From Blautia parvula (GTDB taxonomy: Bacteria > Bacillota > Clostridia > Lachnospirales > Lachnospiraceae), in assembly GCF_020215665.1 (NCBI RefSeq), contig NZ_CP084061.1, positions 3,828,501 to 3,892,500 of the forward strand: a DNA stretch of 64,000 nt. Reading direction: 5' to 3'. The notes below the pieces were generated by a model. The model searched no databases and had not been told where the DNA came from. It was given only the letters and a program-made list of their open reading frames with translations. Each line of letters starts with the position of its first letter. Position 1 is the first letter of the stretch. Positions 1 to 64,000 of this stretch are shown here, in pieces. The position numbers and the translations under genes were made by a program.

Positions 1-369
1 CTCATAATCAACTACTGTCACGGTATTCCCGTGTTTTCTGTAGTCCTCCACGGTATGTGCCGATTTCATCCCTGCCAGGATCCAGCGCCCAAACTCGCCT
101 TCTTCAAAAGACCGATTTCGGCTTTTGCGTGTCCCGCCCCGGTTATTCCTATTGGCTTCCTCATGGACGGCTGCTATCTCCTGCATTTCTTCTGCAGTAA
201 ACAGCATCCTCCCTGTATGAGGGTAGTTCAGAACCGACCAATGCTTTTCTGGGATCTCACGGCCCCGACTATCAAAGTCAAAGCAGTTTGACGAGCCATG
301 ATTTACAACGGGGATATATTTCTCCCCGACAAGGATGAATGCCTTGTCATAAAAAATTTCACTGCTCAT
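1..369 (-). CDS. hypothetical protein, C-terminus outside window
   Basis: An open frame of 123 codons starts at ATG 369 and runs off the left edge, so the protein is partial. It begins MSSEIFYDKAF and is hydrophilic, without signal peptide or membrane segment. Its start overlaps the stop of the gene at 366-581 by 4 nt, as expected in a translationally coupled operon. I do not recognise the family. It is the last visible member of the minus-strand accessory operon that begins near 5456. Confidence 0.6.
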   Translation of the reverse strand, partial: MSSEIFYDKAFILVGEKYIPVVNHGSSNCFDFDSRGREIPEKHWSVLNYPHTGRMLFTAEEMQEIAAVHEEANRNNRGGTRKSRNRSFEEGEFGRWILAGMKSAHTVEDYRKHGNTVTVVDYE

Positions 370-581
370 GCCGTCACCTCCTGCCGGATAAGATGCAGGC
401 GGTAGTTGGTATTACAGGTCTCAAAACGGATCTCATCAGGAGAAATCCTCACCATCCGAAGAACATTACTTGTCCTGCGTATCCCACCATTTTCTGCGAT
501 AAAAGCTGCAGTTCCAACAGACAGTGGACAGATAAGCCTGCCAGTGATTTCAAGATTCTTTTTTTGTGGGTTCATATCCAT
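366..581 (-). CDS. small hypothetical protein
   Basis: 71 aa, ATG at 581 preceded by GGAGG at good spacing. No membrane segment or known motif is visible. It sits 8 nt after the gene at 590-1060 and overlaps the next gene by 4 nt, so it is likely co-transcribed. Function unknown. Confidence 0.55.
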   Translation of the reverse strand: MDMNPQKKNLEITGRLICPLSVGTAAFIAENGGIRRTSNVLRMVRISPDEIRFETCNTNYRLHLIRQEVTA

Positions 582-589
582 TGCCTCCT

Positions 590-1060
590 TTATATAAATC
601 TAATTTCCAGTGCAGCGATTTCATCGTCCTGCTGATATGCGAACATCCCATAGCCGCCATCACCATACCCAGACGAGCTGTAAAAGCCATCTTCTGTAAG
701 CCAGGCGTCTCCACGGGAGATTCTGTCGCAAAAAGCACTCCACTCTTCATCGCTGTAATCCGGTTTGTTATGGAAGAATCCGGCAAGTCCCGCGTCAACG
801 CCAATACTGCCGATTTCCTTCATTGATTTTTGCGTAGGGATTACGCCGTTAAGATAGATACCGATGATTCCAACCAGTCTATATGAATATGGCTTTCCGT
901 CACACTCACCTTTGTCAGCTTGATACCAGACCATGCAGGTATACTGCCCCTCTTTGATCTTCACATCGTTCATCCGGCACCAGGTATCCCTGTCGTAACA
1001 AGAATCCGTGATATCCACGCTGCCATGAAAATCCATAATGCCAATTTTCTTGCGTCTCAT
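590..1060 (-). CDS. hypothetical protein with C-terminal Gly-rich segment
   Basis: 156 aa, soluble. The C-terminal part contains SSSGYGDGGYGMF followed by acidic and hydrophobic residues; this weakly recalls DUF4241-type proteins, but I cannot assign the family. It overlaps the zinc-ribbon gene upstream by 4 nt (ATGA type), supporting both starts. Probably an accessory gene of the mobile-element operon; function unknown. Confidence 0.55.
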   Translation of the reverse strand: MRRKKIGIMDFHGSVDITDSCYDRDTWCRMNDVKIKEGQYTCMVWYQADKGECDGKPYSYRLVGIIGIYLNGVIPTQKSMKEIGSIGVDAGLAGFFHNKPDYSDEEWSAFCDRISRGDAWLTEDGFYSSSGYGDGGYGMFAYQQDDEIAALEIRFI

Positions 1061-1296
1061 GTTGTCGCCCCTTTCTGTCCCTCAGGCTGATTTCTAAACT
1101 CACGTCCCACTGCGCTGAAACCACAATCGGCACAATCCCAGATGTCATTCTCATCAGGATAATGCGTAACCTCCACGCACTCATTTAGAGATTCCAGAAA
1201 GGTTCCGTTACAGTCAATCTTCCAGTCCTGCGTGACATGAGCTGTCACCTCAAAGCTTTCTGCTCCGCAAGCAGGACAGCGATATTTTGAATTCAT
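1057..1296 (-). CDS. zinc-ribbon protein
   Basis: 79 aa. Two CxxC pairs, CPAC near residue 8 and CADC near residue 56, form a likely four-cysteine zinc ribbon. ATG at 1296 follows GGAAAAG. It lies 71 nt downstream of the DNA ligase gene. Such small ribbon proteins are common in phage and ICE accessory operons and may bind nucleic acid or a partner; no specific role can be assigned. Confidence 0.6.
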   Translation of the reverse strand: MNSKYRCPACGAESFEVTAHVTQDWKIDCNGTFLESLNECVEVTHYPDENDIWDCADCGFSAVGREFRNQPEGQKGATT

Positions 1297-1367
1297 CTTC
1301 TTTTCCTTTCTATAAAAAGCGAAAAGCGGAGCAGAAAATCTGCCCCGCCACTGTTATTCCGGCGAAT

Positions 1368-3526
<2,159 letters not shown>

Positions 3527-3534
<8 letters not shown>

Positions 3535-4075
3535 TTCCGCTCACCTCCTTGGGCGTGCAGACCTGAAACTGGGAACACCGGCCGCATATCGGGCATGTAA
3601 TCCCTAAAGCATTTCCGGCAGACTGTTCCAGCTGCTCCTGTGTAATTTGCCCGGGTATCCCACAGCATTCTGTTTGAACCCATACCAGTCTGGCAGATTC
3701 CAGAACCTCCGGCCGATACTTCCGGTTGAACGGGATATAGGCCACCCAGAGCGGATCATCAAAAATTCTGGCCATATGAAGTTCCAGTGCAGTCATCTCC
3801 ATCTCTTTTGGGGAACTCTTGCAATAATTATGCTCCTGCTCCCACTCCAGCAGATTTTTCTGCAGCTGCTGCTCTCCGCTTTTCAGAATCAGACCCGTGG
3901 CCAGCTGTATCCAATCTTTTTCCTCTAGGTCTCCCAGATCTGTCTTAACGCCTTTTCGGTAGCCGTAAACATTCCTTCTATACTCCTGTCTGATCAGGAA
4001 AGCACGTCCGGTTCCGTAATGGACTCGCAGATCAGCAAAGGTCAAATGGTCCAAGGATTTTTTTGTACTATCCAC
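3527..4075 (-). CDS. hypothetical protein with C-terminal CxxC motif
   Basis: 182 aa from GTG 4075 (GGGGCGG upstream), overlapping the methylase stop by 8 nt. Residues 1-130 are soluble and mixed. The C-terminus holds CPICGRC plus CCGIPG and a final CTP, suggesting a metal-binding ribbon. No family recognised. Position between methylase and ligase suggests DNA-related function, but that is only context. Confidence 0.55.
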
Positions 4076-4778
4076 TTGTCGCCGCCCCTTTCTCTGTGCT
4101 ATTGACAGCGCATTCCCTTTTTATGAAAGGAACAGACGCCAACGGAGTGTACCATCGGGACCATTCTTTCATTGCTAAGGTGTCGCCATGAATGACCACC
4201 GCAGGAATTCCATACAGACTGAGCTGGATATATGCCATCCACACACAGCGGATGTCAATATCCTGGGCAACAAAAAAACTCTTGTGCCGAAAATCGAAAT
4301 CTTTCTGCTTCATGGCCCATACTGCACCAATCACCATCGTACCCGAACCGCAAGTAGGCTCGTTGATCATGATGGGATCTTCCGCTTCAGGACGCTCATC
4401 CACTGGGTTTACAAGCTGCGCCATCATCCGGCAAACATTATCGGGAGTGAAATACTGTCCGTTCCACTCGTTATTTAAGCGAAGCTCATGATAGATACTG
4501 CCAAGAATATCGCAGGGATCCTCCTCATGCTCATGAATAGCAAGAGCCAGCAGAGCGAGCATATGTGCATAGCAGTTGAGGGTTTTAGGATCCATAGCAG
4601 ATGTCATTTCCTCATACCGCTTCTCGCGTTCTTCTGCGTTTGACGGATCTATCTCTGCAGAGATACAGGTTGCTGAAATCTCCAAAAAAGTAGTGAAGAC
4701 ATGATTCAGCCCTTGTGACTGCCCCAGACCCCTGATTTCATCAACCAGCTCGCCTCTGTACGTTTTTTTCTTACCCAT
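4068..4778 (-). CDS. N6-adenine DNA methylase-like protein
   Basis: 236 aa from ATG 4778 (GGAAG 8 nt upstream). The middle contains NGQYFTPDNVCRMMAQL, typical of HsdM/N6-methylase family proteins, and then the SAM-binding motif NEPTCGSGTMVIGA. The protein ends about 60 residues later, and no NPPY/NPPF catalytic motif is visible. Full HsdM proteins are much longer and carry that motif. It may be a compact ICE-borne methylase homologue, a SAM-binding protein without methylation activity, or a truncated one. No restriction subunit or specificity subunit lies next to it. The start overlaps the upstream gene by 8 nt. Confidence 0.75.
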   Translation of the reverse strand: MGKKKTYRGELVDEIRGLGQSQGLNHVFTTFLEISATCISAEIDPSNAEEREKRYEEMTSAMDPKTLNCYAHMLALLALAIHEHEEDPCDILGSIYHELRLNNEWNGQYFTPDNVCRMMAQLVNPVDERPEAEDPIMINEPTCGSGTMVIGAVWAMKQKDFDFRHKSFFVAQDIDIRCVWMAYIQLSLYGIPAVVIHGDTLAMKEWSRWYTPLASVPFIKRECAVNSTEKGAATSG

Positions 4779-5091
4779 AGACGCCACTTCCTTCCGCACT
4801 GCCGCCTTCACTGACCCGTTCAAAATGAAACGGAATCCCGGCTTGATATGGATAAAGTGTAAAGTCATGGTCACTCCATATACGCATTGCATGGCCGCCC
4901 TTGAATTTTGAAATCAGGACCCGCTTACTCTTGTCGAACAGCATGTCCATCTGTGCCGGACTATACCGGCTTACATACTCAAGCAATTCAAAAATATATG
5001 ACTTCTCCGTTTCCTTTACTGACATAACAATCCGGTATCGGTCAAATATTCCGTTATCGTGTTCGGCGATATATTTTCCGCTTTTCAACAT
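4771..5091 (-). CDS. hypothetical protein
   Basis: 106 aa, starts MLKSGKYIAEHDNGIFDRY and overlaps both neighbours by 7-8 nt. Soluble, no cysteine motif. Several ICE accessory operons carry similar small proteins next to the methylase-like gene. Function unknown. Confidence 0.55.
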   Translation of the reverse strand: MLKSGKYIAEHDNGIFDRYRIVMSVKETEKSYIFELLEYVSRYSPAQMDMLFDKSKRVLISKFKGGHAMRIWSDHDFTLYPYQAGIPFHFERVSEGGSAEGSGVYG

Positions 5092-5456
5092 GCGATCACC
5101 TCACCACTTTCGTTCTGACAAACAATGTTTCCATGTAAAATCGGAGCTTCAAACGCCAATCGTCTGCCATCGTCTTCAAATTCCATCGAAGTGATACAGA
5201 TATTGGGAGGAGTATCGCTTTCAGAATACAAACCGATATCGGTTATTTTCATATCCTGCAGCTGCTCCAGTCTGCCATTGGCATAGACCTCTCCAAAATA
5301 CACCCCTTTGTATCGGGCACTGAAACCGTCGTCAGCCCGCCCAATATCACTTTCATCCCAATTAAGGGATGCGGTTTCTCTGTTTGCCAATTCCACCTCA
5401 ATATAGTCAATCATCAGATCCTTGACGGTAGTTCTGGCATCCAAATAAAGAATCAT
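5085..5456 (-). CDS. hypothetical protein, first gene of accessory operon
   Basis: 123 aa, starting at ATG 5456 (MILYLDARTT). The open frame extends to 5738, but AAGGA lies 8 nt before 5456 and the upstream part crosses two intrinsic terminators, so the long version is rejected. Soluble, acidic, family not recognised. As first gene of the minus-strand operon it would be made after readthrough of the upstream hairpins. Confidence 0.55.
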   Translation of the reverse strand: MILYLDARTTVKDLMIDYIEVELANRETASLNWDESDIGRADDGFSARYKGVYFGEVYANGRLEQLQDMKITDIGLYSESDTPPNICITSMEFEDDGRRLAFEAPILHGNIVCQNESGEVIAC

Positions 5457-5562
5457 AGGCATTTCCTTTCTGCATTCCTGCGTGGTTTTATCTATATACA
5501 CGGGTATGCCGAAAGGCTCCCCGGAACAAAGATTAGGGGAGCCGTAAAAGCTCCGATCTATA

Positions 5563-5606
5563 TAAAAAAAGCACCCAAAGAACTGAAATTCTCTGAGTGC
5601 CTTTAT
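5563..5606 (-). terminator. intrinsic terminator or attenuator
   Basis: On the minus strand a stem with arms GCACTCAGAGAA and TTCTTTGGGTGC is followed by seven T residues. It lies in the leader of the 5456-1 operon, so it could end upstream transcription or attenuate this operon. Confidence 0.7.
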
Positions 5607-5702
5607 TGCCCGAGGGCCTGATATGAAATTGTAGCAGATGGGCGGAGGGCTTGTGCCTCCGGACTCCCCATTCTGTGCTTCTTGGAAAAGAAGCAGAAGA
5701 AA

Positions 5703-5743
5703 CAAAAAAAGTGCCTGAAAGTATATACTCTCAGACACTGTGC
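5703..5743 (-). terminator. intrinsic terminator
   Basis: On the minus strand GTGTCTGAGAGT and ACTTTCAGGCAC form a long stem around a TATAT centre, followed by seven T residues. It lies about 100 nt upstream of the second hairpin at 5563-5606. Confidence 0.75.
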
Positions 5744-5913
5744 AACCGGAAAAACTCTAATCGCTCGAAAGCAATTACTGATACTGATGTAGATAGTATA
5801 ACATATCTATTTCAGATTTTCAAGTGGTGATATATGCTCTAAGTGACTTCTTAATCATGGTTTTTCTCATGGTTACTGAAAACACTTAGAGCATTTTTCA
5901 TGCAAGGATGACG

Positions 5914-6358
5914 CGAATATGAGAAACGAGAAAATCACCCCATTGTACGAGCGATTAAGCCATTAAACGAGTTTGTCGAGAAAATCCTTGTGCATGAACG
6001 CGCCCGCAAGGGCAGCATTGAAACCACGCAGGAGGTTGAAATCTATTTTAACTTTGTGGGCCGATATGTGCCTCCCCACTTCGGAGAAGTAAACCTCACC
6101 CTGGAGGAACAGGAGGCCCTACGGAAGAAAGAGGAACGCAAGAACAGACTGCACCAGAACTATCTACGCCGCAAAGCTAATGGAAAACAACGCGAGTATG
6201 AGGACAGGATAAAGACCGAGAAGCGGCGGCAGATGGAGGCCAAGAAAGCAGCTTTACGAGCCGAGGACATGGCCAATGGTGTGTATGCCCTCACTAGCAG
6301 CCTACAGAGGAAAGAACCACAAAAAGGCATTCTATCAGCCCGAAGCGCTGTTATTTGA
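5914..6358 (+). pseudogene. C-terminal remnant of a large serine recombinase
   Basis: The frame has no start codon at a sensible place and opens after a TGA. It reads IVRAIKPLNEFVEKILVHER then EVEIYFNFVGRY, typical of the C-terminal DUF4368 region of large serine recombinases of Tn4451/Tn1549-type elements, followed by a Lys/Arg/Glu-rich helix. The catalytic N-terminal resolvase domain is absent. It marks the end of a lost or rearranged mobile element. Confidence 0.75.
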
Positions 6359-6472
6359 GTAAAAATGTGCCGCAACACGAATGCAACCTATAATTGCGTA
6401 ATAGTTGGTAGCTGCAACACGACAATTTTGATAAAATAAAGCCATAACAAAGAAGAAAGGAGGCGTACCCAT

Positions 6473-6811
6473 ATGAAATCTTCTATAACGTCTATTTTGG
6501 TTGGTGTAATCTTTATCGGCGTGTTTGTTACTTTGTTTGTTCTCATTGTTCGTGCTTTCCTGAAATATCTGAAATCGAGTAATGTTCGTAAAGAGAAAGC
6601 TGCCGTGAGTCAATCTCTCGGAGAAACATTAAAAGCGCACCGAACCCGTTGTCAAATGACACAAGAGTTTGTGGCAGAAACAATAGGGGTCAGCAGACAA
6701 GCAGTATCAAAATGGGAAAATGGAACATCCGACCCAAGTACTTCAAACTTGTTTGCATTAGCAAAGCTATATGGTATATCGGTAGAAGAATTAATAAAAG
6801 ATGTAAAATAA
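6473..6811 (+). CDS. membrane-anchored XRE-family regulator
   Basis: 112 aa. Residues 5-28 form one strongly hydrophobic segment; residues about 45-105 form an XRE helix-turn-helix (LKAHRTRCQMTQEFVAETIG, then SRQAVSKWENG). The preceding GGAGG supports the ATG. The HTH is on the inner face if the N-terminal segment spans the membrane. Target unknown; it sits among remnants of conjugative elements. Confidence 0.7.
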   Translation: MKSSITSILVGVIFIGVFVTLFVLIVRAFLKYLKSSNVRKEKAAVSQSLGETLKAHRTRCQMTQEFVAETIGVSRQAVSKWENGTSDPSTSNLFALAKLYGISVEELIKDVK

Positions 6812-7018
6812 CTTCAATAGTTGCCGCACGACGGCAAAGAAAAAAAGCCGTCGTGTAGCAACTATATTTCCACGCACCTTATTAGTTTCGGCGGCTTTGA
6901 AATAATCAAGGCCTCTTTTTTATGCGGCCAGTGGAGGGCCGCAATGAGCAAATATCCCTTTTGACGCGCCTTTTACATGGGCGACAAGCCACAATAAAAT
7001 AGCGAAAACGTCCACCAC

Positions 7019-7056
7019 GGCGCAAGTGAAAAGCCAATCACTTGCGCCCTTTTTTT
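7019..7056 (+). terminator. intrinsic terminator
   Basis: GGCGCAAGTG and CACTTGCGCC form a 10-bp perfect stem around an A-rich loop, followed by seven T residues. It separates the XRE gene from the sigma-like gene. Confidence 0.75.
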
Positions 7057-7322
7057 ATGCGACAATACATGAGCTATTCCGTTGCGGTTCGTCTGCGATT
7101 GCAGACGAGTGCCGGGGATATTTGCAGAAATTCAGAGCCTTTGTTTTTACCGGGCCTCCAGTTTACAAGAAAATAAAAAAATTCGGCGCAGGAGGGCCGG
7201 AAATCTCTCTTTTTCAGACGGTAAAATTCGGGTCAAGTTGGCCCGATGTTCGGCACTGTTGCCGCTCTCCGCTCCCCCCGTTTCGATTCGCACCAACCCC
7301 AATTGAAACGGAGGAAAGGCAG

Positions 7323-7748
7323 ATGGAAGTCATCATCAAAATAAACGGACAAGCCCTGTCCGTGGAAGTCAGCGTCGAGGTCTATGAGTTCCTTGACCGG
7401 GCCGACCACAAGGAGGAAAACCTATCCCATGAGCAGCGGCGGCATTGGGACATAAGGGAGTTTGACGAGTACATAGTCGCCGCCGAGGGCCGCACCTACC
7501 AAGAAACGCCAGAGCAATACGTTTGCCGGAGGGAAACGCTGGACGAACTGCTTTCCATGTTGGAGAGCTGCACCGCCACACAGCGCCGCCGGTTCCTGCT
7601 CTACGCGCTGGACGGATTGAGCTATGAGCAGATCGCCCGGCTGGACGGCTGCTCCAAGTACACCGTGAGGGATTCCGTGGAGGCGGCCAGAAAAAAGTTT
7701 CAGGATTTTTTCAAAAACAGACCCCACGAAACGCGATTTTCAGGCTAA
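7323..7748 (+). CDS. sigma-70 region 4-like protein of Tn1549-type element
   Basis: 141 aa from ATG 7323 with GGAGGAAAGG upstream; the open frame upstream of it (from 7026) lacks a ribosome site and crosses the terminator region, so it is left out. The C-terminal third, LLYALDGLSYEQIARLDGCSKYTVRDSVEAARK, is given here as two parts: a LSYEQIARLDG helix and a SKYTVRDSVEAAR recognition helix, typical of sigma region 4. Such proteins regulate transfer genes in Tn1549-like elements. The rest of that element is missing here, so it may be an orphan. Confidence 0.65.
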   Translation: MEVIIKINGQALSVEVSVEVYEFLDRADHKEENLSHEQRRHWDIREFDEYIVAAEGRTYQETPEQYVCRRETLDELLSMLESCTATQRRRFLLYALDGLSYEQIARLDGCSKYTVRDSVEAARKKFQDFFKNRPHETRFSG

Positions 7749-8222
7749 CCAAGTGAGGGGAACAATCTCCATCACCGAGAGGGACAGGCAGTAGCAAGCT
7801 GCTTTTCCCTCTCGCCATTTTAGGAGGTCAGCCCATGACAGTAATCAATTTGAAACGCTACTACTATCCCCTTGTAAAAACGGACATGTTTGTGGTGGTG
7901 ACAATTTGATGCTACTGGATATTTTTGCGCTTTTAAGCATTTTAGGTCAGCAGAGAGGCTTTGGAAATCGTTTTACCATCGTTCTTTTACAAGTCGTTGA
8001 GAATCATCTTTCCACCTGTAAGCCCATCGCTGCTAAAATTGCCGCAATTATTCAAATCCACTTCTATAAAAATCGTAAGGTTAGATCACTATGGAAATGA
8101 AACGTAATCTGCACTTGATATAGGAGCAGAGAGTTTTCATTACGAATTATCGGGGAAACGCACCTTTTTTCGTAATAGCATCCCCTCAATTCAATCCATT
8201 ATTCTATTTTCTTCTGAATCCG
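7749..8222. other. intergenic region with hairpin and gene remnants
   Basis: Contains an inverted repeat near 7771-7813 (GAGAGGGA and TCCCTCTC arms), a truncated reading frame at 7836-7910, and about 300 bp in which a 64-codon plus-strand frame (7906-8100) is open without a ribosome site. No further gene is supported. Confidence 0.5.
7836..7910 (+). pseudogene. N-terminal remnant of Tn1549-type sigma-like gene
   Basis: Starts at ATG with GGAGG upstream and reads MTVINLKRYYYPLVKTD before stopping after 24 codons. This start is typical of a second sigma-70-like protein in Tn1549-family elements, whose normal length is much greater. The break indicates deletion of the remainder. Confidence 0.55.
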
Positions 8223-8999
8223 TTACTCTTCCGGCTTTAATACGCCAAGCAATACAAACCTGGCATTGTTAAACTCGTAGCTGCAGGTAGATAACGTCAG
8301 AATCCGGTCTGTGACTGCCGGAGTAATTCCGCTGGTGAAGCACGAGCGTTCTTTTGTCTTATCCAGCCACTCTGTAAAATCCGGGTCTGAGGGGAAAGCC
8401 AATTCCCAGGCTTTATCCTGGACACTGGCCACATATCCGGCAAAAAATTCTATCTCATAATTTTTATCCGGTGTCAGCAGCAAAGCCACAGAATGTGAAT
8501 CATAAAACTCCTGCTTCTTATATTCCGTAAGCCCGGAAAACATGCTGCCATTTTTCATATGATGTCCATAAATGATGCTGTGCCGGTCTAAGAAATCCAC
8601 TCTGTTTCTGCTGTCCAGAAAGATGCAGCCAGATCCGTTCCACTCACCGCTGAACAAATGCTTCAAGTAATACTGGTTATCGTTACCTTGCACAACCGGA
8701 TAATTGATTTCTGTCCCTTCAATATAAATCCATCCTACAATATCCGGATTGATTTCCTGCAGGGAAGCAAAATCTACAGCCGGCCACTCCCGTCCCCCAG
8801 ACTCAGTTTCATCATCCACTGGGGATGACGAAGGCGCCTCCGGTTCCTCCGGCAGCTTCACATAGTCCTCCAAATCAGTATAGGAGTCCTCGCCTTCAGA
8901 ATACTCATGGTACTGCTTATATAACTGAATGGCGCCTATCACAATGCCGCTAGTAAATATTAAAATCAGCATGATGCAAATAATCTTTTTTTTCTTCAT
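8223..8999 (-). CDS. srtB: class B sortase
   Basis: 258 aa from ATG 8999, chosen because GGAGG lies 9 nt upstream; ATG 9005 is too close. One N-terminal membrane anchor (residues about 4-24), an acidic proline-rich linker, then the sortase fold: SIIYGHH with the catalytic His, TLSTC with the nucleophilic Cys, and FNNARFVLLG with the catalytic Arg. It should join surface proteins with an LPXTG-like signal to the cell wall or to each other. Two proteins in the window end in SPKTG (31506) and NPKTG (57517), motifs of the kind accepted by clostridial SrtB. Upstream lies a leader peptide and terminator (9062-9182). Confidence 0.9.
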   Translation of the reverse strand: MKKKKIICIMLILIFTSGIVIGAIQLYKQYHEYSEGEDSYTDLEDYVKLPEEPEAPSSSPVDDETESGGREWPAVDFASLQEINPDIVGWIYIEGTEINYPVVQGNDNQYYLKHLFSGEWNGSGCIFLDSRNRVDFLDRHSIIYGHHMKNGSMFSGLTEYKKQEFYDSHSVALLLTPDKNYEIEFFAGYVASVQDKAWELAFPSDPDFTEWLDKTKERSCFTSGITPAVTDRILTLSTCSYEFNNARFVLLGVLKPEE

Positions 9000-9061
9000 G
9001 TCCATTCGCCTCCTTATTTTCATTACACGATTCGGCAGGACAATCTACAACCTCTTAAATT

Positions 9062-9098
9062 AAAAAAGCCCACACAAAACATATGATTTGTACGAGCC
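9062..9098 (-). terminator. attenuator terminator upstream of sortase
   Basis: On the minus strand GGCTCGTAC and GTGTGGGCC-like arms pair with G-T wobbles and are followed by TTTTTT. It falls between a 14-codon leader frame and the sortase, 63 nt before the sortase start. The same arrangement, with related sequence, occurs at 13509-13545. Confidence 0.65.
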
Positions 9099-9137
9099 TT
9101 TAAAGCTGTATTGCATTCGATTTTTTGTAAAGATTTA

Positions 9138-9182
9138 TTAAATTGTATTTGATTGTATAGAATTGTACTTAAAGTTTTCCAT
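9138..9182 (-). CDS. 14-aa leader peptide
   Basis: ATG 9182 follows AAGGGGGC and encodes MENFKYNSIQSNTI then TAA. The related leader at 13586-13630 has the same length and 8 of 14 identical residues, while the DNA between differs more; this supports real translation. It probably controls the terminator at 9062-9098 by ribosome position, as in known antibiotic-sensing attenuators. The inducer is unknown. Confidence 0.55.
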   Translation of the reverse strand: MENFKYNSIQSNTI

Positions 9183-9254
9183 AAAGTTAGCCCCCTTAAA
9201 GCACTTTCTAGGATCTAAAACATCATTCTACAACATAACAGATTTCAATAAACC

Positions 9255-9395
9255 TTAATACATCTTGTCGTCCTCGCTATCTTTTGAACGATTGTTAGAA
9301 TTTCTCTTTTGATTATACTTCTTCATAATTACAAGTTTAAGTAAACCAACGACAATCAAAACCACAACAATGATAATCCACCAGTATTGTTCCAT
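9255..9395 (-). CDS. small membrane protein
   Basis: 46 aa, ATG 9395 preceded by a strong GGAGG. Residues 3-24 are a single hydrophobic segment (WWIIIVVVLIVVGLL), followed by a basic then acidic tail. It lies 51 nt after the cation transporter gene and likely belongs to the same operon. Function unknown. Confidence 0.65.
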   Translation of the reverse strand: MEQYWWIIIVVVLIVVGLLKLVIMKKYNQKRNSNNRSKDSEDDKMY

Positions 9396-9446
9396 AACCT
9401 ACTTCCCTCCTTTCCCTTTCAATAGTCTTAAATCATCTTCCCTGTC

Positions 9447-10358
9447 CTATGTAGAATAGAGAAGTTCATTCGCATTAACATGTACCATACAATGTTTACA
9501 TTGTGGAAAGTTGTTTTCAATCGTTTGATGGACTGCCTCAGCAATTCCATGAGCGTCATAAAGAGCTAAATTACCATCAGCTAATATTTCAATATCTACA
9601 TACATTTTCGTTCCAAACATGCGGGTTTTTAATTCATCAATACCATCAACCCCTTGCTGCTGAAGCACAACTTCCCTAATCTTTGTTTCAGTAGCATTGT
9701 CACAACTATGGTCTACCATTTTGTTAATGCTTTCTTTGAAAATGTCCAAAGCAGCTTTTAAGATACAACCACAAATCACAACGCTTGCAATAGGATCGAG
9801 AATAGCATAGCCTAAACGCGCCCCTAAAATGCCAATTAAGGAACCAACTGACGAGAGTGCATCAGAGCGGTGGTGCCATGCGTCAGCCATAAGCGCATCA
9901 GAATTTGTATGCTTTGCAGCATTTCTTGTAAACCAGTACATCCACTCTTTTATAACAATGGATAAGACTGCCGCCGTAAGTGCGATTCCACTAGGGATAG
10001 AAAGCGTATTGTACTGTCCTGAAAAGATTTTCTTGATCCCTGAATATCCTATTCCAGCACCCGTTATAGCCAAGGCAACAGAGAGAATAATGGAAGCCAC
10101 ACATTCCATACGTTCATGCCCATAAGGATGTTCTTTATCAGGCTGTTTTTCTGATATTTTAATTCCAACCATCACAACGATTGTGCTTAATACATCAGAA
10201 GCCGAGTGTACAGAGTCCGACAGCATAGCACTTGACTTCCCTATATATCCGGCAGTAAATTTAAGTAGCGATAAACCCATGTTGATGATTAGTGTAATTT
10301 TGGAAACCTGAATAGCCTTATTTACATTTTTGTTTTGCAGAAGTCTACCTTTTTCCAT
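9447..10358 (-). CDS. cation diffusion facilitator transporter
   Basis: 303 aa. Six hydrophobic segments and the metal-site motif SDSVHSASDVLST in TM2 with DAWHHRSDALSS in TM5 (both HD-rich) identify the CDF family; the C-terminal cytoplasmic domain contains HCMVHVN. It would export Zn2+, Mn2+, Fe2+ or similar ions in exchange for protons. It starts 11 nt after the ABC permease stop, so it belongs to the operon that the Tn916-like element interrupts; its expression may now depend on transcription from the element end. Confidence 0.88.
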   Translation of the reverse strand: MEKGRLLQNKNVNKAIQVSKITLIINMGLSLLKFTAGYIGKSSAMLSDSVHSASDVLSTIVVMVGIKISEKQPDKEHPYGHERMECVASIILSVALAITGAGIGYSGIKKIFSGQYNTLSIPSGIALTAAVLSIVIKEWMYWFTRNAAKHTNSDALMADAWHHRSDALSSVGSLIGILGARLGYAILDPIASVVICGCILKAALDIFKESINKMVDHSCDNATETKIREVVLQQQGVDGIDELKTRMFGTKMYVDIEILADGNLALYDAHGIAEAVHQTIENNFPQCKHCMVHVNANELLYST

Positions 10359-10369
10359 AATATGCCTCC

Positions 10370-10701
10370 TTATCCTGCCAGCTTCCGAAACAGATGTTTT
10401 GCAAGGAAGTAGTACCAGACTAAAGCTACCACCAATCCTATGGAGAAATAAAGAACCGCTTCATTCTGCATGGCTTTTGCTACCCAAAATGACGGAAGGA
10501 AGCCAACCGCGAACTGGTAGTAACTGTCAATAAAAAAGGGGGCTGGTATTCCGAGTAATGTAAGTGCAGCTAGTTTTGTAACTGCCATACCCTCTAATTT
10601 ATTGCTTGATAATGTGATAATCATAAGTGAAACAATAATTGCCTGTACTGAGCCGAGAAGCGCCAAACATATTGTCATTCCAATGGACAACTTTTCTAAT
10701 G
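10370..10701 (-). pseudogene. ABC transporter permease, C-terminal half (interrupted)
   Basis: The frame reads LEKLSIGMTICLALLGS and continues with four membrane segments to AKHLFRKLAG, stop at 10370. It lacks its own start; the open frame reaching 10837 enters the mobile element. It continues the N-terminal half at 34456-34828, so together they form one ABC-2 permease of roughly 235 residues. The host gene is inactivated in this copy. Confidence 0.85.
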
Positions 10702-10727
10702 AAAAACTTACTAAATTTCTGATTATC
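10702..10727 (-). repeat. terminal inverted repeat, int side
   Basis: Read outward on the minus strand it begins GATAATCAGAAATTTAG. It matches the opposite end in 21 of 26 positions, close to the imperfect ends known for Tn916. The exact last base is uncertain by a few nt because of the coupling sequence. Confidence 0.75.
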
Positions 10728-10842
10728 TTTTCATAAGTTGGTAAATGCCGATATATCCCGTATTTTAGGGCTTTATCGGTATTTTCTTTTTGGAAGATAC
10801 CTTGCATAAGCTGGCATTTACCAGCATGAAAATGCAACCAAA

Positions 10843-10863
10843 AGTAGTAAATGAGTAGTAAAT
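10843..10863 (+). repeat. Int arm-binding repeats (DR2 type)
   Basis: Two copies of AGTAGTAAAT at 10843-10852 and 10854-10863. In Tn916 the same decamer is bound by the N-terminal domain of integrase. Matching copies lie at the other end. Confidence 0.8.
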
Positions 10864-10876
10864 ATAAGCTCCGATA

Positions 10877-12067
10877 TTAACAAGCCAGTCTTTCCAGTTC
10901 CGCTTTTGCAGATTGAAATGTACCGTGTGCGTAATAGCCAAGTGTCATGGTTATGTTAGCGTGTCCCATGAGATATTGCAGGGTGTTTGGGTTCATTCCT
11001 CTATTTGCCATATTCGTACAATAAGTATGCCTGAATGAATGTGGTGTGATGTTCGGTAACTTATCCGTGTGATACTTGTTATATTTCTTAATCAATCCTC
11101 GCACCATACCCTCATAGTTTCCTGCAACTTTAGGCAAGCCCTCACGGTTTAAGAATAGGAAATTGCTGTAACCACCTACAATCAGCGGTTGTGCTTTTCC
11201 TCTGCTCTTTAGTATTCTTTGGATTGCTTGATAAGCCCGTTCTGTCAATGGAAGTTCCCGTTTTCCGTTTTTGGTCTTTGGTGTTTCAATATAGTAGCCT
11301 ATTTCGCTATCTTTCAATAGCTGGTGGTCTATATTGAGTATTCTGTTCTGCATATCAATATGCGTCGTCAGTCCGCAAAATTCAGAAATACGAAGTCCCG
11401 TTTCCAGCAGAAGCACAACCTCATCATAATACTTGCTGTAAATCTTGTCCTTTTCCATAAAGGCAAGCAGGCGTTCTTCCTGCTCTGGTGTAAGGATAAC
11501 TTTCTGCTCCGTATCATCTTCCAGAACATCACTTAGCTTAAATTCAAACGGGTTCTTTCTGATACAGTCGTCTTGTATCGCCATGTAAAATGACGCTTTC
11601 AAGGAACGCTTATAGTTATCAATCGTTTTATAGGCATATCCTTTTTCACTCATTCTGATAGCCCATTCTTTAGCGTCCGATTGCTTCACAGTATCAATCG
11701 CCCTCATACCCAACGGGTCGTTTTTCAGAGCGTTCATAAGATACTGTCGTCCTTTTTCAGTAGCCCTTTTGATGTTCTTTCTTTGGCTGTTCTTCTTGTC
11801 GTAGAGCTGGCAGACTGTCATTTTACCGCCGACTGTGTCGATACCGTCGTTAAGGTCTTTTTTTATCTGTGCTTCTTTTTCCCTCAACGATATATCATCA
11901 CGCTTTCCAGCAGGTGTCTTGTCTGTCGGTACAAGTTTCCAAGAATAGACAAATTGTGGCTTTCCGTATATATCGGTATATTTATAAACGTATCTTCCGT
12001 CTTTTCGCTGGCTCTCTCCATTACGCAAATTGCGATTTTTACCGTCTTTTCGTTTTACATTAGACAT
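10877..12067 (-). CDS. int: Tn916-family integrase (tyrosine recombinase)
   Basis: 396 aa from ATG 12067 (GGAG 9 nt upstream). The N-terminal arm-binding domain contains RKDGRYVYKYTDIYGKPQF as in Tn916 Int; residues about 100-190 form the core-binding domain (GYAYKTIDNYKRSLKASFY); the catalytic domain shows Arg in GLRISEF, HSFRH, GHA and Tyr in GYYAHGTF. It cuts and joins the element ends and a circular intermediate. It is clearly a diverged relative of Tn916 Int rather than identical. The stop lies about 175 bp from the element end. Confidence 0.95.
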   Translation of the reverse strand: MSNVKRKDGKNRNLRNGESQRKDGRYVYKYTDIYGKPQFVYSWKLVPTDKTPAGKRDDISLREKEAQIKKDLNDGIDTVGGKMTVCQLYDKKNSQRKNIKRATEKGRQYLMNALKNDPLGMRAIDTVKQSDAKEWAIRMSEKGYAYKTIDNYKRSLKASFYMAIQDDCIRKNPFEFKLSDVLEDDTEQKVILTPEQEERLLAFMEKDKIYSKYYDEVVLLLETGLRISEFCGLTTHIDMQNRILNIDHQLLKDSEIGYYIETPKTKNGKRELPLTERAYQAIQRILKSRGKAQPLIVGGYSNFLFLNREGLPKVAGNYEGMVRGLIKKYNKYHTDKLPNITPHSFRHTYCTNMANRGMNPNTLQYLMGHANITMTLGYYAHGTFQSAKAELERLAC

Positions 12068-12144
12068 AGTGTAAAGCTCCTTTCCGTCATGGAATGAGCC
12101 GTGATACGCTATATTTATTATACCATATCTACGGCTCAATGACA

Positions 12145-12348
12145 TTAGATTTCGTCCAATGTATCTATGATTTTTTCAAATTGTTTTCGCTTAATCTGAA
12201 TACGGTTACCGTTCACGATAACCCAGCCAGCGTCAATATTTTCTTCGGCTAATTTACGCAATTTCTTTTCGCCAATGCGGAAGTATTTGGACGCTTCTTC
12301 AATCGTCAGCGTATATTTTTCCCAGATAGGCACATCAGTATTGTTCAT
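12145..12348 (-). CDS. xis: excisionase
   Basis: 67 aa, the family's usual length, with the conserved core [19 protein letters not shown] and [20 protein letters not shown]. It bends DNA at the element ends and favours excision by Int. The stop lies 77 nt upstream of int, so the two are likely co-transcribed. Confidence 0.95.
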
Positions 12349-12722
12349 AATCTATGCACCCCCTTTACTGTGTGTCATTTTTTACAAGCAGGCAGACGGC
12401 TTTGGAAAGCTCCGTTAGTATCTCAACTATTCCCATTCTTGTGGGCAGAACCGCACCATGCGGACGTATCATTATTCTGTGAGGATAGGTCGTGGCAAAA
12501 CGACTTTTCCAACAGTCGCTCTCGGATCACTGCGTGGGTCGCTCGCTTTCTTTTGAAAAGGTCGTGGCGTACAGTCCCCGTGGCTCGCTATCTCACAAAC
12601 GTATCTGTCTGCTTTATTCAGTTGTCAAAGAGCTGTGGCGAAAGCGTGTTGCTTTCATGTAAAAGCAGGGGCAGAGCAGGAAAGAGGGGATTGAACAAAT
12701 CATGCTCTGCGGTTACTGCTTG
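12349..12722. other. intergenic region between xis and orf8
   Basis: 374 bp. An open plus-strand frame of 156 codons (12370-12840) lacks a ribosome site, runs opposite to all neighbours and overlaps orf8, so it is not called. The region probably holds the xis promoter and leader sequence of the orf7-orf8 transcript. Confidence 0.5.
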
Positions 12723-12965
12723 TTATTCTTCGGTTTCTAAAGGAATATCAAAGTCCAAAATCATTTTGATAAGTGCTTCTCTGATACGTCCTTTTAATTC
12801 CATGTCTACGACTATGCAGACATTACCATATTTGTCGTAGAACGGACGCAAACAACATTTTGATATGTACGGGTCATACAACGCCAGTATCTTTTCAATC
12901 GCATTTACGTTGCCGTCCACAGCCGACGAAATAAGGTAAAATGACGGGCGTGTGTTATTCATCAT
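12723..12965 (-). CDS. Tn916 Orf8-like helix-turn-helix protein
   Basis: 80 aa, starting at one of two ATGs (12965 or 12962), overlapping the orf7 end. It contains NVNAIEKILALYDPYI and RIREALIKMILDF, the pattern of the Tn916 Orf8 HTH_16 family. In Tn916, Orf7 and Orf8 promote transcription of the transfer genes and of excision functions. Same partner and order here. Confidence 0.85.
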   Translation of the reverse strand: MMNNTRPSFYLISSAVDGNVNAIEKILALYDPYISKCCLRPFYDKYGNVCIVVDMELKGRIREALIKMILDFDIPLETEE

Positions 12966-13383
12966 TCATGTTCTCCTTTAATTTTTTCTTGATTTCTTCA
13001 AGTGAGTTCTTCCTACTGCGGAACGACGTTGAACGGTTAATCTTTAATCTGTCGCCGATTTCTGTATCGCTCATGCCTAAGAAGAAATACATCAACAAGA
13101 TTTCTCTGTCTTTTTCAGACAGATACTTAATCGCTTCTGCTAAATCATCATCAAGGACACGAACCTCAATACCACATACATCAAAGGCGGTATAATCGCT
13201 TTCGTATTCGTCCCAGACTGCCAGCTTTTCTACGACGATTTCTGGAAGTTCACAATAGGAAATTTCCTTATTTCTTCGTCGCTTTAATTCTTTGCGATAA
13301 TTACGGACAATGCCTTTCACTACACGTTTGAGCTTGCAGTCAAATTGACATTGTATTGTCTTTTGGAAGTCCGACGGTTTCAT
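12955..13383 (-). CDS. Tn916 Orf7-like sigma-70 family factor
   Basis: 142 aa from ATG 13383 (GGGGG upstream); the longer open frame to 13635 runs through a leader and terminator and is not used. The C-terminal part, LSEKDREILLMYFFLGMSD then RLKINRSTSFRSRKNS, is sigma region 4. With Orf8 it activates its own promoter and transfer gene transcription in Tn916. The upstream region holds a leader peptide and terminator, and the orf9 repressor usually found there in the opposite direction is missing. Confidence 0.85.
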   Translation of the reverse strand: MKPSDFQKTIQCQFDCKLKRVVKGIVRNYRKELKRRRNKEISYCELPEIVVEKLAVWDEYESDYTAFDVCGIEVRVLDDDLAEAIKYLSEKDREILLMYFFLGMSDTEIGDRLKINRSTSFRSRKNSLEEIKKKLKENMNDE

Positions 13384-13508
13384 ATCATCACACCCCCTTT
13401 CCGTTATGACGTGAAAAGTGTTTATCCCTCTTTCCGCACCATATCTGTACAGCAAGGTGTGATTTGTTGCATGATTTTGAAAAAAAATGAAAAAATTTTT
13501 TCGGGTAC

Positions 13509-13545
13509 AAAAAAAGCCCGCACAAAACATATAGTCTGTACGAGC
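13509..13545 (-). terminator. attenuator terminator upstream of orf7
   Basis: Minus-strand stem with arms GCTCGTACAG and TTGTGCGGGC (G-T pairs allowed) followed by seven T. It lies between leader peptide 13586-13630 and orf7. Sequence and position match the unit at 9062-9098. Confidence 0.7.
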
Positions 13546-13585
13546 TATTAAAGCTGTGAGATATTCAGTTGTTAATAAAATGCTG

Positions 13586-13630
13586 TTAGGTAGTGTATGA
13601 CCGTATAAGATTATGCTTAAAACTTTCCAT
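13586..13630 (-). CDS. 14-aa leader peptide
   Basis: ATG 13630, AAGGGGGC upstream, encodes MESFKHNLIRSYTT then TAA. It precedes the terminator at 13509-13545 and orf7. Conservation of start, stop, length and 8 residues with the copy at 9138-9182 suggests translation-coupled attenuation of the transfer regulator genes. Confidence 0.6.
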   Translation of the reverse strand: MESFKHNLIRSYTT

Positions 13631-13662
13631 GACACAAGCCCCCTTACAGCACTTGATTTCTA

Positions 13663-13887
13663 TTAAACTTTTGTCTTTTTTGTAATCTTGTAAATATATT
13701 CTTCTGGAGTAGGGCGTTTATTTCCAAAATACTTTCTGAAATTCTCCTGCACTTCTGGGTCGGTGCTGTTCATAGCTTCATCAATCGTCGCTTCAATATC
13801 AGCTCGAACATCAGCTAATGACACACCGCCAGCTTTTGCACCAGCTTTCAATGCTTTTTTAATATCTCGTTTTTTAAGTCCTATCAT
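13663..13887 (-). CDS. small hypothetical protein
   Basis: 74 aa, basic N-terminus ([17 protein letters not shown]) then an acidic helix and a Lys-rich tail. Similar proteins occur in Tn916- and Tn1549-like elements, sometimes labelled by weak similarity to the Spo0A C-terminal region. No membrane segment. Function unknown. Confidence 0.55.
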
Positions 13888-13918
13888 AGTATTACCTCGT
13901 CACAATTTACTGAATGTT

Positions 13919-14344
13919 TTAGAAATGTTTTTCAAAATGCTTATATAGAATAATCCCTAAAAATGTTTGCAGTAGGAATAAACCAAATATAATGCCTATA
14001 ATCCATGCTTCAATATGAAGTAACGCAAGTACAAAAGCAACAAACAAGTACACGAAAGTCATTAACTGATATACTAAAGAACCAGCTTTCATTCTTAAAA
14101 ATATTTTTCTTTCATCAACATTATTGATGTGATTTTCTCTATTTATATTTTGTAATTTTTCTTTATTTTTTGGCATTTCATAATAACAAATTTTCAATAA
14201 TTGAACACCAGAAGCAAAAGCTAAACCGAACCCCATTGCGTAAAAAAGTGTAGCGTAATAATCAGTATCAATAACGAAATATCCAAAACATATAAAGATT
14301 ATACCTATAATAATCTCAATGATAAATGATAATTTTTTCTTCAT
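13919..14344 (-). CDS. small membrane protein with DER motif
   Basis: 141 aa from ATG 14344 (GGTGG 8 nt upstream). Four hydrophobic segments in two pairs, with VDERKIFLRMKAGS between them. The protein at 16580 has the same layout with NDERNIAITNAS, so the two belong to one membrane family (DUF2178-like). Such proteins commonly accompany small XRE regulators. The erm(B) insertion lies just upstream, 34 nt from its start, and may have separated it from its regulator. Confidence 0.6.
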   Translation of the reverse strand: MKKKLSFIIEIIIGIIFICFGYFVIDTDYYATLFYAMGFGLAFASGVQLLKICYYEMPKNKEKLQNINRENHINNVDERKIFLRMKAGSLVYQLMTFVYLFVAFVLALLHIEAWIIGIIFGLFLLQTFLGIILYKHFEKHF

Positions 14345-14377
14345 TGTTAATTCCACCTTTCAAAAGACTACATTTTC

Positions 14378-14694
14378 TGTATTAAAAAAATCGTTTTATG
14401 GTTGTTCAAATTATCCTGAATGTAAGTTTACTTTAGCTGAACATTTTAGAAAGAAAAAACTAACCAAAACGAATGTAAAAGAATTACTGGAGGGAAAAGA
14501 AACCCTGGTAAAAGGAATCAAAAACAAAGAGAAAAAGCCCTACAATGCCGTTGTAAAAATTGGGGAAAAGGGATATATTGATTTTATATCTTTCTCAAAA
14601 TAAACATAAAAGCCCTTTAAAGAGGGCTTTTATATATTAATCACAAATCACTTATCACAAATCACTTATCACAAATCACAAGTGATTTGTGATT
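14378..14694 (+). repeat. direct repeat flanking erm(B), left copy
   Basis: About 317 bp nearly identical to 16177-16500. It starts TGTATTAAAAAAATCG, encodes the C-terminal end of a type IA topoisomerase (stop 14603), and ends in AATCACTTATCACA iterons. Direct repeats of this kind flank erm(B) in Tn5398-like and pAMbeta1/pSM19035-derived segments. Confidence 0.85.
14379..14603 (+). pseudogene. type IA topoisomerase C-terminal fragment
   Basis: Frame reads FYGCSNYPECKFTLAEHF, the end of a zinc finger, then RKKKLTKTNVKELLEG and on to IDFISFSK. The front of the gene is lost. The right copy at 16146 retains the first CxxC pair. A plasmid-derived remnant. Confidence 0.75.
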
Positions 14695-14736
14695 GTTGAT
14701 GATAAAATAAGAATAAGAAGAAATAGAAAGAAGTGA
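14604..14736. promoter_or_regulatory. terminator and heptad-repeat operator region
   Basis: A hairpin AAAGCCCTTTAAAGAGGGCTTTT is described by arms AAAGCCCT and AGGGCTTT at 14610-14632 (intrinsic terminator). It is followed by tandem ATCACAA/TTATCAC heptads at 14640-14695, the kind of 7-bp repeats bound by omega repressors of pSM19035. Confidence 0.65.
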
Positions 14737-15006
14737 GTGATTGTGGGAAATTTAGGCGCACAAAAAGAAAAACGAAATGATACACCAATCAGTGCAAAAA
14801 AAGATATAATGGGAGATAAGACGGTTCGTGTTCGTGCTGACTTGCACCATATCATAAAAATCGAAACAGCAAAGAATGGCGGAAACGTAAAAGAAGTTAT
14901 GGAAATAAGACTTAGAAGCAAACTTAAGAGTGTGTTGATATTGCAGTATCTTAAAATTTTGTGTATAATAGGAATTGAAGTTAAATTAGATGCTAAAAAT
15001 TTGTAA
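14737..15006 (+). CDS. omega repressor, C-terminus altered
   Basis: 89 aa from GTG 14737. Residues 1-56 (MIVGNLGAQKEKRNDTPISA onward to KNGGNVKEVM) match the ribbon-helix-helix omega repressor of Inc18-type plasmids. After NVKEVM the sequence changes to EIRLRSKLKSVLIL, which is translated erm(B) leader-region DNA. The normal protein is about 71 aa, so the second half of the RHH domain is disturbed and repression is doubtful. Marks a recombination junction near 14905. Confidence 0.75.
   Translation: MIVGNLGAQKEKRNDTPISAKKDIMGDKTVRVRADLHHIIKIETAKNGGNVKEVMEIRLRSKLKSVLILQYLKILCIIGIEVKLDAKNL
14964..14969 (+). promoter_or_regulatory. probable erm(B) promoter -10
   Basis: TATAAT about 58 nt upstream of the leader peptide start; the segment with TTGATA and TCTTAAAATTTTG upstream is the known erm(B) promoter region. 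Exact -35 is not certain because TTGATA lies too far. Confidence 0.6.
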
Positions 15007-15026
15007 TTAAGAAGGAGGGATTCGTC

Positions 15027-15110
15027 ATGTTGGTATTCCAAATGCGTAATGTAGATAAAACATCTACTGTTTTGAAACAGACTAAAAACAGTGATTACAC
15101 AGATAAATAA
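15027..15110 (+). CDS. ermBL: erm(B) leader peptide
   Basis: 27 codons from ATG 15027 with GAAGGAGGG upstream, beginning MLVFQMRNVDKTSTVL. Ribosome stalling on this peptide with erythromycin opens the erm(B) start in known ErmBL systems. The final residues read SDYTDK, one change from the SDYADK form I recall. The stall site region RNVDK is intact, so inducible expression is plausible. Confidence 0.9.
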   Translation: MLVFQMRNVDKTSTVLKQTKNSDYTDK

Positions 15111-15234
15111 ATACGTTAGATTAATTCCTACCAGTGACTAATCTTATGACTTTTTAAACAGATAACTAAAATTACAAACAAATCGTTTAACTTCTGTATT
15201 TATTTACAGATGTAATCACTTCAGGAGTGATTAC

Positions 15235-15972
15235 ATGAACAAAAATATAAAATATTCTCAAAACTTTTTAACGAGTGAAAAAGTACTCAACCAAATAATA
15301 AAACAATTGAATTTAAAAGAAACCGATACCGTTTACGAAATTGGAACAGGTAAAGGGCATTTAACGACGAAACTGGCTAAAATAAGTAAACAGGTAACGT
15401 CTATTGAATTAGACAGTCATCTATTCAACTTATCGTCAGAAAAATTAAAACTGAACATTCGTGTCACTTTAATTCACCAAGATATTCTACAGTTTCAATT
15501 CCCTAACAAACAGAGGTATAAAATTGTTGGGAGTATTCCTTACCATTTAAGCACACAAATTATTAAAAAAGTGGTTTTTGAAAGCCATGCGTCTGACATC
15601 TATCTGATTGTTGAAGAAGGATTCTACAAGCGTACCTTGGATATTCACCGAACACTAGGGTTGCTCTTGCACACTCAAGTCTCGATTCAGCAATTGCTTA
15701 AGCTGCCAGCGGAATGCTTTCATCCTAAACCAAAAGTAAACAGTGTCTTAATAAAACTTACCCGCCATACCACAGATGTTCCAGATAAATATTGGAAGCT
15801 ATATACGTACTTTGTTTCAAAATGGGTCAATCGAGAATATCGTCAACTGTTTACTAAAAATCAGTTTCATCAAGCAATGAAACACGCCAAAGTAAACAAT
15901 TTAAGTACCGTTACTTATGAGCAAGTATTGTCTATTTTTAATAGTTATCTATTATTTAACGGGAGGAAATAA
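15235..15972 (+). CDS. erm(B): 23S rRNA adenine N6-methyltransferase Erm(B)
   Basis: 245 aa, full length. SAM motif [15 protein letters not shown] near residue 35 and target motif SIPYHLST near 101 are as expected. It dimethylates A2058 of 23S rRNA and gives macrolide, lincosamide and streptogramin B resistance. It is preceded by ermBL and a 124-bp attenuator. It is oriented opposite to all Tn916 genes, and its base composition (AT-rich) and Inc18-plasmid flanks show it came with the inserted block 14378 to about 16590. Confidence 0.98.
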
Positions 15973-15976
15973 TTCT

Positions 15977-16108
15977 ATGAGTCGCTTTTTTAAATTTGGA
16001 AAGTTACACGTTACTAAAGGGAATGGAGATAAATTATTAGATATACTACTGACAGCTTCCAAGAAGCTAAAGAGGTCCCTAGCGCCTACGGGGAATTTGT
16101 ATCGATAA
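15977..16108 (+). CDS. small ORF downstream of erm(B)
   Basis: 43 aa, ATG 15977, starting 4 nt after the erm(B) stop. It reads MSRFFKFGKLHVTKGNGDKL and ends inside the inverted-repeat relic. The same short frame follows erm(B) in Inc18/Tn917 contexts. Probably the start of a gene truncated by the Tn917-type end. Confidence 0.5.
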   Translation: MSRFFKFGKLHVTKGNGDKLLDILLTASKKLKRSLAPTGNLYR

Positions 16109-16142
16109 GGGGTACAAATTCCCACTAAGCGCTCGGGACCCC
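16073..16142. repeat. Tn917-type terminal inverted repeat relic
   Basis: Two facing arms of about 34 bp: the right arm read on the minus strand begins GGGGTCCCGAGCGCTTAG, the left arm AGGTCCCTAGCGCCTACGG. A GGGG start and GAATTTGTA core are features of Tn917/Tn551 (Tn3 family) ends. No transposase or resolvase is present; the two ends abut, so the internal part is lost. Confidence 0.7.
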
Positions 16143-16145
16143 TTG

Positions 16146-16402
16146 TAGGAAAATGTCCTAAGTGTGGCAACAATATTGTATTAAAAAAATCGTTTTATGG
16201 TTGTTCAAATTATCCTGAATGTAAGTTTACTTTAGCTGAACATTTTAGAAAGAAAAAACTAACCAAAACGAATGTAAAAGAATTACTGGAGGGAAAAGAA
16301 ACCCTGGTAAAAGGAATCAAAAACAAAGAGAAAAAGCCCTACAATGCCGTTGTAAAAATTGGGGAAAAGGGATATATTGATTTTATCTCTTTTTCAAAAT
16401 AA
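16146..16402 (+). pseudogene. type IA topoisomerase C-terminal fragment, right copy
   Basis: Reads VGKCPKCGNNIVLKKS then FYGCSNYPECKF, a four-cysteine zinc finger of plasmid type IA topoisomerases, and continues to IDFISFSK with stop at 16400-16402. Longer at its start than the left copy. No start codon belongs to it. Confidence 0.75.
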
Positions 16403-16500
16403 ACATAAAAGCCCTTTAAAGAGGGCTTTTATATATTAATCACAAATCACTTATCACAAATCACAAGTGATTAATCACAAATCACTTGTGATTTGTGATT
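16177..16500 (+). repeat. direct repeat flanking erm(B), right copy
   Basis: Matches 14378-14694 with a few substitutions and a different number of heptad repeats (TCACAAA type) at the end. Recombination between the two copies would delete erm(B) and about 1.8 kb. Confidence 0.85.
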
Positions 16501-16546
16501 CTTAATGATACAATATTACTATACAAAAAAAGAATGGGGCGTAGTT

Positions 16547-16600
16547 ATGGAGAAGGAAAAACTAAAAATACTTGAAGAATTAAGACGTATTTTTATCTAA
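16547..16600 (+). pseudogene. delta/ParA-like N-terminal remnant
   Basis: ATG 16547 encodes MEKEKLKILEELRRI before switching to FI and a stop. The first 15 residues are the start of the ParA-like delta protein of pSM19035/pAMbeta1. The break near 16588-16592 is the right junction of the erm(B) block with the Tn916-like backbone. Confidence 0.65.
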
Positions 16601-16996
16601 ATAACGAGCTGTTATAACCCATGTAATTTGTCCGATAGCAATAACTCCTGCTATCGAAAAAAACACAACTTTACTCATATATCCCATAAAGACAAGAGCA
16701 AATAATACAAGAACCAATAATGTAAGTGTTACTTTATAAGCATTCGCAAGAGAAGCATTAGTAATTGCGATATTTCTTTCATCATTTTCTAATATTTGCA
16801 TTTCTTTTGTTGGCTTACTGAATATATCACAACCCATAAAAATCAATATTATTCCAATAAGCGTTGTACCATAGACAACCAAATCTGGACGAGGTACGGG
16901 CAATAGTTGGTGTACGCCTAAACCATAAGTTAGTAAACCACCTAAAAAGATTATTACACCGATAAATAATTCAACTTTTTGTATCTTATGTTTCAT
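16580..16996 (-). CDS. small membrane protein with DER motif (DUF2178-like)
   Basis: 138 aa, four hydrophobic segments, central LENDERNIAITNASLANAY. The last residues (TS and stop) are read from the inserted delta-gene DNA, so the natural C-terminus may be altered by a few residues. It overlaps the XRE regulator by 4 nt. The pair resembles XRE/membrane protein modules of Gram-positive elements. Confidence 0.65.
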   Translation of the reverse strand: MKHKIQKVELFIGVIIFLGGLLTYGLGVHQLLPVPRPDLVVYGTTLIGIILIFMGCDIFSKPTKEMQILENDERNIAITNASLANAYKVTLTLLVLVLFALVFMGYMSKVVFFSIAGVIAIGQITWVITARYLDKNTS

Positions 16997-17196
16997 TTGC
17001 TTTCCTCCTCATAAATAAATATTTCTTCAATACTCATTTGAAAGTACCTTGCAATTTTAAAAGCTAAGATAATAGAGGGATTGTAGCGTCCATTTTCTAA
17101 AGAGCCTATTGTTTGACGAGATACTTCAAGAGCAGTCGCTAAATCTTCTTGTTTAATACCTCTTTGTTTTCGTAATTCTTCTAAACGATTTTTCAC
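16993..17196 (-). CDS. XRE-family repressor
   Basis: 67 aa from GTG 17196, chosen for AAGGGG 8 nt upstream; the open frame upstream to 17277 has no good ribosome site. Starts VKNRLEELRKQRG and contains QEDLATALEVSRQTIGSLENG, a short Cro/CI-type HTH of the YozG family. It likely represses itself and the co-transcribed membrane protein. Confidence 0.8.
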   Translation of the reverse strand: MKNRLEELRKQRGIKQEDLATALEVSRQTIGSLENGRYNPSIILAFKIARYFQMSIEEIFIYEEESK

Positions 17197-17296
17197 AACA
17201 TACCCCTTTCTTGAACAAATGGAAAGTTTGCTTTCCTTTTCTAATCTTATGATACTCCTGCAAGTAAAGAATGTCAAGCAAACTTTCCATATTTTA

Positions 17297-18208
17297 TTAT
17301 CCTACAATCTTCCAGTTGCTATCCTTATGTAGCACAAGTTCATACTGCGATATTTGTGTAGCCTTTGTCTGATTATCAAGGAATTTCACAGCAACTTTGA
17401 CTTTCACATTGTCCCCGTCCTTTGTAAAGATAGGGTTTACCAGTTCAGCATAAATGTAGTCCCTGCCGATAGGCTCAAGCACATTTCCCGATACATAGTA
17501 GGCAAGCTCTTTTTCTGTGGCTGTCGGGTACAGCTTAAAGAATGTTTCAAGAAATGCAGTAGCGTCATTGACGGTATCAGCGTCTACACTTGCATTTGCT
17601 TCTGGTGTCTTAGGCTCATAATCTGATTTCTCGATTGCTGGTGCAAGGGTAGGGTTCTGAACGATTACCATATCCCCGTCAGCGTCTACATGGACTTTTA
17701 CGGTATAGGTTGCTTTCACATTGCTTGTCTGTTCTCCCTCTTTTATCTGCTGATCCACTTCGTAGGTAGCAGAAAAAGTGTCCGTTCCCGACTGTTCAAT
17801 ACTCCATACAATCACATCTGTAACTGTGGAGCTGGTCGGTATATCGGTTCTAATGGTATCCACATTCAAGTCCTGCAATTCCTTTGTCAGATAACCGCTG
17901 ATTGCCTGCGTCCTTGCTTCAATCGCTTCTTTGCTGTTACTCCATGTGTAGTAGGGCTTTGCAAAGTTCTTCACAAAATTTTCTATCCCGTTGGTGTCCT
18001 GCAAGCGAAGCTCTATGATTTCTTTTTCATGGGTCGTGTGCTGGTCGATAGCCGTAAAATTCTTATACGCCCCAAAGCTCACGCTTGCGATAAGCACCAC
18101 CCACAATGCAATCACGGATTTTTTATGTGTGCCTACCTTGAAAGTACGCACCTTTTTTTCTTTGGGTTCTTTGATAGTTTCTGTCTGTTTCTTATTCTTT
18201 CTAAACAT
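17297..18208 (-). CDS. tcpC: conjugation protein TcpC / Orf13 (VirB8-like)
   Basis: 303 aa. A basic cytoplasmic N-terminus, one membrane segment (ALWVVLIASVSFGAY, residues about 34-50), then two NTF2-like extracellular domains, as in TcpC of Gram-positive conjugation systems and Tn916 Orf13. It scaffolds the transfer channel. Follows orf14 by 17 nt. Confidence 0.9.
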   Translation of the reverse strand: MFRKNKKQTETIKEPKEKKVRTFKVGTHKKSVIALWVVLIASVSFGAYKNFTAIDQHTTHEKEIIELRLQDTNGIENFVKNFAKPYYTWSNSKEAIEARTQAISGYLTKELQDLNVDTIRTDIPTSSTVTDVIVWSIEQSGTDTFSATYEVDQQIKEGEQTSNVKATYTVKVHVDADGDMVIVQNPTLAPAIEKSDYEPKTPEANASVDADTVNDATAFLETFFKLYPTATEKELAYYVSGNVLEPIGRDYIYAELVNPIFTKDGDNVKVKVAVKFLDNQTKATQISQYELVLHKDSNWKIVG

Positions 18209-18225
18209 GATGAAATCCTCACTTT

Positions 18226-19233
18226 CTATTGTTTTACTCGTCCTGCACCGATTAAGTGCTGTTGCCAGTAACTACTACTTAGGTCTGCATATCCTATCGG
18301 GTCGCCTGCGTGGTACATCTGTGTCGGCGAAACAAGAATACCGACGTGTGTTACATAACTTCCAGCGTTATAGGTAGAATGGAAAAATACCAAGTCCCCA
18401 GCCTTTGCCTGCGAAAGTGGAAGATGTTGGGTTGCGTCATACTGTGCTTGTGCGGTTCTCGGTAAGGAGATACCAGCTTTTCCATAGCACCATTGCGTCA
18501 GTCCCGAACAGTCAAAAGAAGTGTTGGGATTGCTACCGCCATACACATATTTCCAGCCTTGATATTTTAACGCTTCATTCATGACCTTTTGTGCCAGCTC
18601 TCCCGATACCTGCGGAACAGTTAAATACTGATTGACTAATTCGACGTAAAATTGATTGCCATACTGATACCGCCAACCCCCGTTCTTCGCAACGGCTATC
18701 GGGTTGGTGTAGGTTACTTTCTTTCCACCCGATTTCTCACGGGCGAAGCTCTCTGCAAGGTTAAAGGTGTGTTTCTTTCCTTTTCCTGCCACATATCCCA
18801 CATAACCACCGCCATAGTTATAGGACTGTATCGCTACATTCAAATCGTCGATACCTTGATTTTTACAGGAAGAAAGCAGGGACGCAAAATACTTACACCC
18901 CTGCTTGATTGAGCTTTCCGTATCTAAAGAGTTGGGCGGTAAACCAAGACTTTCTGAACTCTGCATAACATCTTCTGCCGTACCGCCACTTTCTACTTGA
19001 ATGATAGCCAGTAGCACGTTGACATACTCGGAGATACCGTTTTCTCTGGCGTATTTTTCCACCATAGGCTGATGTTTCAAGACTTCTGCGGATAAATTCA
19101 TACCCGTAATGCCAGAAGAAAAGTTGCTGTTCTCGTCGTCGCTGTCCGCACTAATGAGGACACCAAAGAAAAGGACTATGGAAAAGAGGATAGGAAACAG
19201 ACTGCCAATAAGAGCGATATGTTTCAGTTTCAT
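18226..19233 (-). CDS. bifunctional peptidoglycan hydrolase (Orf14)
   Basis: 335 aa. An N-terminal membrane anchor, a lysozyme-like transglycosylase domain (QVESGGTAEDVMQSSES) and a C-terminal NlpC/P60 endopeptidase domain with catalytic Cys in NTSFDCSGLTQW and His in THVGI. It opens the cell wall for the conjugation channel. Overlaps orf15 by 4 nt. Confidence 0.95.
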   Translation of the reverse strand: MKLKHIALIGSLFPILFSIVLFFGVLISADSDDENSNFSSGITGMNLSAEVLKHQPMVEKYARENGISEYVNVLLAIIQVESGGTAEDVMQSSESLGLPPNSLDTESSIKQGCKYFASLLSSCKNQGIDDLNVAIQSYNYGGGYVGYVAGKGKKHTFNLAESFAREKSGGKKVTYTNPIAVAKNGGWRYQYGNQFYVELVNQYLTVPQVSGELAQKVMNEALKYQGWKYVYGGSNPNTSFDCSGLTQWCYGKAGISLPRTAQAQYDATQHLPLSQAKAGDLVFFHSTYNAGSYVTHVGILVSPTQMYHAGDPIGYADLSSSYWQQHLIGAGRVKQ

Positions 19234-21437
19234 TTTTTCTTCTGTCCTTTCTTCGTTACAAGGTTACGGTTCTTTTCGGTATGTTCCGTTGTACGCTTTG
19301 ATTGTTCAAAGGTCTGTTTCTTTGTAGTACGCTCTGCTTTGTAATTCTGGCGTGTTTCCTGCGATACTACTTTTTCTACATTCTGCCTATGTACTGGCTG
19401 TGCAGGCTGGGTCGCTTTCTTATCAGAAGCACCAGAAGATAACGGACGCTCTTTCACAACATTTGTCTTGACTGGTTCACTTGCTTTTGAAGTGGTCGCT
19501 GTGGCAGGACGTTTCACTTCCTGCATTTTTTCCGCACTCGGCTTTGGAATGGTTGAAGCTGTGGCTGGTCGCTCATGGGGACGGGTAGCTCCCGTTGTCG
19601 CTGATCCGTCCGTCTTTCTTTGTCTTGCTTCTTGTGCCTTTTGAAGCTCCATACGTTTGTCAGCGATATTCTGTCTATGCTGTTCCTGCTTTTCCAAGCG
19701 TCCCGTCTGTCTGGACTGCTGTTCCTGCACCATGCCACGCTTGAAGTCTGATACGCTGGACTTTGCCTTTTCCTTTGCGGAATACACCGCATAAGCGGTC
19801 TGTGTCGGCATATCCTTGATATTCTCTTTGACAGCGTTAGCCTTGTCTTTCACTTTATTTTTCGTATCTAAGACAGCACCCACCTTTGAGCCTGCACGCT
19901 GTCCCATGCTGGAAGTGGTATTGCCCCGATTTTCTTTAGAAGCCGTATTTTTTCTTTCGGCTCTCTTGCCAGCAACGGCACTTCCAGCTACCGCACCAGC
20001 CACACCACCCGAAATACCGCCAGCACTTACCGCCCTTGCAATACGGTGTTCCATACGCCTAGCCCTATGTCGCATAAACAGATACGGTCTGCGGAAAATT
20101 CTTCGTCCCATGTTTTGACTGTCGCCAGCATTAAGTGAGAACATACTCATTAAGTCGCCCAGTTTCATATAGATACCAGCAAAACACACTATCTGCAAGA
20201 ACGCCACCATAAAGAACGGGTAGTCTGTGGAGATGTTATAAAACATACTGGAAATGCTGAACGCCACCGTTACAATGAGCGTTATTCCTGCCCGTGTCAT
20301 TATGGTATTAAATACCCTCACGATTGCCTGCTTTGCCATGCTTTCATAGCTCGGTATCATGGAAAGTAGAAAGCTGATAGGTAAAAACATTGCAAAGATA
20401 ATAAAGAGTATCTGGCTGAACAACATCATACCCGTAAGCAAGAATACAAATATCGTGATACCTAAGTTAAAGAATAGCAGGAAGAACACCATACCTAAAC
20501 GGTTTACGACCTGCGGTATCGTCAGATTGTTGTTGTCATTGTCCTCGATTTCTGTTTTCACGACTTCCTCTCTGGTCTTGCCGTCCTCGTCCTCTGGACT
20601 TACTGATACCAGAGCTTCTACACGGTCTGTCCCGATTTCCTCTGCGTTGCTGTTACCAAATTGAAGCAAGAGCCACGGCTGTTCCACTTGAATGGAAAAC
20701 AAGCTGTCCCGTATCAAGTCCACGCTGTCCTTGCCCTCGCTGTCAGAGTTGGGGAGCATGATTTTTGTTCCCAAGTCCAAAGAAGCGGTACTGATGTCTG
20801 ATGAAAATTCATTTATCTTCTTGATGTAATCGGGAGCGTAGGCAATAAAGGAAGCGGACAACACGAACACCACCACAAAGTTAATAACAGCGTGAAGTGC
20901 CTTGCTGGTTTCGCGTTTGATAAGTCCCGTATAGGCAACATAAAGTCCCACTATTAAGATAATGAGAAGCAGGAAACCGACATAGAAGCCCGTAGAAGAA
21001 AAGCCGTTCTCGGTAACGCCTGCAAGGGTCTGTATGCTTTGTCCGATACTGTCTGCCATATCGTTAATAAAATCAAGTTTGTATGCTTCCTGCACCACAT
21101 AGCCCGTAGCATTGCTTAAATAAAGGCTTATCGTCCAGACAAAATTGGTAATGCAGTAAAGTCCGTACTGCACCGATTTTCCGATACCGTCCAGCCAGTT
21201 CCATGGCAACCACGACCAGCTATTATCCACATAAAAATCAAGCTGGTAATTCGACAGCGGATATTTTGAGTAAAGATTTTCTGCGTTTATGGTATCGTCC
21301 ACAAGCCCCGTCGCATGAGCCACCGTCCCCAGAAGTGAGAGCAGGATAAGGGAGAGTGCCACGACAAACAGAGCCATTTTGAGAAAGTGAAGTATCTTCC
21401 TTTTTGTGAACGCACCTTTTATCCTTTCTTTCATCAC
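19230..21437 (-). CDS. conjugation membrane protein Orf15 (VirB6-like)
   Basis: 735 aa. Signal-like first segment, then about seven membrane segments in the first 430 residues, and a long hydrophilic Lys/Arg/Gln-rich tail (residues about 450-735) with coiled-coil character. Matches Tn916 Orf15 (TcpH-like), inner-membrane channel protein. Overlaps its neighbours by 4 nt on both sides. Confidence 0.9.
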   Translation of the reverse strand: MMKERIKGAFTKRKILHFLKMALFVVALSLILLSLLGTVAHATGLVDDTINAENLYSKYPLSNYQLDFYVDNSWSWLPWNWLDGIGKSVQYGLYCITNFVWTISLYLSNATGYVVQEAYKLDFINDMADSIGQSIQTLAGVTENGFSSTGFYVGFLLLIILIVGLYVAYTGLIKRETSKALHAVINFVVVFVLSASFIAYAPDYIKKINEFSSDISTASLDLGTKIMLPNSDSEGKDSVDLIRDSLFSIQVEQPWLLLQFGNSNAEEIGTDRVEALVSVSPEDEDGKTREEVVKTEIEDNDNNNLTIPQVVNRLGMVFFLLFFNLGITIFVFLLTGMMLFSQILFIIFAMFLPISFLLSMIPSYESMAKQAIVRVFNTIMTRAGITLIVTVAFSISSMFYNISTDYPFFMVAFLQIVCFAGIYMKLGDLMSMFSLNAGDSQNMGRRIFRRPYLFMRHRARRMEHRIARAVSAGGISGGVAGAVAGSAVAGKRAERKNTASKENRGNTTSSMGQRAGSKVGAVLDTKNKVKDKANAVKENIKDMPTQTAYAVYSAKEKAKSSVSDFKRGMVQEQQSRQTGRLEKQEQHRQNIADKRMELQKAQEARQRKTDGSATTGATRPHERPATASTIPKPSAEKMQEVKRPATATTSKASEPVKTNVVKERPLSSGASDKKATQPAQPVHRQNVEKVVSQETRQNYKAERTTKKQTFEQSKRTTEHTEKNRNLVTKKGQKKK

Positions 21438-23884
21438 TCCACCTCATTTCTCTGTACGGGCGGTCTGGTATCAAAGGCGTGTAGCAGTTCTTCAAAGACT
21501 GGGTGTATCTGCACCACACCGACACGCCCGTATAAGTCCTGCAATAAGCATTGTCCGTTCTCCAAATCACGCAAGCGTTTCTGGTTGTTCTCGTCGTCCT
21601 TGTCGATACCGAAAAATTCTAAGGTCTGCTTTATCTCGTTGATGTCAGTAGAACGAAAGGCAAACTTCAAGCCGATATTGTTTTTCAGACTTTCCTTTGA
21701 CACGTCGCCAGAAGATTGTGTAACAAAATAGACGCCTGCCTGCATAGCTCGTCCAGCACGCACCAGCTTATTTGATAAAGTTTCGCCTTGTGCCACATTT
21801 AAGAACGCCCACGCTTCGTCAAGGTCTACAATCTTAAAAATGCTTCTGTCTGAATGGATAAAATCAAGGGCAAAGGTACTAATCACAATCAGCATAGACA
21901 CCGACAATAATTCAATGGTCGTGTATTCCTCAAATGTTGTATCCTTATCTGGTAATACTAAGTCCGCTACTTGAATGATATTGAGTTGGTTATCCAGACT
22001 GATTGCATTTTCCACCGTACCGTCTGAAAACAGCAGGTGTGCAAAGTCGTAGTCCGTGAAGCTGTCGATATGTTCTGCGATATTTCTTGATATGGGTGTA
22101 TCTTCACGGCGTAGCTCGTCTATCACATGGAGCAAGCCCCGACTGTCGCTCTGGGTAACGGAGCGTACCGCCTTACGAAGTACAGGGAATTTTTCGCCGT
22201 CCCTAGAGGAAATACCCGTAAGGAATGTTAAGATGTCGATTGCCAGACTTTCAGCGTCTTTTACATTCTTCATAATCACGAACGGGTCAAGAAGTCCTGC
22301 ATTGTCCTTGTCGCTGGTAAGGTTTACGATATTGATTTCATGGGCGATTTCTGGGAGCGTTTCTTTCCAGTTGCCCCTCTCAGCTTTGGGGTCTAAAATG
22401 ACTGCTTGACCGCCAAACAGCACCGCATAATATACCAGAAGATTGTTGCAGAATGACTTTCCACCGCCAAGCGAACCGACAAAAGCAGAAGCAAGAGCGT
22501 TTGTTACTGTACCTTTTACACCCTGCGAAGCTAACGACGGTTGCAGGTACACATTTCTTCCCGTATCAACGGAATAGCCCATATAGATACCCGTAGTTTC
22601 CCCTAACTGCTGGGTCGCACCAAAACCAAGACCTGCCAAGAAATCTGATTTTACATACTGCACGTAGTCATTGATATATCGCTTGCTGGCAGGAAGAAAT
22701 TCAGAATGAAGCCCCAGCATATCCCCAGCAGGACGCACCAGCTTTACATTGAGGTCGTCGTAAAAATCTTTGACTTCATCACAACGGCGTTTTAATTCGT
22801 CCAAATCATCAGCCGATACACGCACTACATAAGAGAGCTTATACATACTTTCTTTTGTCTGGTCTAAGTCCGTTTCCAGCTCATCCACGCTGTCTAATGC
22901 GTCCACCACATTTGAGCTTGTTTCACTTCCTGCTTGATAAGCGTGATTGTCAAGGTCTTTCAATTCCTTTTTCTTGTTGCGGACGGTTGTTAATGCTTTA
23001 CGGTTCTCCACGATTTCTACATTCATAGAAGTATCAACGGGGAATGTGAATTGCTGTTGCTGGAAATAGAAGATTTCAGACGACGGAAAATCAAGCTCGC
23101 CAACAATCGCATTGACGGTAAAGTAGGACACATAGCTTTCCCTGTCCTCATGTTCCAATCGCAAATACCGCTGGCTTTCCTCAATCACACACCTTGTCGG
23201 ACGGATAAGGTCGTAGTATTTTATCAGCGTTTCTTTCTGTAATTTCTTCTTTGGTAGCTGGTACTCATAATCTTCATAGGCGATACCGTCCCTGCCGTAA
23301 AGATGTTCCATGAGATACCCAAAATCATGGATTTCCAAGCGACGCACCTTAAAGCGACGGGAGATTTTATTTTCCAGCAACTTTTCCATTTTCATATAAC
23401 GGTTGATTTCATCATTCGGCATGGAAACAAAGTCATTCATCAGCGTGTGGTTCACTTCATGGAGAAATTCCTTGAATGTCAGCCACGCCGATTTTTTGAT
23501 GTTCTTCAGATTGAGCTGTTCTTCCGTAACCATGAGCTTAAAGCCAAGAAAAAAGCGGTAGTCCACTTGATTGTCCCCAATCATTGATACTAACGCTTCG
23601 GTCTGTTCGTCTATCTTCTGGCAGGCAACTTCCTTTAATTTCCCCGTAACCAGCTTCTTTGACTGCTCCTGCATACTTCGTATTGAGCTTTCCGTTGCAA
23701 TCTGCAACGCATGAATTTTTCCCTCACGGGACTGTGCGATAAGCTGTCGGAAACTGTCATGCACGATAAATTTCTGCTCTGCGGATAGGAAAGAATAGTT
23801 GTATGGTATCAGCTCATAATAAGCAAACACCTCATTGTCCTTATTCCAGACAAGGTTATTGTCAATATATTTTATCGGGAACAT
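21434..23884 (-). CDS. conjugation ATPase Orf16 (VirB4-like)
   Basis: 816 aa. Walker A in GSLGGGKSFCNN near residue 470 and Walker B around IFKIVDLDEAWAFL, followed by FVTQSSGDVSKES. It powers assembly or substrate movement in the transfer apparatus at the membrane. Overlaps orf17 by 23 nt and orf15 by 4 nt. Confidence 0.95.
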   Translation of the reverse strand: MFPIKYIDNNLVWNKDNEVFAYYELIPYNYSFLSAEQKFIVHDSFRQLIAQSREGKIHALQIATESSIRSMQEQSKKLVTGKLKEVACQKIDEQTEALVSMIGDNQVDYRFFLGFKLMVTEEQLNLKNIKKSAWLTFKEFLHEVNHTLMNDFVSMPNDEINRYMKMEKLLENKISRRFKVRRLEIHDFGYLMEHLYGRDGIAYEDYEYQLPKKKLQKETLIKYYDLIRPTRCVIEESQRYLRLEHEDRESYVSYFTVNAIVGELDFPSSEIFYFQQQQFTFPVDTSMNVEIVENRKALTTVRNKKKELKDLDNHAYQAGSETSSNVVDALDSVDELETDLDQTKESMYKLSYVVRVSADDLDELKRRCDEVKDFYDDLNVKLVRPAGDMLGLHSEFLPASKRYINDYVQYVKSDFLAGLGFGATQQLGETTGIYMGYSVDTGRNVYLQPSLASQGVKGTVTNALASAFVGSLGGGKSFCNNLLVYYAVLFGGQAVILDPKAERGNWKETLPEIAHEINIVNLTSDKDNAGLLDPFVIMKNVKDAESLAIDILTFLTGISSRDGEKFPVLRKAVRSVTQSDSRGLLHVIDELRREDTPISRNIAEHIDSFTDYDFAHLLFSDGTVENAISLDNQLNIIQVADLVLPDKDTTFEEYTTIELLSVSMLIVISTFALDFIHSDRSIFKIVDLDEAWAFLNVAQGETLSNKLVRAGRAMQAGVYFVTQSSGDVSKESLKNNIGLKFAFRSTDINEIKQTLEFFGIDKDDENNQKRLRDLENGQCLLQDLYGRVGVVQIHPVFEELLHAFDTRPPVQRNEVE

Positions 23885-24260
23885 AGTTCACACTCCTTAC
23901 TGCCGTGATTGTTTCATTGAGTATCTGCTTATGCAGTTTTACGGCTTTTCCTGCATAAGTGATTTTCGGTCGCAGGGCATAGGTTATCTGTGATTTCAAA
24001 AAGCTGTACGGCTTCTTTCCGTCAAAGGTTTTCTGCGACATAAACCATGTGAGAGCAACGGGAATACCAAAGTATTTGAGAAATGCTCCCTCAATCATGG
24101 AAAGTGGGGGAATATCCCCAAACAGAATAATGAGAAATTCCGTAATCACAAACCATGTAATCTGTGTAAAGGTAACGGGAAAGGGTAAGTTAAAGTCATT
24201 GATTGCATACAAGACTTTTTCCACGTTCCAGATACCCGTATAAGATTTAATCTTTTTCAA
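23862..24260 (-). CDS. tcpE: conjugation protein Orf17 (TcpE)
   Basis: 132 aa from TTG 24260 (GGAG 10 nt upstream). Two membrane segments near residues 30-70 and the family motif YSFLKSQITYALRPKITY. TcpE family, part of the Gram-positive channel. Confidence 0.88.
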   Translation of the reverse strand: MKKIKSYTGIWNVEKVLYAINDFNLPFPVTFTQITWFVITEFLIILFGDIPPLSMIEGAFLKYFGIPVALTWFMSQKTFDGKKPYSFLKSQITYALRPKITYAGKAVKLHKQILNETITAVRSVNYVPDKIY

Positions 24261-24292
24261 GTTCTTTCAGCTCCTTTCGTAAGTTTCTAAAT

Positions 24293-24326
24293 AGAAAAGG
24301 ACAGCCATTTTCAGACTGTCCCTTAA
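24293..24326 (-). terminator. intrinsic terminator between ardA and orf17
   Basis: Minus-strand stem GGACAG/CTGTCC with TTTTCT after it, 33 nt before orf17. Partial termination here would lower expression of the transfer genes relative to ardA. Confidence 0.6.
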
Positions 24327-24376
24327 AGAGAAATACGCTGTCAGTAACAACAATGCTTGTCGCTGATCTTCCAGCG

Positions 24377-24880
24377 TTAATATGGTATCTCGCACATACC
24401 TCGGCTTGTTTCAATAAAGCAACCGCCCATATCCAAATCTCGCCCGTAGGCTTCATAGTCAATGTAATTCTGTAAGCTGGGTGGAATGTCCCCAAGTGCC
24501 TGCAATTCGTCTATGTAGTAATAGGCAACGTCTGTCATAGTTTCACAGTCGGGATAATAATAAATATCGTCCTTGTGTTCCACGACTTCTTCCAGCGTCC
24601 CGTAGTGGCTGATAAATTCGTCCAGACACTCTACAATATAGTCGGGAAGTTCCTCTATCATTTCATACATCTCATTGAGTTCTTCAATGGAAACATACTC
24701 GCCAATCGCAATGGGGAAGTTGTCGGTATCATGGATAGCGTATTCCTCATACTGTTCATTCAAGCCGATTTTTTCTTTCACATCTTCCTCGTCAATGGGG
24801 AACGTGAACCAAGCACCGACTAAATAGCCCTCATTGTATTTGCCAAGATTAGCAATGTAAACCGCCATATCATCAATCAT
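24377..24880 (-). CDS. ardA: antirestriction protein ArdA (Orf18)
   Basis: 167 aa from ATG 24880 (GAGGTG 6 nt upstream). Very acidic, DNA-mimicking, with ArdA motifs YNEGYLVGAWFTFP, ELPDY and IDYEAYGRDLDMGG. It blocks type I restriction enzymes after entry into a new host. It is close in size to Tn916 Orf18. Confidence 0.93.
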   Translation of the reverse strand: MIDDMAVYIANLGKYNEGYLVGAWFTFPIDEEDVKEKIGLNEQYEEYAIHDTDNFPIAIGEYVSIEELNEMYEMIEELPDYIVECLDEFISHYGTLEEVVEHKDDIYYYPDCETMTDVAYYYIDELQALGDIPPSLQNYIDYEAYGRDLDMGGCFIETSRGMCEIPY

Positions 24881-24897
24881 AAGCACCACCTCATTTC

Positions 24898-25401
24898 CTA
24901 CTCTGGCAGTTCAAAGATACCGTGTTCTGTTACTAAAAATTTCCCGTGTTCCTGCAAGTGAGAAGCGTAGGCTTCAAAGTCAAAGTAATATTCTTGACAG
25001 TCCTCGGATAAATGCTTAAATGTCGGGTCGTTCATCAGCTTTTGCCTTGCAACATCTATCATGCTTTTGCAGTCGGGATAAACCGTAATCACGTTCCTGC
25101 AAATATAAAGTGCTTCTAAATTTTCATACACGGTAAGAAGTGATACATATTCTTCCTGCATATCGCTTGAAAGCTGGCGGTACATAAAATCTAATTCGTT
25201 GAGCTGGTACACGCTTGTATGTTCGTGGACTTCATCAGCAAAGGGCAGTACCTTTTCGATAATGCGGTAATCCCCACTTTCTGCACCGACACCTAACTTT
25301 TCTTCAAACTCTGCAACATCTATCGGCAGGTCAAACCAGTATGATGTTGTTTCTTCGCCAGTTGTTCCTTTCGTTTCCACCAGCACCCTTGTTTCCTGCA
25401 T
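24898..25401 (-). CDS. second ArdA-family antirestriction protein
   Basis: 167 aa, ATG 25401. Acidic; SYWFDLPIDVAEFEEKLG and YYFDFEAYASHLQEHGKF match the ArdA layout though diverged from the neighbour at 24377. 17 nt separate the two. Tandem ArdA copies suggest different restriction targets. Confidence 0.8.
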   Translation of the reverse strand: MQETRVLVETKGTTGEETTSYWFDLPIDVAEFEEKLGVGAESGDYRIIEKVLPFADEVHEHTSVYQLNELDFMYRQLSSDMQEEYVSLLTVYENLEALYICRNVITVYPDCKSMIDVARQKLMNDPTFKHLSEDCQEYYFDFEAYASHLQEHGKFLVTEHGIFELPE

Positions 25402-25616
25402 TGTTCCTCACGTCCTTTCTGTTGTTTCATCACATCTTGTAAGGTCTGGTACGACATACCAAACACATATTTAGAAAAATCTTCTAACTGTCTTTCTTCA
25501 TAATCGGCAGGGTTCAGTCGTTTCATTTCCTGCCACACCTTACGCTTGTAAGAGGGCAGGTCGGAAATATAATCACAGCCGACTTTCGTCTGCATATCCT
25601 TAAAAATATCGCTCAT
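25320..25616 (-). CDS. hypothetical transfer-region protein
   Basis: 98 aa, ATG with GGAG 8 nt upstream. Basic: KRKVWQEMKRLNPADYEERQ. Its last 27 codons overlap the start of the second ArdA gene in another frame, suggesting translational coupling. Similar small proteins occur at this place in Tn916-like elements. Function unknown. Confidence 0.6.
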   Translation of the reverse strand: MSDIFKDMQTKVGCDYISDLPSYKRKVWQEMKRLNPADYEERQLEDFSKYVFGMSYQTLQDVMKQQKGREEQCRKQGCWWKRKEQLAKKQHHTGLTCR

Positions 25617-25644
25617 TTCATCACTCCAATCTAAAATTTAGGTA

Positions 25645-25685
25645 AGAAAAAAGCAGTCAATCCTAAGACTAACTGCTTTGTGTGT
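25645..25685 (-). terminator. terminator of passenger cassette A
   Basis: Minus-strand stem AAGCAGTTAGTC with GATTGACTGCTT then TTTTTTC. Nearly the same sequence follows the passenger gene at 29678. Shared block extends to about 25707. Confidence 0.75.
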
Positions 25686-25725
25686 ATGGATATGAAATTG
25701 TCAAACTGGGATTTATCAATATAAA

Positions 25726-26346
25726 CTACCATGGAAAAATATAATAAAATACCAAAGTACTTAATACAATTCCGACAATATACATTTTTCTATAGTTTAC
25801 TTTTTTGAAAAATATTATGGTAAACACAACAGCTCCTATAATATCCATTAACAACTGAAATAGGAATGTTTGATGTTCCAAAAAATAAATAAAAACTGCT
25901 ATTGTTTCAGCAAATAATGCTCCTACTGGTAAAGAATATAATACTGAACTAAAAATATGTTCCCTATTCCAATAGTACAGAATAAATGCTGCTATTGCAC
26001 AAGCGATTGACCAAACAGTAAACAATATGAATAGCCCAAAGCGGAATCCGCCGGAAAACATAGGTATAAACATTCCTAATATTGCTTGTAAAGCATAAAA
26101 ACTTAATGTCATTCCAAACATATACAAGAACGAACTAATTCCTGCACAAATATTTGAGGTGCTTAACATAACGATGATAGTATTGGTAATAATCCAAAAA
26201 CCAAACAATGTTTGAGGTGATGAAAAACTCCATAGTGTATCTGCGGGAAAATAATCTAACAGTCTACATATACACCCTACTAATATACCAATTACAAATA
26301 TCGCTGTATAAGACTTATATGTATTTCTTAGTTTTATATTTGACAC
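25726..26346 (-). CDS. multi-pass membrane protein, passenger gene A
   Basis: 206 aa from GTG 26346 (AGGAGG 9 nt upstream). Six hydrophobic segments spread over the full length, DUF6518-like by layout; no transport signature. It has its own promoter (26400-26428) and terminator (25645-25685) and is AT-richer than the conjugation genes around it. It is not part of the Tn916 core set, so it looks like an inserted passenger. Function unknown. Confidence 0.7.
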   Translation of the reverse strand: MSNIKLRNTYKSYTAIFVIGILVGCICRLLDYFPADTLWSFSSPQTLFGFWIITNTIIVMLSTSNICAGISSFLYMFGMTLSFYALQAILGMFIPMFSGGFRFGLFILFTVWSIACAIAAFILYYWNREHIFSSVLYSLPVGALFAETIAVFIYFLEHQTFLFQLLMDIIGAVVFTIIFFKKVNYRKMYIVGIVLSTLVFYYIFPW

Positions 26347-26399
26347 AATAGTTTTCCTCCTAAGTTCAAATTCATATTTGTCGTTTTCTTCATATCCAT

Positions 26400-26428
26400 A
26401 TTATATCACTCACATATTAGCACTACAA
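26400..26428 (-). promoter_or_regulatory. promoter of passenger cassette A
   Basis: Minus strand TTGTAG (26428-26423), 17-nt spacer, TATAAT (26405-26400), then ATGGATATGAAGAAAACGAC. The same elements and spacing precede the gene at 29678. Confidence 0.75.
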
Positions 26429-26435
26429 TAAAATT

Positions 26436-26657
26436 TTATGCACCGATAATCTTGTTGAACAGCTCTAACAGTACATCTTTCACACCGCCGGCATTGAATA
26501 CCAAGCCGACAGCAATCAAGGCAACTACCAAGAAGCCAATGAGCTTTGAAAACTCACGCTTGAACCCTAAGTAGATACCGATAACCACAATCGCCATAAG
26601 CACTAAGCTCTGTGCGTTTGATAAAAACCATTGATATAAATTTTGTCCGAAATTCAT
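26436..26657 (-). CDS. tcpD: TcpD-family membrane protein
   Basis: 73 aa, two membrane segments (residues about 18-36 and 42-60), starting MNFGQNLYQWFLSNAQSL. Matches the small TcpD proteins in Tn916-like elements (Orf19 area). Part of the transfer channel; its stop lies 8 nt from the passenger promoter. Confidence 0.85.
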   Translation of the reverse strand: MNFGQNLYQWFLSNAQSLVLMAIVVIGIYLGFKREFSKLIGFLVVALIAVGLVFNAGGVKDVLLELFNKIIGA

Positions 26658-26792
26658 TTAATTGTCCTCGCTTTCTTTTAATTGTTCCATTTCATAGTCA
26701 GCTTCTTTGCCGACATTCAAAATACACATCAAGACTACGCCGATACCCATTCCCATAGATACCAGCAGGAAGTCTTTTAATAATACCCACAT
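26658..26792 (-). CDS. small membrane protein (DUF3789-like)
   Basis: 44 aa, ATG 26792 with GGAG upstream; MWVLLKDFLLVSMGMGIGVV is a membrane segment, followed by an acidic tail. It abuts tcpD exactly (stop at 26658, next start 26657). Conserved in this position in Tn916-family elements. Confidence 0.75.
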   Translation of the reverse strand: MWVLLKDFLLVSMGMGIGVVLMCILNVGKEADYEMEQLKESEDN

Positions 26793-26804
26793 TTTTTATC
26801 ACTC

Positions 26805-28001
26805 CTAACTTTCTACTAAATCTTTTGCAGGGGTCGTCTGCTGTTTGATTATCATTTCATGCTTTTCTGTGAGCTTTGCCTGCTGTTCGATTGTTTCCAT
26901 GTAGTCTGTACCGTTTCCCTTATCAATCTTTTTCAGCATTTTTAAGGTCGGTGCTACCTGCCGTTGTACCCACCGCAATGTGCGGTCTAAGGTGTAAGGC
27001 TCTGGTTTTGTCGTCAGCTTCAAGCTCTGTCTGTTATCGCCGATAAACCAAGCCCAGCGGTCATTGAGCTTCCAGTCATTTTTTCGCTTGTCGGGTTCTT
27101 CATCAACAAACCGCACATACTGATTGATGATAGAAAAAGCGGTCTGTTCTGCGTCATAATAGGTCAGTAAATCTCGTACCGCATAATAGGCTCGTTCATT
27201 GCGAAGCCGTATTTCAAAACGGTTGATAATGTCGGCTTCTTCCAGAGGTGTCCCTAACTTGACGTACTGCTCATAGTCCTTTTCATAGATACAAAAATAC
27301 ACATCAGATTTCAGTGAACCAAGATAAAGGGTACGCCCCATATATTCTCTGTCGTCCTCTCTGTGCTTGATAAGCTCGCCCGACTGGTAAAACTTATAGC
27401 TTCTGGACTTTCCGATATATTCCCGTTTCCTGCATTTTTCCGCAAGCTCTGGAATATCCAAAATGCCCGTATGGTCGTTGATAGCAAGGTCGATACGCTT
27501 CATCACGCCACCGTCTATAAGTGCGTCCATAAGAAAGTCATACCAGCTTCTTTGCTGTGCCAGCAGGTAACTTTCAAACTGCCTGCAACCACGCCCCTTT
27601 AACTCTAAAAGGACACCTTTTTCTTCGTCAGCCGACGTATAGATAAAGATGTCCCCTAAAGAGTAATGCTCCGTATAACTGTAACGCCCGTAATTTTCAT
27701 GGAGCATATAGTTGATATTCAGTTTTAATATATCTTTGATGATGTGCTGTATATCCAGCGTGGGAAAACGAATTTTCACATAATCAAACAGCATGGTAAG
27801 CGGTGCTTCTGGATTGAACTTTGCCAGTTCTTTATGCAGAGTATTCAGAAGTTCCTTTGACGGCTTCATTTTTCCGCTTTCTATCTTGTTGAGATATTCT
27901 CTTGTGATACCAGACGCCACCGCCAGCCTGCCTTGTGAGATACCGTAAGCAATCCGTTTTTCCCGTAATTCTTTTATCCATTGTTCTTCATTCAGAACCA
28001 T
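26805..28001 (-). CDS. mobT: relaxase MobT / Orf20 (replication initiator family)
   Basis: 398 aa. N-terminal XRE HTH (GISQGRLAVASGITREYLNK, residues about 18-50), then the Rep_trans catalytic region with the motif MKRIDLAIND and Tyr-rich stretch KFYQSGELIK. MobT nicks at oriT and stays covalently bound to start rolling-circle transfer. oriT lies directly upstream (28002-28184). Confidence 0.93.
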   Translation of the reverse strand: MVLNEEQWIKELREKRIAYGISQGRLAVASGITREYLNKIESGKMKPSKELLNTLHKELAKFNPEAPLTMLFDYVKIRFPTLDIQHIIKDILKLNINYMLHENYGRYSYTEHYSLGDIFIYTSADEEKGVLLELKGRGCRQFESYLLAQQRSWYDFLMDALIDGGVMKRIDLAINDHTGILDIPELAEKCRKREYIGKSRSYKFYQSGELIKHREDDREYMGRTLYLGSLKSDVYFCIYEKDYEQYVKLGTPLEEADIINRFEIRLRNERAYYAVRDLLTYYDAEQTAFSIINQYVRFVDEEPDKRKNDWKLNDRWAWFIGDNRQSLKLTTKPEPYTLDRTLRWVQRQVAPTLKMLKKIDKGNGTDYMETIEQQAKLTEKHEMIIKQQTTPAKDLVES

Positions 28002-28184
28002 ACCCCCAATCTGTCAAGTGTGAAGTTTTTTAAGGCGACTTCACAGCCGATTTTTGCTAGGAAACCATGCGATAAGCCTTATGTTTCCTGTGTTTTTCGT
28101 CTATTGTCTATTTGCAAACGTACCCCTCTGTTAGATACCGAGGGGTTTTACCTGCTGGCGTGGCTTACGCCACACCAGCAACGG
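28002..28184. other. Tn916-type oriT region
   Basis: Located between orf20 and orf21 as in Tn916. Contains inverted repeats GAAGTTTTTT near GACTTCAC (28021-28045), ACCCCTC/GAGGGGT (28120-28146) and GCTGGCGTGG/CCACACCAGC (28153-28182). Nicking site not mapped; inferred from position and homology of order. Confidence 0.75.
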
Positions 28185-29579
28185 CTAGTCCGTGCCGTCG
28201 CCTTTCGCTTCGCACGTCGCCGTCCCGTCCTGCCTTGCTTGTGCAAGAGAACCGATAGTCTGTAAAAAATCATGTCCTTTCGGGACTAAAGGCGTGTAAA
28301 ATTCACTGATGACGCTTGTTCCCACATCACAATAGCCACGCCCCTTGATACGTTTCTGGAAAAACTGTTTCTTCACATCAGAACCGAACAGCATACCGTA
28401 ACCTAATTCGCTGATACGCCCAAGTCCTACACGGAAATTGAAATTATCTCTGATACCGTCCGAGAAATACTTTGCATCTGGACGCTGGCAGGCAACGATA
28501 AGGAAATAACCTGCTTGTCGTCCTAACATAACGATTTTCTTTAACTGGCTAAGTAGGCTCACACTTTCTTTTGTCCCCAGCATTTCAAAAAACGCCACAT
28601 ATTCATCAAAGATAAGAAAGCAGGGTGGCAGTCCCAGATAGGCGTAGTTTTCGCCCGTCTTATAGTTCGGGTGTCGCTTCATTTTCTCACTTCGCTGTAC
28701 CATGCCCTCATAAAAGGCATTGACGCAATCAATCATTTCTTCTTTCGTGTGATACACATTTCCCATAACTGTCCCCAAGTCTGCTAAGTCCGCATTTTTC
28801 GGGTCTAAGATATAAAGGACAGCGTTTGTATGCAGTAAGGCTTCAATGAGTGTCAGCAGAAAATAGGTTTTACCGCCACCAGTCCCACCAGCAATCAGAG
28901 CGTGAGGGAGTGCGTCATATTCCCAGACAAGATTTTTCATCAATCTAAGACAACCGTTTTCTGCCCGTACTTCATCAATGGTAATGCGGTTCGCTATCAT
29001 ATCATAAAGCAGGGTATATTCGATATAGCCGTCATGCAGGGTCTTGTCGGTCAGCTCACAATACAAGCCACTTTCCAACTTATCCTCCAACCGTAAAAGC
29101 TGGTCTTGATATTTTCCCAGCGTAATTTCACAGCGGATATGAAGAAGTCCTTTTTCCATTTGATAATAAATCTTTGGAAACCAGACGATTTTTTCCCTTG
29201 ATCTGCTTTGCAGGTCAGTAAAAAAACCGCTGTCTTGTACGGTATCGGCTTCATACCACTTATTTTCCAGTATCATTCTTGCCAGCTTTTGACGGTGCAG
29301 TAGCTTCTTGAAACTGTCGTAACAGAAGCGGTAATACAGAAAAGCGACCAATGCACAAACACCAGTCGCTATCAGTATGGTTATGAAGTTGTAAAGGGAA
29401 AGCGTAAAGCCATTGTCTAATAAGCTGAAATGTTCCCAGTCGGTACGCATGAGCTGTTTGCTATTCAGTAGCAGGAGAACTGCCACGAACACAAACAGAA
29501 GCGTCTCTATGGAAAAATGATAGACAAGGTGCTTGTCGCTGGCTCTGATACGGTGTCCTTTGTTCCAAATCATACGCAT
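28185..29579 (-). CDS. tcpA: FtsK/SpoIIIE-type coupling protein Orf21
   Basis: 464 aa. Two N-terminal membrane segments (residues about 24-45, 60-85), Walker A in IAGGTGGGKTYFLL near 236, Walker B in CFLIFDEYVAFFE. It is the coupling ATPase that delivers the MobT-DNA complex to the channel. Confidence 0.94.
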   Translation of the reverse strand: MRMIWNKGHRIRASDKHLVYHFSIETLLFVFVAVLLLLNSKQLMRTDWEHFSLLDNGFTLSLYNFITILIATGVCALVAFLYYRFCYDSFKKLLHRQKLARMILENKWYEADTVQDSGFFTDLQSRSREKIVWFPKIYYQMEKGLLHIRCEITLGKYQDQLLRLEDKLESGLYCELTDKTLHDGYIEYTLLYDMIANRITIDEVRAENGCLRLMKNLVWEYDALPHALIAGGTGGGKTYFLLTLIEALLHTNAVLYILDPKNADLADLGTVMGNVYHTKEEMIDCVNAFYEGMVQRSEKMKRHPNYKTGENYAYLGLPPCFLIFDEYVAFFEMLGTKESVSLLSQLKKIVMLGRQAGYFLIVACQRPDAKYFSDGIRDNFNFRVGLGRISELGYGMLFGSDVKKQFFQKRIKGRGYCDVGTSVISEFYTPLVPKGHDFLQTIGSLAQARQDGTATCEAKGDGTD

Positions 29580-29599
29580 AAATCAATCACTCCTTTCTG

Positions 29600-29645
29600 G
29601 GTATGAAAAAAGCAGTCAATCATAAGACTAACTGCTTTGTGTGTA
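29600..29645 (-). terminator. terminator of passenger cassette B
   Basis: Minus-strand stem AAGCAGTTAGTC with GATTGACTGCTT then TTTTTTC. Same block as 25645-25707; similarity continues to about 29663. Confidence 0.75.
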
Positions 29646-29677
29646 GGGATATAAAATTGTAAAACTAAGATTGCATT

Positions 29678-30442
29678 TCAGATATGGATTTGAACCCCCT
29701 CATAGCTGAATATACCATTCCCTTGTTTTAATTTCCCTTCATTTGACAAGTTGTGAAAAGCTGTCTCTATCTTGTCAATTATAGTAACTGGAATAGATAA
29801 ATGATGATGTCCTGGCAAAATTCGACTTATCTTTAAAGATTGAATTTTTCTAACAGACTTCCAAAATTCTTGTGGGTTTGTTGATGGATAAAAAGCATCA
29901 AGGCAACCGCTATATATCAAATCGCCGGAATACAGATATTTTCTATCCGCTTCATAGAAACAACAATGTCCGGGAGAATGACCGGGCGTGTGAATAACTA
30001 CCAACTTTCTGTTCCCTAAGTCAATACAATCTTCATCATGTAAAATCATTTGCGGAACCCCTTGAAAAATCTGATATTTCTCTACCTTAAAATCCGAGGG
30101 GAAATCACATGGATTGCACATAATATTGTTTTTTACCACTTGCAAAGGTATAGGGAATTTGACCGATAGCCATTCTTTTTCTGCTTCATGAACTGCAATA
30201 GACCGAAAATATTTATGTCCACCGATATGATCCCAATGAACATGAGTAGTGATTACTGTAACGGGCAGTTTCGTCAATCCATCAATAACCTCTCTGATGT
30301 TGGAAACACCTAAACCTGTATCAATCAGAATGGCTCTTTTTGTCCCACACAATAGATAACAATGTGTTTCTTCCCAGTGTTTGTATTCGCTGATGACGAA
30401 TGTATCTTGGTCTATTTGTTCGACGGTAAACCAACTGTCCAT
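29678..30442 (-). CDS. MBL-fold metallohydrolase, passenger gene B
   Basis: 254 aa, ATG with GGGAG upstream. Metallo-beta-lactamase motif TTHVHWDHIGGH, a later HTPGHSPGH and SGDLIYSG, and PGHHHLS at the end give the full two-metal site. Resembles glyoxalase II-like hydrolases rather than secreted beta-lactamases (no signal peptide). Substrate unknown. Carries its own promoter and terminator of the same sequence type as passenger A. Confidence 0.85.
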   Translation of the reverse strand: MDSWFTVEQIDQDTFVISEYKHWEETHCYLLCGTKRAILIDTGLGVSNIREVIDGLTKLPVTVITTHVHWDHIGGHKYFRSIAVHEAEKEWLSVKFPIPLQVVKNNIMCNPCDFPSDFKVEKYQIFQGVPQMILHDEDCIDLGNRKLVVIHTPGHSPGHCCFYEADRKYLYSGDLIYSGCLDAFYPSTNPQEFWKSVRKIQSLKISRILPGHHHLSIPVTIIDKIETAFHNLSNEGKLKQGNGIFSYEGVQIHI

Positions 30443-30494
30443 ATACTATTCTCACTCCCTAAAAATTTTAATTTGTCGCTTTCTTCATACCCAT

Positions 30495-30523
30495 ATTATA
30501 ACAGTTCCGTATATCCTCTACAA
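30495..30523 (-). promoter_or_regulatory. promoter of passenger cassette B
   Basis: Minus strand TTGTAG (30523-30518), 17-nt spacer, TATAAT (30500-30495), then ATGGGTATGAAGAAAGCGAC. Twin of the promoter at 26400-26428. Confidence 0.75.
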
Positions 30524-30543
30524 CGAAAATCTATTCAGCAAGT

Positions 30544-30927
30544 CTATTTTTTCGGTTGTCCCTGCGGTGTATGGTTCTGTGTATTGCCTGCGTTCTGGTT
30601 GCTTTTATTCTTCAATACAATATCCTCTGCCTTTACATACCAGTCCACATCTGCACCCGTATAGGTTTTTCTTGATACCGTATCGGCTACTGGATTGACA
30701 AGCTCCACAACCGCATTGTACGGAAATTCCCTTAACGGTACTTCTGGCGGTACGGACACGGGGATAATTCCACCATGCAGACTGCACTTCAAATCATAGA
30801 TACGCTTTTTAAGCTGGGTACTCGGTGTCCCGTCCTCATTCTGCAAGAACACATCTCGCACCGCTGTAAATTTTAATTCTCCAAATGTTTTCTCTTTGTC
30901 AATAACAAACCCGTTTGATAATCTCAT
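30544..30927 (-). CDS. YdcP-family protein Orf22 (DUF961)
   Basis: 127 aa, GGAG upstream. Contains KTFGELKFTAVRDVF and YNAVVELVNPVADTV, the DUF961 pattern, also present in the next gene. Conserved early transfer gene of Tn916-like and ICEBs1-like elements with unclear role. The Gln/Asn-rich tail is unusual. Confidence 0.88.
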   Translation of the reverse strand: MRLSNGFVIDKEKTFGELKFTAVRDVFLQNEDGTPSTQLKKRIYDLKCSLHGGIIPVSVPPEVPLREFPYNAVVELVNPVADTVSRKTYTGADVDWYVKAEDIVLKNKSNQNAGNTQNHTPQGQPKK

Positions 30928-30942
30928 AAATTCTTCACTCCT

Positions 30943-31269
30943 TTACTTTTCTTCAACTGCTACAATATCATCAGCAAGCAACACATAATCGGTATGTCCC
31001 ATATCCCCGATTGCGTAACCTCTGCCATATAACTTCGGATTGACAAGTTTTACTTTCTGTTCATACTTGAAATGCTTTTCGCCAGCCTGCACGGGAATTT
31101 CTACCACAACATTTTCGCCTTTTTGTACGTCAGAATAAAGGTTATAGCTTCGTCTGGCTAAGACCCTGTGGTTATTTTTATCTCTTTCAAAGACTGGCTC
31201 ACTTTCGCCTGCAAATTCAAGAGTTCCAAAAGACTGTGCCATATCTGGCACGACATATTTCATTTCCAT
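30943..31269 (-). CDS. YdcP-family protein Orf23 (DUF961)
   Basis: 108 aa with SFGTLEFAGESEPVF and YEQKVKLVNPKLYG. Paralogue of Orf22 and usual partner; separated by 15 nt. First gene of the transfer operon after the surface protein gene. Confidence 0.9.
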   Translation of the reverse strand: MEMKYVVPDMAQSFGTLEFAGESEPVFERDKNNHRVLARRSYNLYSDVQKGENVVVEIPVQAGEKHFKYEQKVKLVNPKLYGRGYAIGDMGHTDYVLLADDIVAVEEK

Positions 31270-31505
31270 AGTGTTTTACCTCATTTCTTTCTATTTTTGA
31301 TAAGTTTTTTGATTGTGATTTCTTATTCTGGCGGTTTGGGAAGTACCAGCAATCCCCCAGATAGTAAAGGGTAAAATCAATGCTTACGCACCCTTGACTA
31401 TCCGTGTTCTTGCAGGTAAGTAGCAGACAATCCAGAATAAGCGGAAGTCTGCCGACACGGTATCGGCGGAGAACGTGATTTTTCTTTTCTCATACCGTTA
31501 CCGCC

Positions 31506-34169
31506 TTATGATTTCTTCATTTTACGGCGTTTGCAGAAGAAGATACCTGCCAGTCCAGCACCAGAAGTCAAAAGAAGTGCAAGCAGTCCGTAAAGGTTTG
31601 TGCTATCGCCAGTTTTTGGACTGTCTGTTTTATGCGGTGTATCTGGTGTCTGTGGTGTTTCGGGTTTCTTTGGTTCTTCTGGGACTTTGGTTTTTTCCTT
31701 AAAGGTAATCGTCTGTCCCTTATCCTCAATATCCTTATGCTCGGTAACTTTCTTCGGCTCGTCTGGATTGCTTAAATCGTACAATTCTTCAAAAGTTACA
31801 AGCTGTTTGCCGTCAAGAGAAGTAGCGTCAAAGGTAAAGGCAACTTCCACTTTCATAGTTTCGCTGTCAGCAGTAAAAGTGTAATCACTTTTCACACGTT
31901 TTCCATTGATAAGAAGCTCTGCATTTTCTTCTTTCAACATCTGCCAGCCCACAAGTTTGTACTGTGTACCGACTTCTAAGCCCTCTAAGATTACGGTATC
32001 AACGATTGTAACCTCTTTTCCTGCAAGGATAGTCTTTTCGCCGTCTTTGCTGGTCGCTGTGGTATGAATAGAGATTTCTTTTTCGTATTCATCAGTCAGC
32101 GTTCCTAAATCAATCACAAGGTTATTTCTTGATACCACGATTTCAAAAGGTGGGATAAGTTCAAAGCCTTTGTTACTATCAGAGCGTAATTCTTCAATGA
32201 TGTAGGTATCATAAGGTAATGCCCCCTTGCTGTCGTCTGGTTCAGAAGTCCCAAACCACACACCGTCCTCACTGGTCTTGCCTGCGTTTGTATTGTGCTT
32301 ATGAGAAGCCCAGTCAGCAGAAGTGGAGAATTGCCCGTTATCATCAGTTACCACAACATGATTTTCGCCAGTCGTCTTGCTTGTGATCCTAAAGGGAACA
32401 TCAACAAGACGCTTGTGTGTACCTGCACCGATTTTTACACCCTCAATATCTCCACGCTTAATCTGATTATAGATAGAATGAGCTTCGTCGGTTAAGTCCA
32501 CGATTTTTCCATTTTCTGTGATTGTAAAATCAATCGGCTTTGCACCGTCAGTTAAGTAACCGTCGGGAGCTTCACTTTCAACGATACGGAATTTTCCATA
32601 AGGTAAAAGGTCAGAAGAAGTAGAAGCGACACCCTCAATATCGGTATGGATTGTTTTTACCACTTCATTTTTCTTGTATAATTTGCCCTCAACCAATACC
32701 GCATTATCATTTAAGGAAATGATGTCAAAAGCAGTATCTTTCAAGGTAGCACTTCCTTGTGGCTTTGTATCGCCCGTTTCTAAATCTCGTTTCTGAATTT
32801 TCACACCACCACGGATAACCTTGTCTGATACAGAAAACTGGTTACTTCCAGTAAGTACGGCAAGGTCGCCGTCCTCTGTAATCTGTGTTACATATAAGCC
32901 TTTTATCTGTTCGGACTTATCGCCAGCCTGCATATATGCACCGTCTAACAAGTAGCCGTTTGGAGCTTTCGTTTCCTCAACGGTTAGCGTTCCAAGTGGA
33001 AGAACCGCCTTGCCGTCCTGCATATAGAAGCTATCGCCAGATACCTTGTATGCGTCCGCTAATTTTGTGATGTAGTGGGTTGTCCCGTCGCTGTCTGTTT
33101 CAGTGATTGTCTTTGTAGTCCATGTACGAGTAGCTTCGGCAGGGAGATTGTCTTTGTTATAGAAGCCAGCATAATACTTCCATGTAAATTCCGCACCTGC
33201 TAGAGAAGCGTTCCCCTGCGGATTGCCTTTCTGTGTTTCCATATCAATCTTGAAAAGCTCAATCAAAGTGTCCGTTACTTTTGGTATATCTGATACTTTC
33301 AAGGTCGCTGTCTTTCCAGCTTCAACCTTTAAGGAATATACAGTTTTATCTACTTTATATCCTGCTGGTGCAGAAAGTTCCTGGATATAAACTGTGCCAG
33401 CCTTTACCTCTACAACATCTGTATTTCCGTTTTCATCAGTCGTAAGGGTGGCAAGCTGTTTCGTGCAGTCCTTATCAGAAAAGACACCATAGGTCGCACC
33501 AGCGACAGAGTAATTCCCGTTACCGTCTGTAATGCTGGTATTACTGGAAGTCTTTTGCAGTTTCGCATTTCCGACATTCAGTTTCGCCCAGAATTGTCCC
33601 AATTCCTGCCCCTCGCCAGAGTAGATATAACCGCCACATTCATAGCGTCCTTTATTCTCTTTGACAAAAGTTCTTGCACCAGTGAAAACTTCGTCCTGCG
33701 TTGCCTTTGGAATTTCATCATAAGAAGCTCGCACGTTGTCGCATTGCCAGCCAAGATATACGCTCAATCTCTGCCAGACTACACATTGTTCCAACAGATA
33801 GACTTGTTTGTAGTTCAGTTCCTTGTGAGCTTCACCATACTGTTTGACATACTCTAAGGATAACGCCACATCTGAAATCTGGTCAGCACTCATGCGTGAG
33901 CTTGCGTCAGCTCTGGTCTTGTAGCCGTTCTTAAAATCTGTATTGATGTCAATACAATAGGCAGTTTCGCCCTCGATTTTCATATAGCCCTCATTGAATG
34001 TCGAACCGATAGAACCGTCATTCATTACTTTTTCAATGATACCGACACGCTCCGCACTTTCCGTCCAGTATTGCTTGCTTTCTGCATGGACGGGTGTAGT
34101 CGGTAAAGCAGTAACGACAGTTGCAAAAGCTAAGAAGCCCGTACACAATCGTTTTAACATCTTTTTCAT
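31506..34169 (-). CDS. thioester/VaFE surface protein with SPKTG anchor
   Basis: 887 aa from ATG 34169 (GGAG 10 nt upstream). Signal peptide ending near VHAES (residue about 29); a TQXA-type thioester domain (ETAYCIDINTDF and YLLEQCVVWQRL); several SpaA/Cna_B-like beta repeats; a VaFE domain with AFTFDATSLDGKQLVTFEEL; a Pro-rich stretch; SPKTG, a membrane segment and RRKMKKS. It is a wall-anchored adhesin that could form a covalent link to host or partner cells. Not found in classical Tn916. Anchoring by the SrtB-like enzyme at 8223 is possible. Confidence 0.9.
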   Translation of the reverse strand: MKKMLKRLCTGFLAFATVVTALPTTPVHAESKQYWTESAERVGIIEKVMNDGSIGSTFNEGYMKIEGETAYCIDINTDFKNGYKTRADASSRMSADQISDVALSLEYVKQYGEAHKELNYKQVYLLEQCVVWQRLSVYLGWQCDNVRASYDEIPKATQDEVFTGARTFVKENKGRYECGGYIYSGEGQELGQFWAKLNVGNAKLQKTSSNTSITDGNGNYSVAGATYGVFSDKDCTKQLATLTTDENGNTDVVEVKAGTVYIQELSAPAGYKVDKTVYSLKVEAGKTATLKVSDIPKVTDTLIELFKIDMETQKGNPQGNASLAGAEFTWKYYAGFYNKDNLPAEATRTWTTKTITETDSDGTTHYITKLADAYKVSGDSFYMQDGKAVLPLGTLTVEETKAPNGYLLDGAYMQAGDKSEQIKGLYVTQITEDGDLAVLTGSNQFSVSDKVIRGGVKIQKRDLETGDTKPQGSATLKDTAFDIISLNDNAVLVEGKLYKKNEVVKTIHTDIEGVASTSSDLLPYGKFRIVESEAPDGYLTDGAKPIDFTITENGKIVDLTDEAHSIYNQIKRGDIEGVKIGAGTHKRLVDVPFRITSKTTGENHVVVTDDNGQFSTSADWASHKHNTNAGKTSEDGVWFGTSEPDDSKGALPYDTYIIEELRSDSNKGFELIPPFEIVVSRNNLVIDLGTLTDEYEKEISIHTTATSKDGEKTILAGKEVTIVDTVILEGLEVGTQYKLVGWQMLKEENAELLINGKRVKSDYTFTADSETMKVEVAFTFDATSLDGKQLVTFEELYDLSNPDEPKKVTEHKDIEDKGQTITFKEKTKVPEEPKKPETPQTPDTPHKTDSPKTGDSTNLYGLLALLLTSGAGLAGIFFCKRRKMKKS

Positions 34170-34360
34170 AAATCTAATGCTCCTTTCATTTTGGGTAATA
34201 AAATAGCCGTCCAATAAGAACGGCTGAAAATAGAAAAGGAACGTCATTTTAGGCGTTCCATAGTCTATAAAATATTCAATTTTTTTCTTGTTTCAATACT
34301 GATGTGCTGTACCATATCTTTGCATATCTAGGAAAACTGGCGTATCAAGGCTCATTCAAT

Positions 34361-34381
34361 GGTAGTAAATAAGTAGTAAAT
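34361..34381 (+). repeat. Int arm-binding repeats (DR2 type), right end
   Basis: GGTAGTAAAT (one mismatch) at 34361-34370 and AGTAGTAAAT at 34372-34381, matching the pair at 10843-10863. Confidence 0.8.
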
Positions 34382-34429
34382 TGATGTATTTGTTTTCTTG
34401 AAAATGCTGATAGATACTGTGTTTTAGCG

Positions 34430-34455
34430 GATAATCAGATTTTTATTGTGTTTTT
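34430..34455 (+). repeat. terminal inverted repeat, right side
   Basis: Starts GATAATCAGATTTTTATTG and matches the int-side end in 21 of 26 positions. Beyond it the permease frame begins (GCAACAGTACAATAAAAGC, minus-strand coding). Confidence 0.75.
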
Positions 34456-34828
34456 TACTTTAAAAAAGCAACAGTACAATAAAAGCGATGACCGCCGAAA
34501 TAATTGAGGGTACTCCCAACCTTGTAAAGAGATACCCCGACTTACCAAGAGGGGTAATCGAAAAGTACCGTGACACTTTATCGTCAATTTCCTCTAACGT
34601 AATCATTGCAAATGCAAAGCAGAGCAATACAGGAGCCATGATAGAAAGTAATAAATCAAAAATCGGATAGTATTCTTGCAAAGAACAATCTGTTATCCTT
34701 TCAAGAAACGGAATACCGAATTTAATCAAAGCTCCCATGACAAAAGGCGTAAAACAAGCTGCAAACATCATAGGGTCGCTCTTGATTTGCTTAAATATCT
34801 GCATGGTACTGGATAATACCCTTTTCAT
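34456..34828 (-). pseudogene. ABC transporter permease, N-terminal half (interrupted)
   Basis: Starts at ATG 34828 (GGGAGG upstream), MKRVLSSTMQIFKQ, with about three membrane segments to AVIAFIVLLLF, where the element begins and brings a TAA at 34460. It continues as 10370-10701. Normal length estimated at about 235 residues. It is the partner of the permease at 34825, overlapping it by 4 nt. Confidence 0.88.
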
Positions 34829-35508
34829 ATCTTTACACCTCCCAAACTTTTCCACATATGCCGAACTGTACGTCGCGCAACTATGTAGAGAATAATCAAC
34901 GTAGCAATTACAAGTACCATATCAAACGATAGTAAACTGTTTTTCCCGGTTATAAGGTTCATGCAGGCGGTAAAAGGGAAAAAGCGGAATATATCTGGTA
35001 ACTTTACAAACAGACCAACGATTGGTGGAACAAAGCAAACAATCTCTATGGGCATAATCACAATGAGAAATTGGTTCAAGTTTGAAATTCTTGTAGCTGC
35101 AATTATTCCAAGCATAGTAAAGATCGCTGATGTCAAGGCTGTTCCAACTGCGATACCAAGTAAATGATTACTGCCGGAAACTAATCCTAATATCATTGCA
35201 ATTATCGTAGATATGGCAATCAACGCAACTGTTTTTGAAAGTATATACTCCGACACTTTTACAGGCGATACCACCATAGCATTTAATACCTTTTGGCTTT
35301 TTTCTAAAAGGACAATCGCCCCCATAAAAAATAGTCCCATAGCTGCCGGGTCAGAATAAATCATAATAGCTGCAATATTATTTTTCCAATGCTCTGGCAA
35401 GGCAGCAATCGCGCACACATACAGAAGCGTCAAGATAAAGTAAATAAAATAGAAACCATATTTCCATTGGAAATGTATATCTCCACGAATTAAGCGTCCT
35501 AATCTCAT
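34825..35508 (-). CDS. ABC-2 type transporter permease
   Basis: 227 aa, GAGG upstream; six membrane segments and a short cytoplasmic N-terminus (MRLGRLIRGDIHFQW). Overlaps the ATPase by 4 nt. With the ATPase it would form an exporter together with the second permease, which is now broken, so the complex may not assemble. Confidence 0.85.
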   Translation of the reverse strand: MRLGRLIRGDIHFQWKYGFYFIYFILTLLYVCAIAALPEHWKNNIAAIMIYSDPAAMGLFFMGAIVLLEKSQKVLNAMVVSPVKVSEYILSKTVALIAISTIIAMILGLVSGSNHLLGIAVGTALTSAIFTMLGIIAATRISNLNQFLIVIMPIEIVCFVPPIVGLFVKLPDIFRFFPFTACMNLITGKNSLLSFDMVLVIATLIILYIVARRTVRHMWKSLGGVKI

Positions 35509-36350
35509 TGAAGTGTCCTCCCCGTAATATCAACGAAAATGTCATTTAACGTAGGTTCACTACTATGGATAGAAAGCAGACGATTTTCTGAAATTAAATT
35601 TTTTAACATCTTATCCTCTGCGGTTCTATCAAGCAGACATTCCCCGGTTTTTTCGCCGTTGTCATAATAGGTATATTGTATTTTTGCAGCACCCCTTGAC
35701 ATGATTAAATTATGTGGGCTGTCTAACGCGCTGACTTTTCCCGCAACAATAAAAGCTACCTGATCGCATAGCTCCGTTGCGTCATACATATTGTGAGTGG
35801 TGATTATGATAGTTTTTCCGCGCTTCTTCTCTGCAAGGATAATATCTTTCATCAAGCGATTATTTGTAGGGTCAAGGCCGCTTGTTGGTTCATCAAGAAA
35901 TAATATATCGGGGTCATGGATTAACGCTTTGATAAAATTCAAGCGAGAACGCATACCTTTGGAAAAGTCGGCAACCTTTTTGTCTCCGTCATTTTCCAAG
36001 CCTACCATATGCAATAATTCATCAATAGACCGGGGCTGCTTTTCATACAGCGAAGCGAAATAGGCAAGGTTTTGTCGTGCCGTAAATTTCTCATAACAGG
36101 TAGAAAATTCAAAGTCCACTCCAATATTCTCATAAAACCGATTTGTACGTTCCCTTATTTCAATACCTGCAACTTTTACGCTGCCTTTATATTTTGTATT
36201 AAGCCCAGTCAATACTTTTTGTATGGTTGACTTCCCAGCTCCAGAGGGTCCTAAAAAGCCGAAAATTTCTCCACGTCCAACATGGAAACTCACATCTTCA
36301 ACAAAGGGCTTTTCAGTATAGCTGAAATACAGTTTTTTTACATCAATCAT
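35505..36350 (-). CDS. ABC transporter ATPase (DrrA-like exporter)
   Basis: 281 aa. Walker A GPSGAGKSTI, signature FSKGMRSRLNF, Walker B DILFLDEPTSGLD, and H-loop TTHNMYDA. Single ABC-2 exporter type. GGAGG upstream of ATG 36350. A TetR-type palindrome lies 22 nt upstream of the start codon. Confidence 0.93.
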   Translation of the reverse strand: MIDVKKLYFSYTEKPFVEDVSFHVGRGEIFGFLGPSGAGKSTIQKVLTGLNTKYKGSVKVAGIEIRERTNRFYENIGVDFEFSTCYEKFTARQNLAYFASLYEKQPRSIDELLHMVGLENDGDKKVADFSKGMRSRLNFIKALIHDPDILFLDEPTSGLDPTNNRLMKDIILAEKKRGKTIIITTHNMYDATELCDQVAFIVAGKVSALDSPHNLIMSRGAAKIQYTYYDNGEKTGECLLDRTAEDKMLKNLISENRLLSIHSSEPTLNDIFVDITGRTLQ

Positions 36351-36371
36351 TATTTTTCCTCCTTTAACCTT

Positions 36372-36396
36372 ATGACGTTTATAGATATATAGTCAT
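36372..36396. promoter_or_regulatory. TetR-type operator 3
   Basis: 25-bp palindrome-like site ATGACG ... TAGTCAT before the ABC ATPase gene. Shares ends and length with the sites at 37051 and 37987. Confidence 0.65.
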
Positions 36397-36452
36397 ATAA
36401 AATGTAAAAAATTTGTTTGGCTACCTGCCTGTCAAATAACCAAACAAAATTG

Positions 36453-37034
36453 TTACTCTGCTACTACTTGCTGAATAATCCCATTCACTAAAAGGTTTTG
36501 TATCATATTCAGTTCTTCATCCTCTTTGAATTGTTCCAAACAGGACAAAACAGAATACAGGGATTTTATAATAACCGTATGCGGAACCAAAAATACAACC
36601 CCTAGATCTTCCAGTATCTCCAATATACGAATATCATTGTGCATATGGCTTTCAAAAATATCCGGTGATAATTTTCTTTGCAGATAGTCCATTATAGATA
36701 GGTCAATCTGCGAAAGAATAGGTGAAGTAATCAAACCCGTTAAACTTAGCATAATAACGTCTTTTGCTAAATCTCTATGGTTCTTATATTTTTTCTTTTT
36801 AATTGTTGCTTCTATACTTTCAAATAGCTCTTTTTGTAAGCGAAAATTGATTTCCACATATAGATGTTCTTTACTGGGATAAAAAGCATAGAAAGATCCC
36901 TTTGATATATTTACGGCGGCCACTAAATCATCAACCGTTACTTTTTTCAAACCGTGTAATGCAAACAGCTTTTCTCCCTCTATCAAAAGTTTATTGCTGA
37001 TGATCTCTTTCTCTTGTTCTGTAAATCGTGGCAA
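36453..37034 (-). CDS. TetR-family transcriptional regulator
   Basis: 193 aa from TTG 37034, supported by AAGGAGG 9 nt upstream. N-terminal HTH: KKVTVDDLVAAVNISKGSFYAFYPSKEHLY (given as LVAAVNISKGSF recognition part). The C-terminal ligand domain is all-helical. It probably represses its own gene, the hydrolase and the ABC transporter through three similar 25-bp sites. Confidence 0.9.
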   Translation of the reverse strand: MPRFTEQEKEIISNKLLIEGEKLFALHGLKKVTVDDLVAAVNISKGSFYAFYPSKEHLYVEINFRLQKELFESIEATIKKKKYKNHRDLAKDVIMLSLTGLITSPILSQIDLSIMDYLQRKLSPDIFESHMHNDIRILEILEDLGVVFLVPHTVIIKSLYSVLSCLEQFKEDEELNMIQNLLVNGIIQQVVAE

Positions 37035-37050
37035 TTCTCATAACCTCCTT

Positions 37051-37075
37051 ATGACTAAATTGTTATTATCGTCAC
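37051..37075. promoter_or_regulatory. TetR-type operator 2
   Basis: ATGACTAAATTG ... TCGTCAC, 25 bp, 16 nt upstream of the TetR start codon. Confidence 0.7.
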
Positions 37076-37112
37076 GAAAAGTATAACATTTACTGCTCAT
37101 ATTATCAATATA

Positions 37113-37970
37113 CTATCCGAGATATTTATGCAATGTAGGTTCCAATGCGTTTATCGTCGTGTCTGTATCCTCATTAAAAATCATGTGACGATTAAGTTCT
37201 AAAGTAAGCAATTCCTTTTGCGGCGCATGAATTAAATCAAATACTTTGCTGGTATAATCAAAGCTAAAAAGCGGATCACCTTTGGCAGTAATTAAAATAA
37301 CAGGACATTGTATAGACCCATTCTCCAGACACGATAAGTCAGCATTGAATAAACTGGCGACAAATCTTAAAGGATAATAGGGTAAAAGCATAGGGTCATT
37401 TAAGCAATCGTGTTTTGCCTGTTCACTATAAAATACTTTGTTATAGTCTAAATAAGCATCTCCCGGTACCTTATAGTTAGGGAACAACTTTCCGCCCACG
37501 CGAAAGCCCCATTGTATCAGCCCCATAAAACGGTGTGTCCATACGGGATATTTTGTTAGGCTCATAGTTTCTTTTAATGTAGTCAGCATGATATTATGTG
37601 GAAAAACAGCTTTTAACCTTGTGTCCCTACCCGCCGCCATTGCAGCTAAAATCCCTCCTTGACTGGAACCCATGACAGCTATGTTTTTACCGAAATTTTC
37701 TATTCCGTAAGTCGTTGCGTCATATACATTATGCAACATATCTTCCATTATATAATTTTTCTTGATTTTAGGGCTTTTTCCGTGTGAAAGATAGTGAACG
37801 CCTATTATATTAAATCCTCTTTCACTCAATCCGCATAGAAAATTCTCATACATGAGAGGGTGTGACATAGTACCCGGCAAAAAAACAATAGTAGGACTGC
37901 TTCTTTCTGTATACCAGATAGAAAGTGTTATCGGAACATTATTTGAAGAAATTCCAACTTCTTCATACAT
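37113..37970 (-). CDS. alpha/beta hydrolase
   Basis: 285 aa, GGAGG upstream. Oxyanion and nucleophile elements: FLPGTMSHP near residue 36 and GSSQGG (Ser nucleophile) near 107; acid in TAKGDPLFSF and His in LNRHMIF complete the triad. No signal peptide. Likely esterase or lipase-type enzyme acting on the compound handled by the exporter; substrate unknown. Confidence 0.82.
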   Translation of the reverse strand: MYEEVGISSNNVPITLSIWYTERSSPTIVFLPGTMSHPLMYENFLCGLSERGFNIIGVHYLSHGKSPKIKKNYIMEDMLHNVYDATTYGIENFGKNIAVMGSSQGGILAAMAAGRDTRLKAVFPHNIMLTTLKETMSLTKYPVWTHRFMGLIQWGFRVGGKLFPNYKVPGDAYLDYNKVFYSEQAKHDCLNDPMLLPYYPLRFVASLFNADLSCLENGSIQCPVILITAKGDPLFSFDYTSKVFDLIHAPQKELLTLELNRHMIFNEDTDTTINALEPTLHKYLG

Positions 37971-37986
37971 ACCTTATACCTCCTAT

Positions 37987-38011
37987 ATGACTAAATTGAT
38001 TTTATAGTCAT
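37987..38011. promoter_or_regulatory. TetR-type operator 1
   Basis: Best palindrome of the three: ATGACTA, 11-bp centre, TAGTCAT. It lies 16 nt upstream of the hydrolase start codon. Confidence 0.75.
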
Positions 38012-38180
38012 ATTATAGCTTGTTGCAAGCGGAAAGTCAATAGCTATAAATATATGATTTATGTATAAAAATGAAAAAACGAAAAAGTGTATCCGGAAAT
38101 CATTCTGACATTTTTAGCAAAACCCTTGATATTATTCCGCAAACCGAATATAATATATAAAGTTAAGGGGGCGATAAATT

Positions 38181-38387
38181 ATGAAATTTATTTCAACAAC
38201 GGAAGCCGGCAAAAAGTGGGGACTTTCTTCTCGCCGTGTAGGTATCCTCTGCAGCGAGGGTCGTATCCCCGGAACTCAGAAGACCGGTAACACATGGCTT
38301 ATTCCTGAAGATGCAGAAAAGCCAGCCGATGCACGCATTAAAAGCGGTAAATATATAAAGAAATGCGAGGAACAAAGCAATGCCTGA
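38181..38387 (+). CDS. small helix-turn-helix protein
   Basis: 68 aa, GGGGGCG upstream. MKFISTTEAGKKWGLSSRRV begins an excisionase/MerR-like winged helix (DNA-binding protein family with STTEAG motif). It overlaps the AlbA_2 gene by 8 nt. Regulation of that gene or of an element function is likely. Confidence 0.7.
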   Translation: MKFISTTEAGKKWGLSSRRVGILCSEGRIPGTQKTGNTWLIPEDAEKPADARIKSGKYIKKCEEQSNA

Positions 38388-39741
38388 GATGCAGATTATA
38401 GAATGGAAAGAAATTTGGAAAGATGACTATCTGGCATGGATCTGTGGTTTTGCGAATGCACAGGGCGGCACGCTTTACATCGGCAAAAACGATAATGGCG
38501 AAACCGTAGGCCTGTCTAATTCCCATAAGCTGCTTGAGGATCTTCCGAATAAAATCCGTGATGCTATGGGTATTATTGTGCCTGTCAACCTTCATACAGA
38601 TGGCGAAACCGAGTATATTGAAATTTCTGTACAGCCCTATCCTATTGCTATCTCATACAAAGGCGTTTATTATTACCGCAGTGGCAGTACGAATCAGAAA
38701 TTAACCGGATTGGAACTGGAGAGCTTTTTGCTCCGTAAACAGGGCGCAACCTGGGACAACCTTCCTTTGCCGTCCTTCACAATCTCTGATATTGATAATG
38801 GTGTTGTTAAGCGTTTTATAAAGTGGGCGGCCAAAAAGGGACGTATTGATGAGAGCGCTTTAGATGAGCAAAAAGAGACGCTGATGAAAAAGCTGCACTT
38901 AATGAATAATGACTACTTAACAAATGCTGCCATGCTCCTTTTTGCAAACGATCCCGAAGAGTGGCAGCTTGGTGCTTTTACAAAAATCGGTTATTTTGAA
39001 AGTGATTCTGAACTTCGGTATCAGGATGAAATACATGGTTCACTGCTTGACCAGATTGATCGGATTATCGAAACTATCCATCTGAAGTATATGAAAGCAA
39101 AGATCACATACGAAGGAATGCAGCGGATCGAGCGTTATTTCGTCCCAGATGCGGCACTGCGCGAGGCTCTCTTGAATGCCCTGTGCCATAAGGACTATGC
39201 CCGTGGCATACCGATTCAGGTAAGTGTATATAATGACAGATTATATATTGCAAACTGCGGCCGACTGCCTGAAAACTGGTCTGCAGAGAAGCTCATGGAA
39301 AAGCACTCGTCTGAGCCCTTTAACCCTAATATTGCCCATGTATATTATCTTGCCGGTTTTATTGAAAGCTGGGGGCGCGGCATAGAAAAGATCTGTGATG
39401 CCTGCCGTGAAGATGGTGTACCATTGCCGGAATACGATATTACCGGAAATTCGGTTATGATCAAATTTATTGCACCAAAAGATCGGATTGTATATGGACC
39501 AGGGGAAACTGCAAATGGAACTGTAAATGGAACTGTAAACGGAACTGTAAATTTAAGTGACAAAGAAAAAGAGATTCTTGCTCTTCTTTCTGAGGATCCT
39601 GCTTACACCTATCAAAATCTTGCTGATAAATTGAATATCGGAAGGAAAGCTGTATTTGGGAGAATCAAAAACTTAAAGGAAAAAGGTATTATTGAAAGAA
39701 TCGGCTCAGATAAAAATGGTTATTGGCAAATAAACGAATAA
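38380..39741 (+). CDS. AlbA_2/Schlafen-type ATP-binding regulator
   Basis: 453 aa. N-terminal AlbA_2 domain (FANAQGGTLYIGKNDNGETVGL, given in part as NAQGGTLYIG), a middle region, an ATPase-like part (ALREALLNALCHKDYA), then NGTVNGTVNGTVN and a C-terminal winged helix (TYQNLADKLNIGRKAVFGR). Such proteins are frequent in Clostridia and may act as transcription regulators; some are linked to defence. The 12-bp repeated DNA in the linker could vary in number. Confidence 0.8.
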   Translation: MPEMQIIEWKEIWKDDYLAWICGFANAQGGTLYIGKNDNGETVGLSNSHKLLEDLPNKIRDAMGIIVPVNLHTDGETEYIEISVQPYPIAISYKGVYYYRSGSTNQKLTGLELESFLLRKQGATWDNLPLPSFTISDIDNGVVKRFIKWAAKKGRIDESALDEQKETLMKKLHLMNNDYLTNAAMLLFANDPEEWQLGAFTKIGYFESDSELRYQDEIHGSLLDQIDRIIETIHLKYMKAKITYEGMQRIERYFVPDAALREALLNALCHKDYARGIPIQVSVYNDRLYIANCGRLPENWSAEKLMEKHSSEPFNPNIAHVYYLAGFIESWGRGIEKICDACREDGVPLPEYDITGNSVMIKFIAPKDRIVYGPGETANGTVNGTVNGTVNLSDKEKEILALLSEDPAYTYQNLADKLNIGRKAVFGRIKNLKEKGIIERIGSDKNGYWQINE

Positions 39742-39754
39742 AGGTGGTGAACAG

Positions 39755-40357
39755 ATGCCAAGACAATTCAAACAGGCACGGCTGATCAACAAATTAAAGA
39801 TGACAGAGGCTGCCGAAAAACTCGGCATCTCTCAGCCAACCCTAAGCGCATGGGAGGGAGAACGCAAGTCTCCTTCCATTGACGGACTTGAGAAAATGTC
39901 TGTTCTCTATGGTGTAACAACGGATTTTCTCCTCGGACGGTCAGAGCAGGGGATCTCGGTCCAATCTGTACCAATTGCTCCGGAAACCCTTCCAATCTTT
40001 CACGGAAAACCAGTCTGGTCTGCGGAGTATGGATGGATGCTGGTTGATGCCGGCAATCATACTCTATTGCTCCCAAATGGACAGACCGTTCCGTTTGCTG
40101 ACGCCAAAAGGCTGTTTACGCTGCCCCAGTTATTTTCCGAACCGAGCCTGCCATCCGGAAAACCGCTAATCTTATCTGAGATCCAGCAGTTTACCCGGAT
40201 ATGGCTGGAGCCAATCTCTCCAGACTCAGATTTGCGGACTGAATTGCGGGGCTGGTATCAGGTCAAAAAGCATTTTGTCCAAAATGAGTATGGGAATCGG
40301 TTTTATTTGGATACCTATAGAGCAAAATGGCTTGCCTTTCATCCTGAACAGCAATGA
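39755..40357 (+). CDS. XRE-family regulator with C-terminal domain
   Basis: 200 aa. Residues about 5-60 are an XRE HTH (EAAEKLGISQPTLSAWEGER, then GVTTDFLLGRSEQG). The remaining 130 residues form an unassigned domain with WSAEYGWMLVDAG. Likely cytoplasmic; starts 13 nt after the AlbA_2 gene, so same operon. Confidence 0.78.
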   Translation: MPRQFKQARLINKLKMTEAAEKLGISQPTLSAWEGERKSPSIDGLEKMSVLYGVTTDFLLGRSEQGISVQSVPIAPETLPIFHGKPVWSAEYGWMLVDAGNHTLLLPNGQTVPFADAKRLFTLPQLFSEPSLPSGKPLILSEIQQFTRIWLEPISPDSDLRTELRGWYQVKKHFVQNEYGNRFYLDTYRAKWLAFHPEQQ

Positions 40358-40363
40358 AGAAAG

Positions 40364-40402
40364 CACCGATACCCGATATAATATCAGGCATCGGTGCATT
40401 TG
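40364..40402 (+). terminator. intrinsic terminator
   Basis: GCACCGATACCCGATAT and ATATCAGGCATCGGTGC form a long stem, followed by ATTTGTTG. Bidirectional character possible. Confidence 0.7.
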
Positions 40403-40665
40403 TTGTTTACGCTTTTGAACAGGCCGCCAAACAATATTCAGTTGTAAGACTTGCGTTCAACCAAGGACAACAGTGTAAGGAGAATTCTTTCCCTCTATAA
40501 GGATACTGCACCTCCTCCCCTTCAATTTACCTGACTAAGCAGTGGACTTCTTCCATTTGCTATGATTGAGTAAATTGTACCAGGGAGGATTCTGCTTTCT
40601 TTCCCGATGTATCCTGCTATTGTCCTAATTTTTGTGAATTTTTAAAGGCGTAAACAGTAAAGATT
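40403..40665. other. intergenic region without supported gene
   Basis: 263 bp between the terminator and the histidine kinase stop. No open frame with ribosome site on either strand; nothing distinctive seen. Confidence 0.5.
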
Positions 40666-42033
40666 TTATAGTTTCATAGGCAGGTGAATACTGACAATCA
40701 ATCCATGTGGGATCGCACCAGAAAATAAAACATCCCCATGATGTGCTTTCACAATCTGCCGCACAATTTTAAGACCCAAACCATGTTCTGCTTCATCTGT
40801 CTGTTTTTGTGTACTGGAAATATCCTCGTCACTGTTCAATGCGTTTAATTGCAGTTCACTCACTCCATGCCCATTATCCATAACGGAAAAAGTACAGCTT
40901 GCATCATTACTGCCAACAGAAATCTGTATTTTACACCCATTGGGATTATGGACAATACAATTTCTTATCAAATTATTCAGCATCCGATTAAGCAAAACCT
41001 GGTCCCCGAGAATCGAGATGTTTTTACCGGGATTATCTTCTGATAATTCCAACTCGTAAGGTTCTGATAGGCCATCATTCAATACTTCACTGACAACCTG
41101 ACGTGCTAACTCTATCGGGTCAAGGCTTTGTTTTTGCATAGGCTGCATAGAATATTCTAATTTAGTTGACAAATTCAAATCAGCCACTAAATCTTTTAGC
41201 CGTTCACTGTGTCTCCGGATTATCCCAGCCTGGTTTCGGACAGCTTCCGGCAAAGAAGAAGTGTCTTCTATTTCGCTTGCATATCCCAAAATCACAGAAA
41301 GCGGTGTGCGTATATCATGGGAAATTCCCCTGATCCAGTCTGCACGGGTATTATCCTTTTTCAGCAAATAGTCACCGGCCTTATTCAAACCAGCATTGAT
41401 TTCTGCTAACTCGCCGGTTTCTTCCAGATGGACAGGCTTTCCAACTGATAGATGCCGAATGCCTCTCAAAATCGGCGCCATAGCTTTTTCTACCCGGCGG
41501 GCATTGCGGATAAACAAATATATCATCAAAAAAATATTGATACAGAATACCGCCGTTAATCCGAATAGCATAGGCCAAATATATTGCGCCTTGAAAGAAA
41601 AATAGTAATTCACAACGCTTTCTGGAGGCAAGCCGATCACCAAAAGCCCATCCTGTCGTTTTGCAATATTGGTCGGATAATCATCAAGATACCAGCGACT
41701 AAACATGGCAATATCCATTGAGGAATAATGGCGTGGTAATTCTTCCGGCAGATTTTCTTCCCAAACGACAGTGCCATCATCATCTAGGATCATAGCCCAC
41801 GCTTCAAAATTATTCAGCATTTCTTTCGCTTGTGTATCTGCACTGAATTCCCCATCTGTTGCCATGATATGATTTGAAAAATCCTCGATTGGAAATTTGG
41901 ATGTTGCCACATTACCTAAATAAGCTATTACAAAATAGGAAGCTACTAACAGTGCATTGACAGCCAGAAAAAGAACTATAATCCTAACTGTGGAAAATAT
42001 ATAACGGCGAAAAAATCGTTCTGATGTGTTCAC
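40666..42033 (-). CDS. sensor histidine kinase
   Basis: 455 aa. Two membrane segments (about 15-37 and 160-185) bracket a 120-residue outer sensor domain; HAMP-like linker; DHp with GISHDIRTPLSVILGYAS (phosphate-accepting His); ATPase with NLIRNCIVHNP, DNGHGVSE and EAEHGLGLKIV. Partner of the response regulator (overlap 4 nt). Resembles VanS/CprK-like sensors of peptide antibiotics. Confidence 0.93.
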   Translation of the reverse strand: MNTSERFFRRYIFSTVRIIVLFLAVNALLVASYFVIAYLGNVATSKFPIEDFSNHIMATDGEFSADTQAKEMLNNFEAWAMILDDDGTVVWEENLPEELPRHYSSMDIAMFSRWYLDDYPTNIAKRQDGLLVIGLPPESVVNYYFSFKAQYIWPMLFGLTAVFCINIFLMIYLFIRNARRVEKAMAPILRGIRHLSVGKPVHLEETGELAEINAGLNKAGDYLLKKDNTRADWIRGISHDIRTPLSVILGYASEIEDTSSLPEAVRNQAGIIRRHSERLKDLVADLNLSTKLEYSMQPMQKQSLDPIELARQVVSEVLNDGLSEPYELELSEDNPGKNISILGDQVLLNRMLNNLIRNCIVHNPNGCKIQISVGSNDASCTFSVMDNGHGVSELQLNALNSDEDISSTQKQTDEAEHGLGLKIVRQIVKAHHGDVLFSGAIPHGLIVSIHLPMKL

Positions 42034-42725
42034 GTCTGCGCCCCCTTAATATTCAGGCGGTACCCGATCCCCTTGATCGTCACAAGGGCAATCGGCTTTG
42101 AGGGATTTTCTTCAATCTTTTCCCTCAAATGCCGGATATGGGTTGCTAACGTACTCTCATATCCCTGCCAGAAGTCGCCGCAAATCGCCTGGCACAGTGC
42201 GCCGGTAGTGACGATTCGGCCTGCGTTTTCATACAGCTTTTCAAAAAGTTGGAACTCTTTGGCCGTCAGTGAGATGCTTTCCCCATTTCGTTGAACCATT
42301 GCTTTTTCCAAATCAACGGTTGCTGTATCAAAGAACACTTTGCGATCCTTCCCAGGATAGGCCCGCTTCAATATGGCCTGCACCCGGAATAATAATTCCT
42401 TCGGCAGAAATGGTTTCAACAGGTAATCGTCCGCTCCATTTTCAAAACCCGCAAATTTGTCCTCCGCTTCACCGCGAGCTGTCAGCATGAGAACCGGGAT
42501 TTTGCTTATCTTTCGCAATTCTTTTAGTGTGGCAAATCCATCCATGCCTGGCATCATAACATCAAGGATCACCATATCCGGCTGCTTCTCTTTACATACT
42601 TTCAGAGCAGCTTCACCAGAGGATACCGTCAACACTTGCGTAAAGCCGGCTCTCATAAAAATGGATCTCACCATTTCCAACAGCTCAGTTTCATCGTCTA
42701 CCACAAGAATCATTCTATCGTTCAT
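42030..42725 (-). CDS. OmpR/PhoB-family response regulator
   Basis: 231 aa. Receiver domain with DDE near 9, phospho-Asp in MVILDVMMPGMDG and Lys in FLPKELL region; winged-helix domain ending THIRHLREKIEENP. Likely activates the ABC operon via the four 11-bp repeats upstream at 42795-42838, on the opposite side of the divergent intergenic region. Confidence 0.93.
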   Translation of the reverse strand: MNDRMILVVDDETELLEMVRSIFMRAGFTQVLTVSSGEAALKVCKEKQPDMVILDVMMPGMDGFATLKELRKISKIPVLMLTARGEAEDKFAGFENGADDYLLKPFLPKELLFRVQAILKRAYPGKDRKVFFDTATVDLEKAMVQRNGESISLTAKEFQLFEKLYENAGRIVTTGALCQAICGDFWQGYESTLATHIRHLREKIEENPSKPIALVTIKGIGYRLNIKGAQT

Positions 42726-42794
42726 AAGTCACCACCTTTTTTCTGTTTATATTATACCGCTAGATGGACAGATTGACTATTCTGGCCTTGAAAT

Positions 42795-42838
42795 CTCAAA
42801 GTAAATTCAAAGTTGGCTCAAAGTTATCTCAAAGTTGA
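42795..42838 (+). promoter_or_regulatory. four phased 11-bp direct repeats (regulator sites)
   Basis: CTCAAAGTAAA, TTCAAAGTTGG, CTCAAAGTTAT and CTCAAAGTTGA follow without gaps. The last ends 44 nt before the ABC ATPase start, with TGCTATGCTGATAAC after it as a poor -10 region. Phasing by about one helical turn suits binding of response-regulator dimers. Confidence 0.75.
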
Positions 42839-42881
42839 TGTGCTATGCTGATAACGAAAACAAAAAGGAGGCGCAAGCTAT

Positions 42882-43805
42882 ATGAGTGATTACATTATTG
42901 AAACGCATGATCTGACGAAAAAATACGGAAATCAGAACAGCGTTTCCCATCTGAATATTCATGTAAAAAAAGGTCGTATCTATGGACTTCTGGGACGCAA
43001 TGGTGCAGGCAAGACAACGACCATGCGGATGCTGCTGGGACTGACAGCTCCCACGTCCGGTGAAGTGGAGATTTTCGGTAAGCCAATTCATGGCAATGAA
43101 AAGGAAATCCTGCCCCGAATTGGCTGTCTGATCGAGTCACCGGGTTTTTATCCCAATTTGACAGGAACGGAAAACCTGAAAATTTTTGCCGACCTGCGGG
43201 GATTGAAAAGCCCGCAATACATCAAAAATGCTTTGGAAGTTGTCAACCTGCCTTACCGGGACAAGAAATTATTTTCGCAATATTCTCTCGGTATGAAGCA
43301 GCGTTTAGCTATTGCATTGGCCATCATCCACAATCCCGAACTGTTGATTTTGGATGAACCGATCAACGGCCTTGACCCCATCGGTATTGCAGAGGTGCGC
43401 GATTTTATCCGGGAATTGTGCGATGCCACAGGGAAAACGATCTTGATTTCCAGCCACATCCTTTCGGAAATTTCCCTGTTGGCTGATGATGTTGGAATTA
43501 TCGACCACGGTAATTTGCTGGAGGAAGAAAGCCTAAAAGCGCTGGAGAGTAAAAACGCGAAGTACATCCATTTTTGCGTATCGGATGCACAAAAGGCTGC
43601 ACAGATTATTGCCGCAACGTTTCAGAGCAAAAACATCCAGCTTATGGATGGCAATAATCTGTATCTTTATGATACGGCCCTGCCTGTAGCGAGAATTAAC
43701 CGCACATTTATTGAAGCTGGCATTGATGTTTGGGAAGCCCATCTCTGCGAGGATACTTTGGAGGATTACTTCAAGAGAATTACAGGGGGTGAGGGGATTG
43801 CTTAA
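42882..43805 (+). CDS. ABC transporter ATPase, lantibiotic/bacitracin type
   Basis: 307 aa. Walker A GRNGAGKTTTMRM, signature YSLGMKQRLAI, Walker B LLILDEPINGLD and H-loop ISSHIL. BcrA/LanF-type. Exports or expels a membrane-acting peptide, giving resistance. Strong GGAGG upstream. Confidence 0.93.
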   Translation: MSDYIIETHDLTKKYGNQNSVSHLNIHVKKGRIYGLLGRNGAGKTTTMRMLLGLTAPTSGEVEIFGKPIHGNEKEILPRIGCLIESPGFYPNLTGTENLKIFADLRGLKSPQYIKNALEVVNLPYRDKKLFSQYSLGMKQRLAIALAIIHNPELLILDEPINGLDPIGIAEVRDFIRELCDATGKTILISSHILSEISLLADDVGIIDHGNLLEEESLKALESKNAKYIHFCVSDAQKAAQIIAATFQSKNIQLMDGNNLYLYDTALPVARINRTFIEAGIDVWEAHLCEDTLEDYFKRITGGEGIA

Positions 43806-44583
43806 ACTGATCCAATGCGAAATGCGGAAGTTAAAGCGGAAACACTTTGTATCATTTGTGATTTTCGCCGCACTTCTGTTCCCAATTCCGTTTACGGCTC
43901 TTGTACTGGCTGGAAGCATGGGTAACTTTACCGGCTTTGAAGCAGTTTTTGGCTTGCTGGTTACTATGGGTATGCCCATCATGCTTCCGGCTGTTTTAGG
44001 TATCATTGCGGCCATGCTATTTTTCATGGAACGGGATAACGATACTTTGAAAAACCTACGCATTATCCCTACCTCCCCAGCTAAGATTGCTACCGCAAAA
44101 ATCGCTGTACTTTATATTTTGGGACTGATCTTTGCCTTTGCCACCATGGTTTCGTCAATGGTTGGCGGCCTGATTGCCGGAAGCGAGTTGACAAATATTG
44201 GGGGAAACTTTGGGATTGCAATTATCACAGCATTGCTTTACACAACAAGTATTTTGCCGGTTGTCATTGCGATTGTCGGATTTAACCGCTCCTATATCTT
44301 TTCGGTTATTCTAACCTTTTTTTATACAATGTTCGACTTTATGCTTGCGTATGGAGGACTATTTGCCACAACAGACCCAATGATGAAGATGATCACAAAC
44401 ATCATGCCAGCACCTATTATTTACCGTTGGCAGGCGGTGCGGTTTGTTGATCCCGGAACCCCGGCTTATTCTGTAATGGAGCCGTATTTTTTACCTCTGT
44501 GGCTTGTTGCATTAACCGTCGTTATTATTGGGGTGCTGTCTTATCTGGCGATTGTCAGAATTTATAGCAAACGCGAAAGTTGA
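43798..44583 (+). CDS. ABC-2 permease, lantibiotic type
   Basis: 261 aa if started at TTG 43798 (AGGGGGTG upstream); GTG 43789 is a possible alternative and the open frame goes back further. Overlaps the ATPase by 8 nt. Six membrane segments. LanE/LanG-like. Confidence 0.82.
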   Translation: MLKLIQCEMRKLKRKHFVSFVIFAALLFPIPFTALVLAGSMGNFTGFEAVFGLLVTMGMPIMLPAVLGIIAAMLFFMERDNDTLKNLRIIPTSPAKIATAKIAVLYILGLIFAFATMVSSMVGGLIAGSELTNIGGNFGIAIITALLYTTSILPVVIAIVGFNRSYIFSVILTFFYTMFDFMLAYGGLFATTDPMMKMITNIMPAPIIYRWQAVRFVDPGTPAYSVMEPYFLPLWLVALTVVIIGVLSYLAIVRIYSKRES

Positions 44584-44594
44584 GGTGAGAAAAA

Positions 44595-45389
44595 ATGGTA
44601 AGTATTATAAAAACAGAATTTAGCAAAATGAAGCGGTACTCCGTAATCTGGATCGGCGTAGCAACGATGTTTACTGTCGTGCTGCTTGCCCGGTTTATGG
44701 CAACAGCCTCTGACGGGGCGACCCATACGCTCATGAACTTTTCTTCCAGCGTAATTTGGAACAATTTAGTTCTGATATATCCTGCAACAATCGCATTGAT
44801 TGCCGGATATATCATTGACCGGGAGCGTACAGACGACACGCTGAAAAATATTCTCACAATCCCTGTTTCCTTTCGGAAAATGCTGATTGGGAAACTGATT
44901 GCTGTTGGATGTATGGCGGCAGCGCTTTCCGTTATCGAATTCCTGTTCACACTCATTGTTTTCTTTGCCAGCGGATTTCCCGGATTTTCTATCGGCGGTA
45001 TGATACAGGTGCTTTTTCAGATGATCGGTATCAATATGATTTCCTATATTGCGGTCATGCCTGTTATTGCCTTTACTGCTCAAAGAAGCGGCAGCTTTAT
45101 GGCCGGTGTTGGCTTTGCTTTCTTTTATGGTTTTGTGGGAATGATGGCCTCCGGCCACGGCCTGCGTGATCTATATCCTATTACAGCAGGCCTTACCGTA
45201 ATTGGTTATCAGGATGGAAGCAGTGATCCAACAGGAAACATCTTGTTGAGCGTAGCATCTATCCTGTTTATACTGGCCGTGACATTCATTATCGTTTTCA
45301 CAGCGAAAAATCGTGAAGTAACCACCGCAAAGAAAAAGAAGAAAAATTCTGGGAAAACGGTTCAAAAAAGAAATCATAGTGCAAGGTAG
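44595..45389 (+). CDS. ABC-2 permease, lantibiotic type
   Basis: 264 aa, GAGG upstream, six membrane segments and a Lys-rich tail (TTAKKKKKNSGK). Second permease of the three-gene transporter; 11 nt after the first. Confidence 0.88.
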   Translation: MVSIIKTEFSKMKRYSVIWIGVATMFTVVLLARFMATASDGATHTLMNFSSSVIWNNLVLIYPATIALIAGYIIDRERTDDTLKNILTIPVSFRKMLIGKLIAVGCMAAALSVIEFLFTLIVFFASGFPGFSIGGMIQVLFQMIGINMISYIAVMPVIAFTAQRSGSFMAGVGFAFFYGFVGMMASGHGLRDLYPITAGLTVIGYQDGSSDPTGNILLSVASILFILAVTFIIVFTAKNREVTTAKKKKKNSGKTVQKRNHSAR

Positions 45390-45395
45390 CCAGTT

Positions 45396-45485
45396 ATGAA
45401 AAAAGCGATGATTGTATTGGGTATTATTTTTGCCTCAATTCTGCTCTTTGTTAAAATGGGCAGCAAAGAAAAAGAAATTTCATAG
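45396..45485 (+). CDS. 29-aa membrane peptide
   Basis: ATG 45396, weak ribosome site, MKKAMIVLGIIFASILLFVK forms one membrane segment. Tucked 6 nt after the permease and 12 nt before the YxeA-like gene, so it is likely co-translated. Confidence 0.5.
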   Translation: MKKAMIVLGIIFASILLFVKMGSKEKEIS

Positions 45486-45497
45486 GAGGATTTTCAA

Positions 45498-45839
45498 ATG
45501 AAATCAAAAAAAGTTGTAGTAGGCATTATTGCAGCAATATTAGTTGTCGTCTGCATGGGGGGCGCTTTTCTTGCGACCCAAAATGACGACTACTATACGC
45601 AAATAGATAACAGATGGGTACAGGAAATCGCTCCGCATGGAGCAATGAATTATAAATACACGCTGGCGGCCTACGATAAGAACGGAAATGAAAAGGACGT
45701 TGTGTTTGAAACAAGCCGTATTTTGACCGATGATGCGTTCCTATGTCTGAAAGTCAATTTTATTCGGGGTGTGGTGACCTGGGCGGAAGTAAAATATGAG
45801 GAATTGCCTGCTAAGGTTCAGCAGTATTATAACCAGTAG
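45498..45839 (+). CDS. YxeA-family protein
   Basis: 113 aa, AGGAGG upstream. Membrane segment then DYYTQIDNRWVQEIAPHGAM and Tyr-rich end; DUF1093 (YxeA) family, often next to bacitracin/lantibiotic ABC transporters. Secreted or membrane-tethered; role unclear. Confidence 0.8.
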   Translation: MKSKKVVVGIIAAILVVVCMGGAFLATQNDDYYTQIDNRWVQEIAPHGAMNYKYTLAAYDKNGNEKDVVFETSRILTDDAFLCLKVNFIRGVVTWAEVKYEELPAKVQQYYNQ

Positions 45840-45871
45840 TTCAGAGGCCCTTCCAAACGGAGATAAATCAA

Positions 45872-46078
45872 ATGAAAAAATATTTATCACTTTTTCTGTG
45901 TTTGGTATGCCTTATGCTAATGACGGGTTGCTCCAATACATGCAGAGATTTAGCATATGACACAGACATTGTTATTGAGAATTTAGTGGAAGCAAAAGAC
46001 AATTTTTTTGATAGTCTTGCAGAAGCAACGGACAATATATTCCGTTTACTTGCGAACTTCTTTCATGGCTCTAATTGA
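45872..46078 (+). CDS. small putative lipoprotein
   Basis: 68 aa, GGAG upstream. Signal peptide MKKYLSLFLCLVCLMLMTGC with lipobox LMTGC; Cys20 would be lipidated. Mature part is helical. Last gene of the plus-strand operon. Confidence 0.65.
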   Translation: MKKYLSLFLCLVCLMLMTGCSNTCRDLAYDTDIVIENLVEAKDNFFDSLAEATDNIFRLLANFFHGSN

Positions 46079-46146
46079 TGAGAACCATAAATAGCATCAA
46101 ATACGTATTTGCGGTGACTTTGACAAAATCAAGGTCACCGCATTTT

Positions 46147-46332
46147 CTACTTTTCAAAAATCAAGTCAATCTTTCTGATGCAGCCGTTTGCCCCAACTTC
46201 CGTAGGGACAAAACCGACGTATCGAAAGCCTTTCTCCGCGTAACTGTCTATGATTTCCCTATGCTTTTCAACATAAGAAAACACCACTCCTTTTGCCGAA
46301 TATTCGATATTAACATACTCATATTTTTTCAT
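46147..46332 (-). CDS. DUF4177-like small protein
   Basis: 61 aa, AGGAGAGG upstream. MKKYEYVNIEYS, then SYAEKGFRYVGFVP; short soluble protein of the DUF4177 type. 12 nt after the permease gene, so in the YtrA-like operon. Confidence 0.6.
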   Translation of the reverse strand: MKKYEYVNIEYSAKGVVFSYVEKHREIIDSYAEKGFRYVGFVPTEVGANGCIRKIDLIFEK

Positions 46333-46344
46333 AGCAACCTCTCC

Positions 46345-46992
46345 TTACAATTCTTGTTTCAAAAAAATCCGATAACTGATCTGATACATTCCATAACCCC
46401 AAACCAACGCGATAAGCGGGGAACAGCATAAAAGGATAAACACCGTCTGATCCGTCAGCTCCACGCCCAGTATTGCAAGCAGCTTATATGCCCCAAAACA
46501 AATTGCTGCTGGAATGAGGAACGATACCAATAGTAAAACGCGCCCTTTTTCGGCTCCAAATTTAAACACCAGCGGGATTGACATACTTCCAAAAATGAGG
46601 GAAATTACCGTTGCCGCTAAGGTTAAAAACAGCAGTTCCACAATAGCGGCAGGACTGAATGTAATTTTGCCTGCTATGCCTCCGCCGACCAAGCCTATAG
46701 CCAAGCCGAATACACTTCCAATCGCACAAAAGATTGCTAAGACAATAAACTTTCCAATCACTAAATCTCTTTTTGAAATGGGCATTATCATAGCATATCG
46801 CGTCCATTTGGAGTTATCGTCAAAAGAAAAAGTGGTTACGATCATCATACTGCATAAGATGCCGCAGATGAAAATATATGCTCCCACACCAGAGGTAGGA
46901 ATAAAAGCCACAGCAAACACCGCAAGTATAAACAGCATAGATTTTGTATTGTGTCCGATATTATATAAATCTTTCAATATAAGACTTTTCAT
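46345..46992 (-). CDS. ABC-2 permease of YtrA-like operon
   Basis: 215 aa, six membrane segments. GGAG upstream; overlaps ATPase by 4 nt. Part of an exporter induced by GntR regulator release. Confidence 0.85.
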   Translation of the reverse strand: MKSLILKDLYNIGHNTKSMLFILAVFAVAFIPTSGVGAYIFICGILCSMMIVTTFSFDDNSKWTRYAMIMPISKRDLVIGKFIVLAIFCAIGSVFGLAIGLVGGGIAGKITFSPAAIVELLFLTLAATVISLIFGSMSIPLVFKFGAEKGRVLLLVSFLIPAAICFGAYKLLAILGVELTDQTVFILLCCSPLIALVWGYGMYQISYRIFLKQEL

Positions 46993-47849
46993 TTCGCCCG
47001 CTCTCCTTTCACATACAGCAGCAGAATATCGTCAATCGTAGCATCATCAACGACGGCCGCTTTATATTTTTTCCTGGCCTTTTCTTTATCAGCTACCAGC
47101 ACATTCCACTGGTAATCGTCTTTGCGGTAAGCGAGGATCTCCGCTTTATCAATCTGGTCGAAAACGGCTGCACCGCAGCGGATGATTCCATATTTGTAGC
47201 GCAGTTCATCCTTTGTCTTGCAAAACAGGACTTTTCCCTGATGAATAAAAGTAATATAGTCGGCAACCTTTTCCAAATCCGTGGTGATATGGGAGGACAT
47301 CAGGATTGAATGGTTTTCATCCTGCACGAAATCCAAAAAGACATCAAGAATATCATCCCGCATAACCGGGTCAAGACCGCTGGTCGCCTCATCCAAAATC
47401 AACAGCTTCGGTTTATGGGAAAGCGCCACAGCGATACACAATTTCATTTTCATGCCTTTGGAAAGTGTTTTGATCTCTTTATCCAACGGAAGCCCGAAAC
47501 GTTTCAGATAATCCCGGTACAGGTATTCATCCCATTGTTTATAGGCCGCTCCGGAGATCTTACCCACTTTCGCAGGCGTCAATGTTTCATAGAAATTGAT
47601 TCCATCGAACACAACGCCTATGTCCTCTTTCAGCTGTTTTGATGAGGCTAATTCCTGTCCCCAAAAAGTAACCGTACCGTCATCTTTCTTAATCAGATCA
47701 AGAATTGCATTGATCGTTGTACTCTTTCCGGCTCCATTCTCGCCAATCAGTCCCATAATCGTTCCTTTCGGAAGGTCAAACGAAACGTGGTCCAGCTGAA
47801 AGCCTTCATACTGTTTCGTTAAATTTTTCACCTGTAAGATTGTATCCAT
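46989..47849 (-). CDS. ABC transporter ATPase of YtrA-like operon
   Basis: 286 aa from ATG 47849 (GGAGGAGTGACT upstream); GTG 47855 is too close. Walker A GENGAGKSTTI, signature LSKGMKMKLCI, Walker B LLILDEATSGLD. Works with the permease at 46345. Confidence 0.92.
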   Translation of the reverse strand: MDTILQVKNLTKQYEGFQLDHVSFDLPKGTIMGLIGENGAGKSTTINAILDLIKKDDGTVTFWGQELASSKQLKEDIGVVFDGINFYETLTPAKVGKISGAAYKQWDEYLYRDYLKRFGLPLDKEIKTLSKGMKMKLCIAVALSHKPKLLILDEATSGLDPVMRDDILDVFLDFVQDENHSILMSSHITTDLEKVADYITFIHQGKVLFCKTKDELRYKYGIIRCGAAVFDQIDKAEILAYRKDDYQWNVLVADKEKARKKYKAAVVDDATIDDILLLYVKGERAK

Positions 47850-47851
47850 AG

Positions 47852-48229
47852 TCACTCCTCCTCTTGATAAAACATAGTCAAAAGCTCAACTAATTTTCCC
47901 AGCGAAATTCCACTGGTTCTGCCAATACCAGCGGCCTCCTGTAAATGCTCTTCCGCTAACCGCTGCTGTTCCTCTTGATAAAAGTCTTTATTCTGTGCCG
48001 CTACAAAACTTCCACGCCCGACTGTTGTCTCGATAAATCCGTCCCTTTGCAGATCCTCATATGCCTTTTGAACGGTAATAACGCTTACATGGATTGACTT
48101 TGCCAATGCCCGCATAGAAGGAATAGGATCGCCCGTCTGCAGTTCACCGCTCATAATCATAGCTTTTATCTGTGAGGTAATCTGCTCATAAATGGGTTTA
48201 CTCGTATTACTGCTTATTATAATTTCCAC
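47852..48229 (-). CDS. GntR-family regulator (YtrA type)
   Basis: 125 aa from GTG 48229 (GGAGGG upstream). Winged helix SKPIYEQITSQIKAMIMSG, RALAKSIHVSVITVQKAYE; short YtrA-like C-terminal dimerisation helix pair. First gene of the three-gene operon. Its operator is likely the palindrome at 48249-48279. Confidence 0.92.
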   Translation of the reverse strand: MEIIISSNTSKPIYEQITSQIKAMIMSGELQTGDPIPSMRALAKSIHVSVITVQKAYEDLQRDGFIETTVGRGSFVAAQNKDFYQEEQQRLAEEHLQEAAGIGRTSGISLGKLVELLTMFYQEEE

Positions 48230-48248
48230 AGGATCCCTCCATCCGTCA

Positions 48249-48302
48249 TATAATGTACTTATTGAACAAGTACATTATAGCAACTTCAGTCACAATTGTC
48301 AA
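48249..48302 (-). promoter_or_regulatory. promoter and palindromic operator of the YtrA-like operon
   Basis: Minus strand TTGACA (48302-48297), 17-nt spacer, TATAAT (48279-48274). A 31-bp palindrome with arms TATAATGTACTT and AAGTACATTATA covers 48249-48279, overlapping the -10. Typical for GntR repression. Confidence 0.85.
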
Positions 48303-48420
48303 TAAGGTAATGGCAAGTGGCAAAATTCTTATGAGAACAATAACAAATGGGATCTGTTCTCTGGAAAAGGGGCATAAGCAAAACAAGACCACAAGGGAAG
48401 TAAAATCCTTGTGATCTTTG

Positions 48421-48835
48421 TTATGGTATTTCAAATTTATAACCTACACCGACAATATTTTTGATATATTCCAGGCCATCCGGTGTTATCTTCAATTTCT
48501 TCCGCAGATTGCTCATATGATTGCTTACCGCTTTTCGTGAGTAAAAGGTAACATCCTCGTTCCAGACCAGCTCCATGATCAGCTCGTAGGTGAACACCCG
48601 CTGAGGGTGTGTGATCAGCAGGGCAAGAATATCAAATTCTTTCGCCGTCAGTTCGACCACTTGCCCGTCCACCCGCACCAACCGCTGCTCCATGCAAAAG
48701 TATAAGTCACCCATATGAATCTCTGTGAAGATACCTTCATTCTCTGTTAACAGCTTATAAGCTCCGGAGCGGATACACAGAATATCAGCTGAACCGCCAT
48801 TCTGCTTTTCTTTACCAAGAAGATAGTTTGCTTAT
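48421..48835 (-). pseudogene. response regulator, DNA-binding part only
   Basis: The frame opens after a TAA near 48833 and has no start before an internal ATG 48714 without ribosome site. It encodes an OmpR-type winged helix (LTAKEFDILALLITHPQRVF, then KAVSNHMSNLRKKLKI). The receiver domain is absent or degraded (only SADILCIRSGAYKLL precedes it). Decayed remnant. Confidence 0.6.
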
Positions 48836-49052
48836 TGAACTTCTAATGCTCAACAAGAGTTACCAAATCATACGGGAAACGCTTGCAGACTTTACCACCA
48901 ATCGGGAATAGCGCCCTGCCCCGAAGACACATTTAATCAGTCGATAATCTAACTATACGCATAAAACGCTTAGGTTTCTATATATTGGCCTGTTTTCGGA
49001 AATGCTGTTTATGGTGATGATAACATACATACACGGTTATTTATAAGGTTCC
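48836..49052. other. intergenic region
   Basis: Contains a plus-strand frame end reading MLNKSYQIIRETLADF (48852-48911), probably another gene remnant. The rest shows nothing clear. Confidence 0.4.
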
Positions 49053-49292
49053 TTATTTCATAACATATTCTGCAAGATACTTTTCCGCCTCGTCTGATGA
49101 GAAAAAATCATGTTGCTCTCCGGTTATATATCGAACAGCATCATTCCATTCTTTCACGCTGAAAGTATCAGGGGGCAGCTCTCTCAGTGCATGATGTACA
49201 GCCAAAAAGTTGTTTGCCTGATGTAGATCAGACAAATACATGCAGCCTGCTTTTGCAGACAAGTAATCCAATAATTTCATTGATTCCACCAA
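49053..49292 (-). CDS. small protein, last gene of SipW operon
   Basis: 79 aa from TTG 49292 (or GTG 49289), AGGAGG upstream. Soluble, VESMKLLDYLSAKAGCMYL, no signal or membrane segment. The longer open frame overlapping the upstream gene is rejected. Function unknown; may be a cytosolic partner or regulator. Confidence 0.6.
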   Translation of the reverse strand: MVESMKLLDYLSAKAGCMYLSDLHQANNFLAVHHALRELPPDTFSVKEWNDAVRYITGEQHDFFSSDEAEKYLAEYVMK

Positions 49293-49317
49293 ATGTGTTA
49301 CCTCCTGCTTGTTCAAA

Positions 49318-50370
49318 TTAGGGCTCCCCAGCTGGCGCCGGTGAGGCATCCGTTTCAGACATTTGCAGAGAATCCTCTTCCGACACAGACTCCGATTCCG
49401 TTTCAGGAACTGTTTCCTCCGAAGTCGGTTCAGGTATTGTCTCATCAGACTGGGACTCAGTTTCAGAATCTGATTTCTCTGGCATAGACTCCGATTCAAA
49501 GTCCGAAACAGGTTCATCCGGGATCTCCTGAACCGGCTCACCCGACCCAGACACAACGATTCTAGAACCGTTTGGAATAAGGCTGGCGTGAACTGTTAAA
49601 ACACCGTTTACCAGCTCATAAATAAGTGCTTCACCATTGTTTATCGTCACCGTAACATGTGTGGGTAACGTAAAACCTTCGTCGGCAGTAAATATTACTT
49701 GCAGTCCATCTGAATCCAGAATACTGCTTTGCTGTGTCATATTCTGCAGATCATACTCTGCTTCAGACGGTAACTGTATCGGTGCATTTCCAATGACATC
49801 CCCGGCATGGACGTACTGAATTTCTTCCTGTTTGCCCTCTAATGCGGCGATTTGCCAATCCCCCCAATGTGTTTCTATAGAGAAAATATCTGCCTGCAGA
49901 TCTCCCGCAACTGTCATCCGCTCCGTCACACCATTCTGATAGGTAAAAACAAATGCGGAATCAGCTGTGATTTGATCCGTATAGTACACCATTTGCCGTT
50001 CATTTACCGCATCCCAGAACTTTAAGATGCAGTAACCGGTTGTAGCAGTGCCCGATATTGAAATCTTTACTTCATATGTGCTATTGGCCACAAGAGAGAA
50101 TTCCGCTGGCTCACCACTCACGCTGCGCCGGGTATCGGAAAAATCAGTATCTGCCGATATCACCGAAACGTCGCAGGAGAAGTCTGCCATACTGACATTT
50201 TCCAAGACCCCCAGTGCCGCATCAGTATACCAAGCCCAGCTAGCTCCTATAAAAAAACTGAGGCTTAGCACAATGCCAATAATAGAAGGCAGTAAAAGCT
50301 GTATATATTTTCCGCCTGGCATTGCCTTTCTAAGCTTTTGATTCCATTGTGCATTGTTAATTAGGTACAT
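49318..50370 (-). CDS. SipW-type secreted protein with acidic tail
   Basis: 350 aa from ATG 50370 (GGGAGG 9 nt upstream). Membrane segment then ASWAWYTDAALGVLENVSMADF, the SipW-dependent leader end. Core beta-rich domain about 50-265; C-terminal Glu/Ser/Pro-rich tail (residues about 275-350) with repeats such as SESE and PEPTSEET. No wall-anchor motif. Tail may bind calcium or shield the surface. Probably a matrix protein. Confidence 0.78.
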   Translation of the reverse strand: MYLINNAQWNQKLRKAMPGGKYIQLLLPSIIGIVLSLSFFIGASWAWYTDAALGVLENVSMADFSCDVSVISADTDFSDTRRSVSGEPAEFSLVANSTYEVKISISGTATTGYCILKFWDAVNERQMVYYTDQITADSAFVFTYQNGVTERMTVAGDLQADIFSIETHWGDWQIAALEGKQEEIQYVHAGDVIGNAPIQLPSEAEYDLQNMTQQSSILDSDGLQVIFTADEGFTLPTHVTVTINNGEALIYELVNGVLTVHASLIPNGSRIVVSGSGEPVQEIPDEPVSDFESESMPEKSDSETESQSDETIPEPTSEETVPETESESVSEEDSLQMSETDASPAPAGEP

Positions 50371-50496
50371 GATGTAAAACCTCCCATTTGTTCCTTGTAT
50401 TATACCCAAATGAAGCTATCAAAAGGCATAGAAACAAGACAGTTCCTATACCCTTTGACAGCCCCTCTCCCTAAAGGGAGAGAAACCTGAGATGCT

Positions 50497-51960
50497 TTAC
50501 AGTTTCGCTGTTACACCATCAATAATAATCGTACAGCCCTTGAGGTTTTCGGTATCCGGTTCGGTGTCGTCTAACATGCTGGTTATATTGGATGCCGTAA
50601 GCTTAGTGCCATTGAAATAGCAGTTGTTAATGGTAATGGTAAATCCGGTTGCACCTGCGCCCATTCGGAAATCACCATCAAAAGTGCAATTGGTCAGCGT
50701 CGTGTCACAGTAGGGACGCAGAAAATCATAACCGGCCGTTCCCTTGCCAAACTCCGTGTTATCAAAGTAAGCGCCATTGGCCATCTCGCCGTAAGACGTC
50801 CAGCCGAGCAGCTTGGAATCCTTAACATACAGGCCTAAATCTCCACTGCCGGCATTGAAGGTATAGACTGCATCGATATCGCAATTATTCACATAGATAT
50901 CGCCGCCCTTGCTTTGGGAGTAGATACCGCGGTAAGCGCCGCTAATTGTAGAGTTGGATATCTTGAAAGTCTCACCGGCCGCTAATTTTTCTACGAGGAT
51001 AGACGAATTATTTATGCCGGAACTGCCTCCAGTGATTACTGCATTTCTAATCTCCGCGCCATCTGCTTCGATATTGATGACACTGTTGAAGCCAGACGCT
51101 GTGATGTTCTGTCCGCTGATGGTCATATTGCTGATGGTAACATTTTTATTTGTAACTTTGTACCCATCCCCCGCAGCAGAAAGTGTTGTGTCATCGCCAT
51201 CTACAATTAGTTTTGTCACACCGGTACCTCTACCGGTAATCATAACGCCTTCAGGAATGATCTCAGTGAGAGACATTTCTGAAGCCGTGATTTCCAGAGT
51301 GTCACCTGCCTGTGCCTGAGTCAGAACATCCCTAAATTCTGTCTGTGAACCAACCAGAGTTGTATATTTAGCCTCTGCGTCATACTGATTGTCTTTGCTG
51401 TCGTGTTCTTCCGCGTACTGAGTAGCCATAACAGTAATAGCAATACCACTGACGGTCAGGCCCTGATACTCATTGCCGGCACTTTCTTTCATATGACCAG
51501 AAAGCACAATGGCTTCTGTGCTCTGCCCGGCTGCGGAAAGATGCCCTTCAAAATCTGTCAGATCAGTTTCTTCTCCGCCCACGGTAATCTTCCAGTCAAT
51601 AGCCTCCAGAAGCTTGGCATCACCATCAATCCCAGACACGGCCAGCTTGTACTTGAGCGCAAGGTTTCCGTTGTTCTTTACATAGACCTCTGGCAGATTG
51701 TATGTAACTCCCGGTTCCCAAAGAATAGTTTCCTCCTCACTGCCTTCGGCTTTCACAAAGTCCAATGTTTTCCCAACAAGAGAGTCTCCTTCTTTATTTA
51801 CCAGTTCTACATTTAACGTACCGGCTTCAATGGAGTTTACATTGGTACTCGCATTGTCTGTAAACCATGCGAAGGTAGCGCCAATGAGCATGGCTACACA
51901 CAGAAGCAAGGACATCACGCTCATCAGCAATGTACGTTTTGGATTTCTACTTTTCATCAT
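50497..51960 (-). CDS. SipW-dependent surface protein with beta-helix-like region
   Basis: 487 aa from ATG 51960 (AAGGAG 10 nt upstream). Leader LLMSVMSLLLCVAMLIGATF followed by AWFTDNAST, the TIGR04088-type SipW signal. Residues about 40-185 form a TasA/camelysin-like beta domain (EPGVTYNLPEVYVKNNGNLA); residues about 200-480 carry irregular repeats such as NKNVTISNMTISGQN and NCDIDAVYTFN, read as a right-handed beta-helix of pectate-lyase type. No catalytic residues seen. Confidence 0.85.
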   Translation of the reverse strand: MMKSRNPKRTLLMSVMSLLLCVAMLIGATFAWFTDNASTNVNSIEAGTLNVELVNKEGDSLVGKTLDFVKAEGSEEETILWEPGVTYNLPEVYVKNNGNLALKYKLAVSGIDGDAKLLEAIDWKITVGGEETDLTDFEGHLSAAGQSTEAIVLSGHMKESAGNEYQGLTVSGIAITVMATQYAEEHDSKDNQYDAEAKYTTLVGSQTEFRDVLTQAQAGDTLEITASEMSLTEIIPEGVMITGRGTGVTKLIVDGDDTTLSAAGDGYKVTNKNVTISNMTISGQNITASGFNSVINIEADGAEIRNAVITGGSSGINNSSILVEKLAAGETFKISNSTISGAYRGIYSQSKGGDIYVNNCDIDAVYTFNAGSGDLGLYVKDSKLLGWTSYGEMANGAYFDNTEFGKGTAGYDFLRPYCDTTLTNCTFDGDFRMGAGATGFTITINNCYFNGTKLTASNITSMLDDTEPDTENLKGCTIIIDGVTAKL

Positions 51961-52038
51961 TCTAAATAATCTCCTTGAATTTTGATGACGCTTGTTCGCA
52001 ACATTCTCCATACGAGGGCGGAAGGCCAACGATAGGAT

Positions 52039-53427
52039 TTACTTACTAAATATTGTTTCACCATCAATATTGATGGTGATTCCGGTCACGTTGTAAACCG
52101 AAATTGGTGCGTCATCTGCTGTTACCTCATTACCATTCACCTTCAAGATACAGCCGTTCATATTAATGGTGCAGGCTGAGCGCAGGGAGAATAGATATTG
52201 CTTATTCCCTGTGGTTTCATTGGCCTCGATAATGCAGTTATTGAAAGTCCATTCAGACCCACCGGCAAGCTCATTCACAACTATGGTAGCAAAGTTATTC
52301 CAACCTTCCGCATTGTAGGTCTTGTCATTGTTGCCGATTAGCTTGCAGTTTTCAAAAGTCACCTTGGTATTGGGGGAATGAGTTTGTGCCGCACACCAAC
52401 CGGTCAACGTAGTATTTTTGATGACAGCGTTCACCTTCTGATTCTCGCTGGCAATATTCAGGGCATAGTAGTTTGCAGACACTGAGCAATTATCTACGAC
52501 AATGGTAACATCGCTATTCGCATAAACTGAGATGCCCCGTGTATAGGTTCCGCTTGTAGGACCTACAACATTTACGCCAGAAAGTGTCATGGTGACAGGT
52601 TCATTCTGATTATTTATGTCAATGACACGCTTGTTGTCACCATTTTCAATCGACAGTGATCCGTTCTCACTACCATAAATGGTCACATTCCCTGCAACCT
52701 TAATGGATTCCGGCAACACGATGGATTGAGTCAGGATAACATCTTCCCCTTTTGCAAGTGCTGCCAAAAGTTCTTCCTGGGAAGAAACAGGCGTACCGTA
52801 TTTGGCGTTTTCATCATATGCATTATTGAAGCTATCGCTTTCAACAGTATCCTGCGTAGCTGCAACAGTAATATAAATACCATTTAGCGTCAGCCCCTGA
52901 TACTCGTTACCAGCACTTTCCCGCATATGACCGCTGATTGTGAGGGAAGACAGTTCCTTATCCACCGTGGGAGAACCTGACTCCTGCATGCCTGCAATAT
53001 GGCCTTCATAAGTCGTGAGGTCTACCATCTCTTCACCGTTTTTCAGTGTAAAGTCAATTGCATTCAGCAACTCTGCGTTTCCGTCAAGGCCGCTGATTTG
53101 GATTTTGTACTTTAATGCCAGGTTACCCTTGTTCACAACGCGGAGCAGCGGCAGATTGTATGTAACACCCGGCTCCCAAAGGACCTCTTCGCCTTCAGCC
53201 GCTTTTTGGAAAGCAAGGCTCTCATTTTTTCCAACCGCCGTCCAAGTTTCTCCGTTGTCCTCAGACTTCTGCAGCTCGATATCCAAAGTACCGGCCTGAA
53301 TTAAGTTTACTCCTGTACTGGCATTGTCGGTGAACCATGCGAAAGTGGTACCGATGAGCATAGCTACGCACAATACGATGGACAGCATACTAAAAGATAA
53401 TGCTCGTTTTTGATTTTTGTTCTCCAT
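52039..53427 (-). CDS. SipW-dependent surface protein, beta-helix type
   Basis: 462 aa from ATG 53427 (GGGGGAAG upstream). First ~195 residues nearly the same as the gene at 53444 (MENKNQKRALSFSMLSIVL; EPGVTYNLPLLRVVNKGN). C-terminal about 260 residues unrelated in detail to the neighbour, with repeats like NCSVSANYYALNI and NCKLIGNNDKTYNAEGW. Likely matrix or fibre protein. Confidence 0.87.
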   Translation of the reverse strand: MENKNQKRALSFSMLSIVLCVAMLIGTTFAWFTDNASTGVNLIQAGTLDIELQKSEDNGETWTAVGKNESLAFQKAAEGEEVLWEPGVTYNLPLLRVVNKGNLALKYKIQISGLDGNAELLNAIDFTLKNGEEMVDLTTYEGHIAGMQESGSPTVDKELSSLTISGHMRESAGNEYQGLTLNGIYITVAATQDTVESDSFNNAYDENAKYGTPVSSQEELLAALAKGEDVILTQSIVLPESIKVAGNVTIYGSENGSLSIENGDNKRVIDINNQNEPVTMTLSGVNVVGPTSGTYTRGISVYANSDVTIVVDNCSVSANYYALNIASENQKVNAVIKNTTLTGWCAAQTHSPNTKVTFENCKLIGNNDKTYNAEGWNNFATIVVNELAGGSEWTFNNCIIEANETTGNKQYLFSLRSACTINMNGCILKVNGNEVTADDAPISVYNVTGITINIDGETIFSK

Positions 53428-53443
53428 TATTTCTTCCCCCGCC

Positions 53444-55012
53444 TTATTGTTCGGAAAGATTACTTCCCGTAATCTTAACACCAGGTTTAATTACAGACTG
53501 ATCTAATTCCACTTTCGGAGCATTTTTATACTCTCCTTCTCCTGCAAAGGTGCCACCAGTGATTGTAATATCGAATTGCTTACAATTACTGCCATTCGCC
53601 GTTGTTTTATAATAAAGTCCTGCTCTTGTACCTGTAAAAGTACCGCCAGTTACATTAAATGAAATTTCAGTACTATCTTTTGATTCAGCGCCAAGTTTTG
53701 CACCATCCTTAGCTGAGAAAGAACCACCAGAAATATGAACTGTTCCATTTTTCTGATAGATACCAGCTCCATTACTCCCTCCGGTAAAAGTACCGTCTTC
53801 CACCTTCAGAGTGCCGTGACCAGCCCAGTAAACAGCACAACTATCCCACTCGCTCCCACTCGAGGCATATGTTCCTCCCTTGATTGTTATCATCATATCC
53901 GGGTTAGAAAAGGCTGCAGCTGTGGATATGGCATGTCCCCCTGCCGTAACATTTGTATTCTCAACCGTTACTTTACTGCTCCAATAGCATGCAAAGCCAT
54001 ATGTATTAGACTTAACCGTGGAATTCTTTATAAAACAATTACCATACACCGCCACTGCATAAGCCTTGCTATCACTGTTTGCTTCGATATTGACACTTTC
54101 CAATGTTGCAAAAGCATTGGTTTTAACACACACTGCAGAATTAGCTGATTCCGATTTGTTCGATACGATTGTGCCGTTTCTAATCATAGCCATATCGCTT
54201 CCGGTAACATTTACTGTTCCTGTAAGCGTTTTTCCACCGAGATCCAAGGTTACTGCTTTGGAAAGTTCAAACGTCTCTTCACTCATATCTACGTCTTGTG
54301 TAAGCGAAATAATATCACCCGACTGTGCAGTGTTTATAGCCTCTTCCAATTCACTCGGCTTGCTAACAAAGACTATATTCTCATAATCTGCATTTTGGTC
54401 ATAATTATTGTCATTGCTGTCATGTTCAACAGTATCCTGCGTAGCTGCAACAGTAATATAAATACCATTTAGCGCCAGCCCCTGATACTCGTTACCAGCA
54501 CTTTCCCGCATATGACCGCTGATTGTGAGGGAAGACAGTTCCTTATCCACCGTGGGAGAACCTGACTCCTGCATGCCTGCAATATGGCCTTCATAAGTCG
54601 TGAGATCTACCATCTCTTCACCGTTTTTCAGTGTAAAGTCAATTGCATTCAGCAACTCTGCGTTTCCGTCAAGGCCGCTGATTTGGATTTTGTACTTTAA
54701 TGCCAGGTTACCCTTGTTCACAACGCGGAGCAGCGGCAGATTGTATGTAACACCCGGCTCCCAAAGGATCTCTTCGCCTTCAGCCGCTTTTTGGAAAGCA
54801 AGGCTCTCATTTTCTTCAACCGTCGTCCAGGTTTTTCCGTTGTCCTCAGACTTCTGCAGCTCGACATCCAGTGTACCGGCCTGAATTAAGTTTACTCCAG
54901 TACTTGCGTTGTCGGTGAACCATGCGAAAGTGGTACCGATGAGCATAGCTACGCACAATACGATGGACAGCATACTAAAAGATAATGCTCGTTTTTGATT
55001 TTTGTTTTCCAT
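53444..55012 (-). CDS. SipW-dependent surface protein, beta-helix type
   Basis: 522 aa from ATG 55012 (GGGAGG upstream). Leader and TasA-like domain shared with 52039. C-terminal part contains many turns with NGTIVSNKSE, IKNSTVKSNTYGFA and GGTYASSGSEWDS, a regular beta-solenoid with glycines. Presumably secreted and cleaved after IGTTFA, leaving WFTDNA. Confidence 0.87.
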   Translation of the reverse strand: MENKNQKRALSFSMLSIVLCVAMLIGTTFAWFTDNASTGVNLIQAGTLDVELQKSEDNGKTWTTVEENESLAFQKAAEGEEILWEPGVTYNLPLLRVVNKGNLALKYKIQISGLDGNAELLNAIDFTLKNGEEMVDLTTYEGHIAGMQESGSPTVDKELSSLTISGHMRESAGNEYQGLALNGIYITVAATQDTVEHDSNDNNYDQNADYENIVFVSKPSELEEAINTAQSGDIISLTQDVDMSEETFELSKAVTLDLGGKTLTGTVNVTGSDMAMIRNGTIVSNKSESANSAVCVKTNAFATLESVNIEANSDSKAYAVAVYGNCFIKNSTVKSNTYGFACYWSSKVTVENTNVTAGGHAISTAAAFSNPDMMITIKGGTYASSGSEWDSCAVYWAGHGTLKVEDGTFTGGSNGAGIYQKNGTVHISGGSFSAKDGAKLGAESKDSTEISFNVTGGTFTGTRAGLYYKTTANGSNCKQFDITITGGTFAGEGEYKNAPKVELDQSVIKPGVKITGSNLSEQ

Positions 55013-55138
55013 TATATGACCTCCCTTTATATTTATGAGCACGCTACGGTCCGACGGCAATCAGTTTGCCCTCTGAACCGTAGGTGACCCGCTCTATCTA
55101 TGTAATGGCAAATATCAAAGCTGTAAAGCTCTATTGCT

Positions 55139-56221
55139 CTATTGATTTATGACTGCGCCTTCTTCCACAATAAGTTTATCCGCACTGTAAGCTGATTCCT
55201 TTATGGTCAGTTCCGCATCCTTTGCAACGCAAATTGTACCTGTTATAGTGCAATTACTCAGTGTAACCTTACTGCCACTTAAACATTGCAGCGCCTGCTC
55301 ACCATTGATTGCCATATGCTCCAGTACCAGCTCACTACTTCTGACTTTTATGGCAGAATCACTGATGTTATTTGCGGAAATCGAACCGTTCCGAATCGTG
55401 CTGCTTCCGCTGCTGAGTAAAATACCGTTTGTGCTGCCTGTGCCATTTACAGTGAATTCAAAGCCTTTCAGGTCAATAACAGCGTCATAATCTATCGTGA
55501 GAACAGGCTCTGATCCAGATGCTTCTGCCGCAAAGCTGCCGCTAAATTCAATATTTGGTATACATACTCCCAATATGGCTGCCAACTCTGCCGGAGTTTT
55601 TGCATCTGCCAAATATTCTGCATTCAGGTCGTAATCAGGGCCGGTGATATCTGATTCATGACTAGCCTGTGCCACCGCCACTTTAATACCAATACCTCCC
55701 ACCTCCTTTCCCTGCAATGAATTATCGGCATCTGCACGCATGGACCCCACCAGCACATATAAATCACTCTCGGTTTCACCTTTGAGAATAGGATTCGTTT
55801 CAAAAATAACAGGGTTCGCAGTTCTGTAATTAATCTCGTCTGCTTTCACAAGTCGAAAATAGATGCTCTCCAAATCCGACTTATTCTGATTTTCAAAAAC
55901 GAGGAAGAGACGATATTTAAAGGCCAATGTTCCTGTGTTAGATACCCGGAATGGCTTAGTGTAATAGGTGGCTCCTGGTTCCCAAAGAACCTGCTTGCCC
56001 GCGTCTCCGGCTTGTTGGAACGAAAGTGGAATGTTTCGGATGGAACCCCCATCGGCATCCACCAAATCAACGCAAAAGGTTCCGGCTTCAATATTTCCTA
56101 TAGGTGTCGTTGCATTGTCCCGAAACCACGCCCATGTCGTACCCGCAAGCAAGCTGATACAAAGCAGCATGGAAATGCAGCTCATGATTAATGATTCTTT
56201 TATGTACCTAAGATCCCTCAT
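55139..56221 (-). CDS. SipW-dependent surface protein
   Basis: 360 aa from ATG 56221 (AGGGGAG 7 nt upstream). Leader ISMLLCISLLAGTTWAWF then RDNATTPIGNIEAGTFCVDL. TasA-like domain about 45-200 and a shorter solenoid of about 130 residues (SSGSSTIRNGSISAN, NCTITGTICVAKDAE). 12 nt-scale spacing to sipW. Confidence 0.85.
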   Translation of the reverse strand: MRDLRYIKESLIMSCISMLLCISLLAGTTWAWFRDNATTPIGNIEAGTFCVDLVDADGGSIRNIPLSFQQAGDAGKQVLWEPGATYYTKPFRVSNTGTLAFKYRLFLVFENQNKSDLESIYFRLVKADEINYRTANPVIFETNPILKGETESDLYVLVGSMRADADNSLQGKEVGGIGIKVAVAQASHESDITGPDYDLNAEYLADAKTPAELAAILGVCIPNIEFSGSFAAEASGSEPVLTIDYDAVIDLKGFEFTVNGTGSTNGILLSSGSSTIRNGSISANNISDSAIKVRSSELVLEHMAINGEQALQCLSGSKVTLSNCTITGTICVAKDAELTIKESAYSADKLIVEEGAVINQ

Positions 56222-56233
56222 CGGCATACTCCC

Positions 56234-56992
56234 CTAATGTTCAGCTTCCTTGGTGAGCCCCATTTCCGCCCGCATTTGCTCAAGCTCCTGTATCATGCGC
56301 TGCGCTTCCGCACGCTCGGCAGCAATGCTGTCCCGTTCTTTCTGCATCTCCTCCTGCTGCTGTCGTTTATACTGTCGATATAGATATACTGTGTTGATCC
56401 CCTGCACTGCAATCAACAAAAGAAAGGGAATCAGAATACAGAAGATATAGCCTGGTATTGTTTTTAGAAATAGGAAGAAGTTTCCGATGCCTGCCAGTCT
56501 ATATGAATACTTGCCTTGAACATACTCGTAAGTGACAGGAATTTCATCATCGGTATCGGTAGTTGTACCATAGGTGATAAAGGCTGGAGCTCCCTTTGAA
56601 TCTGTAGTTATTGATCGAATTTTATGGGTAACTGTTTCTCCAAAGCTATCGGTTGCTGTTGACTGGTATGCTATGATGTCTCCCACCTGTAATGTGGCAG
56701 GATCCACGTCCTTTACAAGAATGAGATCGCCGGCTTCAAAATCCGTCGCACTCATGGAATCCGAACGCACAATAAACGCCTTATAACCAAAGAGGTCTCT
56801 GTCATTTCGATCAAAAGTAGTTACAGATACAATGGTGAAAACCATCATTGACACAGCCGCAATGACCAAAAGCAAGATAAAAGTATTTTTTATGATATGT
56901 AAAATCCTTACACCGGGCCTTATGTTTCTTTTGCTTACAGAAGCCCCCTTATCTGTTCTTTGTTTCAGTTTAGTATTCATGATATTATTCAA
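56234..56992 (-). CDS. sipW: ER-type signal peptidase I (SipW-like)
   Basis: 252 aa from TTG 56992 (AAAGGA 7 nt upstream; ATG 56980 possible). First membrane segment about 33-58; catalytic Ser in VRSDSMSATDF and the His (instead of Lys) in ETVTHKIRS place it in the ER/SipW class. A second membrane segment about 180-205 and a charged coiled-coil tail (EEMQKERDSIAAERAEAQRM). It removes leaders of TasA-like proteins; its substrates sit in the same operon. Confidence 0.92.
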   Translation of the reverse strand: MNNIMNTKLKQRTDKGASVSKRNIRPGVRILHIIKNTFILLLVIAAVSMMVFTIVSVTTFDRNDRDLFGYKAFIVRSDSMSATDFEAGDLILVKDVDPATLQVGDIIAYQSTATDSFGETVTHKIRSITTDSKGAPAFITYGTTTDTDDEIPVTYEYVQGKYSYRLAGIGNFFLFLKTIPGYIFCILIPFLLLIAVQGINTVYLYRQYKRQQQEEMQKERDSIAAERAEAQRMIQELEQMRAEMGLTKEAEH

Positions 56993-57524
56993 ACTCCATT
57001 CCTTTGTTATTCTTGGTCTGCACAGCTATTGCGGACAGTTCAAAGGTCAAGGATCCGCTCTGCATAGAATTACCGGCCGTTTCTGGAAAATGAAAACGAA
57101 TCTTCAAATTCTGCCGCTGATCAACCTTCAATACACTCTTAATCGCAGGAGTATTCCCCTTCGTTAAATCCGCCGGTTTGCCGGAAAGCAGCACCTCGCC
57201 ATCTTCATTTAAAATCGTCACATGCAATACATGGCCCAGATTTCCTTCGACTTGATTGAAGTACAGCTTATAATACACAGCCCATGTTCCGTTGTTCTGG
57301 ATATAAAAGGACTTCTCCACTGTCATACCCGGCTCGAAAAGAAATTCATCGGCCGTGATGACAGGTTCGCCATGATTGAAATCGATTCCTATGCCTCCGG
57401 TTTGGAAACAGTTGTCATCCACCTTTAACACGGCGTAAGCCAGAGCAAAACTGGTAATACACAGGCAGAGACACAATAGCACCATTGTCGCCACGCTGAT
57501 AGACAGTTTCTTTTTCTTATTCAC
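56985..57524 (-). CDS. TasA/camelysin-like secreted protein
   Basis: 179 aa from GTG 57524 (AGGAGG 7 nt upstream), overlapping its neighbours by 8 nt each. Leader VATMVLLCLCLCITSFALAY then VLKVDDNCFQTGGIG. The beta domain has EPGMTVEKSFYIQNNGTWAV, matching the EPG...NNG pattern of the other members. No solenoid. Best candidate for the fibre-forming subunit, similar in size to TasA. Confidence 0.78.
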   Translation of the reverse strand: MNKKKKLSISVATMVLLCLCLCITSFALAYAVLKVDDNCFQTGGIGIDFNHGEPVITADEFLFEPGMTVEKSFYIQNNGTWAVYYKLYFNQVEGNLGHVLHVTILNEDGEVLLSGKPADLTKGNTPAIKSVLKVDQRQNLKIRFHFPETAGNSMQSGSLTFELSAIAVQTKNNKGMEFE

Positions 57525-58560
57525 ACCCAGCATCCTCCTTTTTCCGTTTGAAAAATAACAGGAGGAGCAGACCTGCCATAGAGACTGCGCACAATTCAAT
57601 ATACAGTTCAATATTGGATTCGTCACCTGTCTTAGGATTATCCGGTTTATACGGCTTATCTGGATCAATCGGTTCATCAGGTTCACCCGGCGAGCCTTTC
57701 GTGGTATTTACAAAACGAGGAAGGGTGGCATACGCCTTGCCATCCTGTTCATAGGAAACGGTTGTCTGGTAAAAGCTGCCCTCCTGCATTACGGTAATTT
57801 CCACCTTATAGCGAACCGGATCATAGCTGATTTTGGAATCAGTAAACGCCTGCTCTGATATGTAATAGATATAGGTCCCCGAATTTTTAAAATGTAGGAC
57901 ACTAAACTCAATAAGCCCATCGGTATTTTTCACAGTTTGAACTGTATTACCCGAATCATCCTGAAGCAAGAAAGTAAATGCACTGCCGCGAGGGTATTGA
58001 CCATCCAGCACTTTTTCCGCAGCCAGTTTAATCACTGCCGAACCGGGTTCCTCCAAATACCACCAGCGAAAATCCGCTGTCAGCTCCTGGTACATATACC
58101 GTCTGCCGTCCGTGTCTATCTCGTTAATATTTCCAACACTGGTATCCAGATACACCGTGATACGATAAATAAGGCTTTGTTCACTGGATTCCATCCCATA
58201 TTGAACAGAGTTTGGCATATCCCGCATTAGACCATTATATAGTGTCTCGCCTTTATCAGGCAGTTCAATTTTTATGTTTAATACTTCCGCCAGGACTTCA
58301 AAGCCGGGGCGGATATCTGCATGATAATAAAGGGTGATTGCCCTTTTGTGAGATACCTCAATAATAAAATCTTTTGATACAGAATCTCCCGGAAACATAT
58401 TTGTAATACTAAAGGGGATGTTCCCGCTGATATCTGCCTCACTAAGCCGCACGGTAGTTTCACAGCCGTCCGCCGCGAAGGCCGTTGACGCTATTCCAAG
58501 TGTAAGCAGAAGAATCAGCAGTAAACAGCTTATTTGCTGCATGATTTTAGTTCTTTTCAT
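57517..58560 (-). CDS. pilin-like surface protein with NPKTG anchor
   Basis: 347 aa from ATG 58560 (GGGAG 8 nt upstream). Signal peptide ending AFAADG; beta-rich region about 25-170; a FctA/SpaA-type domain (AEKVLDGQYPRGSAFTFLLQ; KNSGTYIYYISEQAFTD), Pro-rich spacer (PDEPIDPDKPYKPDN), NPKTG, membrane segment and KRKKEDAGCE. Classical FctA-type pilins form isopeptide links. It is probably fixed to the wall by a class B sortase. Confidence 0.88.
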   Translation of the reverse strand: MKRTKIMQQISCLLLILLLTLGIASTAFAADGCETTVRLSEADISGNIPFSITNMFPGDSVSKDFIIEVSHKRAITLYYHADIRPGFEVLAEVLNIKIELPDKGETLYNGLMRDMPNSVQYGMESSEQSLIYRITVYLDTSVGNINEIDTDGRRYMYQELTADFRWWYLEEPGSAVIKLAAEKVLDGQYPRGSAFTFLLQDDSGNTVQTVKNTDGLIEFSVLHFKNSGTYIYYISEQAFTDSKISYDPVRYKVEITVMQEGSFYQTTVSYEQDGKAYATLPRFVNTTKGSPGEPDEPIDPDKPYKPDNPKTGDESNIELYIELCAVSMAGLLLLLFFKRKKEDAGCE

Positions 58561-58575
58561 ACACAAATCTCCCAT

Positions 58576-58866
58576 CTATAAAAGCGTCCCATCCTGAACA
58601 CCTTTTTTCAGTCTTCTCTTTAGATTGGATCCCGCCTTAAAGATGACCACATACTTCGGCGCCTTTGGCGTCCGCGGAGACCCCGGCGGCAAAATCTGTT
58701 CTCGCCTCTTAACTAAAAAGACGCCGAAATCCTGGCCAAAATCGACGCTATGGCCTTTCTCAAACTCATTGCAGAGATAGCTGAGAAGGGCATTTGCAAC
58801 AGAGGACACGGTTTCCCCATCCTGTCCAGTTGCCTCACAACAAAATTTTATGATGTCCTGTTGCAC
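58576..58866 (-). CDS. HU-family DNA-binding protein
   Basis: 96 aa from GTG 58866 (GAGGTG 6 nt upstream). HU fold: FEKGHSVDFGQDFGVFLVKRR, then SPRTPKAPKYVVIFKAGSNL. The arm region has PPGSPRTPK rather than the usual NPQTG, so DNA bending may differ. Being the first gene after the riboswitch, it may bind operon or inverton DNA; alternatively it is a general nucleoid protein with new regulation. Confidence 0.85.
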   Translation of the reverse strand: MQQDIIKFCCEATGQDGETVSSVANALLSYLCNEFEKGHSVDFGQDFGVFLVKRREQILPPGSPRTPKAPKYVVIFKAGSNLKRRLKKGVQDGTLL

Positions 58867-58888
58867 TCATCTCACCTCATTATAATTG

Positions 58889-58920
58889 AACAAAACAAAG
58901 CCCCGTCAGGTCTGGCAGGG
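58889..58920 (-). terminator. riboswitch expression-platform terminator
   Basis: Minus strand CCCTGCCA, loop GACC, TGACGGGG (one mismatch), then CTTTGTTTTGTT. Lies between aptamer and the HU start; c-di-GMP binding could decide whether it forms. Confidence 0.75.
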
Positions 58921-58930
58921 AAAATGTACT

Positions 58931-59012
58931 CTCTTTCACCGGCTGCCATATGATTTACATTAAGGCCCTTAGCTTTGCGGATTCCATCTTTCGATGGGCT
59001 TGCATTTGAAAT
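58931..59012 (-). promoter_or_regulatory. c-di-GMP-I (GEMM) riboswitch aptamer
   Basis: Minus-strand features of GEMM-I: GCAAGCCCATCGAAAGATGG with a GAAA tetraloop closing P2, then CGCAAAGCTAAGGGCC, and GGCAGCCGG closing P3. Short P1 from ATTTCA with TGAAAG. Located 65 nt upstream of the HU gene and directly before the terminator. Binding of c-di-GMP should couple the operon to the biofilm second messenger; ON or OFF sense not certain. Confidence 0.85.
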
Positions 59013-59059
59013 CTTCATATACAGTTTGGTTTCCTGCCTGCATTCCATACAGGCGAGGT

Positions 59060-59084
59060 ACATAATTTACATTATGTAGTGAAC
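59060..59084 (+). repeat. left inverted repeat of invertible segment
   Basis: 25 bp beginning ACATAATTTACATTATGT and ending GAAC; perfect inverted copy at 59333-59357. Confidence 0.93.
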
Positions 59085-59132
59085 TACAGCTGAAATCTTT
59101 GCAAAAGAAAAACGGCGAACAGGCATCATACT

Positions 59133-59204
59133 AAAAAAAGGCGCACGAAAGCACGCTCTCGGCTATTTTTTCTAAATTAGCATGGAGAGCGTACTTGTGC
59201 TGCC
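59133..59204 (-). terminator. intrinsic terminator inside inverton
   Basis: Minus-strand stem with arms GGCAGCACAAGTACGCTCTC and GAGAGCGTGCTTTCGTGC-GCC then seven T. In this orientation it blocks transcription coming from the recombinase gene toward the operon; after inversion it points right. Confidence 0.85.
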
Positions 59205-59263
59205 TTTATAAGAACTACTGCTATTTATTATGTTATTGGGAACATTTTGTCAGCGAAAATCGC

Positions 59264-59292
59264 TTGATTTTTATAGGTTTAGGTGATATAAT
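59264..59292 (+). promoter_or_regulatory. sigma-A promoter inside inverton
   Basis: TTGATT at 59264-59269, 17-nt spacer, TATAAT at 59287-59292. Near-consensus. Directs transcription to the right, antisense to the recombinase, in this orientation. Confidence 0.88.
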
Positions 59293-59332
59293 GCGAGTTA
59301 TATCATATATGTATTTCTAATACGGACAGCAA

Positions 59333-59357
59333 GTTCACTACATAATGTAAATTATGT
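59333..59357 (-). repeat. right inverted repeat of invertible segment
   Basis: Begins GTTCACTACATAATGTAA; perfect complement of 59060-59084. Probable crossover site for the neighbouring recombinase. Confidence 0.93.
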
Positions 59358-59379
59358 GGTGTTTTTTTTGACTTTTCCG

Positions 59380-60225
59380 CTAAACTACAAGCCCCAGCCG
59401 CTCAATTTTACGTCGGTGTTCCATTCCTGTGGTCATGATATAGATTCGGGTAGTTTCGATATTACTGTGACCAAGGATGTCCGCTAGCTTAGCAATATCC
59501 TTTTCAATTCCATAAAAAGTCCTTGCAAAAAGCTTGCGTAAATTATGAGGGAAAACTTTACTGGCTTTTACGTTCGCCATCTGACATAGCTTTTTCATTT
59601 CAGCCCATATATTACTTCGATTCATGGGCTTTCCGCTTTTGGTACGGAAAATTACGCCGCTTTGTATGCCGTATTTATTTGTAAAGTCAAACAGCTTCTT
59701 TCTTAAGCTTCCCGGGACAAGAATGGTTCGTGTCTTTCCTTTGCAGGAAATCACAACCTCCCCCTGCTGTACTGCTTCCACGGTAAAATACTGAAGTTCG
59801 GATACCCGGATGCCGCTACTACAAATCGTTTGTAGCAGCAAGCAGAGCCGGGGGTTGTTCCGTGCGGCCTCTACCAACCTATAATATTCCGCCTTGGTCA
59901 GCTCCCGGTCCTCCGCAGAATAAATCCGGCGCTGTGTTTTCAAAGTTTTCACGCGGCACTCGGTGCATTTCAAAAAACCAAGTAGGTTATTGATAGATGC
60001 CAGCATGGAATTAATGCTGCGTACAGCATACCCCTTTTCAACAAGCCCCTGCTTATATTCCAATACCTTTTCTTTTGTGATAGACTGACCCTCCAAGAAA
60101 AGATAAAAAGCATGTGCATCACGGAAATACTTTTCCACTGTTGCTGAGCTCTTTTCTTCTTGAATCAAGTTTTCACGAAAACGTTCTATATCCATTTTGG
60201 ATAATTCTCTCTTTCTCATAGCCAT
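59380..60225 (-). CDS. tyrosine recombinase for the inverton
   Basis: 281 aa. SAM-like N-terminal domain (residues about 10-95) and catalytic domain with Arg in SSGIRVSEL, Lys in CKGKTRTI, HNLRKLFAR, LGHSN and Tyr in TTRIYI. XerC/D-like, complete. Its stop lies 22 bp from the right inverted repeat, and it is transcribed toward it. It very likely inverts 59060-59357. The gene upstream of it (GH31) ends at 60408, so it has its own promoter. Confidence 0.92.
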   Translation of the reverse strand: MAMRKRELSKMDIERFRENLIQEEKSSATVEKYFRDAHAFYLFLEGQSITKEKVLEYKQGLVEKGYAVRSINSMLASINNLLGFLKCTECRVKTLKTQRRIYSAEDRELTKAEYYRLVEAARNNPRLCLLLQTICSSGIRVSELQYFTVEAVQQGEVVISCKGKTRTILVPGSLRKKLFDFTNKYGIQSGVIFRTKSGKPMNRSNIWAEMKKLCQMANVKASKVFPHNLRKLFARTFYGIEKDIAKLADILGHSNIETTRIYIMTTGMEHRRKIERLGLVV

Positions 60226-60407
60226 TACCTCCGTTGACCGTAATTGGATCTCCGCTTATATGTTCCACCATTATTTTATCCAATTTACATATTTAGCAGT
60301 CATAAAAATGACAGAGATACACGGAGGCTCAGACTTCTTTTGCATACAGATTTTAATGGGCAGATCAACAAATGAAAACAAGAAAATAACATTTGTATTC
60401 CTGTTTT
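60226..60407. other. intergenic region upstream of recombinase
   Basis: 182 bp holding the presumed recombinase promoter; no clear -35/-10 pair chosen. No other signal seen. Confidence 0.4.
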
Positions 60408-62771
60408 TTATTTCCCCAGAATCACCTGCTCCCCTTCCGCTGCAACAACAGCGCTTCTCCTCTCCTTATCGTACTGCACCGTTCCTCCGCTTATGCTCCG
60501 GATTTCAGGAACATTGTTAAGTACATATGTTATCCTTTCATTTCTCCCACAACTAGACAGATATATCTTATCTTTATCCGCATATCCCCTCACATTCAGC
60601 ACAATATTACCTTCTTTGTCGGGGATCCGGCATTCTGCTTTCTGTCCCTCCCGCAATTCATAGATACCGATCTGCACATTTTCAGTGAAAGAATACCCGG
60701 CTGTTTTTTCATTGCTCCCCATCGGGAGAAGCGAATTCTCGGCCACAAATAAAGGCAGAGAATGATAATCGTATATTTCCCGGTACCAGCGTCCTCCTTC
60801 TTTCCGTTCTCCGTTCAGAAGGTGCGTCCACACACCTTTCGGCAGATAATATTCCCCGATCCCCTCTTTATTAAAAATCGGAGCTACCAGAAGACGGTCT
60901 CCAAGCATATACTGCATATCGAGATATTTCACTGCAGGGTCATTTTCAAATTCCAGGATCATTGGCCGCATCACAGGAATTCCCGTTTTGTGTGACTCCA
61001 CCGCCATACTGTAGATGTATGGCATCAGCTTCAATTTGAGTTTCGTAAACTCTCTGCACACTTCCACAGATTCTTCGTCGAACAACCATGGCACCCTGTA
61101 GCTCTTGGAGCCATGTAGTCTGCTGTGAGTGGAAAGAAGCCCGAATTGCAGCCATCTTTTGTATACATCGGCATCGGCTGCCCGTTCAAATCCACCGATA
61201 TCATGGCTCCAGTAACTGAAGCCGGAGAGCATAAAGGAAAGGCCGCCTCTCAATGATTCTGCCATAGATTCATATGTGCCTGTACAGTCGCCTCCCCAGT
61301 GTACGGGGAATCTTTGACCGCCCACCGTCGCACTTCTGGCGAATAAAACTGCCTCCTTTTCTCCTTTTTCTCTCTTTAGCAATTCAAATACCGTCTGATT
61401 ATACAATAATGTATAATAATTATGCATTCCCCATGCATCCGCTCCGTTTGCATAAGTCACATCAACAGGAATTCTTTCACCGAAATCTGATTTAAAACAA
61501 TCGACTCCCATATCCAGCAGTTCTTTCAGTTTTTCCTGATACCAGATCACAGCCTCAGGGTTCGTAAAATCAATGACTGCCATTCCAGGCTGCCAGTTAT
61601 CCACCTGCTTTACGCCCAAACCATCTGCGCGCATTAGAAAATACCCTTTTTTCAACCCTTCCCTGAAGAATACCGTTCCCTGTGCTACATAGGGATTAAT
61701 CCATACGCATATTTTCAACCCTTTGTCTTTATACCGCTTTAGCATTCCCCTTACATCCGGAAATGTTTTCTCATTCCATTTAAAATCGCACCAGTGCAGG
61801 CCCCTCATCCAAAAGCAGTCGAAATGGAATACGTCAAACGGAAGATCCCGCGCTTTCATCCCCTCGATAAATGAGTTAACCGTTTTCTCATCATAATCCG
61901 TCGTGAAGGAAGAACTCAGCCAGAGTCCGAACGACCATGCCGGAGGAAGTGCCGGTTTGCCCGTCAGACTCGTATAGTGCTCAAGTACTTTTTTCATAGA
62001 GCTTCCGCCAATCACATAATAACGCATCTCCTCTCCTTTTACGGAGACGCCGACTGCTTCTACCTTTTCGCTCGCAACCTCAAAGGACACGTCTGTGCTG
62101 TGATCCACATAGATTCCGTAATTTTTATTCGTTATATAAAACGGAATATTTTTGTAACTAATCTGCGAAGAGGTTCCCCCATCCTCGTTCCAGCAGTCTA
62201 CAGTCTGACCGTTTTTTACAAATGCGGTAAACCTTTCACCAAGACCATAGACACATTCTCCTGCTGCCAGCGAAAACTCTGAGACAATGTAAGGATTGTA
62301 GTCCTCAGCAAGATAATTCGTCTCCGGATACTTGGTTGAATTTTTTCTGTCATGTCTCATGTATCCCACATTTTTAAACCCACATGATGTCATATCTTTC
62401 CCGCTTCTTTTATAGCTGATATAGAACTCTTTGAGCCCCACATGTACACTCACATTCCCTGCTGACATCACCGCCTCATCCTCGCTGATGTCTACATTTA
62501 CGATACATTTTTCCCTATTCAGCATAAACCGGGGTTCTCTCTTTTCGTATCCTTCAAAATGAAAACATCTTACCGAAATAATATCCTCATCTGCTGAGGT
62601 AAACTCAAACGTCAGCGTTCCGACGTCCAATGCGCACGCGCGATTGCAGATGGTCCGGAACGGAGCAGTCACCCTCATGCCGTTTTCTATTTCTTCCACT
62701 TCGTACGCCTGTACCGCGTAACATGCGTGAGCGGCCTCGCTCTTTTCCCAGAATCCCTCTGTAAATTTCAT
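60408..62771 (-). CDS. yicI: GH31 alpha-xylosidase / alpha-glucosidase
   Basis: 787 aa. N-terminal beta-sandwich, then (beta/alpha)8 barrel with nucleophile Asp in DCFKSDFGERIPVD and ARSATVGGQRFPVHWGGD further on (acid Asp in GGD region), and C-terminal beta domains. Close to YicI-type alpha-xylosidases that cut xyloglucan oligosaccharides such as isoprimeverose. Cytoplasmic, no signal peptide. Overlaps GH3 gene by 4 nt, suggesting joint xyloglucan or plant oligosaccharide breakdown. Confidence 0.9.
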   Translation of the reverse strand: MKFTEGFWEKSEAAHACYAVQAYEVEEIENGMRVTAPFRTICNRACALDVGTLTFEFTSADEDIISVRCFHFEGYEKREPRFMLNREKCIVNVDISEDEAVMSAGNVSVHVGLKEFYISYKRSGKDMTSCGFKNVGYMRHDRKNSTKYPETNYLAEDYNPYIVSEFSLAAGECVYGLGERFTAFVKNGQTVDCWNEDGGTSSQISYKNIPFYITNKNYGIYVDHSTDVSFEVASEKVEAVGVSVKGEEMRYYVIGGSSMKKVLEHYTSLTGKPALPPAWSFGLWLSSSFTTDYDEKTVNSFIEGMKARDLPFDVFHFDCFWMRGLHWCDFKWNEKTFPDVRGMLKRYKDKGLKICVWINPYVAQGTVFFREGLKKGYFLMRADGLGVKQVDNWQPGMAVIDFTNPEAVIWYQEKLKELLDMGVDCFKSDFGERIPVDVTYANGADAWGMHNYYTLLYNQTVFELLKREKGEKEAVLFARSATVGGQRFPVHWGGDCTGTYESMAESLRGGLSFMLSGFSYWSHDIGGFERAADADVYKRWLQFGLLSTHSRLHGSKSYRVPWLFDEESVEVCREFTKLKLKLMPYIYSMAVESHKTGIPVMRPMILEFENDPAVKYLDMQYMLGDRLLVAPIFNKEGIGEYYLPKGVWTHLLNGERKEGGRWYREIYDYHSLPLFVAENSLLPMGSNEKTAGYSFTENVQIGIYELREGQKAECRIPDKEGNIVLNVRGYADKDKIYLSSCGRNERITYVLNNVPEIRSISGGTVQYDKERRSAVVAAEGEQVILGK

Positions 62772-64000
62772 GGCTTACTCCTCCTGCTAATGTTCTGTAC
62801 TACTTCCGCCTTTGCATAAAATCCTCTCGTTCTACCGTCGATTACTGCACTGTCAGATACTTGCAGCTGCTCCTGAAGACGGATATCCCTGCAGGACGCT
62901 CCAAGCGAAATGATATAATTCCCCTTTTCCACGAACCATTGCATGTCACGGTCCAGGAAGGCAAACTGAGACACCTTCATCTCAAACCGCACTTTCTTTT
63001 CTTCTCCCTTTTTCAATTCCACTCTCGCGAATCCGGCCAGTTCCATTGTCGGACGCACCATCTGCGATACGGCATCTGTAAAATACATCTGGACAACTTC
63101 TGTTCCGTCAAAGTCACCTGTATTTTTAATCAGTGCTTCCACCTTGATGACAGACGACGCACTAACGACCTTTTCCTCGATCTTCATATCAGAATACTCA
63201 AAAGAAGTATAGCTCAACCCATGTCCGAAATAATAGAGAGGCTCTGCCGTATCATTGATATATCCGTTTTTATTCCGAATCATTCCGGTATGCCCAGCTG
63301 CAACATAGCCGCTTCCTCTCGGAAGGCCATAGTAAATCGGAAGCTGTCCTGCATTTCTTGCCACAGTGACGGGAAGACGCCCGGACGGATTCACCTCACC
63401 GAAGAGCAATCTGCACAGAGCGCTGCTTCCCATTTCTCCCGGCTGCCATACTTCCACGATAGCATTGAAATGTGACGCGGTAAACTCGTTTGACAGGGGA
63501 CGTCCGTCATAATGAAGTACGACTGTTTTCTTATGTAATCCGTAAATTTTTCTTGCAAATTCTTCCTGTGCCCCCGGCAGATCAATGTCTGTAGCATCCA
63601 CGCCCTCCCCAACCGTAGAAGTGCTTCCCCAGCCGTTTTTACCTCCGAGCGTCAGCAAGACTACATCGGCATCGGCCGCAGCACGCACTGCCTCTTCCAT
63701 TCCGCCAAGTTCAGTTCCCGCACAGTTTATCCCCTTTGCAAACACCACCTCTGTGTTAGGAAGATATTCTTTTAATTTCTGATAAAGTGTTTTTGCTTTC
63801 GGAAAATCTTTCTGTATCTGCTTATTTACCCTGGGTGAGGTATCACGAACCTGTCCTATATATTCCTGATCAATATCATAGATAATGACTCCCGGTTCCT
63901 CAAAGTCCTGCCCGTCTTCCTCTCTCGACATCGTCATATCGATTACTGCAGGATAAGAAAATGTCCCGAACAAACTTCGGATGTTGTCCGCATGAGGACC
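62768..64000 (-). CDS. GH3 beta-glucosidase, C-terminal part
   Basis: Partial; 410 residues inside the window, continuing beyond the right edge (GPHADNIRSLFGTF is in frame up to the last base). Contains the (alpha/beta)6 sandwich domain (ADVVLLTLGGKNGW), a PGEMGSSALCRLLFGEVNPSGRLP region and a C-terminal fibronectin III-like domain (DFDGTEVVQMYF). Cleaves beta-glucosides or xylosides; N-terminal catalytic barrel not visible. Confidence 0.9.
   Translation of the reverse strand, partial: GPHADNIRSLFGTFSYPAVIDMTMSREEDGQDFEEPGVIIYDIDQEYIGQVRDTSPRVNKQIQKDFPKAKTLYQKLKEYLPNTEVVFAKGINCAGTELGGMEEAVRAAADADVVLLTLGGKNGWGSTSTVGEGVDATDIDLPGAQEEFARKIYGLHKKTVVLHYDGRPLSNEFTASHFNAIVEVWQPGEMGSSALCRLLFGEVNPSGRLPVTVARNAGQLPIYYGLPRGSGYVAAGHTGMIRNKNGYINDTAEPLYYFGHGLSYTSFEYSDMKIEEKVVSASSVIKVEALIKNTGDFDGTEVVQMYFTDAVSQMVRPTMELAGFARVELKKGEEKKVRFEMKVSQFAFLDRDMQWFVEKGNYIISLGASCRDIRLQEQLQVSDSAVIDGRTRGFYAKAEVVQNISRRSKP

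Follow-up and report, generated by a model that had tools for sequence, protein, structure and literature searches.

Genes and features of the locus

The stretch of DNA analyzed (the window, 64,000 nucleotides of the Blautia parvula genome) contains a short segment bounded by inverted repeats, a tyrosine recombinase gene at its right end and an operon read leftwards from its left end (Table 1). The two repeat arms are 26 bp each and 100% complementary, and they are separated by 246 nt, giving a segment of 298 bp in total. A preliminary description of this DNA, made from the sequence alone, had reported two perfect repeats of 25 bp enclosing 298 bp; the perfect match and the total length stand, whereas the arm length is 26 bp. 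A comparison of region 59000-59420 with the window's own genome (G000, a single contig of 6,247,046 bp) revealed no second match at E <= 0.001. The adjoining recombinase gene is complete, as had been described, and its reading frame ends 22 nt from the right repeat. The encoded protein contains the motifs GIRVSEL, CKGKTR, HNLRK, LGHSN and TRIYI, which we take to hold the catalytic residues.

Table 1. Positions of the features of the switch locus in the window
Feature	Position	Strand	Details
Operon-side (distal) inverted repeat	59060-59085		recombination core ACATAATTTACATTATGT at 59060-59077
Recombinase-side (proximal) inverted repeat	59332-59357		recombination core ACATAATGTAAATTATGT at 59340-59357
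Predicted promoter TTGATT-17-TATAAT	59264-59292	+	TG before -10 (extended -10); points at recombinase 3' end
Strong predicted intrinsic terminator inside segment	59133-59204	-	points at operon; -33.7 kcal/mol, z -6.7 (fold of 59134-59204), T7
Recombination-site hairpin with T8 (59362-59369)	59336-59369	+	intrinsic-terminator-like; -12.7 kcal/mol, z -6.4
Tyrosine recombinase, presumed flipper of segment	59380-60225	-	281 aa; PF00589 5.7e-21; SAM-like N domain
c-di-GMP-I (GEMM) riboswitch-like aptamer in leader	58931-59014	-	RF01051, 33.5 bits (gathering score 35)
Weak hairpin and T-rich tail after aptamer	58891-58920	-	possible expression platform; GCUUUG can pair with aptamer CAAAGC
Divergent HU/IHF-like DNA-binding protein	58576-58866	-	first operon gene; PF00216 1.4e-5
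FctA/Spy0128-type isopeptide pilin-like protein	57517-58575	-	cell-wall sorting motif (LPXTG)
Camelysin/TasA-like (Peptidase_M73) protein	56985-57686	-	PF12389 1.9e-6; true start probably inside ORF
SipW-type signal peptidase	56234-56992	-	TIGR02228, 62.1 bits (cut-off 51.85)
Four secreted proteins with SipW-type signal peptides	50497-56227	-	55139-56227, 53444-55060, 52039-53481, 50497-52029
ORFs at operon end	49053-50409	-	49318-50409 and small overlapping ORF ending at 49053

The operon leftwards from 58866 had been called a SipW surface operon, and the matches to TIGR02228, TIGR04088 and PF12389 bear this out: a SipW-type signal peptidase is encoded together with SipW-dependent substrates. 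The peptidase scored 64.7 bits against NF046067, the Bacillus SipW model, which is below the cut-off of 190, and gave no Pfam match at E <= 0.01. Among the four secreted proteins, three exceeded the TIGR04088 cut-off and one fell 0.1 bit under it, three were over the PF12389 cut-off, and two matched PF13229 below its cut-off and are beta-helix-like. Searches of Pfam and NCBIfam at E <= 0.01 assigned the ORF at 49318-50409 to no family; a small ORF (49053-49556, minus strand) overlaps its 3' end in another frame. When 299 same-family genomes were searched at E <= 0.001, the HU/IHF-like gene, which could feed back on recombination, matched only the window's own copy. Its candidacy as a factor shared by such switches was dropped, as blastp (1e-5) also found no match in the downstream ORFs of the loci collected by then.

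A family of recombinase-linked cassettes

Close relatives of the recombinase (E <= 1e-60) were detected in 59 of the 391 sampled genomes of the class Clostridia and in 72 of 397 sampled genomes of the same family, with the window's own genome counted in both. From the fetched loci, which were a part of all matches, 105 with distinct recombinases were kept. An exact inverted repeat of at least 14 bp was found 3' of the recombinase gene in 92 of these 105 loci, so that repeats and gene are linked across the family. In six of the 13 loci lacking an exact repeat the contig ends within 205 bp, and L049 is interrupted by Ns; imperfect or extra core sites are present in L140, L169 and L055, L112 has a single site, and L130 and L074 showed no convincing pair of sites 3' of the recombinase.

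The family core site is ACATAAT-N4-ATTATGT, with variants in L045, L047, L079 and L083, among others. The spacer of the core took 53 forms in 90 loci and was self-complementary in only one of them, and such varied, non-self-complementary spacers are as expected for inversion. Scanning G000 with the core pattern, allowing up to one mismatch, gave ten places, nine of which are ends of five recombinase-linked invertons and one a lone site, whereas a control pattern gave 0 matches; apart from the lone site, no orphan inverton with the core was found in this genome at that tolerance. A pattern scan of viral contigs yielded no relative of the recombinase. Besides the window locus, G000 holds four further recombinase-inverton cassettes (L066, L067, L068 and L069), whose cargo comprises a CBM/beta-helix protein, a GH31 enzyme, a helicase-associated-domain protein and a small protein weakly resembling the RNA polymerase alpha CTD. 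At locus L169 (genome G473), core-like sites stand in a row at offsets 7, 80 and 273 from the recombinase stop, which suggests nested or multi-site invertons. Near the contig end, L037 and L126 each have two core sites in the same orientation with identical spacers, at distances of 94 and 37 bp, respectively; this may be an arrangement of deletion type or an assembly artefact.

SipW genes were found downstream in 11 of 29 loci whose recombinase was at least 55% identical to that of the window and in none of 43 below this line, which was drawn after seeing the data; only loci with at least 2 kb downstream were counted, using an HMM built from four SipW proteins. One of the 11, L140, the closest SipW-linked relative, lacks an exact repeat, and its recombinase carries one in-frame stop. 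When the SipW label was mapped onto a tree of 83 recombinases, 6 changes were needed (at least 5 of them forced by starred branches) vs 10.5 in shuffles, and 0 of 500 shuffles were as low. The link between SipW and the recombinase is therefore real, and the cargo seems to have been gained and lost. Elsewhere, the cargo 3' of the invertons includes CBM/beta-helix proteins, a GH31 enzyme, SLH proteins, a SpaA-type pilin-like protein, a MACPF protein and a CpsB-type capsule gene, according to a survey in which 24 proteins were scanned and 10 had no Pfam match.

The predicted promoter of the segment and its orientation

The rightward promoter that had been noticed inside the segment was found again, so that the inverted repeats flank a predicted outward-facing promoter. 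The only other sigma-70-like match in 58600-60600 lies at 60378, upstream of the recombinase, and at the scan threshold no other promoter-like site facing the operon was detected between the segment and the first gene. In this AT-rich stretch hexamer matches were no more frequent than chance (2 observed vs 4.9 expected). A generic hexamer match is not significant on its own; the weight of the promoter call comes from the comparison within the family, for which a scoring matrix of general base frequencies was used. Scored within its inverton, the window promoter was above 20 of 20 dinucleotide shuffles. Across the family, the best promoter exceeded all 20 shuffles in 50 of 90 invertons and at least 18 of 20 in 64 of 90. 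In 80 of 90 invertons the distance between its -10 element and the repeat in front of it was 20-60 nt, vs 19% in dinucleotide shuffles. The -10 element of the window promoter is 39 nt from the repeat, which equals the median of the confident calls in the family.

Inversion was observed directly among relatives. Two Mediterraneibacter MAG contigs (L053 and L054) have flanks that are 99.945% and 99.525% identical and a 277-bp inverton that is 100% identical in reverse. Diverged homologous invertons were also found in opposite orientations, namely L066 and L071 vs L077 (the window's genome and two genomes of the same genus) and, in other Clostridia, L095 vs L098 and L177; the other homologous inverton pairs share one orientation. 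The recombinases of the loci with opposite orientations are about 49-54% identical to that of the window. One genome per species was sampled, and both orientations were seen in relatives and the sequenced one alone at the window locus.

The direction of the promoter places 66 of 90 loci in the OFF and 24 in the ON state; for the confident calls (66 loci) the numbers are 49 and 17, and for the SipW loci with an exact repeat (n = 10) they are 9 and 1. The window locus had been read as OFF, that is, as having no segment promoter directed toward the operon and being shielded by a terminator, and the anatomy supports this reading.

Predicted terminators inside the segment and at the recombination site

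The strong leftward terminator of the preliminary description was recovered inside the segment (Table 1). A terminator placed opposite the promoter was considered as a rule of the family and rejected, being present in just 50 of 90 loci; the internal-terminator shield is accordingly not conserved. The count was 29 of 44 (p 0.049) at a score difference above 3 and 17 of 24 (p 0.06) above 6, and with confident promoters only it was 33 of 66, or 18 of 31 (p 0.47) at a difference above 3. An initial count with a looser score, in which the flipped pair L053/L054 entered twice, had given 27 of 42 invertons.

The recombinase-side site also resembles an intrinsic terminator, with a T8 tract on the strand that would be transcribed from the OFF-state promoter. 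A T-run of at least 5 follows the recombinase-side site on its outer side in 43 of 90 loci vs 8 of 88 for the operon-side site (Wilcoxon 4e-9), and occurs on the inner sides of the sites in 2 of 90 and 8 of 90 loci. Matched windows after other stop codons contained such a run in 73 of 684 cases (Fisher 1e-15 against the recombinase-side site); these p-values are too small because the rows are related by descent. Hairpins were more stable at sites with the T-run than at those without it (-10.2, n = 42, vs -7.0, n = 46). The idea that proximal hairpins are generally stronger than distal ones was not borne out (mean -8.53 vs -8.26, p 0.69, n 88, with the reverse complement of the proximal core used as the distal core). 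These results suggest that the recombinase-side site probably has a second role as a terminator, which would end transcription from the OFF-state promoter before it enters the recombinase gene in antisense. At the window locus such dual use is likely; in the family it is common and, since the T-run is absent from 47 of 90 loci and the mean hairpin energy is equal on both sides, not universal.

The leader between the segment and the operon

The leader carries an element similar to a c-di-GMP-I riboswitch (E 2e-4 over the whole genome), scoring below the RF01051 gathering score, whereas two other c-di-GMP-I copies in G000 reach 74.2 and 68.0 bits. The residues G20, A47 and C92 (Vc2 numbering) contact the ligand according to the part of PMC4744006 consulted. 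In the CM alignment, the leader keeps the GAAA tetraloop and A47; at the presumed position of C92 the CC is replaced by AA, and U stands at the presumed G20, so that the three contacts are not all present. This residue mapping is our own, made from that statement, and may be off by one, given that a strong copy (L181, below) has A at the G20 position. Either the element has decayed or it is a variant for a different ligand. The following hairpin, a candidate expression platform, folds weakly (58878-58934, shuffle z -0.24). Elsewhere in G000, the strong c-di-GMP-I riboswitch of L181 (G000:C1:4146768-4146858), with matching hits in G008 and G009 (L180 and L182), has A at the presumed G20 position, which would suggest a c-AMP-GMP-type variant.

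A riboswitch as a general second layer of these switches was rejected. No Rfam match at the gathering score was found in eight loci (seven SipW loci and L141), and none at a relaxed E <= 0.05 in six of the eight; the scan covered the SipW loci other than L070, L163 and L164. Twelve further loci gave three unrelated Rfam matches, all away from the leader between the inverton and the first gene.

Discussion

Taken together, the locus is very probably an invertible promoter cassette of the fim kind, OFF as sequenced, placed before a SipW/sortase surface operon. In this mechanism the adjacent tyrosine recombinase would bind the two inverted ACATAAT-N4-ATTATGT sites and invert the segment between them. 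In the OFF state the segment promoter would fire toward the 3' end of the recombinase gene, and its transcript would probably be halted at once by the recombinase-side site, whose palindrome and outside T8 would form an intrinsic terminator, while the strong internal terminator would keep transcripts that arrive from the recombinase side out of the operon. Once the segment is inverted, the same promoter would face the operon and transcribe the leader and the HU-like, FctA, TasA-like, SipW and SipW-substrate genes. Only part of a clonal population would then make sortase- and SipW-dependent surface proteins, perhaps fibres. The sequence anatomy, the conservation across the family, the flips in relatives and the SipW association are observed, whereas the inversion of the window segment, its dependence on this recombinase, the activity of the promoter and terminators, and the surface-fibre function are inferred.

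The preliminary description was right in the main and had overlooked the terminator-like recombinase-side repeat with its T8 and the riboswitch-like leader. It had also stated that flipping turns the internal terminator toward the recombinase. After flipping, however, the terminator would face the antisense strand of the gene and would therefore not shut the recombinase off.

Among known systems, E. coli fimS with FimB/FimE is the closest: there too a tyrosine recombinase gene stands directly beside an invertible promoter, before a surface-fibre operon. The fimS invertible promoter is about 300 bp long, and the fim cargo consists of chaperone-usher pili. In contrast, a single recombinase was found here, the sites differ from those of fim, the cargo is of the clostridial SipW/sortase type, and the terminators look intrinsic, one of them being formed by the recombination site itself. 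A further parallel is that the fimE transcript meets an orientation-dependent terminator, which in that system is Rho-dependent (PMC5386303, in the part available).

The cwpV, flg and cmr switches of C. difficile (RecV) are similar by description, being clostridial tyrosine-recombinase switches for surface traits. The cwpV switch had been named as an example of the same logic, a comparison that misfits because that switch has no promoter inside and acts by an intrinsic terminator (PMC2784873, as far as its accessible text goes), whereas a promoter is predicted inside the window segment. The accessible portions of PMC5386303 and PMC2784873 describe the flg and cwpV switches as acting after transcription start, without a switch promoter, and that of PMC8844915 describes the cmr switch as holding a promoter. 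Moreover, RecV acts on more than one switch; the invertons described here each adjoin a recombinase of their own. At flgB and cmrRST inversion is combined with a c-di-GMP riboswitch upstream of the switch (PMC8844915 and PMC5386303, from the sections at hand); the window's aptamer-like element lies between the switch and the operon and is c-di-GMP-I-like, unlike the class II riboswitch of Cmr.

PhaseFinder-type invertons and the Bacteroides PSA promoters are likewise invertible promoters, often near surface genes (partial texts of PMC11892184 and PMC10939037), and the window cassette differs from such gut invertons in being recombinase-linked, clostridial and equipped with its own site consensus. 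None of the words "Blautia", "SipW" and "TasA" appears in the main text of PMC11892184. The operon itself resembles Bacillus tapA-sipW-tasA and Clostridium SipW/BsaA in having a SipW-type signal peptidase beside proteins with SipW-type signal peptides, and differs from them by the FctA/LPXTG protein, the HU-like gene and the invertible promoter upstream. Both are biofilm operons; beyond the family models this comparison is drawn from general knowledge. Jiang 2019 is reportedly the founding survey of PhaseFinder-type invertons. In the open-licence literature we found no invertible SipW switch in Clostridium and no phase variation by a recombinase-linked invertible promoter in Blautia, an absence that is weak evidence of novelty. 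The fim-type invertible promoter is already known as a kind, and it is the combination of parts that is new.

Other explanations of the same anatomy were weighed. In a switch of the cwpV type, the operon would be read from a promoter upstream of the segment, as part of the recombinase transcript, and inversion would merely move the internal terminator into or out of its path, the internal promoter being incidental. The very strong terminator facing the operon, the recombinase gene lying immediately upstream in the same direction and the precedent of cwpV itself, which works by such a terminator (PMC2784873, in its available part), speak for this explanation. We nevertheless consider it unlikely, as the segment promoter outscores every shuffle and keeps its distance from the repeat throughout the family, whereas the direction of the terminator relative to the promoter is not conserved.

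A cassette whose anatomy is real but which is locked or decayed, so that flipping has ceased in this lineage and the operon stays permanently off, would account for the single orientation observed at the window locus, for which one genome per species was available. The excess of OFF loci in the family (66 of 90) points the same way, and OFF may therefore be very dominant. Since the repeats are perfect over 26 bp, the recombinase is intact and a flip was seen between near-identical assemblies of a relative, we regard such a loss of switching as distinctly improbable. Finally, the inverted repeats could have nothing to do with the recombinase, having arisen by chance or marking the ends of a mobile element. 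Nothing beyond their presence favours this idea, which is already contradicted by the comparative data, namely the exact repeats 3' of the recombinase in 92 of 105 loci, the shared core with varied spacers in the 90 loci examined and the flips in relatives, and its probability would be close to nil.

Returning to the fim-like cassette, a more elaborate form of it may be put forward tentatively. Across a clostridial family of cassettes that is widespread, the recombinase-side repeat would serve both as crossover site and as terminator; the very short OFF RNA, ending at this site, would shield the recombinase gene from being read in antisense, and transcription of the site may be coupled to the rate or direction of flipping; and at the window locus the variant GEMM aptamer, with its altered ligand contacts, would act in series with the switch, so that the operon would need both a heritable flip and a small-molecule signal. 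The second-messenger gate added by the aptamer-like leader is the weakest part of this explanation.

If the fim-like mechanism is true, biofilm-type surface proteins in a gut lineage would be made by a heritable subset of cells, and clostridia would reuse one cassette for many surface genes (SipW operons, CBM/beta-helix and SLH proteins, a pilin-like protein and a capsule gene). The dual-use site, if real, would be a simple and checkable design rule by which a recombinase gene shields itself from the switch that it serves. Since the core ACATAAT-N4-ATTATGT is shared and stands beside the recombinase, these switches should be easy to find and to lock genetically, and the phase variation of clostridial surfaces would thereby become directly testable.
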